IMG/VR virus record: IMGVR_UViG_3300048580_000175
Span: 1 to 40,252 of that record
Direction: 5' to 3' (one strand)
Source of the DNA: a virus
DNA: 40,252 bases
How positions within the stretch are numbered: the first letter of the stretch is position 1; each line of letters starts with the position of its first letter. The notes beneath the pieces are model-generated. The model was not told the origin of the DNA. It searched no databases and worked only from the letters and a program-made list of their open reading frames with translations. Of the stretch, positions 1 through 40,252 are shown piece after piece. The position numbers and the translations under genes were made by a program.

Positions 1-2
1 GC

Positions 3-1391
3 AGCGACAGCGCCCGCGCCATGTTCTTCAACCGCTACCGCGAGGTGCTGAAGAACGATGTCGTGATGGCTGATGTCCGCAAGACTCAGGACGCCTACAG
101 CAATCTCATCGCTGGAGTCAAGAGCAATCAGAACTTTGTCGATCCATCTACCGGGCAGTCGATCTTTGATACGGAGATCACCAACCTAGCGACTCTTCTC
201 GACACTCTGGACGACCAAGGCCAGACGGCTGAGTCTCGCGCCGCAACAACGTCTGCCGTCATGCAAGCTGTCAATCAGTTGCAGAAGATGGCAAACGAAG
301 AAGAGACCCGCATCACGCGCTACGGCGTGACGATGAATAGCTTGGACGCAGCCATCAAAGCGGTCAAGCCAAATTCTCCGGAAGCCAAGGCTCTCATCGA
401 GCGGCGCTCGCAGTTCAAGAACAGGCCCAAGGCTACGGCAAAGGAGATCGATGATGTCGAGACGAGCATCTCGAACATCTCCGCTGGCCGCACGCAGTAC
501 TCCGAAAAGCTTGGCGACTGGTTTACCCCGGATGAGCGTGTTCGGCGCGAATCCGAGATGGATATGAACCAACGGAAGAACAGCCTGATGGAGCTTCAGG
601 CCAATGAACTGAGGGGCCAGATCGAGCTTATTGAGATGAGCAGACTTGAGTCTGCCCTCAAGGTCGAGAGCAGAATTCAGGAACTTACCAGCTATGTATA
701 TGACGGTCAGTTCCTTACTGACGACACAGGTGCGCGAACAAAAGATCTTGCCATCGATCCGCAGTCTTTCAGGAGCCGTGAAGCTATCGAAGCCGACTTC
801 CGCAGCAAGCTCGACAAGATTTCCAAATCTTCTGTTCCTCGCGGAACGATGGAGAGCGCGCGCGCCGAGGGCGGAGACATCGCGGCTTCCATCGCTGGCG
901 ACATCGTTGGTGGCGGCGATCAGAAGCCGCCCACGCCTCCTCCGGCCACGCCTCAAAAGGAGGCAATGCCCGTCGATACGGCGGACATTGAAGAGATGAA
1001 GTCCATGCGCCAGAGGCTGGCAGATACGGGGCTTGGGTCTAAGGAGAAGCTTGCCGCTTACGACAAGCGCATCTCTGATGCCGAATCGGCCAATCAGCGG
1101 TATGCCGATCTTTCCAAGAAGTATCAGGGACAACCACTTGAGCTTGAAGTCCGCCGTCGAGCCGCATTGAACGAAGGGCGAACTGATGAAGCCGAGGAGA
1201 TTTCCTACCTCATTGGCATCAAGAGCCAAGGATGGTGGGCGAACCTGACTCCGGGAACCATTGGCTGGGATGAACTTTCAAGCCTTAGCGACGAAGAGCT
1301 TGCAAATGAGTATGCTGGTTTCAAGCGTCGCGTTGAATCTTTTGAGCGTCGCCGCGCAGCGCGTCAGGCGTATGTGAACTACGAGAGATAG
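3..1391 (+). CDS. Virion-associated coiled-coil protein, 5' end outside or at window edge
   Basis: The frame is open from the first complete codon of the window. The first ATG (position 21) has no Shine-Dalgarno sequence before it, so the true start may lie upstream. The visible protein (456 residues from that ATG) is hydrophilic and mostly helical, with long charged heptad-like stretches at about residues 60-130, 165-230 and 340-400, and a Pro-rich linker (PPTPPPATP) near residue 310. It has no signal peptide or membrane segment. The giant polyvalent protein starts one base after its stop, which suggests a shared role as internal or ejected virion proteins. That role rests on position only; no family was recognised. 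Confidence 0.7.
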   Translation, partial: SDSARAMFFNRYREVLKNDVVMADVRKTQDAYSNLIAGVKSNQNFVDPSTGQSIFDTEITNLATLLDTLDDQGQTAESRAATTSAVMQAVNQLQKMANEEETRITRYGVTMNSLDAAIKAVKPNSPEAKALIERRSQFKNRPKATAKEIDDVETSISNISAGRTQYSEKLGDWFTPDERVRRESEMDMNQRKNSLMELQANELRGQIELIEMSRLESALKVESRIQELTSYVYDGQFLTDDTGARTKDLAIDPQSFRSREAIEADFRSKLDKISKSSVPRGTMESARAEGGDIAASIAGDIVGGGDQKPPTPPPATPQKEAMPVDTADIEEMKSMRQRLADTGLGSKEKLAAYDKRISDAESANQRYADLSKKYQGQPLELEVRRRAALNEGRTDEAEEISYLIGIKSQGWWANLTPGTIGWDELSSLSDEELANEYAGFKRRVESFERRRAARQAYVNYER

Positions 1392-1392
1392 T

Positions 1393-4300
1393 ATGCAGCA
1401 GATCTCCGACGACCGCATCATCCAAGCGATCCGCGACCGTGGCCTCGACCCCACGCCTGACCTGATCGAGCGCACGCGCCAGCAGGTTCAGGCCCGCATG
1501 GCTACGTCGCAGACTCCCAAGGCTGTGCAGTCGGCGGATCCCACGCGCGGCGTCGCTGCCTACGATGCGTTCATGCGGTCGCAGGGCGCTGCCCTCGGTC
1601 GCCAGCCCAAGCCCGAGGAGGGCGGCGGATTCATCGACATCGTTCAGGCTGGCGGCGCTGAGGGCATGGCGCGGATGTTCCGCACCATCGACTTCGCCAC
1701 GGGCATGGACAAGGAGCCGGGTGGCTTTGTCGAGGGCGCGCAGAAGTACTTCGAGGGCGTCGCCGCTGCTCCGGAGAACCAGCCGCGCGCTGGCGAGGAA
1801 GACACGTTCACGACCAACCTCGCTCGCGCCATCGGCAACATGGCTGCGTTCTCCATCCCCGCCATCGCTGGCGGTGCCGCTGGCACGCTGATCGGTGGAC
1901 CTGCTGGAACGGTCGCTGGCATCTCGGCTGCGACCCTTGGCGCTGGTGCTGCGGCGTCTGCTACGGGCGGTGCCGTCGAGTACGTCAACGCCTACGACGA
2001 GGTGATGAAGTCCACGGGCGATGAGGAGCTTGCTACCAGCGCGGGCCTGTGGGCTGGCCTTGGAGGCCTGACGGAAGGCCTCGACGCTGCTCTGCCCGTC
2101 CTTGGCAAGATCGGCAAGGTGCTGACCCGCGCCGACAAGGCGACGGGTGGCGCGATCACGGACGGCATCATGAAGTTCGGCGCGAAGCGGATGTCGTCCG
2201 CTGTGATTGGCGGCGCTGCCATGAACTTCGCGCAGGAGACTGGGCAGGAAGTCTGGTCGGATGCGGTCATCAATCACTTCAAGGGGAACCCAAGCGACGC
2301 GAAGGAAATCCTCCAGTCGTTCAAGCAGTACGCATGGTCGATGGGCTTGCCGAGCGCGCTGATCGGCGGTGCCTTCGGCGGCTTGCAGGGCAAGCTCGAA
2401 CAGATCCAAGGCGAGGAAGAGTTCAAGAAGTTCGCCGCCGCTCGCGCTGAAGGTCGCGTCGAGCGTGAAGGTCTGAAGACTGTGGGCGTTGTCGAGCGCG
2501 AGCCGGGGACGGAAGGCTCTGAGTTTGTTCCGTCTGACCCGCTGTTCAAGAAGACGCAGGAAGAACTCAAGGCGGCTGGAGACGCTGGGATTCTGCGCGA
2601 GGTCGAGGCTCCGAAGGAACTGTCGTACCTTGCAGACATTTCCGAGAAGAAGGGAAGCCGTGTGCGCTTCGTCGAGACGGCTGAGGGCAGCGCCTTCCGT
2701 GGTGTCTACGACCCAGAGACGGGCGACATCCTGCTCAACGTCAACCGCCCTGATGACGCGATCAACTTCACCTTCGGCCACGAGCTTGGTGGTCACGCGC
2801 TGAAGCGTCTAAGCGGAGATTCCTTCGTCACGTTCCGCAACAAGGTTCAGCAGTTGGATCCCGCTGGCCTCGCTGCTGCGGAGAAGATGGCCCGTGAGCG
2901 TCAGCCGGGTATCGCAGAGAATGCTGACCTCGTCGCGGAGGAAGGTCAGAGCTACTACATCGAGGAAGTCCTCGGTCCGTGGATGCGTTCGATTGCCAAG
3001 AACCCGGACGGTGCCGCGATCCTTGAGGGCATCGCGGTCGATGACCGCTCGATGTTCCGCAAGATTGGCGAGGTCGTTCTCGACCTGTTCAACGATATGG
3101 GCGCGAGCTTCAACACGCGCCGACAGACGCTGAAGAACTTGCTCGGCACTCCCGATCTGATTGGCTCCGAGGTCGCCGCTGGTCGTGGCCTGTCGCAGCA
3201 GAAGGCCGCGCAGCTTGCGCTCAGTCTGCACGGCCTGATGGAGGGCATGGACGCTGGCGTGTACCAGCGTGACGCACACCAGCGCCGCGTGGACGAGTTC
3301 CGCGCTCGACGGGCAAAGGCTGCTCAGGAAACTGAAGTTGCTGTCAAGGCGGCTCAAGAGAAGCGCGCTCGCCGCGCCGAGGTCGAGAACATTCGCGCTG
3401 CGGGCCTCCGCGAGGAAGAACAGCGCCGAGTGGGAGAAGAGACTGCCCGCGAGGCTGCGACTCTGAAGGATCGCGAAGCTCGCGCAGCCGAACAACTGCG
3501 CTACGAGGACACCCTGCGCGGTTACGCCGCCGATGACGAGCGCCGTGCCAAGCGAGCAGAGCGCGAGCAAGCCGCAGAGAAGAAGCTGCGCGAATTGCAA
3601 CAGGCAACGGAAGACGCTCGATACCAGTCCGCTCTCGAACGCTACTCCAAGGAACGTGAACTGACCGAGGCGCAGCGCGCGCAGTTCGAGGCCGACTTCG
3701 TGCAAGTCGAAGGCATGGGTACGGCAGCGCAGCAGCGCGCGGCCCTGAACGAGATGAGCAGCCCGACCCAACGCAAGGTCGCGCAGGAGTCCGGCAAGGG
3801 CACTCGCCTTGAGAGCAGGAAGGATGTCGCTGCCCGTCAGGCCGAGGCTGCTCGACTTGAGCCCATCGTTCAGGAGAACGAGCGCAGCGAGCAAGAGCGA
3901 CGACTGTCCGAAGAGCGCACTCGCGCGCGCGCAGCCGCTCTTGAGCAGGAGGCTCGGCTCGCCACGACTGAAGAGCTTGGCGCTCGCATGGAAGCGGGCA
4001 TGGCCGAGCAGGAGCAGACCGCTGCGGAGCGTGAGGCTGCTCTGGCCGAACAGGCTGCTGAACAGCGGAGTGGCATTGAGGCTCAATCGGTTGCCGAGGC
4101 CCGCGCCCGCGAGCAAGCGGCGCGTGAATTGAACCGCGAGCGCAGGGTCACGGGTCGCACCCAAGGTGCTTGGCGTCGGTACGAGGACGCGAGCAATGCG
4201 TACCGCACGGGAGGTCCAGCCGAGGAAGGCGTCGGCGCGACGGGCGCTGTGCGTGCCCGCCGCGTGCATGAGATCGCTGCCCTTGAACGGCAGAATCTGC

Positions 4301-7300
4301 GCGGCGACCGCACCTCTCACCCGCTGTCCTACGCCACGGTCCCCGAACTGCGGCGAATGCTCGCGGCCAACTTGGCTGACGAGAAGCGTGCGGCGCAGCA
4401 AGCGTTCGGAGACGAGCGCATGGCTGCTGCGTACAACGAGCTTCAGCGCAAGGCCCGCGATCCCAACAACCCCGAGGCTCGCGCTGCACAGCGTCAGCTA
4501 CAGCGGCAATGGTCCAGCCTGAGCGAGGAGCAGAAGCTGTTCCTGACGGGTGCTGGATCGCGGCGCGGAGTGTTCCGCCCGTTCTCCACGGAGGAGATCA
4601 CGGACGCGCTCAACGCGCGCGAGCTTGGGCAGCAGGGCAAGCTGACCGATGTCGGCATGGGGCCGCGATTTTCCCTTGGGTCGCGCATGACAGAGGGTGA
4701 ACGTGCGGACCTGAAATACCGCGTCAGCACCAGAAATCCGACTGGAGCAACATCGAAGGAGGACCCGCTTTCCGGGTCTTTGTCGATCGACAGGGCCTCA
4801 ATCTCAAGAATCCCCGGAGCAGTCCAGACAATTGGAAATAGGATCGGAAAGTATTCCGGCATTAGGTTTACCAGCAGGAGCCCGCAGAAAAGAATCGACG
4901 AGTTGATTCAATTTGCTGTCAGGAATATCTTGTTCCTGCACGACAGCGTGCCTCCTGAAGTTCGTGACAGGTCAAAGCTCTGGTACGACGGGGCTAGGAG
5001 GATGTCAGAGCAATGGGCTCAAAGGTTTGGAACAGAACGGCACGCTGTCGCCGCAATCATTGCTACGCTTTCTCCGCAGAAGGATTGGTTCCAGAACGTA
5101 AAGATGGCAGAGCGCGTTCTTGAGATAATTGGGACGCAGAAAGACGCAGTTTTTTCACCTGCTCTTGAAAAGTGGGCGAGGGAGGCGCGTAGCACTAAAG
5201 ACAAAACCAAGGCCCTGATTCGCTCATCGCTCATCGACTCCATGGTTGGGCTCAGATACAGGGACATGAACGTAGCGCAAAAGGCTGTGTTTGTTCGCGC
5301 CTACGATCAAGTCACGACAAACCTTTCGTATGATGTATTGTCTCCAGAGGGAGACGTTCTTCGCACGGCGACAACGAAGAACGGAAGCCCGAGAAAGTAC
5401 GCTTGGCAGTCGTTTTCTGCCATCCAAAAGGCAATTGAGATTGCAGAAAATCCATCATACGAAAACGTGTCAAAGCAACTTGGAGACGCTCACAAGGTTA
5501 GGTCTTTCTACAACAACATACTCCTCCCCAACAATGAGGCTGGCCTTGACAACACGGTAGATACTCACGCAGTAGCCGCTGCGCTTTTTCTTCCTTTGTC
5601 ATCCGACGACATTGAGGTTGGGCATAGCTTTGGCACCAATATGCCAACAAGCAAAGTACTTGGGGTGGCTGGCATTTACGGTCTGTATGCCGATGCTTAC
5701 CGTATCGCCGCAGAGCAGCGAGGAGTTCTTCCGCGCGAAATGCAGTCGATAACTTGGGAAGCAGTTCGCGGCCTGTTTACCGATTCGTTCAAGGACAACA
5801 AGAGCAACCAAGCCGCTATTCGAAACATCTGGAATCAATACAAAAACGGAGCAATTGAAATTGAAGATGCATGGTCAAGAATTGTCGAGTTCGCAGGAGG
5901 GATCCAAAACCCTCAATGGTTTGGACGCGACGGAGAAGGCTCTGGTCGAGTTGGGGTATCCGCTGAACAGGGAGAACTATCTGGCGCTAGCGTTTTGGGA
6001 GGATCGGGATCTAACCGCAGAGGAAGAACTCGAACTGCCGGAGCGTTACCGCAAGCGCAACGCCTAAGCCTAGGAGAAACCAATGCCCCTCAAGTCAGGC
6101 CGCAGCAACAAGGTGGTGTCGTCTATTCCATGGGCGGATTCGCCAGCTTCTCTGACTCGCTCGACGACATCCGCAAGAAGGGTGATTTCGCAACGCAGTC
6201 GTTCCGCACGACGTTCGTTGACTACCTGAACGAGACGAAGAAGCTGCTTGAGGCTGCGGCCAAGACTCCGTACCAGAAGATCGAGGCGATGCAGCGCACG
6301 CTCGGTCGGCGCGGCATTTCCAGCGCGCGCATCAAGGATGAGGTCACGCCCCGCTTCAACAAGCTGGTCGATGCAATGCGTAGTGCTGGCGTGAGCCACG
6401 GTGATGTGGCTGACTTCATGCGCGCTCGCGTGCAGCCGATTGCCGAGAAGGTCGTGCAGAAGCGCCGCTCGAAGATGGATCCCACGGGGACCATGTACGA
6501 GGCGCAGATCACGGCGACCGAGGCGGCTGACATCATGAAGCGCCTGAAGGCGCAGCCGAACTACGGCGACATTGTCCGCATCGTGAAGATGGTGGACGAT
6601 GTGAACCAGCGCGCGCTCGACATCAACCTCGCCTCGGGCAAGATCGACCGAGATGCGTACGACAAGATGATGGCGCAGTACGACCCTGCCGTGCAGGGCA
6701 TGGCGAACCCCGAGGGATTCAAGAGCTTCTACGGTTCGCTGGAATCAATGCCGGAGCGCAGCGTGGTTGACTCGGCGCTGTTGGATGTGCCCGGCATCGG
6801 TCGCGGCGTCGGGCGCACGGGCCGTCCCTACCGTGGCCGCACGGGCGTGCTGAAGGGATCGGACGTTGAACTCAAGTCTCCGGTCGTAAACGCTTTTGCG
6901 GGCCTCCAGAACGCCGTCATTCGCGGCGTGAAGTCGGAGGAACAGCGGGCCTACGCCAAGCTGGTTAAGGATCTGAACGACCCCACGTTCGCCGTGATCC
7001 ACGATACGCTCCCGACTGAGGATGTCGTGGGCAGCGACGGCTATGTCCACCGCGTTCCGAAGGGCGACTGGGCCGAGCAGGAGGGCTGGCTCCCGTACAT
7101 CGAGAACGGCAAGTGGAAGGCCATCGAGTTCAAGGGCGCGAACAGGCTGATCGCTGAAGACCTGAAGGCAAAGACTGTCAGCGCGCCTATTCGTGGCGTG
7201 TCCGAGGTCACGCGCAAGGTCGCCAGCCTGATGACTCGCCTCGACCCGACCTTCATGCTCCGCAACATCCCGCGCGACTGGGGCTGGGCGTTCCTCGCCG

Positions 7301-8760
7301 GAACGTCGAAGTACGGCACCGCGTTCACCAAGGCCATGGCCTCGGAGTACAAGCCCGCGCTCAAGGATCTGTGGGCTGTGAAGCGTGGAGGCGCTCCGAG
7401 CGGGCTGCTGAAGCAGTACCTCGACGCCGGGGCTGAGATCTCCTCGATGGGCTTCAAGAACTACGAGGACAACCTCGCTGACCTTGAGAAGGCCCTGAGC
7501 GCCAAGGATCCGAACCTTGCCACCAAGATCCAGAACACTTGGGAAAGCTGGGTTGGCGAGACGAACGACGTACTGGAGAACGCCACGCGCTACGCCGCCT
7601 TCCGTGCTGCGGTGCGCGAGGGCAAGAGCGTGGGCGAGGCGATGCTCGTGGCGAAGGAGGGCGTGGCCCTGAACTTCGAGCAGACTGGTCGCGTCGGTCG
7701 CCCGATCAACAGCGCGTTCGCCTTCTTCAACGCTGGCGTGAACGGCACGGACGCCATTATCCGGCTGCTCACAAAGGATGGCGACGCTGGCACGCGCGCT
7801 CGCCGCATGGCTGCGTCGGTCGTTGGCATGGGCATCGCCGCCGAGCTTCTGAACCGCATGGTGTCGGAGGACGGGGATGATGAAGTCCCGGTTTACGACA
7901 ACATCAGCGAGTTCGAGAAGAACCGCAACTTCCTGTTCATGCGTCCGGACGGCAGCTACTTCAAGGTGCCGATCCCGTTCGGGTTCAACGCCGTGTACGC
8001 CTTCGGTCGCAACATGGCGGCGTACATGAGCGGCGCTCGACCTGCCATGGCTGCGGCCACGGACAGCGTGAGCTTCGCCATGGAGTCGGCGTCGCCCTTC
8101 GGCAGCGGCCCGATGCTTCAGGTCATCTCGCCCACCTTGCTCGACCCCATCGTGCAATGGAAGACGAACGAGACGTTCACGGGCTCCAAGATCGCGCCGG
8201 ATCTGGAGCAGTTCGGGCGTCAGACCAAGGCCCCGCACGAGATCTTCTGGAAGAACACGGCGGATATGCCGAAGGAGGTTGCCGGGCTTGTCGCTGAGGT
8301 GACCGAGGTCGGTGACAGCGGTCGAGGCTTCATCGACTTCCGCCCCGATATGCTGGAGCATTGGGCGTCGTCCTACATGGGCGGCGTCGGTCGTGCAGCT
8401 ATGGACCTGTCCGGCACCATCGGAGCCCTGTACAAGGGTGAGGCACCCGATGCCCGCGAGGCGTTTGCCGTCCGGCACTTCATTGGCGAGGCCAGCCCGT
8501 ACGCCATCGACAAGCGTTACCGTGATACGCGGAGCGAGATCGAGCAGGTCGAGGCTCGATACAAGCAGCTTATCGAGGAGGGCGACAGGCCGACCGCCCT
8601 TCGCTGGCGGGCTGCGAACGCGCAGCTATTCCGCGCGAGCGGGACGCTCAAGTCTATCGAGCGTGCGCTAGACAAGATCCCCAACACTCCCGAAAATGAG
8701 GAGCGTCGCCGCACGATAAAGTCGCGGCTCGTCAGGCAGACCGGATATACGCAGGAATAG
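1393..8760 (+). CDS. Giant polyvalent virion protein (2455 aa) with zincin-like motif and LPD38-like C-terminus
   Basis: A single 2455-codon frame follows the previous gene directly, with a purine-rich GAGAG before the ATG. Visible parts: a Gly/Ala-rich hydrophobic stretch (about residues 150-205), possibly membrane-inserting; a zinc-peptidase-like motif HELGGH at about 463-468, with HExxxH spacing instead of HExxH; a long Arg/Glu/Ala coiled coil (about 635-935); an AT-richer inserted domain (about 1100-1577); and a C-terminal 600 residues with the NFEQTGRVGRPINSAFAFFNA signature (about residue 2093), like LPD38 domains at the ends of phage polyvalent proteins. Such proteins are packaged in virions and enter the cell with DNA. 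That role here is inferred from the domains and the neighbouring tail genes. Confidence 0.85.
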   Translation: MQQISDDRIIQAIRDRGLDPTPDLIERTRQQVQARMATSQTPKAVQSADPTRGVAAYDAFMRSQGAALGRQPKPEEGGGFIDIVQAGGAEGMARMFRTIDFATGMDKEPGGFVEGAQKYFEGVAAAPENQPRAGEEDTFTTNLARAIGNMAAFSIPAIAGGAAGTLIGGPAGTVAGISAATLGAGAAASATGGAVEYVNAYDEVMKSTGDEELATSAGLWAGLGGLTEGLDAALPVLGKIGKVLTRADKATGGAITDGIMKFGAKRMSSAVIGGAAMNFAQETGQEVWSDAVINHFKGNPSDAKEILQSFKQYAWSMGLPSALIGGAFGGLQGKLEQIQGEEEFKKFAAARAEGRVEREGLKTVGVVEREPGTEGSEFVPSDPLFKKTQEELKAAGDAGILREVEAPKELSYLADISEKKGSRVRFVETAEGSAFRGVYDPETGDILLNVNRPDDAINFTFGHELGGHALKRLSGDSFVTFRNKVQQLDPAGLAAAEKMARERQPGIAENADLVAEEGQSYYIEEVLGPWMRSIAKNPDGAAILEGIAVDDRSMFRKIGEVVLDLFNDMGASFNTRRQTLKNLLGTPDLIGSEVAAGRGLSQQKAAQLALSLHGLMEGMDAGVYQRDAHQRRVDEFRARRAKAAQETEVAVKAAQEKRARRAEVENIRAAGLREEEQRRVGEETAREAATLKDREARAAEQLRYEDTLRGYAADDERRAKRAEREQAAEKKLRELQQATEDARYQSALERYSKERELTEAQRAQFEADFVQVEGMGTAAQQRAALNEMSSPTQRKVAQESGKGTRLESRKDVAARQAEAARLEPIVQENERSEQERRLSEERTRARAAALEQEARLATTEELGARMEAGMAEQEQTAAEREAALAEQAAEQRSGIEAQSVAEARAREQAARELNRERRVTGRTQGAWRRYEDASNAYRTGGPAEEGVGATGAVRARRVHEIAALERQNLRGDRTSHPLSYATVPELRRMLAANLADEKRAAQQAFGDERMAAAYNELQRKARDPNNPEARAAQRQLQRQWSSLSEEQKLFLTGAGSRRGVFRPFSTEEITDALNARELGQQGKLTDVGMGPRFSLGSRMTEGERADLKYRVSTRNPTGATSKEDPLSGSLSIDRASISRIPGAVQTIGNRIGKYSGIRFTSRSPQKRIDELIQFAVRNILFLHDSVPPEVRDRSKLWYDGARRMSEQWAQRFGTERHAVAAIIATLSPQKDWFQNVKMAERVLEIIGTQKDAVFSPALEKWAREARSTKDKTKALIRSSLIDSMVGLRYRDMNVAQKAVFVRAYDQVTTNLSYDVLSPEGDVLRTATTKNGSPRKYAWQSFSAIQKAIEIAENPSYENVSKQLGDAHKVRSFYNNILLPNNEAGLDNTVDTHAVAAALFLPLSSDDIEVGHSFGTNMPTSKVLGVAGIYGLYADAYRIAAEQRGVLPREMQSITWEAVRGLFTDSFKDNKSNQAAIRNIWNQYKNGAIEIEDAWSRIVEFAGGIQNPQWFGRDGEGSGRVGVSAEQGELSGASVLGGSGSNRRGRTRTAGALPQAQRLSLGETNAPQVRPQQQGGVVYSMGGFASFSDSLDDIRKKGDFATQSFRTTFVDYLNETKKLLEAAAKTPYQKIEAMQRTLGRRGISSARIKDEVTPRFNKLVDAMRSAGVSHGDVADFMRARVQPIAEKVVQKRRSKMDPTGTMYEAQITATEAADIMKRLKAQPNYGDIVRIVKMVDDVNQRALDINLASGKIDRDAYDKMMAQYDPAVQGMANPEGFKSFYGSLESMPERSVVDSALLDVPGIGRGVGRTGRPYRGRTGVLKGSDVELKSPVVNAFAGLQNAVIRGVKSEEQRAYAKLVKDLNDPTFAVIHDTLPTEDVVGSDGYVHRVPKGDWAEQEGWLPYIENGKWKAIEFKGANRLIAEDLKAKTVSAPIRGVSEVTRKVASLMTRLDPTFMLRNIPRDWGWAFLAGTSKYGTAFTKAMASEYKPALKDLWAVKRGGAPSGLLKQYLDAGAEISSMGFKNYEDNLADLEKALSAKDPNLATKIQNTWESWVGETNDVLENATRYAAFRAAVREGKSVGEAMLVAKEGVALNFEQTGRVGRPINSAFAFFNAGVNGTDAIIRLLTKDGDAGTRARRMAASVVGMGIAAELLNRMVSEDGDDEVPVYDNISEFEKNRNFLFMRPDGSYFKVPIPFGFNAVYAFGRNMAAYMSGARPAMAAATDSVSFAMESASPFGSGPMLQVISPTLLDPIVQWKTNETFTGSKIAPDLEQFGRQTKAPHEIFWKNTADMPKEVAGLVAEVTEVGDSGRGFIDFRPDMLEHWASSYMGGVGRAAMDLSGTIGALYKGEAPDAREAFAVRHFIGEASPYAIDKRYRDTRSEIEQVEARYKQLIEEGDRPTALRWRAANAQLFRASGTLKSIERALDKIPNTPENEERRRTIKSRLVRQTGYTQE
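4690..6125 (+). other. In-frame foreign cassette inside the giant gene
   Basis: This stretch is clearly poorer in G+C and uses A/T-ending codons more than the flanking gene, yet it stays in frame. It encodes a domain with WYDGA, IIATLSPQKDWFQN and DTHAVAAA motifs (about residues 1197, 1225 and 1391) that resembles stand-alone phage proteins of unknown function; the A-LSPQ-x-x-W-x-x-N pattern is faintly like HhH glycosylases, but that is a guess. Two further gene remnants in other frames sit at its 3' end. FSL/YSM-type linkers flank both junctions (RFSLGS near 4670, VVYSMGG near 6120), where domains of polyvalent proteins are often joined. Confidence 0.7.
5921..6067 (+). CDS. Small phage protein overlapping the giant gene in another frame
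   Basis: This frame runs within the giant gene but in the +1 register. It encodes about 49 residues ending TAEEELELPERYRKRNA and containing LGYPLNRENYLALAFW. That pattern matches a widespread family of small phage proteins (leucine-rich start, TRENYL-like core, LxAEEExELP tail). The start is uncertain: a good AGGAGG lies at 5895-5900 but 20 bases from the TTG at 5921; an ATG at 5867 and a TTG at 5855 are in the same frame. In the giant frame the same bases give a low-complexity Gly/Arg/Ser stretch, as expected if this frame is the ancestral one. Whether it is still expressed is unknown. Confidence 0.5.
   Translation: MDATEKALVELGYPLNRENYLALAFWEDRDLTAEEELELPERYRKRNA
6083..6229 (+). pseudogene. 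Truncated start of a small phage gene (MPLKSGRSNKVVSS...)
   Basis: An ideal AGGAG (6072-6076) stands six bases before an ATG that opens with MPLKSGRSNKVVSS, the highly characteristic N-terminus of small Lys-rich phage proteins that normally continue as NIRxLxxEGxPxxQAVAIA. After codon 14 (about 6124) the family sequence stops and the frame reads through the resumed giant gene to a stop at 6227-6229. The right end of the cassette therefore falls inside this gene. It could still be translated as a 48-residue chimeric peptide. Confidence 0.55.
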
Positions 8761-8762
8761 GT

Positions 8763-9131
8763 ATGGCTATCGAACAGGCAAGCGAGGTTGTGACCATCTC
8801 ATGGGAGACGATCATGACCATCGTCGTGCCCGTCGTCGGTAGCGCGCTGGCTGGCGTCAAATGGATTATCAGCCGCTCGGACAGGGACCGCGATGCGCTG
8901 TTGAGCAGGATGGATATGGACCGCGCATCAGCCGACGAAGATCGGCGGACGCTTCGTGAGTCGCTGCACGCATTGAAGAACGCGGTGCAAGCCGCTACGC
9001 TGGCGACGGAAGGGCACGAGGCGACAGTCAACCAGATGGTCCAGTCTCAGCAGCGAATCGTGTGGACGCAGGAGCGCATCCTCGCCCTTCTTGAGGCTGG
9101 GCGTCGCAGGGAGGAAGAGGCTCGTGCATGA
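8763..9131 (+). CDS. Small membrane-anchored coiled-coil protein
   Basis: A 122-residue protein starting two bases after the giant gene, with AGGA seven bases before the ATG. One hydrophobic segment (about residues 11-35, TIMTIVVPVVGSALAGVKWII) is followed by a charged coiled coil to the end, rich in Arg/Asp/Glu and Gln. The plan fits a single-pass inner-membrane protein with a cytoplasmic coiled coil. In phages such genes after the virion block are sometimes holins or spanin-like proteins, but no lysis enzyme is adjacent, so lysis is only a possibility. Confidence 0.6.
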   Translation: MAIEQASEVVTISWETIMTIVVPVVGSALAGVKWIISRSDRDRDALLSRMDMDRASADEDRRTLRESLHALKNAVQAATLATEGHEATVNQMVQSQQRIVWTQERILALLEAGRRREEEARA

Positions 9132-9382
9132 AAAAGAAGTTCGACCCTGTCGTTTGGGCGCGCTCGACGAGGCGCAAGACAGGTGGCTCGATGTGTTCGC
9201 TCTGTGCCGCTGCCCAAGATGTGCAGGAGGCGCTGGCGACGATCATCGAGATGAAGCAGAAGGGCGAGACGGTGGTATCGCAAGCTCAGGTTGCGAAGAT
9301 GTTGGGCGATGAGTACGGGATGAAGTTGTCTACCTCGACCGTACACAAGCACATCTCCGTCCACCTTGGAGCTAAGTGGTGA
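9128..9382 (+). CDS. Small Cys-containing HTH-like phage protein
   Basis: An 84-residue protein overlapping the previous stop as ATGA. It contains CSLC near residue 23 and a C-terminal half (QAQVAKMLGDEYGMKLSTSTVHKHISVHL) that reads like a helix-turn-helix followed by His residues. This CxxC/HTH/terminal-His arrangement recurs in small phage proteins of unknown function. It may bind DNA or act with the nuclease-like phosphoesterase that follows through a GTGA overlap. The exact function is not known. Confidence 0.6.
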   Translation: MKKKFDPVVWARSTRRKTGGSMCSLCAAAQDVQEALATIIEMKQKGETVVSQAQVAKMLGDEYGMKLSTSTVHKHISVHLGAKW

Positions 9383-10404
9383 AAAAGAAACAGGTCGAGA
9401 AGTGGGCTCGGCAATTTCAAGAAGAGCCGCCCGCTGTTCGTGAACTTCGAATCGAGAACAAGCGGCTTCGCTCGAAGCTGACATCGGCTGGAGCCCAAGC
9501 CGAACTGATCGTCGCCGCCGTGAACGAGGCGCTCGCTGACTACAAGCCGCCCGTGCTGCGCGTGCCGAAGGCTGGAGCCAAAGGTCAGGTTGAGGCTGCT
9601 GTGCTGCACGTTTCCGACACGCAGTTCGGCAAGATCACGAAGACCTACGACAGCGAGATCGCTTCGGCGCGCGTGAAGGAATACGGCGAGCGCGTGCTGT
9701 CGTGCATCCGAGCGCACCGACACTACGCTGCGGTGAACGAGGCGCACATCTACCTCGGCGGAGACATGATCGAGGGCGAAGCGATCTTCCCCGGACAGTC
9801 GCACCTGATCGACCAGCCTGTCATCGACCAAGCTGTCAGCACTTGCCCGCGCGCGCTGGCCGAGCTTGTGCTGATGATCGCGTCGTGCGTCCGCAGGGTG
9901 CGCGTCGTGTGCGTGGCTGGCAACCACGGGCGTCCGGGCTCGAAGCACGCTGGCTTCCACCCGAAGACGAACTGGGACCGCGTGACCTACGAGGTTGCGC
10001 GCATGATGACTGGCCCGCAGAAGAACGTGGAGTGGGTGATCCCCGACGACTTCTATGCGGTGAATGATGTGCTGGGCCACGGTCACCTGATCGTCCACGG
10101 GCACCAGATCCGAGGCGGCTTTGCTGGCTTCCCGTTCTACGGCGTGGGCAAGAAGGCGAGCGGCTGGATCGACAGCATCCCCGAGGACTGGCACCACCTG
10201 TACTTCGGCCACTTCCACACCTACACGCAGGGCACGCTGAATGGCCGCTGGTATTTCTGCAATGGCACGACCGAGAGCGACAATGACTACGCACGCGAGG
10301 AGCTTGCGGCATCCGGCGTGCCTGTCCAGCGGCTACAATTCTGGTCGCGTGAACATGGCCTTGTCGTGGACCGACCTATCTATTTGACCGAGGGCATTGC
10401 ATGA
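9379..10404 (+). CDS. Calcineurin-like metallophosphoesterase
   Basis: A 341-residue protein with all motifs of the two-metal phosphoesterase fold: SDTQFG (about residue 78), GGDMIEG (128), GNHGR (181), VHGHQ (240) and GHFH (277). The fold covers Mre11/SbcD-type nucleases and phosphatases. Phage versions next to virion genes are usually taken to be nucleases or phosphodiesterases, but the substrate cannot be read from sequence. The N-terminal 60 residues are a charged helix that may mediate dimerisation. Start choice: GGAG at 9368-9371 is seven bases before GTG 9379, which overlaps the upstream TGA; an adjacent GTG at 9376 is less well spaced. Confidence 0.85.
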   Translation: MKKKQVEKWARQFQEEPPAVRELRIENKRLRSKLTSAGAQAELIVAAVNEALADYKPPVLRVPKAGAKGQVEAAVLHVSDTQFGKITKTYDSEIASARVKEYGERVLSCIRAHRHYAAVNEAHIYLGGDMIEGEAIFPGQSHLIDQPVIDQAVSTCPRALAELVLMIASCVRRVRVVCVAGNHGRPGSKHAGFHPKTNWDRVTYEVARMMTGPQKNVEWVIPDDFYAVNDVLGHGHLIVHGHQIRGGFAGFPFYGVGKKASGWIDSIPEDWHHLYFGHFHTYTQGTLNGRWYFCNGTTESDNDYAREELAASGVPVQRLQFWSREHGLVVDRPIYLTEGIA

Positions 10405-10886
10405 CCTGCTACCACATCACCAAGCGAACCGAGCGCATCGCTGTCTTCGTCGTCGCTGCTCTGCTCTTCGTGCTTGCCGTCAGCATCAGCGGCGCGTCGT
10501 GCGCCGGAGCGCCGAAGGATCTGGCCGAGCTTGACGCCATGCCCGAGGCCGACTTCCAAGACTGGAAGCAGCGCACGGCAGCGGTCGCTGAGGAGGCTGC
10601 GTACTCGGTCGTGCGCGACAAGCCGGAGCGGCTGGAGACGGTCGAGCGCCTGAGCGACTCGATGCGTACGCTGTGCAAGGGCGTCGTCACGGCGGACACG
10701 GTGAAGCTGCTGACCGTGGACGAGGCCTATGCTGGGCTGCTCCGCATCGCTACCATGGAACTCTCCGCTGCCATCCGGCAGCGAGTTGGGCCGCTGCCTC
10801 ACCCCCGGCTGGCCGAGCTTGTGTGCGCGTTCGCAGACGCGCTTGAGGTGGGTGCAATCCGCGCGCTAGAGGAGATGCCGCGATGA
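10401..10886 (+). CDS. Membrane-anchored or secreted hypothetical protein
   Basis: A 161-residue protein overlapping the phosphoesterase stop as ATGA. A basic N-terminus is followed by a hydrophobic core (about residues 13-31) ending in SGASCAG, which could be a signal anchor; the Cys is not in a good lipobox because the -3 position is Gly. The rest is soluble and helical. No family was recognised. A spanin-type role cannot be excluded but nothing in the sequence proves it. Confidence 0.6.
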   Translation: MTCYHITKRTERIAVFVVAALLFVLAVSISGASCAGAPKDLAELDAMPEADFQDWKQRTAAVAEEAAYSVVRDKPERLETVERLSDSMRTLCKGVVTADTVKLLTVDEAYAGLLRIATMELSAAIRQRVGPLPHPRLAELVCAFADALEVGAIRALEEMPR

Positions 10887-10933
10887 AGAAGAAGTGCAAG
10901 AGTAAAATGAAGGGCAAGGGCAAGGGCTACTAG
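10883..10933 (+). CDS. 16-residue basic peptide MKKKCKSKMKGKGKGY
   Basis: A tiny frame overlaps the upstream stop as ATGA and ends in TAG just before a hairpin. Ten of 16 residues are Lys or Gly-Lys units, with one Cys and a terminal Tyr. Lys/Gly-rich micro-ORFs are often seen as the last gene of phage virion clusters. Translation by coupling is plausible; function is unknown and it could be an incidental frame. Confidence 0.4.
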   Translation: MKKKCKSKMKGKGKGY

Positions 10934-10971
10934 TACCCTGCTCTCCTCCGACGACGGTCGGAAAACTTCAG

Positions 10972-11007
10972 CGGGCCGCAGCCGGGATGCATCCCAGTTG
11001 CGGCCCG
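10972..11007. terminator. Hairpin between convergent operons
   Basis: A nine-base perfect stem (10972-10980 with 10999-11007) encloses the 12-base palindrome GGGATGCATCCC. It sits between the end of the + operon (10933) and the end of the - operon (11026), where a bidirectional terminator is expected. The T-tract is weak on both sides (TCTCCTTT on +, AAGTTTT after the stem on -). Confidence 0.55.
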
Positions 11008-11025
11008 TCTCCTTTGCCTCGGCTG

Positions 11026-11256
11026 CTAGCAGCCCCAGCGTGCGCGCGCTGCCTTGCCGCGAGCGCCCTTCCAGCCACGGCTGCGAGCGCAGAAGCTCTT
11101 GTGCCGAGGGTTGTCCTTGTCCTTGGTCGGAGCCTTCAGGTTCGAGCCCGTCGCACGGTTGTGCTTGGCTCGGCCCTTCGCCGTGAGTCCGGCCCCCTTG
11201 CTGACGGGGAGCTTCTCGCCACGGCCAACGGAAAGATTCACTTGTCGCTTTGCCAT
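11026..11256 (-). CDS. Small basic phage protein (DUF6321-like)
   Basis: A 76-residue Lys/Arg-rich protein containing GLTAKGRAKHNRATGSNLKAP and a later RHKSFCARSRGWKG. This arrangement (KGLSAKGRAKYNRxTGxNLKxP...KSFCARM) is a recognised small phage family, usually near the end of virion or DNA-packaging clusters. Function is unknown; its charge suggests nucleic-acid contact. AAGGGA lies eight bases upstream of the ATG. It is the last gene of the - operon, behind a strong intrinsic terminator, so it may be reached only by read-through or from a promoter I could not identify. Confidence 0.75.
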   Translation of the reverse strand: MAKRQVNLSVGRGEKLPVSKGAGLTAKGRAKHNRATGSNLKAPTKDKDNPRHKSFCARSRGWKGARGKAARARWGC

Positions 11257-11270
11257 ATATGGTTTCCCTT

Positions 11271-11312
11271 AGAAAAGAAAAGCCCCCCTGCCGGGGAAGG
11301 ACGGCAGGAGGG
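11271..11312 (-). terminator. Rho-independent terminator
   Basis: On the - strand a seven-base stem CCTGCCG/CGGCAGG (11302-11308 with 11287-11293), loop of eight, is followed by G-rich bases and then CTTTTCTTTTCT. It lies 28 bases after the stop of the nuclease-like gene and before the start of the small basic protein. Confidence 0.75.
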
Positions 11313-11339
11313 CGAGCGCCAGCTTGGTGTGGTGGGGAG

Positions 11340-11696
11340 TCAAGAGGCGCTCTGATGAGATGCGCCAGATTGTAGCGTGACGGACTCGTTGCGTAGAGTC
11401 CACACCTTGGCCTTGCCCCTCGGCCCCTTCTTGGACCAAGTCCACACCTCGGCGTGGCCCCCGGCCTTGAGCCAGTCCTCCAGCCCTGCCCACTCCCGGA
11501 TCTTGCGGACACGAGCGGCATGGTTCGATCCGCTGGACACTTGGATGCCCGTGATCTTGCCGTTGCCCACGGCCAGTAGGTCGAACACGCCGAACAAATC
11601 CTGCCGGATCTTGGCGTGAGGGTTCCACTTCTCGACGATGGCGACTTGCCAGCCGAGCTTGCGGGCTAGCGTGAGCGCGCGTTGGGTAGGTGTCAT
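11340..11696 (-). CDS. PD-(D/E)XK nuclease-like protein
   Basis: A 118-residue protein. The core KIRQDLFGVFDLLAV...ITGIQVSS fits the compact D-x(n)-(E/Q)-x-(K/S) layout of VRR-NUC or Holliday-resolvase-like nucleases, with the Asp at about residue 40 and the IQVSS strand near 57. The final catalytic Lys is not evident (IQVSS), so it may be a divergent or inactive member. The start is fixed by a TAATG overlap with the preceding gene; an upstream in-frame GTG-type start would overlap further. A role in recombination or host DNA breakdown is possible. Confidence 0.6.
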   Translation of the reverse strand: MTPTQRALTLARKLGWQVAIVEKWNPHAKIRQDLFGVFDLLAVGNGKITGIQVSSGSNHAARVRKIREWAGLEDWLKAGGHAEVWTWSKKGPRGKAKVWTLRNESVTLQSGASHQSAS

Positions 11697-12526
11697 TAGT
11701 CCGTGCAAGCGCAGTCGATGGTGTCGTGTTCGTCGTGTTCGCTAAACAGCATCCCCTGATTTTTGGCGATCCAGAGGAGGTCGATGTAGCGCGGGCGGTC
11801 TTGGCGAAAGCGCGCACCTTGCGGGTTGCCACCACGCTCGGATGCGCGGCGCTCGGCCTCGATCCACCAATCAAAGCTGTGCGGCTCTGCGCGAGCGATC
11901 CTGAGTAGCTTCGGCTTGGCCTTGAGAAAGCATCCAACGCAGTTCCCATAGGCGTTGTCGCCACCCGGAAGATCGAGGTCGAACGGCTGCGAGCGCCAGA
12001 ACTCAAGGACATCGGAAAGCGTGTGCCCAGCCTCCGCCATTGGCATCACCTTGTCCTCCCAGCTTCTATCGTTCCTAGTTCTGGATACACGCTTCTGCTC
12101 GTCGGCCCTCAAGCCGATTGCGACCGTGTGTTCCTTAACGCCAAGCGACTCAACAAATCTTCTGATAGTCCTTATTTTCAGCTCCGCTGTGCAGTTGCGG
12201 CTGATCGGGTTGGGTAGTACTTTCATGTGCAACAGCAGCTCCGAGAACGGTTCCCCGCGTCGGCTGGCGGTGTCGGGACGAACTTCTCGGAACTCCTTGG
12301 GTCCGGTGTATTCAAGCCAATGGATAGGCACGTTCCAGTTGCGCTCGACCGCCTCGACAAACTCGTAGGTCTTGGGATGCTCAAGGCCCGTGTTGGCAAA
12401 GCACACACGAACGTCGTCGGGCAGCGTCCCGCCAAAGGCGTCGATGATCTTCCGCAGCATGAATCCGCTTGTGCGGCCTCCCGAGAAGGAGACAACAGCA
12501 GGCGTGTCGATAAGGTAGGGGTTCAT
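11696..12526 (-). CDS. PAPS-reductase-family (PP-loop) protein
   Basis: A 276-residue protein that opens with a PP-loop, VVSFSGGRTSG (residues 12-22), binding an adenylated substrate or ATP. It also has NTGLEHPKTYEFV, RNCTAELKI and the Cys pair NCVGCFLK. These are typical of phosphoadenosine-phosphosulfate reductase-like enzymes common in phages. Real sulfate reduction is unlikely in isolation; proposed roles for relatives include sulfur transfer and nucleic-acid modification. The ATG at 12526 overlaps the upstream stop as ATGA, which supports this start over the longer open frame. Confidence 0.85.
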   Translation of the reverse strand: MNPYLIDTPAVVSFSGGRTSGFMLRKIIDAFGGTLPDDVRVCFANTGLEHPKTYEFVEAVERNWNVPIHWLEYTGPKEFREVRPDTASRRGEPFSELLLHMKVLPNPISRNCTAELKIRTIRRFVESLGVKEHTVAIGLRADEQKRVSRTRNDRSWEDKVMPMAEAGHTLSDVLEFWRSQPFDLDLPGGDNAYGNCVGCFLKAKPKLLRIARAEPHSFDWWIEAERRASERGGNPQGARFRQDRPRYIDLLWIAKNQGMLFSEHDEHDTIDCACTD

Positions 12527-12948
12527 CGCTTGCCTCTCTGCCGCCGAGCTTCGTTGCGGCGGTCCTGCCTCTTCCTGTCTTGCTTGACCATGCAGTCCTT
12601 GCACGCTGCCTTGTAGCGCGTGATCGTCGGCGTGCATTCCCGGCGGTCGATGCTGAACGCCGTCAATGGCAGACGCTGCTGGCACACGGAACAGTCCTTC
12701 GTGTCCCCGATGACCGTGGTCTTGCGGAGAGGACGGGTGAGGACTGTCTTGTACGAGACGAGGCGCGCTCCGTCGTTGTGTCCGGCTAGCACGCGCTTGT
12801 TTCGCCGCCATTCGCATTGGGACCAGCGTTCGCAGTCCTCATGCGAAGGCACGGGCGTGAGCCTGTCGCACTTGCGGCAAGCCCACGCCACGTTCGCCTT
12901 CAGAATCGGGTGCCAGATCGGCCAGCACCCAGTCCCGCAGCACTTCAC
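12523..12948 (-). CDS. Zinc-binding Cys-rich protein
   Basis: A 141-residue protein beginning MKCCGTGCWPIWH at a GTG that overlaps the upstream TGA. It holds several Cys pairs: CCGTGC near the start, CRKCD (about residue 27), and a C-terminal CSVCQQRLPLTAF...CKDC module followed by a strongly basic tail. The C-terminal module resembles the CxxC-(L)-x-x-F-x(n)-CxxC ribbons found in phage HNH or endonuclease-VII-like proteins, but the catalytic His/Asn residues of an HNH enzyme are not evident. Nucleic-acid binding is likely. Confidence 0.65.
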   Translation of the reverse strand: MKCCGTGCWPIWHPILKANVAWACRKCDRLTPVPSHEDCERWSQCEWRRNKRVLAGHNDGARLVSYKTVLTRPLRKTTVIGDTKDCSVCQQRLPLTAFSIDRRECTPTITRYKAACKDCMVKQDRKRQDRRNEARRQRGKR

Positions 12949-13097
12949 CGCTTGATGTCCCTCAAGTACTTGATGATGTCCACGAGGATGCGGAGCGCGG
13001 CGATGATGGTCGCCGGATCCACGGACTGCGGCTGGTCGAGGAGAGCCTCGACTTCCTTGAGCTTGCGCTCGATCTGTTCTTGTTGGTAGTCGGTCAC
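12945..13097 (-). CDS. 50-residue helical protein
   Basis: The frame starts at a GTG overlapping the upstream TGA (GTGA) and ends in a GTGA overlap with the next gene, so it lies in a coupled chain. The product (TDYQQEQIERKLKEVEALLD...IIAALRILVDIIKYLRDIKR) is two amphipathic helices joined by a short linker. It looks like a small oligomerising protein; no family was recognised. Confidence 0.6.
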   Translation of the reverse strand: MTDYQQEQIERKLKEVEALLDQPQSVDPATIIAALRILVDIIKYLRDIKR

Positions 13098-13441
13098 TTT
13101 TCTTCCTCCAGTTTGACGGCAACGATGCATTCGCTGCCGTTGTCCTTTTCGTGCTGCCCAGCTTCGCTCCAGTCCTCGGCAAGGACAAGCGCATCGCCAT
13201 CTCCATGATTGATGACGAGGGCGGGCCAGTAGCCTTGCTCGGCAAGCTCGGCAAAGTAGTCGAAGTCGCAGTTCTTCATCGACCTACGACCGTAGCCGTT
13301 CCAGTTGACGTACTCTTCCTGACTGTACGTCATCGCGCTCGCAAACATCTTGCGACAGATGTCGTTGTCGAGCGCCCAGAGGGCGTCTTCCTCCGTCATC
13401 GCGCGCGGGAACGCGCTGCGCTTTTCGATCTTCCTGTCCAT
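13094..13441 (-). CDS. Hypothetical acidic protein (115 aa)
   Basis: The ATG at 13441 has AAAGGA seven bases upstream. The product has a basic N-terminus (MDRKIEKRSAFPRAMTEEDALWAL), a central aromatic stretch (YVNWNGYGRRSMKNCDFDYFAELAEQGYWPALVI) and an acidic C-terminus. No catalytic motif or membrane segment is visible. Its stop overlaps the GTG of the next gene. Confidence 0.65.
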   Translation of the reverse strand: MDRKIEKRSAFPRAMTEEDALWALDNDICRKMFASAMTYSQEEYVNWNGYGRRSMKNCDFDYFAELAEQGYWPALVINHGDGDALVLAEDWSEAGQHEKDNGSECIVAVKLEEEK

Positions 13442-13505
13442 GTGGTGTCCTTTCTTGTCCTTGGTGTGTGTAGTGGGGCGACGCACGCGCGCCGCCCCGT
13501 TCATG

Positions 13506-13607
13506 TCATCCGAGGATGGCCCATGCGATGTGCAGAATCAAGTACCCGCACAGAAGCATGATGGCGCAGCCCCAAGTCTCGCCTTCTTCGTCCTTCTCCT
13601 CGGTCAT
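13506..13607 (-). CDS. 33-residue single-pass membrane peptide
   Basis: The ATG at 13607 overlaps the upstream stop (TGATG). After an acidic start (MTEEKDEEGETW) there is one clean hydrophobic segment, CAIMLLCGYLILHIAWAILG, running to the C-terminus. Such micro-proteins insert into the inner membrane and often regulate a larger membrane protein. Supported by the coupled start and the coherent membrane segment, not by homology. A GGGGCG/CGCCCC hairpin follows in the spacer 13442-13505. Confidence 0.55.
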   Translation of the reverse strand: MTEEKDEEGETWGCAIMLLCGYLILHIAWAILG

Positions 13608-14167
13608 CAGATCACTACGATCCGATGCGACTGGTGAAGGACAGCGCCGTCGATGTGACGACCAGCCTTCAGGGCCTCGGACAGCTTGCGCTTGTCGAGC
13701 TTGATCGGCACGACCTTGGTGCCGCCATGCTCGTCCAGTTCAAGCTGGAACGTGCCCTGAGCGAGCGGCTCGCCGTAGGTGATGGCCTCGGGGCAGGAGA
13801 GCTTGGCCCTCCACTCCTCGACCACCACCACGGACGGCGGGTTCTTTCTGCGCTTGAGCGAGAAGCATTCCCCGTCCATCGAGTCGCCCGTCATGTGGTG
13901 ATCGACGTAGCCCAGCACGCGCTCTGCGTGGCGCTCCATTGCCTCGGCTCGCTCGATCACCTTCTTGGCCGCATCCTTCAGCGCCGCTGCGCGTGCGCGC
14001 AGGGAGATGACGTACTCGGCCATGTCATCGGCACGCTGCATGAGCGCAGCCTGTGCCTCGTCCCAAGAGCGTTCGAGGTCGGAGCCGGGCGGGAGTTCCC
14101 CGCCCAGCCCGACAATCGCCGCTTCCAGTTCCGCGATGCGGAGCTTGATCTGCGGGAGCGAGTCCAT
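13607..14167 (-). CDS. Gp157-like phage protein
   Basis: A 186-residue protein: an N-terminal coiled coil (about residues 10-85) followed by a beta-rich part with SLKRRKNPPSVVVVEEW and the C-terminal signature LDKRKLSEALKAGRHIDGAVL. This is the plan of the Siphovirus Gp157 family, first noted in a phage-resistance context and usually encoded near single-strand-annealing and SSB-like genes. An SSB-like gene lies two genes upstream. Its ATG overlaps the preceding stop. Confidence 0.8.
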   Translation of the reverse strand: MDSLPQIKLRIAELEAAIVGLGGELPPGSDLERSWDEAQAALMQRADDMAEYVISLRARAAALKDAAKKVIERAEAMERHAERVLGYVDHHMTGDSMDGECFSLKRRKNPPSVVVVEEWRAKLSCPEAITYGEPLAQGTFQLELDEHGGTKVVPIKLDKRKLSEALKAGRHIDGAVLHQSHRIVVI

Positions 14168-14424
14168 CAGTTCAACTCCGCGATCATTTCCTTGATTTCG
14201 GCGGCTCCATCGCTCGCGGCCTTGCGGGCCTCGTCGCGGAGCCCCTCCATCAGTTTGATCAGGTTCTTGAAGCGCAGCGGATGCCCAGCCTTGGTGCTGA
14301 CGATGTCGCAGGATTCCATCCCACGCACCATGCCAGCAGCCCCCTCGGACATCTCGTTGAGCCCGCGCACGAACGTCGTGAGGTCCGTGAACGTGAGGCC
14401 GCTCTTTCCGGTGATCTTTTCCAT
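14167..14424 (-). CDS. Hypothetical helical protein (85 aa)
   Basis: The ATG at 14424 overlaps the SSB-like stop (TAATG). The product (MEKITGKSGLTFTDLTTFVRGLNEM...EIKEMIAELN) is largely alpha-helical with one Cys (MESCDIV). No family was recognised. Its position between SSB-like and Gp157-like genes suggests a part in the recombination/replication group. Confidence 0.6.
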   Translation of the reverse strand: MEKITGKSGLTFTDLTTFVRGLNEMSEGAAGMVRGMESCDIVSTKAGHPLRFKNLIKLMEGLRDEARKAASDGAAEIKEMIAELN

Positions 14425-15053
14425 TAGAAGGGCACCTCCTCGTCGGCCACCTTGACGGCGGGAGCGGGAGCGTCGGACACCGTGTAGCCAGCCTTCTTCG
14501 CCTCGGCGCTCTCGCTGATGATCGTGCGAACCCACGCCGGGATCGCCTCGGTCGGGGCCACGAACTTGCCGCCGGGGCAGGTTTCGTAGCGGATCGGGTC
14601 GATCTCCAGCGTCGGGACAGGGAACCGCTTGTCGTGCGGCAGGACGGCAGCGATGGAGGCGAACATGGAGCCGTCCTTCTTGGGACGATGAGCGATCGAG
14701 AGCGTCGCCGCGCGCCCGATCAGGGCGTCGAAGTCGAACTTCGTCTCCTCTTCGCGCGTCAGCGAGCGACCCGCCCAAGTGTCCAGCACCTTGCGGAACG
14801 TGGCCTTCTCGTGGATCGACATCGTGTAGCGGCTGCTGATCTGGCGAGGCATGGACTTGCCGTCCACATCCACGCGCGTATCGGGCAGCGAGAAGAAGAC
14901 GATCACACGACGCGACTGCTTCGTCTCGCCGTTGTAGGTGATCGTCTGCGTGCCGAGGTCGGAGTAGCCGCAGCACACGGCGCGGTGGAAGCCAGCCTCG
15001 ATCAGGGGAAGAGGCGTGCGGTTGCCGCCGCCGGAAGAGATCGTGAGTCCCAT
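14424..15053 (-). CDS. SSB-like single-stranded DNA-binding protein
   Basis: A 209-residue protein with a beta-rich N-terminal two thirds (AGFHRAVCCGYSDLGTQTI..., RRVIVFFSLPD) compatible with an OB-type fold, a flexible Ala/Pro linker, and the acidic tip ADEEVPF ending in Pro-Phe. Such tips recruit partner proteins in single-stranded DNA-binding proteins. Phage ssDNA-binding proteins with this plan commonly sit beside Gp157-like genes, as here. Sequence similarity to cellular SSB is not obvious, so the call rests on the tail and context. AAGGA lies upstream of the ATG. Confidence 0.6.
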   Translation of the reverse strand: MGLTISSGGGNRTPLPLIEAGFHRAVCCGYSDLGTQTITYNGETKQSRRVIVFFSLPDTRVDVDGKSMPRQISSRYTMSIHEKATFRKVLDTWAGRSLTREEETKFDFDALIGRAATLSIAHRPKKDGSMFASIAAVLPHDKRFPVPTLEIDPIRYETCPGGKFVAPTEAIPAWVRTIISESAEAKKAGYTVSDAPAPAVKVADEEVPF

Positions 15054-15056
15054 TGT

Positions 15057-15350
15057 CTAGTCCTTGGTTTCGGTTTCGGTTTCGGTTTCGGTTTCGGTTT
15101 CGGTTTCGTTGTTGTCCAGACCGCGCTCGTCAGAGCGCAGCCATGCTTCGAACTCAGCCACCTCTTCGGCGGAGAGCAGGTTGAACTCCCAGCGCCAGCG
15201 GTCTTCGTCGCTGGCAGGAAGCTCCTCGATGTGCGCGAGCCACTCGAAGTACTCGCGCTCGTCCTCGGCGCGGATCAGGCGCTCGTCGTAACGAGCAGCC
15301 TCGCGCTTCGCCCACAGGTCGGGCAGGTAGGTGTTGCCCCAGTAGCTCAC
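15057..15350 (-). CDS. Acidic protein with ET-repeat tail
   Basis: A 97-residue protein from a GTG overlapping the upstream TGA (MSYWGNTYLPDLWAK). It is rich in Trp, Glu and Arg and ends in seven Glu-Thr dipeptides encoded by a perfect hexanucleotide repeat. No family was recognised. The tail is likely disordered and its length can change in frame. Confidence 0.6.
   Translation of the reverse strand: MSYWGNTYLPDLWAKREAARYDERLIRAEDEREYFEWLAHIEELPASDEDRWRWEFNLLSAEEVAEFEAWLRSDERGLDNNETETETETETETETKD
15066..15107. repeat. Hexanucleotide microsatellite, 7 x GGTTTC
   Basis: Seven perfect copies of GGTTTC (+ strand) encode (ET)7 at the C-terminus of the gene on the - strand. Because the unit is six bases, slippage changes tail length without breaking the frame. 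Confidence 0.95.
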
Positions 15351-15595
15351 GACTGCGCCTCCGTGCTGAAGCGCGCCATGGCGCAGAGGGTGTCGTTCGG
15401 CTGCGGCTTCATGTCCGCAGCGAAGGACCGAAACAGAGCGACGATCTGCTCCATGTCGGTGCCGTACATGGTGATCCGAATCTTCTGCTTCGAGGCAGAG
15501 CCGTCGTTGATGGTGATGACCAGCGTCGGATGCGTGCTGCCGTACAGCATCAGGTCGATGGCCTTGATGCCCGTGTCGATGTCAAAGCTTGCCAT
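15347..15595 (-). CDS. Hypothetical protein (82 aa)
   Basis: The ATG at 15595 has AAAGGA eight bases upstream. The product (MASFDIDTGIKAIDLMLYGSTHPTLVITINDG...) is a mixed alpha/beta small protein without recognisable motifs. It is the first gene after a 250-base spacer on the - strand, so it may be transcribed from a separate start in that spacer. Confidence 0.55.
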   Translation of the reverse strand: MASFDIDTGIKAIDLMLYGSTHPTLVITINDGSASKQKIRITMYGTDMEQIVALFRSFAADMKPQPNDTLCAMARFSTEAQS

Positions 15596-15842
15596 GTGTG
15601 TTGTCCTTTTGGTTGTCCTCGGGGGTGTCCCTTGGGTGCGTGTAGCGTAGTACCGGAAGCCGGAGCTTCCACAGAAATCTTGGAAATCCTGAAGGCTGAA
15701 CGACAGGTTCAGCCTTCTCCTCTCGAAGAGAGGAGATATCTCTTCTCTCCTCTTCTCTCCTTACTAGCCATGTTCGGCCATGCTCGGAGATAGTTGGGCC
15801 ATGGCCGAGCTATAGCAGGGCCATGGCTGTGCCATGCTTCGG
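15596..15842 (-). other. Structured spacer with GCCATG array and replication-gene-like relic
   Basis: No convincing gene. Contents: a GGAAGC/GCTTCC hairpin (15655-15670); an 11-base perfect stem at 15691-15717; a CCTCTC/GAGAGG hairpin near 15719-15733; a pyrimidine-rich run; and five copies of GCCATG starting at 15768, 15777, 15798, 15820 and 15831. The pyrimidine run plus the adjoining GCCATG segment resembles 24300-24410 inside the O-like replication gene, so part of this spacer may be a decayed copy of that gene. Confidence 0.55.
15691..15717. terminator. Perfect 11-bp hairpin (possible terminator)
   Basis: 15691-15701 pairs perfectly with 15707-15717 around a five-base loop. It lies in the spacer after the 31-residue membrane peptide on the - strand. 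No long T-tract follows (CAGGATTT on the - strand), so it may be an RNA-stability or attenuation hairpin. Confidence 0.4.
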
Positions 15843-15938
15843 CTAGCAGTCGAGCGCCAAGCTCACCCAGATCAGGGCGAGCAGTCCGACGATGATGAAC
15901 AGCGCCTCGGCTGCTTCCTTGATGTCGCGCTTGCTCAC
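15843..15938 (-). CDS. 31-residue single-pass membrane peptide
   Basis: The GTG at 15938 overlaps the upstream TGA (GTGA). After a short polar start (SKRDIKEAAEA) the peptide has one hydrophobic segment, LFIIVGLLALIWVSLAL, and ends in Asp-Cys. It resembles the 33-residue membrane peptide at 13506-13607 in plan but not in sequence. Function unknown. Confidence 0.5.
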   Translation of the reverse strand: MSKRDIKEAAEALFIIVGLLALIWVSLALDC

Positions 15939-16213
15939 AGGTCGTTGCCCTCCAAGTAGCAGGACACCGACTTCTCGCAGCGCGCGCGGTCGCAGTCACG
16001 GCAGAGCGGATCGCTGCCATCGTTGCCGATGCGGAGGAACGTGCGGCCCGGAATCCCGGCGACGAGCAGGTCCACGCCGCCGCCACTCGGGAGGCGGACC
16101 ACTACGATGCCATCGCCGTCGCAGGTGAGCGAGTCCACGAGAATGCCGGGCTCGCGGCAGTCCTCGCAGACATCGTTGCGGTGACGGAGGATTTCTTTCA
16201 GGCTGGGGGTCAT
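15935..16213 (-). CDS. Small zinc-ribbon-like protein (92 aa)
   Basis: The ATG at 16213 has AGGAGA upstream. The protein has two Cys pairs, CEDC (about residue 16) and CRDCDRARC (about 71), flanking a beta-rich segment (GIVVVRLPSGGGVDLLVAGIPG), consistent with one zinc site. It may bind nucleic acid or a host protein; no family was recognised. Confidence 0.6.
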   Translation of the reverse strand: MTPSLKEILRHRNDVCEDCREPGILVDSLTCDGDGIVVVRLPSGGGVDLLVAGIPGRTFLRIGNDGSDPLCRDCDRARCEKSVSCYLEGNDL

Positions 16214-16231
16214 GTGCGGGTCTCCTGTGGT

Positions 16232-16537
16232 TCAGCGCGACGAAGGGAGGTTGAGGTCCATCTTGAGGTAGCGTCGATGCGCGGCGCTACCTTCCTTGAT
16301 GTTGCGCTCGAACAGCCGCAGCTTGTGATCGCTGTAGAAGGTCGCGTGCATCGCCAGCGCGACATCCTTGAAGACGATCTCGATGTTCTCGTCATCGACG
16401 ATGACGATGTAGTTCGCCGCGCCCACGCGCAGCATCTCGCGCGCGAAGGTGCGGATGTAGCGGCACTCCTCCGGCGATTCGAGGGAGATGTCCATGAGGT
16501 ACTGCTTCGAGGCGAGCTTGGTCAGGTAGGTGTTCAT
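16232..16537 (-). CDS. Hypothetical protein (101 aa) behind a ribozyme-like leader
   Basis: The start at 16537 (MNTYLTKLASKQYLMDISL) follows AAAGGA at a five-base spacing and the shared GGACCCC leader. The product is mixed alpha/beta with ANYIVIVDDENIEIVFKDVA in the middle. No motif was recognised. It belongs to the group of - strand genes whose upstream spacers carry ribozyme motifs. Confidence 0.6.
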   Translation of the reverse strand: MNTYLTKLASKQYLMDISLESPEECRYIRTFAREMLRVGAANYIVIVDDENIEIVFKDVALAMHATFYSDHKLRLFERNIKEGSAAHRRYLKMDLNLPSSR

Positions 16538-16575
16538 GTGAGTCCTTTCTGTGGGGTCCATCCAATGTCTTTTGT

Positions 16576-16660
16576 CTGGGCTTGGGACCAGCGCACGGCA
16601 CCATGCCGCGCGGCGCATTAGCGGACGGCGAGGCTGTCCCTCGCCGCCGCCCCTCTGCTA
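16576..16660 (-). ncRNA. Permuted twister-like ribozyme element
   Basis: Read 5'-3' on the - strand: GCA (sharing its G with the TAG stop of the upstream gene), GAGGG, a closed P1 hairpin (16639-16650 with 16621-16633, loop GACAG), TAA, TGC, GCC, a P3 hairpin, then CTGG-TCCCAAGC-CCAG as P4. These are the twister core parts in order, but with P1 closed and the strand between P4 and P2 open. P2 is only TGC/GCA and no closing P5 stem is visible, so activity is less certain than for the type-P1 copies. Expected cut at the U of UAA (16620). Confidence 0.55.
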
Positions 16661-17014
16661 GGCCATCAGCACCTTCACGACGCCCTTGTCGCTGCGCTTG
16701 AACACGCACACCGGGGCATTCGCACAGCGCACGGGCGGGTGCTGCTCGTCATTGCACGGCGCGTCGCTCTCGCAGGTGTGAATCAGATCCCCGTAGCACG
16801 GATCGATCCGCGCCACATCGGGCTTCACACGGAACACGTTCATCACCTTCGAGGCCGAGATGTAGCCGCTCTGGCGAGCAAGCGAGATCGCGCTCTTCAG
16901 CTTGGGCGAGCGGCCCCAGCCGAGCGGCACCACCACGAGCCACTCCCAGCCCTCGGTCTGGGCCTCGACGCTGGAGGTGTAGGAGGGGGAGAGAACCGAC
17001 TTCATCGTCGCCAT
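16658..17014 (-). CDS. Hypothetical Cys-rich protein (118 aa)
   Basis: The ATG at 17014 follows AGGAC at about seven bases. A small hairpin (GCGGC/GCCGC) in the leader lies right beside this ribosome-binding site. The N-terminal half has GWEWLVVVPLGWGRSPKLKSAISLARQSGYISASKVMNVF, like a small winged or wedge domain; the C-terminal half has five Cys (DPCYG, HTCESDAPC, RCANAPVC), suggesting a metal site. No family was recognised. Confidence 0.6.
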   Translation of the reverse strand: MATMKSVLSPSYTSSVEAQTEGWEWLVVVPLGWGRSPKLKSAISLARQSGYISASKVMNVFRVKPDVARIDPCYGDLIHTCESDAPCNDEQHPPVRCANAPVCVFKRSDKGVVKVLMA

Positions 17015-17062
17015 GTCTGTAGTCCTGCGGCATTGCCGCATATGGGGTCCATCCAATGTCTT

Positions 17063-17148
17063 GCTGGGCTTGGGACCAGCACGCAACCCATGTTGCGCGG
17101 CGCATTAGTCGAGCGCAAGGAAAATCCCTGCGCTCGATCCCTCTGCTA
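17063..17148 (-). ncRNA. Permuted twister-like ribozyme element
   Basis: The same order as the element at 16576-16660: GCA overlapping the TAG stop, GAGGG, a closed P1 hairpin (nine perfect pairs, 17129-17137 with 17109-17117), then TAA, TGC, GCC, a P3 hairpin with GCGCAAC/GTTGCGT, and a five-pair P4 (GCTGG-TCCCAAGC-CCAGC). Conserved single-stranded bases match twister. Differences: an A/C mismatch at the base of P1 and no visible P5 closing stem. Expected cut at 17107. Confidence 0.55.
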
Positions 17149-17349
17149 CTTGCGGCGGCGCATCTCAGCGTGGAAGACGCTCGCCTCGTCACGCAGATGA
17201 CCCCCGTAGTTCCCACCCGTCTCGCGGTCGAGCGCGTCCGCTGAATCCAAAGTCTTTTGGATGTCGAGAAGAGCGTAGAAGATCTCGCGGTCGGTCATGG
17301 ACGCCGCGCGCTCTGCGGCGGCGTTCCAGTCGATTGTGTGCCGAATCAC
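17146..17349 (-). CDS. Hypothetical helical protein (67 aa)
   Basis: It starts at GTG 17349, which overlaps the stop of a 19-codon leader frame (GTGA). The product (MIRHTIDWNAAAERAASMTDREIFYALLDIQKTLD...) is helical, with an Arg/Lys tail. Function unknown. Its TAG is built into the P2 strand of the downstream permuted ribozyme. Confidence 0.6.
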   Translation of the reverse strand: MIRHTIDWNAAAERAASMTDREIFYALLDIQKTLDSADALDRETGGNYGGHLRDEASVFHAEMRRRK

Positions 17350-17405
17350 GCTTCACCTTCCACGGTCGGGTAGTCGTCGTGGAAGGTCGTTCGGTAGTTA
17401 TGCAT
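17346..17405 (-). CDS. 19-residue leader peptide MHNYRTTFHDDYPTVEGEA
   Basis: The ATG at 17405 lies behind AGGAG at the end of the twister leader and the stop overlaps the GTG of the next gene. This gives the 67-residue gene a translation-coupled entry, since that gene has no ribosome-binding site of its own. The peptide has no recognisable motif. Confidence 0.5.
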   Translation of the reverse strand: MHNYRTTFHDDYPTVEGEA

Positions 17406-17421
17406 TGCAATCTCCTATGTA

Positions 17422-17493
17422 GGGGTCCACCCCTCTGCATTTCACGGGCTTGGGACCGTCACCTGCGCGCGCAGGTGGCTGCATTAGTGGCCC
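17422..17493 (-). ncRNA. Twister ribozyme, type P1
   Basis: On the - strand: P1 CCAC (17490-17487) pairs GTGG (17430-17427), extended across a G/A mismatch by GG/CC; then TAA (predicted cut after 17486); P2 TGCA (17483-17480) with TGCA (17439-17436); GCC; P3, an 18-base perfect palindrome (17477-17460); P4 ACGG/CCGT closing the invariant loop TCCCAAGC (17455-17448); a single-stranded GAAA; and GAGGG (17435-17431), which pairs the loop CCC as pseudoknot T1. All strongly conserved twister positions I know are present. Confidence 0.85.
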
Positions 17494-17512
17494 GCCGGGG
17501 CGGGCTTTGAAA

Positions 17513-17812
17513 CTAGCTGATGGTGTAGGACTTGCGCGTCCACGCGCAGGTGGTGCTGCTGGTCATGATGCCAACCCACTCGCCATCGTAGGCCATGTCC
17601 TTGCCGACGAAGGTTTCAGCGAGGCGGCGCATGGCGGCGCTGTGATTCATGCGGGGGCCGCTGTCGTCGTCGTAGTCGTAAACGTGCGAAACAGCGGACA
17701 ACGGGGCGCTGTAGGTCGCCGTGATGGTGCGGGTGTGGGTCGCCGTGATGGTGCGGGTGCAGGTGCCGTCGCTGCCTTCGGGCGTGCTGGAAACCTTGGT
17801 GATGATCAACAT
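17513..17812 (-). CDS. Hypothetical protein with 8-residue duplication (99 aa)
   Basis: It starts at ATG 17812 behind AGGA in a leader nearly identical to its neighbours'. The protein holds a tandem TRTITATH/TRTITATY duplication caused by a 24-base direct repeat (17714-17735 and 17738-17759), then VYDYDDDSGPRMNHSAAMRRLAETFVGKDMAYDGEW. This could be a small adaptor; no family was recognised. Confidence 0.6.
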   Translation of the reverse strand: MLIITKVSSTPEGSDGTCTRTITATHTRTITATYSAPLSAVSHVYDYDDDSGPRMNHSAAMRRLAETFVGKDMAYDGEWVGIMTSSTTCAWTRKSYTIS

Positions 17813-17829
17813 ATGCAATATCCTATTCA

Positions 17830-17890
17830 GGGGTCCGTTTCGGCCTGTCTGGGCCTCTTCAGCACGGCGAAGCAGCCGTGGACGGTCCCC
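17830..17890 (-). ncRNA. Hammerhead ribozyme (stem III open)
   Basis: On the - strand: stem III GGGG-A-CCGT (17890-17882) pairs ACGG-A-CCCC (17838-17830) around one A/A mismatch. The cleavage triplet is GTC, ending at 17881. Stem I is CACGGC/GCCGTG with a six-base loop. The core CTGAAGA (17862-17856) fits CUGANGA. Stem II is GGCC/GGCC with loop CAGACA, followed by core GAA and the A that pairs U16.1. Every invariant hammerhead core base is present. It replaces the twister in an otherwise equivalent spacer. Confidence 0.88.
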
Positions 17891-17920
17891 GCGCCACAGG
17901 CGCGCGGGGTTGGTAGCGAT

Positions 17921-18391
17921 CTAGATGCCGAGCGCGCGCGCCCAAGCGTCGCTCGCCGTGCTGATGCGCTTGGGCATAAACGTCGCGCGGAAGAGCAGCG
18001 CGACCGTCTCGCACTTGTCCCAGTACGGCGCACCGTCGACCATGATCACGCACATCGGGGTGTGCAAATTGCCGCCCGATCCGTGCCAGTCGATGGCCTT
18101 CGACACCGTGCGCGGGACCGAGCGAGCCGCGAGCGTGTCGCACTTGAAGTACTCGCGCAGAGCGTCGATCTGCGGGTGATCGGCGGGCAGCAGGGCCGGG
18201 GTCACGACGCGACGCACGCGCCCGCGCTTCGCGAGCAGGCCCGCGAAGATCGTCGCCATGAATTCGCGCGGGGGCAGGCAGAGCGGCTCGCCGCGATTCT
18301 CGCCGCCCTTCGCGAGCTTATCGTAGGTCGCGAGGAATTTGCGGAGCGAGTCGCTCTCGACGGCGGCACGATTGTAGGTGGTGGAAGCCAT
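17921..18391 (-). CDS. Hypothetical protein (156 aa)
   Basis: ATG 18391 follows AGGAG. The protein (MASTTYNRAAVESDSLRKFLATYDKLAKGG...PPREFMATIFAGLLAKRGRVRRVV...) is a soluble alpha/beta protein with a basic centre and three Cys but no recognised motif. It sits between a twister (upstream) and a hammerhead (downstream), so its message should be released as an individual unit. Confidence 0.65.
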   Translation of the reverse strand: MASTTYNRAAVESDSLRKFLATYDKLAKGGENRGEPLCLPPREFMATIFAGLLAKRGRVRRVVTPALLPADHPQIDALREYFKCDTLAARSVPRTVSKAIDWHGSGGNLHTPMCVIMVDGAPYWDKCETVALLFRATFMPKRISTASDAWARALGI

Positions 18392-18408
18392 ATGAAATCT
18401 CCTTTGTA

Positions 18409-18481
18409 GGGGTCCGATCCTCTGCATTCGACGGGCTTGGAACCGTCACCGCGCACGCGCGCGGGGCTGCATTATCGGCCC
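18409..18481 (-). ncRNA. Twister ribozyme, type P1, with T1 covariation
   Basis: On the - strand: P1 CCGA/TCGG (18478-18475 with 18417-18414), TAA (predicted cut after 18474), P2 TGCA/TGCA, GCC, P3 CCGCGC/GCGCGG with a GCGT loop, and P4 ACGG/CCGT. The usual loop TCCCAAGC is TTCCAAGC here and the usual GAGGG is GAGGA, so a C-G pair of pseudoknot T1 has become U-A. P1 also differs from the copy at 17422-17493 on both strands. The matched changes argue that the fold is under selection. Confidence 0.85.
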
Positions 18482-18500
18482 GCCGTAGCGGGCTCGCGCA

Positions 18501-19253
18501 CTAGTGAATCGGGTACGCGACGACGCGCACCGCCTTGTGCCAACAGGCGCGACAGTCGCCGCACTTGCCGCCGCGCGTGCCGCTCAGGCACTTCACGAGT
18601 CCCTTGCCGATGCGCTCGCGCAGGGCGTCGAACTCGGCGTCCGTGCTGATAATCGTCGAGGATTGCGGGGCCTCGACGGTCTCGCCGTGCACGCCGTCGC
18701 TGCTATAGCGGACGGCGACGTTGGGGAGCGTCGCGATGCGCTCCAGAACCTCGCGAATCGCGGGGATTTTGTGGGAGCGCGTCGGCAGCCAGTGACGCGT
18801 GCCGGGAGTGTACGCGATGACCTGTTCGATCAACTCCGCAAGCTCGCGCGAGTCAACGTCGCCGCTATCGAACCAGCGGAAGTAGGGCAGGGGCTTGATC
18901 GCCGCGACCATGCCCGCAACCCAGCCGGGGGCGCGGTAGTCCTGCGCATTGTGGACGCGCGGGGCGCGAGTGTTCGGGAACAGGTAGCGGCCCTTTGCAG
19001 CGTAGCACGACACGCACGCCGGGACGATGTTCCCCTCAGCGTCGCGCGAGCCGGGACAATTGTCCCGCGCGACGGTACTCCAAGTCAGCGACTCGCGCGG
19101 CATCTTATCGGGCGCGCTCAGGACGGGCCGCGCGGTGCCGCCCGTCGCGAGCGAGGCAGCGGCAGCAGCGTCGATTAGCCGCACGCGCGGCGCGCGGCGC
19201 GGGAGCTTGCGGGCGGGCTTGCGGGGGGATCCGTTGGAACGCTTTGAGACCAT
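18501..19253 (-). CDS. GP88-like phage protein
   Basis: A 250-residue protein starting at ATG 19253 behind AGGAC. After a basic N-terminal tail it has DNCPGSR...CVSCYAAKGRY, a central FRWFDSGDVDSRELAELI, YTPGTRHWLPTRSHK, and a C-terminal CLSGTRGGKCGDCRACW. This is the layout of the phage Gene-product-88 family: Cys-rich, with a TIM-barrel-like centre similar to radical-SAM folds, of unknown reaction. It is the first gene of this - strand block. Confidence 0.75.
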   Translation of the reverse strand: MVSKRSNGSPRKPARKLPRRAPRVRLIDAAAAASLATGGTARPVLSAPDKMPRESLTWSTVARDNCPGSRDAEGNIVPACVSCYAAKGRYLFPNTRAPRVHNAQDYRAPGWVAGMVAAIKPLPYFRWFDSGDVDSRELAELIEQVIAYTPGTRHWLPTRSHKIPAIREVLERIATLPNVAVRYSSDGVHGETVEAPQSSTIISTDAEFDALRERIGKGLVKCLSGTRGGKCGDCRACWHKAVRVVAYPIH

Positions 19254-19264
19254 AATGCGAAGTC

Positions 19265-19385
19265 CTAGTAGGGGGTCCAATTCGAGCTTGCATCGTGCCG
19301 CGCACGATGGCACCCCGCGCGACGCGCACGCGCTCGAATATGCGGGGCTCCCCGTGCGAAGCTCTGCGAAGCTCCGCACGGGGGA
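19265..19385 (-). other. Structured leader of the GP88-like gene
   Basis: On the - strand: a hairpin with nine outer pairs CCCCGTGCG/CGCACGGGG, then a three-way-junction-like fold with stem TTCGAGC/GCTCGAA enclosing a short GCGCG/CGCGC stem and an eight-pair stem CATCGTGC/GCACGATG. It ends in GGACCCCC and AGGAC like the ribozyme leaders. No twister, hammerhead, HDV or pistol core was recognised. Confidence 0.5.
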
Positions 19386-19412
19386 ATAACCTACGGCCAC
19401 AGGTCACGCGTC

Positions 19413-19496
19413 TAGACGATTGCCGCCCCCTAAGTGAGGCGGCCAAGCTGCGCGGGAGGGCTACTCCGGCGCCTTCGGATGCACGACAATCGTCTA
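19413..19496. repeat. Long stem-loop (10-bp inverted repeat with branched loop)
   Basis: TAGACGATTG (19413-19422) pairs CAATCGTCTA (19487-19496). The 64-base loop contains GCCGCC/GGCGGC and GGAG/CTCC stems. It could be part of the 5' leader RNA of the - operon or a DNA cruciform at an origin. Confidence 0.5.
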
Positions 19497-19949
19497 CACG
19501 GTGCCACGGCGCGCCGATCGGCTTCGGCGCGCACGTTGGCTTCAAGTTGGTAAAGAGGGCGGTGCGGCGACGTCGTCGCGACGTTGCCTGCAAGCTCTTG
19601 CGCGCTTGCTCGCCCCGCTCGACGGTGTCGGGGGCGGTGCGGGCCGCTTTCGCCCCGCACGGTTTCGATTGTAGCGCCCTGTATATCGGTTGCGCGAAAT
19701 AAATCCTTTAGCCCGCCGGGCGCGCTCGCTCTAAACCTTTGCGGGACAGGCACTTACAACGCCCCGAAATATTTCCGGAAAAGGCTTCGCGGCCCCTTCC
19801 ATCGGGGCATACCAGCGCCCCTACCATCGGTCCCCAGCGCGCGCACGCTTCCGGTGCGGCGCGGCAAGCTCGCGACGTTGGCGGGGGCGAGAATGCGGAC
19901 CGGGCGCCACGGGTCACTTGCACCCGGCACCCCACCCCCCCCCCGGCAA

Positions 19950-20075
19950 TGCAACTTCCTACATTGCGACATCCTACGCCCGGCGTGCCGCTCGCCCGCA
20001 ATGCGACATCCTAGGCGCGCCTCGTTTGCGACATCCTAGCTTGCAACTTCCTAGGCTCCCCATTGCGACATCCTA
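19950..20075 (+). repeat. Six iteron-like direct repeats TGC(G/A)AC(A/T)TCCTA
   Basis: Twelve-base repeats start at 19950, 19965, 20002, 20027, 20042 and 20064, all in the same orientation. Four are TGCGACATCCTA and two (19950, 20042) are TGCAACTTCCTA. Both variants sit 15 bases from a neighbour of the other type. Direct repeats of this kind bind replication initiators or repressors; an O-like initiator gene is present at 23946-24773. Confidence 0.75.
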
Positions 20076-20125
20076 GACGGGGCGAGTGGCGCGACGGCGG
20101 GGGGGCGAGGCGACTACACCGTTGG

Positions 20126-20195
20126 GCGCGGCGCGGGGCGTAGCGCGGCGTGGCGCGGGGCGTGGCGCGGCCCGCCCGGCCCGCCCGGCCCGCCT
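20126..20195. repeat. GC-rich tandem repeats
   Basis: Two imperfect copies of a GCGCGGGGCGTRGCGCGG unit are followed by CCCGCCCGGC-type repeats. The segment is almost pure G+C and directly follows the iteron-like array. Confidence 0.6.
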
Positions 20196-20197
20196 CA

Positions 20198-20312
20198 GGT
20201 CGGCGCTTGCTCGCGGGTCCCATCCGTGGATCGTTCCATTTCAATTACCCTCGCCCGGTGGCCCAGCCATCCCCTGCCCGTCTTGGTCGGCGTTTGCTAG
20301 CAGGTGCCATCT
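20198..20312 (+). promoter_or_regulatory. Pair of imperfect direct repeats upstream of the + gene
   Basis: 20198-20225 and 20285-20312 share GGTCGGCG(C/T)TTGCT and the following GGT(C/G)CCATC, with 87 bases between starts. The second copy ends about 50 bases before the ATG at 20360. They may be operators or remnants of a duplicated promoter. Confidence 0.35.
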
Positions 20313-20359
20313 AGGTCGTAGTTTGGCGTAGGGTCCCCATATGGTAGTGTTGTGTGCAT

Positions 20360-20956
20360 ATGGCAAAGGCAACGGACGAGAATGGCGACCCTGTGTTCTT
20401 CCGTAAGGAGGGCGAGGGCGTGTCTGAGGGTCGTACTAGGTTCTTGAAGGCGAAGACGCGGGGCGCTGTGAAGAGCGTCCAGAACAAGCGTGCGAAGGCT
20501 TTGTCGAACCTGCGTGCTGCCTTGGCTCGTTGCGAGGAGTTGGGTGTGGACGCTTCTGAGGTGTTGCCTATGAGCAACGGCACGAAGCAGGGTAGCTTGA
20601 AGGCAGCGGTGAGGAGTTTGCTGACGGAGGACAAGAGTTTCCTGATTGGTCAGCAGCTATTGCAGGGGGCTCTGGACCCTAGCAATCCTCGACAGTTGGA
20701 TTTCATTTCCAGACTGAAGGAATGGGTAGACGGTCTGGAGACTCAGAAGAGCGAGCGTATGGAGGTTCAGAAGCGTGTTGTTCTGAACTTGGGAGGGACG
20801 ACCCCCTTCGCTGCTCCGCAAGACCAGCGTACTTTGCAGAACGTTGTACCCCCGGTGGGGGTACTGCCGCCCCCTGTCATCCCCCACAAAATGCTGGTTT
20901 TAGGGGGGGTCTGTCAAGAGGGTAGGAAGCAAGAAGTTCCTAAGCCGTTGCCCTGA
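20360..20956 (+). CDS. Possible small terminase subunit or DNA-binding protein
   Basis: A 198-residue protein alone on the + strand between two - strand blocks. A basic N-terminus (RTRFLKAKTRGAVKSVQNKRAKALSNLRAALARC) is followed by a helical middle with LLQGALDPSNPRQLDFISRLKEWVDGLE, which has the feel of small terminase subunits (helical, ending in a beta/Pro-rich tail). No small terminase subunit was found elsewhere in the window. The evidence is weak. No good Shine-Dalgarno precedes ATG 20360. The 3' end is unusually repetitive in C and G and includes a perfect eight-base hairpin (20846-20864). Confidence 0.55.
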   Translation: MAKATDENGDPVFFRKEGEGVSEGRTRFLKAKTRGAVKSVQNKRAKALSNLRAALARCEELGVDASEVLPMSNGTKQGSLKAAVRSLLTEDKSFLIGQQLLQGALDPSNPRQLDFISRLKEWVDGLETQKSERMEVQKRVVLNLGGTTPFAAPQDQRTLQNVVPPVGVLPPPVIPHKMLVLGGVCQEGRKQEVPKPLP

Positions 20957-20962
20957 TAGGAG

Positions 20963-21157
20963 TTAGGAGCCGAAGAAATCTAGGTCGGCGTTCTTGTTTT
21001 CGCGGAAGCGGGGCGGCGGAGTGTAGTGGACGGGCGGCTTGTAGGCGTTGGTCTTGCGGTTGACGATGTCGTAGGCGTGGAGCTTGTCGAAGTGGTCCCG
21101 GTACTTTTCCTCGGAGGAGAAGCGGTCGGGGCAGAAGGGGCAGCGCAGGTTCTTCAT
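20963..21157 (-). CDS. C2H2 zinc-finger protein (64 aa)
   Basis: It starts at ATG 21157 (MKNLRCPFCPDRFSSEEKYR). The N-terminal motif C-x2-C-x12-H-x4-H is a classical C2H2 finger, followed by a Pro/Tyr-rich linker and an acidic tail (NADLDFFGS). Single-finger proteins occur in phages as likely DNA- or RNA-binding factors. Last gene of its - strand block, six bases from the convergent + gene. Confidence 0.7.
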   Translation of the reverse strand: MKNLRCPFCPDRFSSEEKYRDHFDKLHAYDIVNRKTNAYKPPVHYTPPPRFRENKNADLDFFGS

Positions 21158-21189
21158 GGCCTTGCTAAAGGTTGGCGGGCTATCTTTTA

Positions 21190-21414
21190 TTAGAAGCGGC
21201 GGTCGCGTTCTGCGAGCATGGCGTCGGCCATGAGGGCGACCTCTGGGATGGTCATGGGCCGAGCCTTGTCGCGGGTGGTGCCGGGGTGAAGAGACATCCC
21301 GAGGATGGCGGAAGCGTAGATATCCCAAGCCACCATGCGACAGGTGACGTAGGCTTCCGTGTCCATGGGGGAGGGCTGGGGTCGGACTTCAGGGATCTGG
21401 GGTTGTTCGGTCAA
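21190..21414 (-). CDS. Hypothetical protein (74 aa)
   Basis: The longest sensible frame starts at TTG 21414 and overlaps the upstream gene by 26 bases; an internal ATG (at [11 protein letters not shown]) is an alternative start. The protein is helical, with [22 protein letters not shown] and a charged C-terminus ([14 protein letters not shown]). No family was recognised. Confidence 0.5.
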
Positions 21415-21745
21415 GGTCGCACCATGAGATGTCTAGGAACTCTGGGGTAGCGGGGGGAACGGGTCCGATAGCGGTCGCTTGGAGCTTGCAGAGGAGGCAG
21501 ACGCGGTGGAAGAGCTTTCCGTCTACGGGGTCTTCCACCAGCGTAGCAACGGCATCCCAGTCGCTCCAGAAGTGTTCACACTTTTGCATCCTGCGGATGT
21601 GGTCCACCATGAGGTTGGCTTCGACCGAGTCGATGTAGCACTCGGGGCAGAGGCCGCGCTTGGCTGCTGCGAAGTCCAGCGGGCTGTCCTGAGAAGACAG
21701 AGGGGTCAGGCAGGAGCGGCACTCAAGCTTCTTTCTTTTTGCCAT
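21389..21745 (-). CDS. Zinc-binding phage protein (118 aa)
   Basis: It begins [18 protein letters not shown] with a first Cys pair (CRSC), then CPEC about 22 residues later, giving a treble-clef-like four-Cys site. A second group (CEHFW...RVCLLCKL) resembles the C-x-H and CxxC ends of another ribbon. A role in transcription control or nucleic-acid binding is likely. It overlaps the RHH-like gene by 23 bases. Confidence 0.6.
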
Positions 21746-21968
21746 TCTTGGATCTTAGCTTTGCGGGTGCGCTGGGTCGCGGCTTCATCCTGACCGTGGA
21801 GAGGTCGATCAGGCTTTCGCCAGATCCGTTCTCTAAGCCAAGGCACATCCGGGTGTAAGCCGAAACTGACATTTGGAGTCGTTCGGCGGTATTGCGGACG
21901 ACCTGAAGCTGCTCTGGCGCGAGCCGGATGAGGTAGGTCGTTGTGTAGTAGAGCGGGCGCTTGTTCAC
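21723..21968 (-). CDS. Ribbon-helix-helix-type regulator (81 aa)
   Basis: It starts at GTG 21968, overlapping the upstream TGA (GTGA). The N-terminal part (RPLYYTTTYLIRLAPEQLQ, then VRNTAERLQMSVSAYTRMCL) matches an Arc/MobC-like beta strand plus two helices, and the tail is basic ([12 protein letters not shown]). Such proteins bind DNA as dimers and often repress their own operon. Confidence 0.6.
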   Translation of the reverse strand: MNKRPLYYTTTYLIRLAPEQLQVVRNTAERLQMSVSAYTRMCLGLENGSGESLIDLSTVRMKPRPSAPAKLRSKNGKKKEA

Positions 21969-22204
21969 CACTCCATCTCCTTGCCAGTATCGGTGTCGTA
22001 CCAGACGACCTTGAGGTCGGTCTTGATGTCGGCGGGCGGCGGCTGCGAGGCTTCGTCCTTGATCAGGTTGGCCCGCTGCTCGCGCAGGTTGGCGAGCCAG
22101 CCGTCGTAGACCCGGATGGAGGCATGGTGCCCCTCGGCAACGGCTCGCTCGCGGGATGCCTTCACGGCTTCGATCTTCCTGTCGATGTCTGCGTAGAACT
22201 TCAT
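21965..22204 (-). CDS. Coiled-coil hypothetical protein (79 aa)
   Basis: ATG 22204 overlaps the upstream stop (ATGA). The product MKFYADIDRKIEAVKASRERAVAEG... is a helical hairpin ending in a short strand region (LKVVWYDTDTGKEMEW). No function can be assigned. Confidence 0.6.
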   Translation of the reverse strand: MKFYADIDRKIEAVKASRERAVAEGHHASIRVYDGWLANLREQRANLIKDEASQPPPADIKTDLKVVWYDTDTGKEMEW

Positions 22205-22455
22205 TCGCACTCGCACTCCGGTAGATGCTCGTCCTCAAACTTGTCGCTGTCGTAGCCACAGGTGTAGCAGTACAGCGACACATCGCTGCTCAGGATCTTG
22301 GCGTCGGGGAGCAGCCTCCCGATAGCCATGCCTCGGTCGATGAGCAGATCTTTGGCGTTGATTTCCTGATCGTCCGACCAGAACTTGAGTTGGTACTCAC
22401 CGATCATGCTGTCGCTGATATCGACCATCACGGTCCAGCGTCGTCCACTAGCCAT
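22201..22455 (-). CDS. Hypothetical protein with C-terminal Cys cluster (84 aa)
   Basis: ATG 22455 overlaps the end of the upstream gene by eight bases. The N-terminal part is beta-rich (RRWTVMVDISDSMIGEYQLKF). The C-terminus has CYTCGYD...CECE, a probable zinc-knuckle or rubredoxin-like site. No family was recognised. Confidence 0.55.
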   Translation of the reverse strand: MASGRRWTVMVDISDSMIGEYQLKFWSDDQEINAKDLLIDRGMAIGRLLPDAKILSSDVSLYCYTCGYDSDKFEDEHLPECECE

Positions 22456-22843
22456 TGTCTTCCTCCGTGTTCTGGGGCAGTTGCTTCTGATCGCGGGCGG
22501 GGGTCGCGCTCGACCAGTTGGGCGGCGGCAAGAACGCCCCGCCGCTGCCGTAGATGCGCTTGGTGGGTCCGGTCATGATCGCCCGTGCGCGGCGCTTCAG
22601 GCACGGCCCACACTCGTCGCAGCGGCAGTTGCTGGGCAGCGAGCGCCGGATGTCGGAAGGGTTGGCGGGCCACTCCTTGCCCGAGCGGACCCACGCCACG
22701 GCGGTAGCGAGGATCTCGTTGGGGTCGCAGTCTTCGAGGACGAGGGTCCACGCGACGATGCTGTTCTCGTTCGGCTTGAACTTCGGGCCGTAGTTGCCCT
22801 CGAACAGCTTGAAGATGGTCGTGATTGCTTCCTTGAATTCCAT
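22448..22843 (-). CDS. Helicase-loader-like replication protein (131 aa)
   Basis: The N-terminal 75 residues (KEAITTIFKLFEGNYGPKF..., IVAWTLVLEDCDPNEILATAVAWV, then PANPSDIRRSL) follow the pattern of the N-terminal domain of phage and DnaI-type helicase loaders: helix bundle, W-x-x-x-L-x-D-x-D, and PxxxDIR. A Cys group CRCDECGPC and a disordered tail follow. It lies in the same block as an O-like initiator. No helicase gene is in this window, so it would load the host or an unseen helicase. Confidence 0.55.
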   Translation of the reverse strand: MEFKEAITTIFKLFEGNYGPKFKPNENSIVAWTLVLEDCDPNEILATAVAWVRSGKEWPANPSDIRRSLPSNCRCDECGPCLKRRARAIMTGPTKRIYGSGGAFLPPPNWSSATPARDQKQLPQNTEEDNG

Positions 22844-22845
22844 GA

Positions 22846-23013
22846 TCAGGGGGTGTTGTATCGGGTTTCGAGGATGACCAGCATCTCGTGGACCGTCCGC
22901 ATGGCGGCAGCGGTAACGTGCGGGTCTTGGGAATTGCCGCTGGCGATGGACAGGGTGATCTGGTCCAGCCGCTCAAACAGTTCTGCGTCGGTGAGTGTTG
23001 TCAGGTCTTCCAT
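22846..23013 (-). CDS. Small hypothetical protein (55 aa)
   Basis: It starts at MEDLTTLTDAELFERLDQI (ATG 23013) behind AGGAC/AGGA. The product is two helices without motifs. Its first codons and start context (GG-TTTTC spacer, MEDL) resemble those of the neighbouring 86-residue gene, so this start region may be a local duplication. Confidence 0.5.
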   Translation of the reverse strand: MEDLTTLTDAELFERLDQITLSIASGNSQDPHVTAAAMRTVHEMLVILETRYNTP

Positions 23014-23020
23014 GGTTTTC

Positions 23021-23281
23021 CTAGTCCTTTCCTTCCTGCTCAATCTTCCATGCACGCTGCGCCTTTTCGGCGCATCCATTCAGGGCCTCAAATAGCGTCT
23101 TGCCATTGGAGATGACGTAGATTTCAGTCTGCTCACGCTCCTCGTCGCCCATGGCGTGCCAAGACTTCAGCCTATTTTCATCGACCCTGAACATGACTGA
23201 GTATCCACGGCCAGATGCCTCTGGACCGCACGCCGTGTAAAATATCCATCCTCGTGGGACGATCTTCAGTAGGTCTTCCAT
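23021..23281 (-). CDS. Hypothetical protein (86 aa)
   Basis: It begins MEDLLKIVPRGWIFYTACGPEASGRGYSVMF and reads as a beta-rich small protein with YVISNGKTLFEALNGCAEKA near the C-terminus. This order (YxxxxxGxTLxEAL...A) recalls small phage proteins that carry an amphipathic C-terminal helix. Function unknown. Confidence 0.55.
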   Translation of the reverse strand: MEDLLKIVPRGWIFYTACGPEASGRGYSVMFRVDENRLKSWHAMGDEEREQTEIYVISNGKTLFEALNGCAEKAQRAWKIEQEGKD

Positions 23282-23311
23282 GGTTTCATCCTCTCATTCG
23301 TCATAACCAGT

Positions 23312-23632
23312 TTATTGGCCTTCGCCGGATCCGCAGCCGTCGCCGTAGCCGTAGCCGGAGCCGTAGCCGGAGCCGTAGCCGTAGCCGGAGCCGTAGCCGG
23401 AGCCGGAGTCGGAGCCGGAGCCGTAGCCGGAGCCGTAGCCGGAGCCGTAGTCGTAGCCGTCGCCGTAGCCGTAGCCGGAGTCGGAGCCGTAGCCGTAGCC
23501 GTAGCCGTAGCCGGAGCCGTAGCCGTAGCCGGAGCCGTAGCCGGAGCCGGAGCCGGAGTCGGAGCCGGAGCCGTAGCCGTAGCCGTGGCCGTAGCCGTCG
23601 CTATCGCCGTGTCCGGATCCGCAGCCGTTCAT
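23312..23632 (-). CDS. Gly-Tyr/Ser dipeptide-repeat protein (106 aa)
   Basis: ATG 23632 overlaps the upstream stop (ATGA). After MNGCGSGHGDSDG the protein is almost wholly GY, GS and GD dipeptides, ending GCGSGEGQ with one Cys at each end. It has no fold in the usual sense; GYG/GSG polymers form flexible or phase-separating segments. The DNA is a degenerate hexanucleotide repeat, so length is likely variable among relatives. Confidence 0.65.
   Translation of the reverse strand: MNGCGSGHGDSDGYGHGYGYGSGSDSGSGSGYGSGYGYGSGYGYGYGYGSDSGYGYGDGYDYGSGYGSGYGSGSDSGSGYGSGYGYGSGYGSGYGYGDGCGSGEGQ
23335..23625. repeat. Degenerate CCGTAG/CCGGAG tandem repeat
   Basis: About 290 bases built of six-base units, mainly CCGTAG and CCGGAG with a few CCGTCG variants, encode the Gly-Tyr/Ser protein on the - strand. 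The + strand reads as an artefactual Ser-Arg or Ala-Val repeat. Confidence 0.9.
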
Positions 23633-23916
23633 GCCTCCTCGATGCTCTTTTGAGCGGCAGGAGACGCGGGGATGATTTCGCAAACGCCGAGAATGGTGAT
23701 TTCGGGGACCGCAACCGCGATCCGCGACATATCGCTCTTCGCATTCACGCCGTAAACGGCAACCTCGGAGAGCGAGGAGAGTTGGCCCGTCATGCGAGCC
23801 ACAACCCAGCGCCAGAGGCGGCGAGAATCCTTGAGCGTCACAACGTCGCCCTCACGGGAGACGAGGTAGCCAGCGTGAACACCAGAGTTGACCGAACGGA
23901 TGATGACGTACTGCAT
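23629..23916 (-). CDS. DUF6948-like phage protein (95 aa)
   Basis: The sequence MQYVIIRSVNSGVHAGYLVSREGDVVTLKDSRRLWRW, with a later C-terminal EIIPASPAAQKSIEE, matches a known small phage family (YVIxRTxSAGVFAGYLxxRxG...ArRLWYW...CEIIPCTxxAxxSI). The family has a beta-barrel-like N-terminal part and no known function, and often sits near virion or replication genes. AAGGA precedes the ATG. Confidence 0.75.
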   Translation of the reverse strand: MQYVIIRSVNSGVHAGYLVSREGDVVTLKDSRRLWRWVVARMTGQLSSLSEVAVYGVNAKSDMSRIAVAVPEITILGVCEIIPASPAAQKSIEEA

Positions 23917-23945
23917 TTCGATTCCTTGTGTTTGAGACAGAGATA

Positions 23946-24773
23946 TCAGGATCCAACGACGCCCTTGAGGCGGGCGTACAGGTCTTGCGCTGCCTCCGAG
24001 CCACCAGAGAGTGCGGCTTCGGTTGCGGTCACGGGGCGGATCTCCACGCCGTACTGGTTCCAGCGCGCGAGCAACAGCCCGCAGCTAGCGTTCTGCTGAA
24101 CCCAGATGTCCTTCGACGCGAACATGACGCGAGCCCTACGCTCGATCTCGCCAAGGTCGCCGTCAGCCAAGGTCAGCAATTGGGCGAGCTTGAAGGCGTC
24201 GGTCTTCTTCCAAGCCCAAGTCTGACCACGGAACTCGCTCCAGAGCGAAGCCCAGAGAGCGTTGATGGGAGACGGCTTTCGCCCTCTCTTCTTCGGAGAA
24301 GAAGAGATATTACTCTCCTCTTCTGTCCTCTCCTCTCCTCTCCTCTCCTTACTGGCATCCTCGGCCATGCTCTGGCTATGCTTGGGCATAGCCGAACTAT
24401 CCTTCGGCTTCTCCCAGCGAATCTCTGCACCCTTGCGGCCCTTCTCGGCGTTGGCGAGGCGGCGGCGGTCGGACTCCGTGCGAGCCTCCTCGACCCACGG
24501 AATGTGGAGGTGGTCTGTCCCTCGGACGATGACACCAGCGTCCACGAGTTCGTTCATGGGCACGCCACCGATCAGGCGGAGCAGGGTGCGCTCGTCTGCC
24601 GGACCATGGATCCACATCTGAAGCGCGGCCTTGAACATGGCCCCGACCAGCATCGAGTCGCCCCAGATCTGCGCCACGCCCTCGGACAGCATGAGCTTGG
24701 CGGGCGAGACGGGAAGGAACGGCAGGGGTTGTGTCTTCGGGCGGTACGGCCTAGGATCGCTCTTGTCAGTCAT
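23946..24773 (-). CDS. O-like replication initiation protein
   Basis: A 275-residue protein starting at ATG 24773 with GGAGG five bases upstream. The N-terminal 110 residues form a winged-helix-type domain (SEGVAQIWGDSMLVGAMFKAALQMWIHG, LLRLIGGVPMNELVDAGVIV) like phage replication initiators. A basic, Ser-rich linker (KERRGEERTEEE...SPKKRGRKPSP) leads to a helical C-terminal domain (INALWASLWSEFRGQTWAWKK). It would bind iterons at the origin and recruit the helicase loader. First gene of the leftward block. Confidence 0.7.
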   Translation of the reverse strand: MTDKSDPRPYRPKTQPLPFLPVSPAKLMLSEGVAQIWGDSMLVGAMFKAALQMWIHGPADERTLLRLIGGVPMNELVDAGVIVRGTDHLHIPWVEEARTESDRRRLANAEKGRKGAEIRWEKPKDSSAMPKHSQSMAEDASKERRGEERTEEESNISSSPKKRGRKPSPINALWASLWSEFRGQTWAWKKTDAFKLAQLLTLADGDLGEIERRARVMFASKDIWVQQNASCGLLLARWNQYGVEIRPVTATEAALSGGSEAAQDLYARLKGVVGS

Positions 24774-24947
24774 GTGAGCCTCCACTCACGGGCTGGTAAG
24801 TCAGTCGGGTATATCGGCCAACCTAAACCGGGATGGGGCTGGTTGCAATACCCGAAAGGGACTTTTGCTCTTTTTTCGATGGGCGGGGTCGAGCCTTGCG
24901 GCCCGATCTCGCCCAACTTCTTTGCGGACCTCGACTTACGAGGGGGC

Positions 24948-24977
24948 TTGTCACGCTACCGAGGTTGATGCCATAGT
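24948..24977 (+). promoter_or_regulatory. Sigma70-type promoter for the rightward late block
   Basis: TTGTCA (24948-24953) and CATAGT (24972-24977) are 18 bases apart, matching five and four of six consensus bases. Transcription would start about 15 bases before ATG 24998. The 212-base gap 24786-24997 between divergent genes is where a promoter is needed. Confidence 0.45.
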
Positions 24978-24997
24978 CTGGTGACGAGGTTTCACCT

Positions 24998-25762
24998 ATG
25001 AGCTACATGGCTTCCCCGTTCGCGTTGTCGATGGCCGAACTGTATTTCAACGGCCACTCCGCGATCAACACGGTCTGCTCGACCCTTGGCATCTCGCAGG
25101 GCGCTGGCACGACGTACACCTACGTCGCGCTCTTCACGGACTTCCCCGGCGACGGAGCGACCCAGAGCAACGAATGCACGACGGGCAACTTCGGTGGCTA
25201 CGCTCGCGTGCCTGTGGCGCGCAACGGCTCGACCAACAAGAAGTGGACGATCTCGGCGGCGACTGGCGATGTCAACGCTGCGCCCGTCACCGTGTCCAAC
25301 GCTGACGCCATCAACTTCGCTCCCTGCACGAGCGGCACGCCCACGGTCAAGTACTGGGGTCTGTTCGACGCGATCTCGGGTGGCAACCTCATGGTGTACG
25401 GTCCGCTCAAGGCGAGCGGTGCCTCGTGGAAGGTGGGGATGTACTCCGACACGGCGACCAACATCACCTACAGCAAGGCTCACGGGCTTGTGCTGAACGA
25501 CCCCGTCTTCGTGATGAACGTCTACAACGCGGTGCCAGCCGACCTTCCGAACGGTGCAACGGCGATGACCAACGGCGCTCTCTACTACGCCCGCGACATC
25601 ACCACGGACTCGTTTAAGCTCGCGACGACCGCTGGCGGCTCTGCCGTCGCTTTCACGAACATGGGGCCGTACCTCTTCATCAAGGCCGCAACGCTCTCGG
25701 TTTCGAGCGGCACGGTCTGCTCGTTCGCCGCTGGCAACCTTGTCGCAGCTAGGATCTGCTGA
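24998..25762 (+). CDS. Tail-fibre or adhesin-like virion protein
   Basis: A 254-residue beta-rich protein. The first part (LYFNGHSAINTVCSTLGI, YVALFTDFPGDGA, FGGYARVPVA, KYWGLFDAISGGNLMVYGPL) matches the phage family with ALFT...GGYAR...WGLFDA...G-L motifs, associated with tail fibres. The second part (AHGLVLNDPVFVM, ALYYARDITTDSFKLATTAGG) is a separate beta-domain seen in fibre proteins and inserted before the family's end (AAGNLVAAR). It probably contributes to host attachment. GAGG is seven bases upstream of the ATG. Confidence 0.6.
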   Translation: MSYMASPFALSMAELYFNGHSAINTVCSTLGISQGAGTTYTYVALFTDFPGDGATQSNECTTGNFGGYARVPVARNGSTNKKWTISAATGDVNAAPVTVSNADAINFAPCTSGTPTVKYWGLFDAISGGNLMVYGPLKASGASWKVGMYSDTATNITYSKAHGLVLNDPVFVMNVYNAVPADLPNGATAMTNGALYYARDITTDSFKLATTAGGSAVAFTNMGPYLFIKAATLSVSSGTVCSFAAGNLVAARIC

Positions 25763-26217
25763 TGCCGGAGCCGATTGATCCCGTACTGACTGGAGACTCG
25801 ACGGCTGACGCCATCCAAGGCTGGATGGCCGAGGGCGTTCTTGTCAATGTCGGCGGGGTTGCAGTCGGTGATGCGCCCATCGGCTCGCTCGGAGACGGCT
25901 ACATCACGACGTACACGGCAGCGTTCGGGTACGGTGACAGCATCGGTGGCGCTCTGTGCGATGGCGCTGCTGGCAGCACGTTCGAGTACTTCTACCGCTT
26001 CCTGCGCGGAGATGCGCTCGCGGGCTCCGTCGCCGAGGCGTACATCAACATTCAGCCCACACTTGGATTCGTATTCGATATGTCCATGGGCGTTGACAGC
26101 ATTGCGAACGCGACGCGCCGCTCGGCCTCGTACGCCGAGTCGGACTTCCAGTCGAGCGGCAGCGCATCAAGTTGTTTTGCACCAAGCGGTTCCGTTGAGT
26201 CGGAGTACCATCAGTAA
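25762..26217 (+). CDS. Hypothetical virion protein (151 aa)
   Basis: The ATG overlaps the preceding stop (TGATG). The sequence is Gly/Ala/Ser-rich and beta-like (GGVAVGDAPIGSLGDGYITTYTAAFGYGDS), with a Ser-rich C-terminus. No family was recognised. Position between a fibre-like gene and the terminase suggests a virion component. Confidence 0.55.
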   Translation: MPEPIDPVLTGDSTADAIQGWMAEGVLVNVGGVAVGDAPIGSLGDGYITTYTAAFGYGDSIGGALCDGAAGSTFEYFYRFLRGDALAGSVAEAYINIQPTLGFVFDMSMGVDSIANATRRSASYAESDFQSSGSASSCFAPSGSVESEYHQ

Positions 26218-26612
26218 TGAAGCGCAGCCTTGTTTCCGACGCGGAGGTTTTTCAGGGCGCGCCTGTGCGCCTTCAGAATCGACTTGTGAAGTCTGACCAG
26301 ACGGCGCTCGTGCAGGGAGACTTCACCAGTTGGACTCTCAAGGTCATCAGCGGCGCAACGGTTCATACTGTTGTCAATGCAAGCACGACGAAGGCTGGCA
26401 CGTTCTTCGACACGCTTCAGACGAACAACGGCTGGAGCCGCGACACGAACGGCTTCAACTTTGAGTACGTTTTCACTCCGACTGGCTACATCGTCGGAGT
26501 TTCTGGCGAACAATATGAGGGCGGAAAGACGTATCGTCTTGAGTTCTCGACTGCTGGCACGAGCGTTGTGAAGTGGGTCTGGAACGTCAAGGTTCTAACG
26601 TGGGCTGGGTAA
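26217..26612 (+). CDS. Hypothetical virion protein (131 aa)
   Basis: The ATG overlaps the upstream TAA (TAATG). The protein is beta-rich (LVQGDFTSWTLKVI, FEYVFTPTGYIVGVSG, YRLEFSTAGTSVVKWVW) and looks like an immunoglobulin-type sandwich. It overlaps the start of the terminase gene by 13 bases. Likely a small structural or fibre-associated protein; no homology recognised. Confidence 0.55.
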   Translation: MKRSLVSDAEVFQGAPVRLQNRLVKSDQTALVQGDFTSWTLKVISGATVHTVVNASTTKAGTFFDTLQTNNGWSRDTNGFNFEYVFTPTGYIVGVSGEQYEGGKTYRLEFSTAGTSVVKWVWNVKVLTWAG

Positions 26613-28120
26613 CAGAGACCGACAGCCACATCGAGCTACGCGGCGCTCCGCGCTGGCTCCTCGAATCTGTGCTTGCTTCCGATGGCAGCAAGCGCAAGCG
26701 CGAGATCATCATCGCTGGCCCCGGCGGCACGGGAAAGTCGCGCGGCATCCTGCAAGTCATCGCGTACTTCTGCGAAGCGAACCCCGGTATGCGCGTTCTC
26801 TTCTGCCGCAAGACGCGCGAAAGCATGACCTCCTCGACGCTGGTCGAGTGGGAGGAGTGCTTCCCAGAAGGGCACGAGATTATGAACGGCCCGCAGCGCG
26901 AGCAGCGCAGCATCTACCACTTCGCCAACGGTAGCGAAGTCGCGTGCATCGGACTCGACAAGCCGCAGAAGGTGTTCTCGACGAAGTGGGACATCATCTA
27001 CTTCGAGGAGTTGACCGAAGAGGGCGTGACGCTGGAGCAATGGGAGTTGTTCTATCGCGGTCTTCGCGGCAACAAGCCGATCAACGGACAGCAGCTTCTC
27101 ATCGGCACCTGCAACCCGACGTTCCCCGAGCATTGGGTGCGCCAGCGCGTTCTGTCGGGCGAAGCAGAGACCTGCACGACCACGCACGCGGACAACCCGC
27201 GCTGGCACGACGGAACGCTCGACGACAACGGCAACTACACCGAAGCCGGATGGACAGAGGAAGGCCGCTCGTACATCGACGGTCTTCGAAAGATGTCAGG
27301 CTACACGCGGCGTCGTCTGCTCGACGGCGAGTGGTGCAGCGCGGACGGCCTCGTGTTCCCCGAGTACAACCGCGAGATCCATGTGATCGACGCGCACATC
27401 GAGCGTCACGCTGGCGACCACTACATCTTCATCAAGGACCGCGAGGATCCGATCTCCGTCGAGTGGTACTTCCTGTCGATGGACTTCGGTTTCCGCGCGC
27501 CGGGCTGCTTGCAGATCTGGGCGGTGGATGGCGACGACAAGCTCTACCGCGTCGTCGAGATCTATCAGCGCGGGCGCAACCTCGACTGGTGGGCCGAAGC
27601 CGTCTGCACTCTGGCGAAGGAGTTCCCGTTCAGCCGTGGCGTAGCGGACTGCGCCGACCCGAACGCGATCAACTTCCTGAACGACCGTCTCGGCGGGCCG
27701 CGCCACCGCTCGCTGTCGCGCATCATCCAGCCGAGCGACAAGAGCGACGGCAAACTGCACGGCCTCGACCAGTTGCGCTGGGGCTTCACGAAGGAAAGCA
27801 AAGGCCCGCGCACGTTCCTGTTCAAGGATGCGCTGCGCTACGGGCGCGATCAGGAACTGAAGACCAAGGGCAAGCCGACCTGCCTCGAAGAAGAGTTGAC
27901 TGCCTACGTCTGGAAGAAGGTTCGCAACGGCGCGGCTGAGACGGAAGAGCCCGACCCGAACAGCGCCGATCACGCCATCGACGCAGCGACCTACGCACAC
28001 GTTTTCGCTTGGAAGAAGGATCTCAAGCCCAACAAAGCCAAGCGTATGTTCAAGCCGGGAACCCTCGGTTCCCTTCTGACTCTCAACGGTAAGGAGTTGC
28101 CGTGGCCGAAGTATCGATGA
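26600..28120 (+). CDS. terL: Terminase large subunit
   Basis: A 506-residue packaging motor. The ATPase domain has Walker A GPGGTGKS (residues 40-47) and Walker B IIYFEE (about 132-137). The nuclease domain has LSMDFGF (about 293), ADCADPNAINFLN and a terminal NSADHAIDA, giving the acidic residues of the RNase-H-like fold. It cuts concatemeric DNA and pumps it through the portal encoded next. The GTG at 26600 is chosen because AAGGT lies six bases upstream; an earlier GTG at 26573 would lengthen the overlap with the previous gene. Confidence 0.9.
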   Translation: MGWVTETDSHIELRGAPRWLLESVLASDGSKRKREIIIAGPGGTGKSRGILQVIAYFCEANPGMRVLFCRKTRESMTSSTLVEWEECFPEGHEIMNGPQREQRSIYHFANGSEVACIGLDKPQKVFSTKWDIIYFEELTEEGVTLEQWELFYRGLRGNKPINGQQLLIGTCNPTFPEHWVRQRVLSGEAETCTTTHADNPRWHDGTLDDNGNYTEAGWTEEGRSYIDGLRKMSGYTRRRLLDGEWCSADGLVFPEYNREIHVIDAHIERHAGDHYIFIKDREDPISVEWYFLSMDFGFRAPGCLQIWAVDGDDKLYRVVEIYQRGRNLDWWAEAVCTLAKEFPFSRGVADCADPNAINFLNDRLGGPRHRSLSRIIQPSDKSDGKLHGLDQLRWGFTKESKGPRTFLFKDALRYGRDQELKTKGKPTCLEEELTAYVWKKVRNGAAETEEPDPNSADHAIDAATYAHVFAWKKDLKPNKAKRMFKPGTLGSLLTLNGKELPWPKYR

Positions 28121-29982
28121 ACGACGAGAAGCGCGAGAAGCCCAGCTACTGGGAGAGCCCTGAGAACATTCGTCAGGAGATCGAGGCTGCTGAGAAGGAG
28201 CGCGACAAGCGCATCAGCAAGCTGTCGAACATGATCCGACTGTTTGAAGGCCCCGGTCGCAGCGAGGTCACGGACGACGCCTTCCTGCCGTACAACTTCT
28301 ACTACGAGTGGATGTCGCTCGTGCGTCCGCAGATCGCGTTCCAGAACCCGCGCGTGCGCGTGCGGAGCAAGAAGCCCGATAGCAACGCGCTGCAAGCCAA
28401 GGCTCTTGAGTACTACCTCAACCGCTGGCTGCGCGACACGCACTACATCCGCACCATCGAGCGCGCCACGACGCACATGGCGTTCGGCCACGGCGTGACG
28501 ATGACGGTGCTGGACGAGTACGCGAAGGGCGACTACGACGACCTCGTCACGCGCCCGCGCAAGATCGTGATCGACCCGTCGCAATTCGGCATGGACTCGC
28601 TCGCGCGTAGCTGGGAAGAGAGCCGCATCTTCTTCCACAAGTGCGTGTGCGATAAGCACGAGCTTCTGGAGCGCGCCGAGGAAGAAGAGGGCTGGGACAA
28701 GGAGGCGATCAAGAAGATGTCCACGGGGTCCAACCTCCGTGAGATCGGTCGTCCCGAGACGAGCCTTGACCGTGGCGAGGTCTGCTACTGGGAAGTGTGG
28801 ATCCCCGATGACTCGCCCGAAGACAGCAAGGAGAACGGCACGCTGCTCTGCATCGGCAACTACGCCACGAGCGACGGCCAGAAGGCGATGTTCCTGCGCG
28901 AACCGCGCCCGTACTATGGCCCGCGCTGGGGTCCGTACACGATCTGGGACGCCTACTACGTTCCGCGCAGCCCGTGGCCGATGGGTCCGTTCCAAGCCAT
29001 GGATGGCATGGTGCGTGCGCTCAACGCTCAGGCTCGCGTCAACCTGCGCCGCGCTCGCGGTCGCAAGGATCTGATGCTGTTCGACGAGTCGGACACGAAG
29101 GACGCAGAGAAGATTCTCAACGCGCCGGACGGCGCTGGCATCGGCATCTCGCAGTTCGAGGGATCGAAGTTCGAGAAGGTGCAGATCGGCGGCGTCAACG
29201 AGGACGAACTGACCTACGAGCGTTGGCTCGACGGTCTGCTCAAGCGTGGCAGCGGCCTGTCCGACGCCGAGCTTGGCAACACGGGCGGCGGAGCGTCTGC
29301 CACGGCGGACGCCATCGCTGCGCGTGGTAGCGCGGCCCGCCTGTCCTTCCTTGAGCAGAAGGTGTACGACGCGGTGCAGCGCGACCTAAAGACGGTCGCC
29401 TACTTCGCGTGGCGCGAGGAGAGCGTCGTGCAGCCCCTCGGTCAGGAGTTCCAGCGCGAGCTTGTGAACATGGGCGTCCCGGCGGAGTTGGCCTACGCCA
29501 TCCCGCTGGAATGGAAGGGCGGCGAGAAGGGCTCGTTCGACGATCTCGAAATTGAGATTGAGCCGTACTCCATGCGCCGGACGGACGAGGCCAGCGAACA
29601 GGCCAAGACCCTCCAGTTCTTCCAGCTTATGACCAACGTCGCGCAATTGATCCCGTCCACCCCTTGGATGGACTGGAACAAGATGCTGAATATGCTGGGC
29701 GAGCGGTTCTATATGCCCGAGCTTGGCGAGACCGTGGACCTCGATCTGGCGGCTCAGGTCGGTGCCATGATGATGCAGCAGCAGCAGCCTATGGCTCCGC
29801 AGCCGCGTCCCACGCAGAGCGGCCCCCGCATGAGCGGCGACCTGCCCAAGCCCAGCAGCACCACCCCCGGCAGCGGCCTGTCTAGGCTCCCCAAGCCGTC
29901 TGAACTGGGTACTACGGGGGGTGGACTCCCCGGTCAAAACGCGGGAGCCAAGGTCGGGGCTGCGGCCCGAGGGATGGCATGA
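28102..29982 (+). CDS. Portal protein
   Basis: A 626-residue protein right after the terminase, overlapping it by 19 bases. AAGGAG five bases before GTG 28102 supports that start over the ATG six codons later. It has the size and order expected of a portal: early helices (FLPYNFYYEWMSLVRPQIAF), a central wing, a stem region (QARVNLRRARGRKDLML) and a Gln/Met/Pro-rich C-terminal tail (MMMQQQQPMAPQPRP) that may form the barrel. It forms the ring at the DNA-packaging vertex. Confidence 0.85.
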   Translation: MAEVSMNDEKREKPSYWESPENIRQEIEAAEKERDKRISKLSNMIRLFEGPGRSEVTDDAFLPYNFYYEWMSLVRPQIAFQNPRVRVRSKKPDSNALQAKALEYYLNRWLRDTHYIRTIERATTHMAFGHGVTMTVLDEYAKGDYDDLVTRPRKIVIDPSQFGMDSLARSWEESRIFFHKCVCDKHELLERAEEEEGWDKEAIKKMSTGSNLREIGRPETSLDRGEVCYWEVWIPDDSPEDSKENGTLLCIGNYATSDGQKAMFLREPRPYYGPRWGPYTIWDAYYVPRSPWPMGPFQAMDGMVRALNAQARVNLRRARGRKDLMLFDESDTKDAEKILNAPDGAGIGISQFEGSKFEKVQIGGVNEDELTYERWLDGLLKRGSGLSDAELGNTGGGASATADAIAARGSAARLSFLEQKVYDAVQRDLKTVAYFAWREESVVQPLGQEFQRELVNMGVPAELAYAIPLEWKGGEKGSFDDLEIEIEPYSMRRTDEASEQAKTLQFFQLMTNVAQLIPSTPWMDWNKMLNMLGERFYMPELGETVDLDLAAQVGAMMMQQQQPMAPQPRPTQSGPRMSGDLPKPSSTTPGSGLSRLPKPSELGTTGGGLPGQNAGAKVGAAARGMA

Positions 29983-30308
29983 TCTACGAATTTGAAGACA
30001 AGCGGGGTAACAAGGTGGAATTGTACTACCCCATTAGCGAGGCCCCCAAGATTGGGGATATTGTCAATGTGGATGGGACTGAGTATCGTCGAATCCCATC
30101 TATGCCCTCGCTCCGACCTGACGAGAAGCCTGTCATTTCCCATGCCTCGCCGCGCTGGCACGGCATGAAAGAAAAGAAGGGTGGCTTCTATCGGCACTAC
30201 ACCCGTGATGGGAAGCCCATCATTGATAGCCGCGCTGCACGGGAAGCAGCGCAGCGCGATGCGGCTGTCACGGGTGAAACTATTATCAACGCGAGGGATG
30301 TGGACTAA
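29979..30308 (+). CDS. Small zinc-ribbon-derived phage protein (109 aa)
   Basis: The ATG overlaps the portal stop (ATGA). The N-terminal part (YYPISEAPKIGDIVNVDGTEYRRIPSMP) has the shape of FmdB-like ribbon proteins common between portal and scaffold genes, but the usual Cys pairs are absent, so metal binding is probably lost. A basic helix follows (DSRAAREAAQRDAA). Possibly an assembly helper. Confidence 0.6.
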   Translation: MIYEFEDKRGNKVELYYPISEAPKIGDIVNVDGTEYRRIPSMPSLRPDEKPVISHASPRWHGMKEKKGGFYRHYTRDGKPIIDSRAAREAAQRDAAVTGETIINARDVD

Positions 30309-31297
30309 TGGCTGAAGCAGAAGTGAAGGTGGCCGCGAAGGCCGCTGTCGAGAAGGCGGACAACGCCTTCCTTGAGAAGCTGTTTGGCAACGAGTCGGCA
30401 CCTGCTGCGGAGGCGACGGAAGCGCCCGCAGAGGAGCCGAAGGCCAAGGCTGTTGCGGCTAAGGAAGAGCCGCAGGAAGAGACCACCGAGCAGCCCGAGG
30501 CTGCTGCGGAGGAGAAGCCCGCAAAGAGCGACAAGGCGCAGAGCGACTCGGAATACGAGAAGGCTTGTAGCGTCCTCGCGCTCGACGGGGTTTCCAAGAC
30601 GGTGTTGGGCAAGCTCGACCGTGCAGAAGTCCTTGAGTGGGCTTCCAAGGCGAAAGAGCGTCAGGCCAAGACCGCCAATGAGTTGAAGACGCGCTCCGAG
30701 CGCATCAAGGAATTGGAGAGCGGAGTCACAACGACGAAGGCGGAGACGAAGGCCGAAGGCCAGACTCCAACCGCCGAGGGCGATGACCCGGAACTACGCT
30801 CCATCCGTGAGACGTTTGGTGATGAGTTCGCAACTCCCCTTGCTCAGTACATCAAGAAGCAGACGGAAGGAGTCAAGGCTGCATACGAGGAACGCCTCGC
30901 GCAGCTTGAGTCCGAGCGTGTTCGCAACTTGATCGATGGGGCTAGGGCGTCCCTGCGCGACCAGTTCCCGCAGTTGGACGACCCCGCGAAGCTGGAACAA
31001 GTGCAAGCCGAGATGGGCGCACACCTCGCCAAGTACCAAGACAAGACTCCCACCGAGCGTGCGAATCTTGCCATGCGTGACGCGGCTCGTGTCCTCTTCT
31101 TCGACGAACTTCGTGCCAGCGAGGCGGGGAAGGCTCTTGCTTCCCACAAGCGCAAGATGAGTTCTCAGCCTACGCCGCCCTCGGGCCGCACTACGGGTCC
31201 GCGTGTCATGTCCGCTTCTGAGCGGGAAGACGCGCTGCTCGATGCGATCTTCCGTGGTGACGGCGAGGCTAAGGAACGCCTCATGCGCGGTTCCTGA
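30308..31297 (+). CDS. Capsid scaffold-like protein
   Basis: A 329-residue, strongly charged helical protein between portal and major capsid protein, the usual place for a scaffold. The first 80 residues are Ala/Glu/Pro/Lys-rich and disordered. A coiled coil (about residues 110-150 and 185-215) and a basic C-terminal segment (LASHKRKMSSQP, then SAREDAL-type helix) follow. Basic C-termini of scaffolds bind the capsid protein. TAATG overlap with the previous gene. Confidence 0.7.
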   Translation: MAEAEVKVAAKAAVEKADNAFLEKLFGNESAPAAEATEAPAEEPKAKAVAAKEEPQEETTEQPEAAAEEKPAKSDKAQSDSEYEKACSVLALDGVSKTVLGKLDRAEVLEWASKAKERQAKTANELKTRSERIKELESGVTTTKAETKAEGQTPTAEGDDPELRSIRETFGDEFATPLAQYIKKQTEGVKAAYEERLAQLESERVRNLIDGARASLRDQFPQLDDPAKLEQVQAEMGAHLAKYQDKTPTERANLAMRDAARVLFFDELRASEAGKALASHKRKMSSQPTPPSGRTTGPRVMSASEREDALLDAIFRGDGEAKERLMRGS

Positions 31298-31322
31298 TAA
31301 CACCTAACCCAACAACACCACC

Positions 31323-32516
31323 ATGGCTTCTCTCAACGATTTTGCGGACTTTTTCAAGTCCACCGCTCCCGCGTGGGCGTCGTCGCAGGATGCCTTCGTT
31401 AACGAGATCCAGCAGAACAGCTATCCGCTGGCTCGTTTCCTGAAGGGCCGCGAGATGTCCGATGTCTTCCAGAATGGCGAACGCATCAAGGATGGCATCA
31501 TCCTCGATCAGCCGGGCACCTTCCAGATGGTTAGCCCTGAGACGGAGTCCACTTGGACGAACGCTCAGACGCTGACGACTTGGGAGATCCCGTGGCGCTT
31601 CGCTCAGGCCCATATGTCGTGGACCGCTCAGGAAGTCGAACTGAACGAAGGTTCGTCGGCTGCCGTGTGGAAGCGCGTCAAGAAGATCAAGCAGACGGGC
31701 CTCGCGAACGATGTCGTTCACGGCCTGAACGGCAAGCTCTTCGCGCGCCCCTACGCCTCGACGATGGAGTCGTTCACGGCTGATCCGGGCGAACCGCAGT
31801 CGATTGTCTCGCTCGTCAACGAGTACGAAAACGGTCTGTTCGGCAGCACGATTGGCACCGATGGATCGACTGCGACGATCAACGCGACTGGCTACTACTC
31901 CAGCACGGTTCAGGGCATCAGCCCCACGACCAAGACGAAGTGGAAGCCCGTCCGCAAGACCTACGCGAACCTCACCGTGAATGATTCGGGGAACCTCCTG
32001 AATGCGTTCGACGATATCTTCCTCGATCTTCAGTTCCGCCAGCCGGGGACGATGAACGAGTACTTCGAGAACGAGTCGATGTTCCGTCAGGTCATCTACA
32101 CCTCGAAGAGCGGCATCGTCAAGTACAAGCATATGCTTCGTGCTGAGAACGACGTTCAGGTTGTTCCGGGTCGTCAGGATCCGGCGTACCAGAACCCGAC
32201 GTACTCGGGTATCCCGCTGGAGCGCGCTCCGCAGCTTGAGACGGAGGCTCTGTACGCCGTCGCCAACAGCACGCTGTACACCGAGTCTGACGACACGACC
32301 GATGCCGACAACATCATCGGCCCTCGTTACTACTGGATCAATGCCAACTACATGAAGATGGCGTTCCATAGCAACTACTACTTCAAGTACCTCGACGTTT
32401 TCTCGCCCGAGAAGAACCGCACGAAGTACGTCCTTCCCATCCAGATCTGGTTCAACCTGTACTGCACCAGCCGTCGTCATCAGGGCATCGTCTGCCCGAG
32501 CGCGGATGTCGCCTGA
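31323..32516 (+). CDS. Major capsid protein
   Basis: A 397-residue protein following the scaffold. It has the composition of an HK97-fold coat protein and the C-terminal pattern YYWINANYMKMAFHSNYYFKY, then PIQIWFNLYCTSRRHQG, which is typical of a phage capsid family (W-x-N-L-x-C-x-S-R-R-x-x-G near the end). The 25-base leader (31298-31322) is A/C-rich and has no Shine-Dalgarno sequence, unusual for the most abundant virion protein. Confidence 0.85.
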   Translation: MASLNDFADFFKSTAPAWASSQDAFVNEIQQNSYPLARFLKGREMSDVFQNGERIKDGIILDQPGTFQMVSPETESTWTNAQTLTTWEIPWRFAQAHMSWTAQEVELNEGSSAAVWKRVKKIKQTGLANDVVHGLNGKLFARPYASTMESFTADPGEPQSIVSLVNEYENGLFGSTIGTDGSTATINATGYYSSTVQGISPTTKTKWKPVRKTYANLTVNDSGNLLNAFDDIFLDLQFRQPGTMNEYFENESMFRQVIYTSKSGIVKYKHMLRAENDVQVVPGRQDPAYQNPTYSGIPLERAPQLETEALYAVANSTLYTESDDTTDADNIIGPRYYWINANYMKMAFHSNYYFKYLDVFSPEKNRTKYVLPIQIWFNLYCTSRRHQGIVCPSADVA

Positions 32517-32534
32517 TCCAAGGAGACTGAACAC

Positions 32535-33029
32535 ATGGAAATCAAGACTGTCAACGGCCCCGGCGTAGGGGGCATTCATCCGGCGGAGATCGTCGTCACC
32601 GTCAAGGCTCAGGAAGCCCTGACCAAGAACGACATCTGCCAGTTCGACTTCTTCACCGCGAACTCCACCACGATGAATCCCGGTGAAGACACCTCTCCCT
32701 TCTACCTCGTCCGTGACCCCGATGCGGAGGGAACTTCTCTCCGCACTCTTTCCTGCGGCATCTTCGGTATCGCTCAGGAAAACATCGCGGCCAGCGCGAC
32801 TGGCAAGGTGATGCTGCGCGGAATCACCGACATGAATGTCGATGGCGCTACCGTCAAGGGATCGTGCTTGGTCCCTGCGGCGGATGGTCAGGGCGATGTC
32901 GCCACCGGGGGCACCAATCTCAAGGTCATCGCCATCGCGCTGGAGGCCGATACCTCCAACGTGTCGAAGGTTCTGTTCGACGGCCTCGCCGGATTCGGCA
33001 ACGACGTTGGATCGAACGTCAGCACCTGA
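32535..33029 (+). CDS. Capsid decoration or head-stabilising protein
   Basis: A 164-residue beta-rich protein directly after the capsid gene, with AAGGAG ten bases before the ATG. The pattern (EIVVTVKAQEALTKNDICQFD..., GIAQENIAASATGKVMLRGITDMNVDG) resembles decoration proteins that bind capsomer surfaces (the DUF2190 type has a similar GIA...G-x-x-x-V-x-x-x-G core). A hairpin follows its stop. Confidence 0.65.
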   Translation: MEIKTVNGPGVGGIHPAEIVVTVKAQEALTKNDICQFDFFTANSTTMNPGEDTSPFYLVRDPDAEGTSLRTLSCGIFGIAQENIAASATGKVMLRGITDMNVDGATVKGSCLVPAADGQGDVATGGTNLKVIAIALEADTSNVSKVLFDGLAGFGNDVGSNVST

Positions 33030-33041
33030 TTTGATGCGGAA

Positions 33042-33066
33042 GGGGGCGGGCCACGCGCTCGCCCCC
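33042..33066 (+). terminator. Hairpin after the capsid genes
   Basis: A seven-pair stem GGGGGCG (33042-33048) with CGCCCCC (33060-33066), loop of eleven, begins 13 bases after the decoration gene stop. Only a short pyrimidine run follows, so it may trim or attenuate transcription instead of ending it fully. Confidence 0.5.
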
Positions 33067-33108
33067 TGCCGCTTTCATTCCATGCTGCCCCTCAAGGAAG
33101 TCGAGGAA

Positions 33109-33834
33109 ATGATGCGCGGTCCCGGCAAGGGCTTCGAGATGGTGGACTCTATCCACGAATGCACCTACAAGGAGTCGTCTACGGTCATCATCTGCCCGAC
33201 GCGAGGCAAGATCGACTACCGCGTAGTGGAGTCATGGAATGACCTCATTCGCATCCCGAACCAGCGCCGCTCGTTCCTGTTCTGCGAGGGGGCAGAGGTT
33301 GGAGACGCCTACAACAAGATGATCCGCAAGGTGCTGGGCGACCACAACCTGTCGCGCTACAAGTACCTGATGACGGTCGAGGATGACAACATCCTCCCTG
33401 CGGACGCGCACGTTCGACTTCTGGACACGATTCAGAAGGGAGGCTGGGACGCAGTATCCGGCCTCTATTTCACCCGCCGACCGCCGCATTTCGCGTTGGC
33501 GCTTGGAACGCCCGGAGAGCCTACTCCATTTGCCCCCATCGACCTAAAGCCCCGCGATGTCCGCGAGGCGATGGACAAGGAAGAAGTCATTGAGGTCAAC
33601 GGGATTCCGATGGGGTGCGCTATTTTCCGCCTCGACCTGTTCCGCGAGATTCCTGACCCGTGGTTCACCACGGTCAACCAATACATTATGATCGACGGGA
33701 AGCCATTTGGCCGTCGATACACCTCGCACGATTTGGGCTTCTGCGAAAACGCCCGCATCTTGGGCAAGCGAATCGCGCTCGATTGTGGCGTAAAGGTCGG
33801 CCATCTGGACGCTGAGACTGGAGTGATCTTCTAA
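33109..33834 (+). CDS. Glycosyltransferase-like protein (GT-A fold)
   Basis: About 241 residues. STVIICPTRGKIDYRVVESWNDL looks like the nucleotide-sugar-binding start of family-2-type transferases. YLMTVEDDNILPADAHVRLL carries the acidic metal-binding motif (EDD), and VNGIPMGCAIFRLDLF a G-x-x-x-x-x-R-x-x-F element. It may modify a virion or host glycan. AAGGAAG eight bases before ATG 33109 favours this start; in-frame ATGs at 33034 and 33082 lack a ribosome-binding site. Confidence 0.7.
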   Translation: MMRGPGKGFEMVDSIHECTYKESSTVIICPTRGKIDYRVVESWNDLIRIPNQRRSFLFCEGAEVGDAYNKMIRKVLGDHNLSRYKYLMTVEDDNILPADAHVRLLDTIQKGGWDAVSGLYFTRRPPHFALALGTPGEPTPFAPIDLKPRDVREAMDKEEVIEVNGIPMGCAIFRLDLFREIPDPWFTTVNQYIMIDGKPFGRRYTSHDLGFCENARILGKRIALDCGVKVGHLDAETGVIF

Positions 33835-34562
33835 TGCTCACCGTTACGGACTGTTCCGACTACCTCATCCGTCGTCTGGACGGTGAGCCCTCCGTGCCTG
33901 TCCTGACCCTGTGCAACCGCGCCGGGTCGTACCTCGTCGATATGCACCCGTGGACTTGGCTGCTGCGGTCCTCGGGCGTCCTGAGCCTTGTGAACGCGCA
34001 GTCCTACATCTCGCTGCCGAGCGACTTCGGTCGGATGTACGGCCAGCCCAAGCCCACGACCGTCGCGTCCGTCGTCAGCCTTGAGATGGTGTCGATGGAG
34101 GAGTATCTGCGCTATCGGCAGGACTACCTCGACGGTGGCCCGCGCTACATGGGCGTCATCAACTACCCGCTCGTTAGCGGCATCCCCGAGCCTCGCATCG
34201 AGATCTGGCCCCTCCCCACGGAGAACATGAACGACGCCTTCCGCGTCGCCTATCTGTCGAAGTGGGTTGACATGACGAGCGACATCGCCGCCGTCCCGAT
34301 CCCGCCGTGGATGGAGTTCTTCTACCTTGAGATTCTGTTCGCGTTCGCGCAGAGCTACGACGAGCATGATGCCGCGCCCCTGTCGCAGCGGCTCGCTCTC
34401 CTTCAGCAGAGCGCGGAGTTCATGAACCTCAAGAAGCGTGACGGCGGCGTGCAGCCGTTTGTCGGGTTCTCGCGCGGTGGCGCGATGGACATGGAGTACA
34501 TCCGCGAGTCCGGTGTTAAGATCGGCCTTGCTGGCAGAGTTCTGGATCCCTACGGGAATTGA
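33834..34562 (+). CDS. Head-tail adaptor / connector protein
   Basis: The ATG overlaps the preceding TAA. A 242-residue protein with helical ends and a beta core (SYISLPSDFGRMYGQP, RIEIWPLPTENMNDAFRVAYLSKWVDM, IPPWMEFFYLEILFAFAQ). This helix/P-x-x-F/I-x-x-x-P plan matches the phage adaptor (gp11 or P22-gp4-like) that docks beneath the portal. Its place between capsid and tail genes supports the call. Confidence 0.7.
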   Translation: MLTVTDCSDYLIRRLDGEPSVPVLTLCNRAGSYLVDMHPWTWLLRSSGVLSLVNAQSYISLPSDFGRMYGQPKPTTVASVVSLEMVSMEEYLRYRQDYLDGGPRYMGVINYPLVSGIPEPRIEIWPLPTENMNDAFRVAYLSKWVDMTSDIAAVPIPPWMEFFYLEILFAFAQSYDEHDAAPLSQRLALLQQSAEFMNLKKRDGGVQPFVGFSRGGAMDMEYIRESGVKIGLAGRVLDPYGN

Positions 34563-34571
34563 GGTTAGATC

Positions 34572-34961
34572 ATGCCCTACGGCTACCTTCGAGAAAACAC
34601 GGCTTCGTACTGGATGAACATTCCTGCGGCAACCAGCTCCACTCACTATCCCACCAACGGTCAAGGCGGTGCAACGACCAACAGCGCGAACAGCCAGCTT
34701 GTTAGCTGTGGCGCAAGCAACCCAGTAATCCTCGAAGCGGTCGAGGTCGGTTCATGCTCGACTGCCGATCAGGTCCGCATCTACAACTTTGATGGATCTG
34801 CGCAGTTGTTTGAAATCAACGTCAAGGTTGATGCTGGCACCCAATGGTTCCCTATGGGTGGGGCCTATGGCGTCCAGATCAATCAGGGCTTCGGAGCCAT
34901 GGTTGATAGTGGTACTAACCTTTCCGGCGTGAAGGTCTATTATCGCTTCGCGGGTCAATAG
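34572..34961 (+). CDS. Virion protein, paralogue A (129 aa)
   Basis: The beta-rich protein begins MPYGYLRENTASYWMN and includes YPTNGQGGATTNSANSQL and a terminal VKVYYRFAGQ. It is clearly related to the following gene (same MPY-RE-TAS-WM start, YPTxGQGGxTN, EAV, GxYGV and terminal FR-A). Probably a small tail or head-fibre subunit. GAGGT lies upstream of the ATG. Confidence 0.65.
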   Translation: MPYGYLRENTASYWMNIPAATSSTHYPTNGQGGATTNSANSQLVSCGASNPVILEAVEVGSCSTADQVRIYNFDGSAQLFEINVKVDAGTQWFPMGGAYGVQINQGFGAMVDSGTNLSGVKVYYRFAGQ

Positions 34962-34963
34962 CC

Positions 34964-35386
34964 ATGCCCTACAGTCGGATCCGTGAAAGCACGGCATCTC
35001 TGTGGATGACCAAGGACAGCACGCGCGCTCAGTATCCGACTGACGGGCAGGGCGGCATCACGAACACCGCATCTCAGAGCCTCTTTGCGGATGCTGGGCC
35101 ATCGAGGCCCATCATCATTGAGGCAGTTCTATGCGAGTGGAACATCTCTGGATCGGACATTTTCGTTAACATCAGAGATTTGAACGCCGTTGAAATCTTT
35201 TCGCTGCGAGTGAAGAGTACTGGCACTACGGCAAGCGACAAGGTTTCTAGCTATAGCATCGTTGGCGGTCCATACGGCGTCCGCGTTGAACAGCCAGTTC
35301 TTGTCCGTATCAATTCTACCGGGATATCGCCCATCGGTGGATTGAACACGGTCGGCCTCGTACACATCTTTTTCCGCTATGCTTAG
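34964..35386 (+). CDS. Virion protein, paralogue B (140 aa)
   Basis: A tandem paralogue of the gene before it: MPYSRIRESTASLWMTKD, YPTDGQGGITNTASQSL, EAVLCEW, GGPYGVRVEQ and a terminal HIFFRYA line up at matching positions. The two are well diverged at the base level, so the duplication is not recent. It overlaps the Ig-like gene by eight bases. Confidence 0.65.
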   Translation: MPYSRIRESTASLWMTKDSTRAQYPTDGQGGITNTASQSLFADAGPSRPIIIEAVLCEWNISGSDIFVNIRDLNAVEIFSLRVKSTGTTASDKVSSYSIVGGPYGVRVEQPVLVRINSTGISPIGGLNTVGLVHIFFRYA

Positions 35387-35747
35387 ACCTCAACGATCCA
35401 GCAGTCTGTTCCGCCAACGCTGGGCCACCGAGGCCGGAGGCGAGACTCCCGTCTACACGTTCGTCTCGATCACGCCAAACGATGGAACGGAGCTTGGTGG
35501 CGACACGGTCACCATCGTGATTTCTGGCTTCGACGCAAATGACACGAACGAGATCCGTTTCAACTGCGATGCGGCTGGCGACGGAGGCGACATCGCCACC
35601 TTCACGGTGACAAACGCCACGACACTCAGCGTGACGACTCCGTACTCGACTCCGGGCGCTGGCACCTGCAATGTGGTCGTTGAAACGTCCGCGCTCCAGC
35701 GGGCCATTGGTATCAATGTGTTCCAGTTCAACGTCGATCTCCCGTAG
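35379..35747 (+). CDS. Ig-like (IPT/TIG-type) virion protein (122 aa)
   Basis: After a basic N-terminus, residues 27-115 read ITPNDGTELGGDTVTIVISGF...FTVTNATTLSVTTPYSTPGAGTCNVVVETS. This is the strand pattern of an IPT/TIG immunoglobulin-like domain (xPxxG...GGTxVTIxGxxF...V...T...TP...G..xVxV). Such domains decorate phage surfaces and bind carbohydrate weakly. Confidence 0.7.
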   Translation: MLRPQRSSSLFRQRWATEAGGETPVYTFVSITPNDGTELGGDTVTIVISGFDANDTNEIRFNCDAAGDGGDIATFTVTNATTLSVTTPYSTPGAGTCNVVVETSALQRAIGINVFQFNVDLP

Positions 35748-35750
35748 CCC

Positions 35751-38700
35751 ATGCCCGAACTCCCGATCCCGTTTCCGCAGAATGGCGTTAGCGACACGTT
35801 CTCTTACGAGGCGCAGCCTCCGGGCACGACCGTAGACGCGCTCAACGTGCGGGCTGTGGACTCGGTCACGGGCCGCGTGCGCGGGGCGCAGCGCGAGGGC
35901 CTCGACCGCGTCACTCCGAACGCGCTCGGCGGGAGCAAGGTTCAGGCGCTGACGACTGTGACCTACGACGGTCGGCAGGTCGAGTTCCAGAACAACGAGA
36001 CGAGTGCTGCGAACGACCTGACCCTGTGGTCCAAATCGCTCAACGCTTCTACCTCCGGCGCTGGTAGCGGTGTCAACACCATCGCCATCGATGTATCCGG
36101 AAACGTGTACACGATTGTCGGCAATGCTTTGCTGGTCAAGTACAACTCCGCTGGCGCGCAGCAATGGGAGTTCGACCTTCCGGTCAAGGTTGCCAACCAT
36201 GTGGTGCGCGCTCTTGCCGTAGACGAGTACGGCGGCATCTACGTCGGTGTGAGCGAAGGCACGACGGCGCAGGAGTTCGCGTGGATCAGGCGCTACGTCG
36301 AGAACGCGGAGGGCGTCCTCGATATGCAATGGTCGGTGGCTCCCGGCGCTTACGTCGAGAAGCTCGTCATCCGCAACGACAAGATCTATGCGGCGCTGAA
36401 CTACAACGACGCTGGCAAGTCGCAGGTCGCTGCCTACGAGTTCATCTACACCGCATCTCCCTCTGTCGCTCGCGCGTGGTACGTCCCGTACCCCGTGAAC
36501 GACTTTGCCATCACGGATAGCGGCGAAGTCATCACGGCCCACAGGCAAGCGGATAGGATCTTTGAGGCCTCTGGCTCATACCCCGGCACCCGCAGCTTTG
36601 ATCCTCGGTCGTCCCCCGAGACTGGGCACGTTGTTGAGCCGAGCGCCATGCGCTGGGATCCGACGAAGCTGGACAACTGGGAGGACCGCAAGTGGGTCTG
36701 GATGAACGGGGACACGATCAAGCAGCAGCAGGGATACGAGACGATCCGCGACGGCGAGGATGTCAACCTGTGGCAGGACATTCTCGGTGCTGGCGAGGTC
36801 GTGCTATCCAAGGGACTTGACAGCACCGACATCGCTCCGAAGTACATCTCGTCCGGCCTCGCTGGCCGTCCGGGCGTTCACTTCAAGGGAAACAACTACC
36901 GCATGGAGACGCTCGGGACGAAGCGTCTTCTGCCGGGCGCTAACGCCGACGAGGCGTACCTGCTCGTCATGGTGGTCAAGCCGACTGGCACAGAAGCTGT
37001 ACCTCAGGCGCTTCTGTATCAGGACAGCGCCCTGACCTCGAACAGCAAGCCCAACTTTGCTGAGTACTGGGTGCCGTCATCATCTCCCACTCAGTACGAA
37101 AGCCCCAATGGCGACAATGGCATTACTGGCAAGACGCGCTTTGACACAGTAGTCGCTCTAAATGCAAGATGTGGCGTTCCCGTTGTTGATCAGTCGTTCC
37201 AGTACACAGCCGGAACAAGCCCCAGCTCATATCCCAATAACTTCAATAATACATACGGAAGGAGGATTTATAGGCACGACAGAATTGTTGTCGGCTCAAC
37301 TCCTGCCTACGTTTCCAAGAAGGCTCAAGACAACTACGGCATCCGATATAGGACATCGTTTGGTGGGTCCGATGTCACTCCTCCCACATCAACAATAACC
37401 GTTGATTTCACCGACTGGCATCGCTTCCGTGGTTCCGCTGGCTACGTCAGCATCATGGGAGAGCAGTACCAAAACATCGACCAAGAGGACACGGGTCAGG
37501 GCAACTACAACGATCCAAAGGAAGCGTACGGTCGCTTCTGGGTTGGCGAGGATGCTTCTCCTACGGAGCCTGTCAGGCCGATGATCGTGTCGATGCTGAT
37601 CGACAACGAGAAGTGCAGCGTCGGCAACGACATTTCTCTGTTCCGTGTGAACGGTATGCCGCTCGCCCAATGGCGCTCGGTCAAGCACTCCAACGGAGTC
37701 AAGCCGACCGTCATCGGAAAGCTACGCAATTCTGACTCGTCCAAGGCCGGGGACCGATCTCACGGAATGGACGATATGTTGAATGACGGTACGTCCTCTC
37801 AGGTCAACTTCCTTGGCCTTGACGCAGAGATCTACGAGATCTTCGTCATCAAGCAGTACGTTGATGGAACGACCACGAAGGTCTGCACGTTCCCCGGCTA
37901 CAACGCCAACGCATTTGGTGTTAACCCCGCCTACAGCGCGGCGTCCGACACGGAGCTTGAGAAGATCGAGGCGTACTTCGCATGGAAGTACGGCATCGCA
38001 CATCTTTTGGATCAGGGCGGAAAGGCTGCTGACTCTGCTCCGGCTTGGGACGCTCAGGCCAACTCTTACCAAGCCGTCAACCTAGGCCAGACTCAATACG
38101 GCCATCCCTACGGCATCCCGGCGATCCCCAGCAGCGTCACCACGGCGGTTGTCGGTGGGCCTCCGACGCAATCGACTAAGAGCCCTACGTCCATTGACAG
38201 GTATCTGTGGACATCGGCATACACGATGATGGTGAAGTGGAACTTCCAGCGTGGGCCACGCTGGATTCAGTTCGGTGATGGCGTCGGATACGGTGTCGCT
38301 CTAAGCGGTTCGAGCGTGTTTTCCGTTGGTCCGACTTGGCCCTCTGGGGGCGGCGCGAGCGTAAGGCTAATTACGGACCTTGGAGCGTCGGTTGACGCAG
38401 TCACCACAAAGACTGTAAACCTCGGCGGCACCGTCGTTGGCTATGGCAACGATTCCGTCCGCATGGAGTGCGACAAGTACGGGCGCTGTTGGATCCCGGC
38501 TTATTGGGATGACGCTCCTAGCGGATCGTCGTTCAACACTCACGCCTTGTTTGCTTTCAAGGCTCCGACGAGCGGGGGAGAGTTGACGACGGACTTTGCT
38601 TACAAGGTTGTCTCGCAGACTCCGCATCGCGGGCTGTGCGTTGCCATCGACCGCACCGAGACTGACTACGGCCCCGACTCTGCTGCGATCACGCGCCCAG

Positions 38701-40103
38701 AGGCCGTCGTCCTCGGGACGGAGGCGTACTCCATCGACGGGCAGACGCTGCACTACATCGACCTTGTCGGTGCGGACTTCGTGCCCGGAGCCAAGGCCCG
38801 CAACACGACTTGGGTCGGAGTTTGCGGAGGCGACATCAAGACCTTCACCTCCGCTGCCTCGCAGACCCCGAGCGGCGGCGCGGGCGCTTTGTCATCCTCG
38901 TCGCGGTTCGTGAACGCGGTGACTGCTTTCTCGAAGGTGTACTTCTCGGATGGTCGAAAGTACATGGTGTACGACCCCGTCGATAACGAGGTCACGGAAT
39001 GGCTTGCCTCTACGGCGGGCCGCATCCCCGAGGCGTGCCGCCTGATGACGTTCTGGCGCGGTCGCATGGTCCTCGCTCGCGGGCCGGACGATCCGCACAA
39101 CTGGCACATGAGCGCGGTGGGGGATCCCAATGACTGGGACCAGTTCCCGCCGGACAGCCCGCTAGAGACGCAAGCCATCTCGGGCAACAACAGCGTGGTG
39201 GGCGGCAACCACGACATCATCAACGCGCTGATCCCCTACGACCGCGAGCGCCTGATCTTCGGCGGCGACCACACCATCCACATGATGTGGGGCGATCCGA
39301 TGGCTGGCGGCATGATCGCGCTGCTCACGGATGTCACGGGCATCTCCTTCGGCAGCGGCTGGTGCAAGGACTCCTCGGGAATCCTGTACTTCTACGGCTC
39401 GCGCGGGGGCGTGTACGCGATGGCTCCGGGCGGCGGCGCGGATCGCGTGTCGAACCACCCGCAGAAGATCAGCAGCGAGACCATCGACCGCAAGCTCTCG
39501 TCCGTGAACCTTGAGACCCACTACCTCGGCATGGTGTGGGACGACATCGAGCAGCGCCTGTACCTGTACCAGATGCCGTACAGCACGAACGCGACTCCGA
39601 TGGATAGCTGGTGCTGGGAAAAGAAGACGGGCGCGTGGTGGGTTGACCGCTTCGCTAACGTCGGACTCAGCCCGACCGCGCTGTGCGTCCTCGACGGCGA
39701 CTCCAGCAACGACCGCGTGATCGCGCTGGGCTGTCAGGATGGTGTGGTCAGATATCCGAGTAGAACGGCTAAGACCGACGATGGCACAGCTATCGACAGC
39801 TATGTGACAATTGGCCCGTTCTTCTCTGGCAATTCGACGCTCCGCATTCGCAACCCAAAGATCACGCTCGCGCGTGATCAGGGCGGCTGCTGGGTGGAGC
39901 TTCTGTCGAGCGACACGGCTGACGTTCGCGGAGAGCCCGTACAGCGCGCTCTGCTGGGGCCGGGGCAGAACCCGCGCCACATGATCGGCACGCGCGGCGC
40001 GTTCGTCTGGCTGCGTCTCAGGAACGCTGCGCCGGGATCTCGCTGGGCCTACGAGAGCGGCGTGGTCGAGGCGATCTCCTCCAACCGCAAGAGGGCTCCG
40101 TAG
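35751..40103 (+). CDS. Large tail protein with beta-propeller-like parts (tail-tube/hub, gp12-like)
   Basis: A 1450-residue protein. The N-terminal 300 residues have propeller-like repeats (NTIAIDVSGNVYTIVGNALLVKYNSAG, VRALAVDEYGGIYVGVSEG, EKLVIRNDKIYAAL). A central part (about 320-800) resembles an inserted lectin- or LamG-like jelly roll, part of which is encoded by AT-richer DNA (37080-37400). The C-terminal 450 residues (VYFSDGRKYMVYDP, MTFWRGRMVLARGPDDPHNWHMSAVGDPNDWDQFP, INALIPYDRERLIFGGDHTIHMMWGDP) match tail tubular protein B-type proteins of podoviruses. It likely forms the tail nozzle, with added binding domains. Confidence 0.7.
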   Translation: MPELPIPFPQNGVSDTFSYEAQPPGTTVDALNVRAVDSVTGRVRGAQREGLDRVTPNALGGSKVQALTTVTYDGRQVEFQNNETSAANDLTLWSKSLNASTSGAGSGVNTIAIDVSGNVYTIVGNALLVKYNSAGAQQWEFDLPVKVANHVVRALAVDEYGGIYVGVSEGTTAQEFAWIRRYVENAEGVLDMQWSVAPGAYVEKLVIRNDKIYAALNYNDAGKSQVAAYEFIYTASPSVARAWYVPYPVNDFAITDSGEVITAHRQADRIFEASGSYPGTRSFDPRSSPETGHVVEPSAMRWDPTKLDNWEDRKWVWMNGDTIKQQQGYETIRDGEDVNLWQDILGAGEVVLSKGLDSTDIAPKYISSGLAGRPGVHFKGNNYRMETLGTKRLLPGANADEAYLLVMVVKPTGTEAVPQALLYQDSALTSNSKPNFAEYWVPSSSPTQYESPNGDNGITGKTRFDTVVALNARCGVPVVDQSFQYTAGTSPSSYPNNFNNTYGRRIYRHDRIVVGSTPAYVSKKAQDNYGIRYRTSFGGSDVTPPTSTITVDFTDWHRFRGSAGYVSIMGEQYQNIDQEDTGQGNYNDPKEAYGRFWVGEDASPTEPVRPMIVSMLIDNEKCSVGNDISLFRVNGMPLAQWRSVKHSNGVKPTVIGKLRNSDSSKAGDRSHGMDDMLNDGTSSQVNFLGLDAEIYEIFVIKQYVDGTTTKVCTFPGYNANAFGVNPAYSAASDTELEKIEAYFAWKYGIAHLLDQGGKAADSAPAWDAQANSYQAVNLGQTQYGHPYGIPAIPSSVTTAVVGGPPTQSTKSPTSIDRYLWTSAYTMMVKWNFQRGPRWIQFGDGVGYGVALSGSSVFSVGPTWPSGGGASVRLITDLGASVDAVTTKTVNLGGTVVGYGNDSVRMECDKYGRCWIPAYWDDAPSGSSFNTHALFAFKAPTSGGELTTDFAYKVVSQTPHRGLCVAIDRTETDYGPDSAAITRPEAVVLGTEAYSIDGQTLHYIDLVGADFVPGAKARNTTWVGVCGGDIKTFTSAASQTPSGGAGALSSSSRFVNAVTAFSKVYFSDGRKYMVYDPVDNEVTEWLASTAGRIPEACRLMTFWRGRMVLARGPDDPHNWHMSAVGDPNDWDQFPPDSPLETQAISGNNSVVGGNHDIINALIPYDRERLIFGGDHTIHMMWGDPMAGGMIALLTDVTGISFGSGWCKDSSGILYFYGSRGGVYAMAPGGGADRVSNHPQKISSETIDRKLSSVNLETHYLGMVWDDIEQRLYLYQMPYSTNATPMDSWCWEKKTGAWWVDRFANVGLSPTALCVLDGDSSNDRVIALGCQDGVVRYPSRTAKTDDGTAIDSYVTIGPFFSGNSTLRIRNPKITLARDQGGCWVELLSSDTADVRGEPVQRALLGPGQNPRHMIGTRGAFVWLRLRNAAPGSRWAYESGVVEAISSNRKRAP

Positions 40104-40252
40104 TGGCTCGCCGCAAGATCGGGCGTGCTACCAACACGGCGCGGGCGTATGATCCCGACGACCCGCGCTATGAGAGAAACTCTCGCATCCTTGCGAACGA
40201 GGCTCGCGCCTCATCTACTTCGACTCCGTCTACGTCTGCTACTCTGGGCGCT
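40103..40252 (+). CDS. Start of a further gene, cut by the window end
   Basis: GTG 40103 overlaps the TAG of the tail gene (TAGTG). Fifty codons are visible, beginning MARRKIGRATNTARAYDPDDP and turning Ser/Thr-rich. It continues the late block and may be the N-terminus of an internal virion protein. The product cannot be named. Confidence 0.55.
   Translation, partial: MARRKIGRATNTARAYDPDDPRYERNSRILANEARASSTSTPSTSATLGA

Follow-up and report, generated by a model that had tools for sequence, protein, structure and literature searches.

Predicted self-cleaving ribozymes of three unrelated folds upstream of six consecutive genes in a phage

The window analyzed here is the whole of record IMGVR_UViG_3300048580_000175, positions 1 to 40,252, from a virus of bacteria. 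It contains six consecutive genes on the - strand, and one predicted ribozyme, belonging to one of three unrelated folds, lies upstream of each. Five of them are located between a stop codon and the next ribosome-binding site, and one is located in the gene 1 leader. Downstream of each ribozyme, the order is GGACCCC, ribosome-binding site, and start codon. With five predicted ribozymes between genes on one strand, the locus fits the pattern of prophage arrays that flank single genes. The features are listed below in the order of transcription.

19254..20353, - strand: presumed source of the array transcript, from the gene layout; 1.1 kb without convincing genes
19350..19383, - strand: hairpin before the HDV-like candidate; a repeat pair with 14-nt arms, 93% complementary, and a 6-nt loop (fold)
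19281..19348, - strand: HDV-like ribozyme candidate, predicted cut between 19349 and 19348 (double-pseudoknot descriptor)
19272..19278, - strand: GGACCCC leader of gene 1 (motif search)
18501..19253, - strand: gene 1, Gp88 family (PF17338), 250 aa, stop TAG (Pfam E 9e-28)
18479..18493, - strand: hairpin GCCCGC-UACG-GCGGG(C), abutting P1 twister 1 (fold)
18414..18478, - strand: type-P1 twister 1, predicted cut after 18474 (Rfam RF03160, 47 bits, E 2e-7)
17921..18391, - strand: gene 2, protein without family, 156 aa, stop TAG (ORF)
17887..17909, - strand: hairpin CCCCGCGC-gccugug-GCGCGGGG, before the hammerhead (fold)
17835..17885, - strand: type III hammerhead, predicted cut after 17881 (complete core, three stems, MFE fold)
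17513..17812, - strand: gene 3, protein without assigned function, 99 aa, stop TAG (ORF)
17491..17505, - strand: hairpin GCCCGCC-CC-GGCGGG(C), abutting P1 twister 2 (sequence)
17427..17490, - strand: type-P1 twister 2, predicted cut after 17486 (Rfam RF03160, 66.1 bits, E 6e-13)
17146..17405, - strand: gene 4, stop TAG; a 19-aa leader ORF (17405-17346) overlaps a 67-aa ORF (17349-17146)
17064..17147, - strand: type-P5 twister 1, predicted cut after 17107 (Rfam RF02684, 41.9 bits, E 2e-5)
16658..17014, - strand: gene 5, protein without assigned function, 118 aa, stop TAG (ORF)
16576..16659, - strand: type-P5 twister 2, predicted cut after 16620 (Rfam RF02684, 35.4 bits, E 7e-4)
16232..16537, - strand: gene 6, protein without assigned function, 101 aa (ORF)
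18415-18409, 17836-17830, 17428-17422, 17050-17044 and 16559-16553, - strand: GGACCCC leaders of the other five genes

The region 19254..20353 separates gene 1 from a divergent + strand gene (20354-20956), and we infer that it holds the promoter of the array transcript. No sigma-70-like promoter was found within 15500-20500. A local promoter ahead of each gene was considered, but the block has no sigma-70-like - strand site; promoters of other types may be present there. No relatives of genes 2 and 5 were found in the viral contigs searched, nor was a family assignment found for gene 2. The genes downstream of gene 6 are closely spaced and have no ribozymes, and the window has no tRNA genes.

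A preliminary description of this DNA had placed five ribozymes in the block, namely two type-P1 twisters, one hammerhead, and two "twister-like permuted copies", each behind a TAG stop. All five were recovered at these places, four as twisters by Rfam and the hammerhead by its complete core; the five proposed cleavage coordinates are consistent with the sequence, and TAG ends all five upstream genes. The count itself was too low, since the HDV-like candidate at 19348-19281 had been missed.

The four twister matches are full-length and include the core and the helices. P5 twister 1 exceeds the gathering threshold (37.6 bits), and P1 twister 2 is 1.1 bits short of its own (67.2). Beyond these four sites, no ribozyme locus scored in the Rfam scan of the whole 40 kb window. 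At the gathering threshold, Rfam thus recovers one of the six elements; the rest were obtained with lower thresholds and descriptors. The permuted copies match the Twister-P5 model and therefore represent the known type-P5 permutation, and both have their 5' end inside the TAG stop codon. Twisters cleave themselves between U and A of UAAUGC. Paired changes distinguish the two P5 copies in the stem after TAATGC and the two P1 copies in P1 and P3; those of P1 copy 1 (GGUUCC/GAGGA) also occur in an unrelated phage. Twister cores were absent from 33.9 Mb of shuffled DNA.

The hammerhead contains all core nucleotides (CUGAAGA, GAAA, GUC, and A15.1-U16.1) and has the type III form, with three stems and stem III open. 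The descriptor gives stems of 6, 4, and 4 pairs, in agreement with the MFE fold, and produced 5 matches in 33.9 Mb of shuffled window DNA, or about 0.012 per window. The covariance-model check proposed in the preliminary description was borne out for the four twisters (E 6e-13 to 7e-4, one above gathering) and failed for the hammerhead, whose partial RF00008 match reached 17.6 bits against a threshold of 48.5, with an E of 0.12 even when the search was narrowed to 101 nt. This threshold is strict, because further phage hammerheads fall short of it despite canonical cores (41.9-44.2 bits). Nevertheless, the window hammerhead scores much lower than those, and its loops do not have the sequences often seen in phage hammerheads of type III.

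The HDV-like candidate lies before gene 1, and the context of stop, hairpin, and ribosome-binding site was what pointed to it. A 7-bp P1, P2, P3, P1.1, and P4, a nested double pseudoknot, and a catalytic C in J4/2 are all present, as judged by a descriptor set post hoc. This descriptor, written after the candidate had been seen, found no other match in 1.66 Mb of loci plus the window and matched the shuffles twice in 33.9 Mb. No Rfam HDV model matched the candidate at E up to 10. The HDV-like J4/2 consensus is C-N-R-A; the candidate has C-A-A-G, or C-A-A with one extra P2 pair, and appears off-consensus. A rival nested fold of the same segment has about equal energy.

A separate hairpin lies directly upstream of every P1 twister, hammerhead, and HDV-like element in the array; the one at 19350..19383 ends 1 nt short of the predicted HDV-like cut. 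P5 twister 1 has a long hairpin of its own ahead of the predicted cut, made by its P1. On the 3' side, the six - strand copies of GGACCCC lie right after the ribozyme or at most 16 nt away, and the window holds two further copies. In some copies, pairing of GGACCCC with GGGG of the upstream hairpin, extending the open ribozyme stem, looks possible. The preliminary description included neither the HDV-like candidate nor the adjoining hairpins nor the identical GGACCCC after all six. When viral contigs were scanned for GGUCCCAAGCCC with GGACCCC behind it, three matches resulted, all within genes and judged to be chance. Behind another gene of the same phage, a hairpin without a ribozyme was observed at 13503-13442.

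One reading takes the spacers as ordinary GC-rich gene-end hairpins that resemble ribozymes by chance. That ribozyme-free hairpin fits it, as do the hairpins in about 30% of the ordinary spacers of related contigs. However, the twister models match here and nowhere else in 40 kb, and the 33.9 Mb of shuffles gave 0 twister cores, 5 hammerhead matches, and 2 HDV-like descriptor matches, which makes chance likeness hardly credible.

The relation between hairpin and ribozyme topology was compared across 212 non-redundant phage ribozymes, selected by core pattern. Where the topology leaves no terminal hairpin on the upstream RNA (type III hammerhead and P1 twister), 55 of 75 ribozymes have an abutting 5' GC hairpin; where one is built in (type I hammerhead and P5 twister), the abutting GC hairpin occurs in 24 of 137 (p = 9e-16). 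Counted by contig, the figures are 41/56 versus 8/85. Within the same contigs, 66 of 87 ribozyme spacers and 62 of 204 ordinary spacers have a hairpin. Most of the type I and type III ribozymes in this sample do not stem from the same phages; five contigs combine both topologies, of which three support the rule and two contradict it. An explanation of the hairpins as intrinsic terminators was rejected: the block has no terminator-like - strand site, and only 1 of the 66 ribozyme-associated hairpins has a T-rich tail. From these sequence comparisons, selection appears to favor cuts after which the upstream message ends in a 3' hairpin.

Alternatively, the ribozymes may cut to control the downstream gene, removing the upstream RNA with its coupling ribosomes and leaving a defined 5'-OH leader, while the hairpin does no more than keep upstream sequence and ribosomes away from the ribozyme. 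The ribozyme before gene 1, where no gene needs separating, agrees with this, as does the GGACCCC leader common to all six, and the ribozymes of an unrelated phage (record G019) share a different leader. But the 5' edge of type I hammerheads is an open stem as well, so they should then need the hairpin, and only 20 of 113 have it, close to the shuffle expectation; moreover, the hairpin is missing exactly where the product already has a hairpin end. We therefore regard downstream control with mere insulation as unlikely.

In record G019, P1 twisters share one strand with a type III hammerhead, and the sequence predicts an independent mixed twister/hammerhead array. A nucleotide search of annotated phages gave no match. 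The ribozyme block is absent from G049, the sole relative with a comparably long record; at that place, G049 has mostly unrelated genes on the opposite strand, and no other ribozymes were found there. This accessory character, together with the lack of detected relatives for genes 2 and 5, would suit active but selfish or neutral ribozymes in a mobile block whose cutting does not benefit the phage. The placement between stop and ribosome-binding site, the shared leader, the paired changes, and a hairpin rule that spans many contigs point instead to a maintained function, and we consider a selfish block quite improbable.

The preferred interpretation is that the array probably consists of repeats of an RNA-processing cassette within a phage operon, in which the cut plus the hairpin end is selected. 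Assuming a single transcript, one long - strand RNA would arise from the 1.1 kb divergent region. Each of the six spacers would fold as a ribozyme, as the sequence supports, and presumably cut itself, five cuts falling shortly 3' of stop codons and the sixth in the gene 1 leader. The upstream RNA would end in a stable hairpin a few nt from the 2',3'-cyclic phosphate; the hairpin would be supplied by the ribozyme's own P1 in type-P5 twisters and by a separate upstream hairpin for P1 twisters, the hammerhead, and the HDV-like element. The downstream message would start with a 5'-OH, followed by the stereotyped leader GGACCCC, the ribosome-binding site, and ATG. RNA with a 5'-OH is a poor substrate for 5'-phosphate-dependent decay in bacteria. 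The expected products, which would need no RNase, are short messages shielded at both ends, each with a stability of its own. Since nothing but the cut and the hairpin end matters, one ribozyme class can apparently stand in for another, and the diversity of classes perhaps avoids long recombining DNA repeats.

The proposal in the preliminary description that a long transcript is processed into single-gene messages gains good support from the mixed folds, the G019 array, and the hairpin rule; it has been known in kind since 2011, and the predicted ribozyme in the gene 1 leader means that gene separation cannot be the whole purpose. Its suggestion that cleavage itself is selected, rather than the particular RNA, is well supported by the three folds in equivalent sites, G019, and the hairpin rule. 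More broadly, we give an even chance to the idea of a modular device for mRNA finishing that is common to phages and follows a fixed grammar: stop, hairpin of the future 3' end, any ribozyme, phage-specific leader, and start. Ribozymes of unrelated origin would be drop-in parts, and circular permutation would decide whether a hairpin is needed. If so, small phage ribozymes would gain a defined function, the protection of mRNA ends.

Several parts of this system have precedents. In T7 early mRNA, host RNase III cuts the polycistronic transcript between genes, and the messages end in a stabilizing hairpin. Intergenic cuts and hairpin-ended messages are likewise proposed here; however, T7 relies on a host nuclease that leaves a 5' phosphate, whereas the present cassette would be self-cutting and yield a 5'-OH. 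In gut phages, the HDV-like theta ribozymes adjoin tRNAs (PMC10879173); they share fold type and phage genomes with our candidate, which lies before a protein gene in a tRNA-free window. Tandem hammerheads around single prophage genes or short blocks were described by Perreault et al. 2011 (PMC3088659); they cleave in vitro and in E. coli, and the authors proposed that long phage transcripts are processed into gene-length mRNAs. Those arrays likewise place several ribozymes at genes of phage origin, with hammerheads only, as against three fold classes here, and the portion of the PMC3088659 text that was searched contains no mention of product-end hairpins or a shared leader. Twisters are known as neighbors of specific genes and, at distances of a few kilobases, of hammerheads (PMC5408937). 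The known P1 (RF03160) and P5 (RF02684) twisters have conserved cores and permutations identical in kind to the copies in the window; here, a single phage operon has four of them alongside an HDV-like candidate and a hammerhead, and the P5 copies begin inside the stop codon. Since tandem prophage hammerheads and twister/hammerhead co-location are already known, the array is not new in kind. The role of hammerheads and twisters in most genomes has been called largely speculative (PMC5408937). In this regard, three folds in equivalent sites and the rule linking topology to hairpin lead to a specific prediction, that the hairpin-ended upstream message is the selected product, and the succession of stop, hairpin, ribozyme, and ribosome-binding site offers a search signature for weak or new ribozyme classes in phage spacers.

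For the stretch under study, one IMG/VR virus record of 40252 bases, the terminase, head, head-tail adaptor and exonuclease genes identified a tailed phage. The ribozymes lie in a block of short genes, and the first block gene belongs to the Gp88 family (PF17338, E 9e-28), while the remaining block genes that were searched gave no family. Elsewhere in the window, a 97-aa protein (15350-15057) carries C-terminal (Glu-Thr) repeats encoded by tandem GAAACC units (15120-15060, - strand). The features of the block are as follows.

19253-16232, - strand: ribozyme block, six short genes or gene pairs
19348-19281, - strand: HDV-like candidate, a possible fold just upstream of the sixth GGACCCC
18478-18414, - strand: twister-P1, full-length Rfam match (47 bits, E 2e-7)
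17490-17427, - strand: twister-P1, full-length Rfam match (66.1 bits, E 6e-13)
17147-17064, - strand: Twister-P5, full-length Rfam match (41.9 bits; exceeds the 37.6 gathering score)
16659-16576, - strand: Twister-P5, full-length Rfam match (35.4 bits, E 7e-4)

The preliminary description had named two type-P1 twisters, a hammerhead and two twister-like permuted copies, and this observation is confirmed and also extended. Both P1 twisters were recovered, and the permuted copies are the known P5 permutation because their Rfam matches are to Twister-P5. By structural descriptor, no part of the type III core is missing from the hammerhead (GUC / stem I, CUGAAGA, stem II, GAAA, stem III), and energy folding gave the same structure. 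The sequence also agrees with the predicted cleavage coordinates (17486, 18474, 17881, 17107 and 16620). The proposed search with the Rfam twister and hammerhead models held for the four twisters, one of them above gathering, but matched the hammerhead only partially (17.6 bits); no further credible ribozyme match was found over the window. In dinucleotide-shuffled window sequence, structural descriptors returned five hammerheads and no twister cores per 33.9 Mb.

The extension concerns gene 1. GGACCCC stands directly, or at most 16 nt, 3' of every block ribozyme, with six copies in the block and two in the rest of the window, and the sixth (19278-19272) precedes this first gene. Just upstream, GCCCCGC (P1), AUA, UUCGAGC (P2), GCG (P3), UGCGCGU and CGC (P3') are followed by GCGGGGU (P1', first pair G-U), GC, CAUCGUGC (P4), GCG, GCACGAUG (P4'), CAA and GCUCGAA (P2'). 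A descriptor written for this fold only after the candidate had been seen matched nothing else in 1.66 Mb of loci and window and matched twice in 33.9 Mb of shuffles. The J4/2 departs from consensus, the Rfam HDV models gave no match at 19348-19281, and a competing nested fold has nearly the same stability (-36.9 versus ~-36 kcal/mol for P1-P4, pseudoknot terms excluded). Judged by fold and position together, the element is probably an HDV-like ribozyme. With this candidate, an identical GGACCCC follows three different ribozyme classes at six sites (16553-19278, - strand). Just upstream of the candidate lies an inverted repeat (19409-19425 / 19484-19500; 17-nt arms, 88% complementary, 58 nt apart), a possible leader RNA structure.

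Four elements are immediately preceded by a GC hairpin: the hammerhead, the two P1 twisters and the HDV-like candidate. Neither P5 twister has a preceding GC hairpin; these begin within the TAG stop (taGCAGAGG), and their own P1 is a hairpin just 5' of the predicted cut. Outside the window, we sampled viral contigs by core pattern, which is biased toward canonical cores (hammerheads 120 stretches, P1 twisters 26, P5 twisters 16), and counted, for non-redundant ribozymes, hairpins ending at most 8 nt from the ribozyme 5' edge. Of the type III hammerheads, 35/46 have an abutting hairpin, as do 20/29 of the P1 twisters; the counts fall to 20/113 for type I hammerheads and 4/24 for P5 twisters (Fisher p 9e-16), the shuffle expectation being 0.13-0.19 in all classes. 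Counted by contig, the comparison gave 41/56 versus 8/85 (p 3e-15), the two hammerhead sets coming mostly from different phages; of five contigs with both topologies, three support the rule and two oppose it. In type I hammerheads, stem III itself reaches the cut (mean 6.3 pairs).

Hairpins were more common next to ribozymes than in ordinary spacers from those contigs (66/87 versus 62/204, p 8e-13) at a score of at least 15, a threshold of our choice; three thresholds agreed. Terminators could have explained these hairpins, but only 1/66 has a T-rich tail, and this reading was rejected. Whether the hairpin is added or built in, nearly all ribozyme topologies therefore tend toward one product, an upstream RNA with a hairpin end. 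In five loci (L112, L126, L137, L139, L185), a recurring hairpin form, GGGAGUGUCUUCAAAGACACUCCC, lies directly 5' of type III hammerheads. The window also holds a strong GC hairpin (GGGGCGGCGC...GCGUCGCCCC; 13503-13442, - strand) 3' of a stop codon with neither T-tail nor ribozyme, so hairpin-only gene ends occur in this phage.

A predicted ribozyme thus stands 5' of each of six consecutive genes, with a common leader, and hairpins are located at the predicted 3' ends. The - strand of the block interior showed neither terminator-like nor sigma-70-like sites. A single transcript would start in the 1.1 kb divergent region and be cut during transcription or afterwards; the 3' hairpin may shield the upstream messages, the downstream ones would carry a 5'-OH, and processing would need no host nuclease. 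Because the first gene is also preceded by a predicted ribozyme, formation of a defined 5' end is suggested to matter as well. In the noncoding divergent region 5' of the array, a 14-nt repeat, TTGCGACATCCTAG, occurs five times (19964-20076, one copy 86% identical), perhaps marking a regulator-binding or origin region.

Arrays were also found in other viral records. A 77-kb phage record (G019), found via the twister pattern, has four P1-type twisters (42510, which also scores as P5, 45350, 46103 and 48410) and a type III hammerhead (42954) that shares its CUGAAGA core with the one in the window; the leader ACAGAGGAA..ATG follows most of them. In another record (G038), a P1 twister lies on the same strand as type I hammerheads. 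P5 twister arrays of two to four copies occur in L216, L222, L223 and L224, and in L092 type I hammerheads form arrays with as many as six or seven copies. Among 32 loci fetched solely by Gp88 protein similarity, there are five (L005, L007, L013, L018, L033) in which a type III hammerhead lies 0.7-1.1 kb 5' of the Gp88 gene, with an abutting hairpin in 5/5.

Seven relatives of the window phage were found (terminase 80-97% identical). The 44-kb relative G049 retains the flanking genes (SSB-like, Gp157-like and others) and has unrelated genes, many on the opposite strand, at the block position; no ribozyme was detected in it. The remaining relatives, fragments of 4 to 19 kb, gave no ribozyme match, which weighs little. 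The array thus appears to be an accessory part of the genome. Upstream of the SSB-like gene operon, the window has a cluster of GCCATGGC-type palindromes (15770-15845, - strand) and G049 has GCATGC palindromes at the matching place (21460-21510); position and palindromic character are therefore kept and the sequence is changed.

The interest of the array lies in ribozyme classes interchanged inside one operon, and the hairpin rule would offer a testable statement on the purpose of cutting. We found no published description of a three-class array or of this rule, which is weak evidence of novelty since most subscription journals lay outside the search. Twister and hammerhead RNAs are already known to lie near each other (PMC5408937), and phage HDV-like ribozymes are known adjoining tRNAs (PMC10879173). 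The same processing idea was put forward for prophage tandem hammerheads, which flank single genes and cleave in vitro and in E. coli (PMC3088659).
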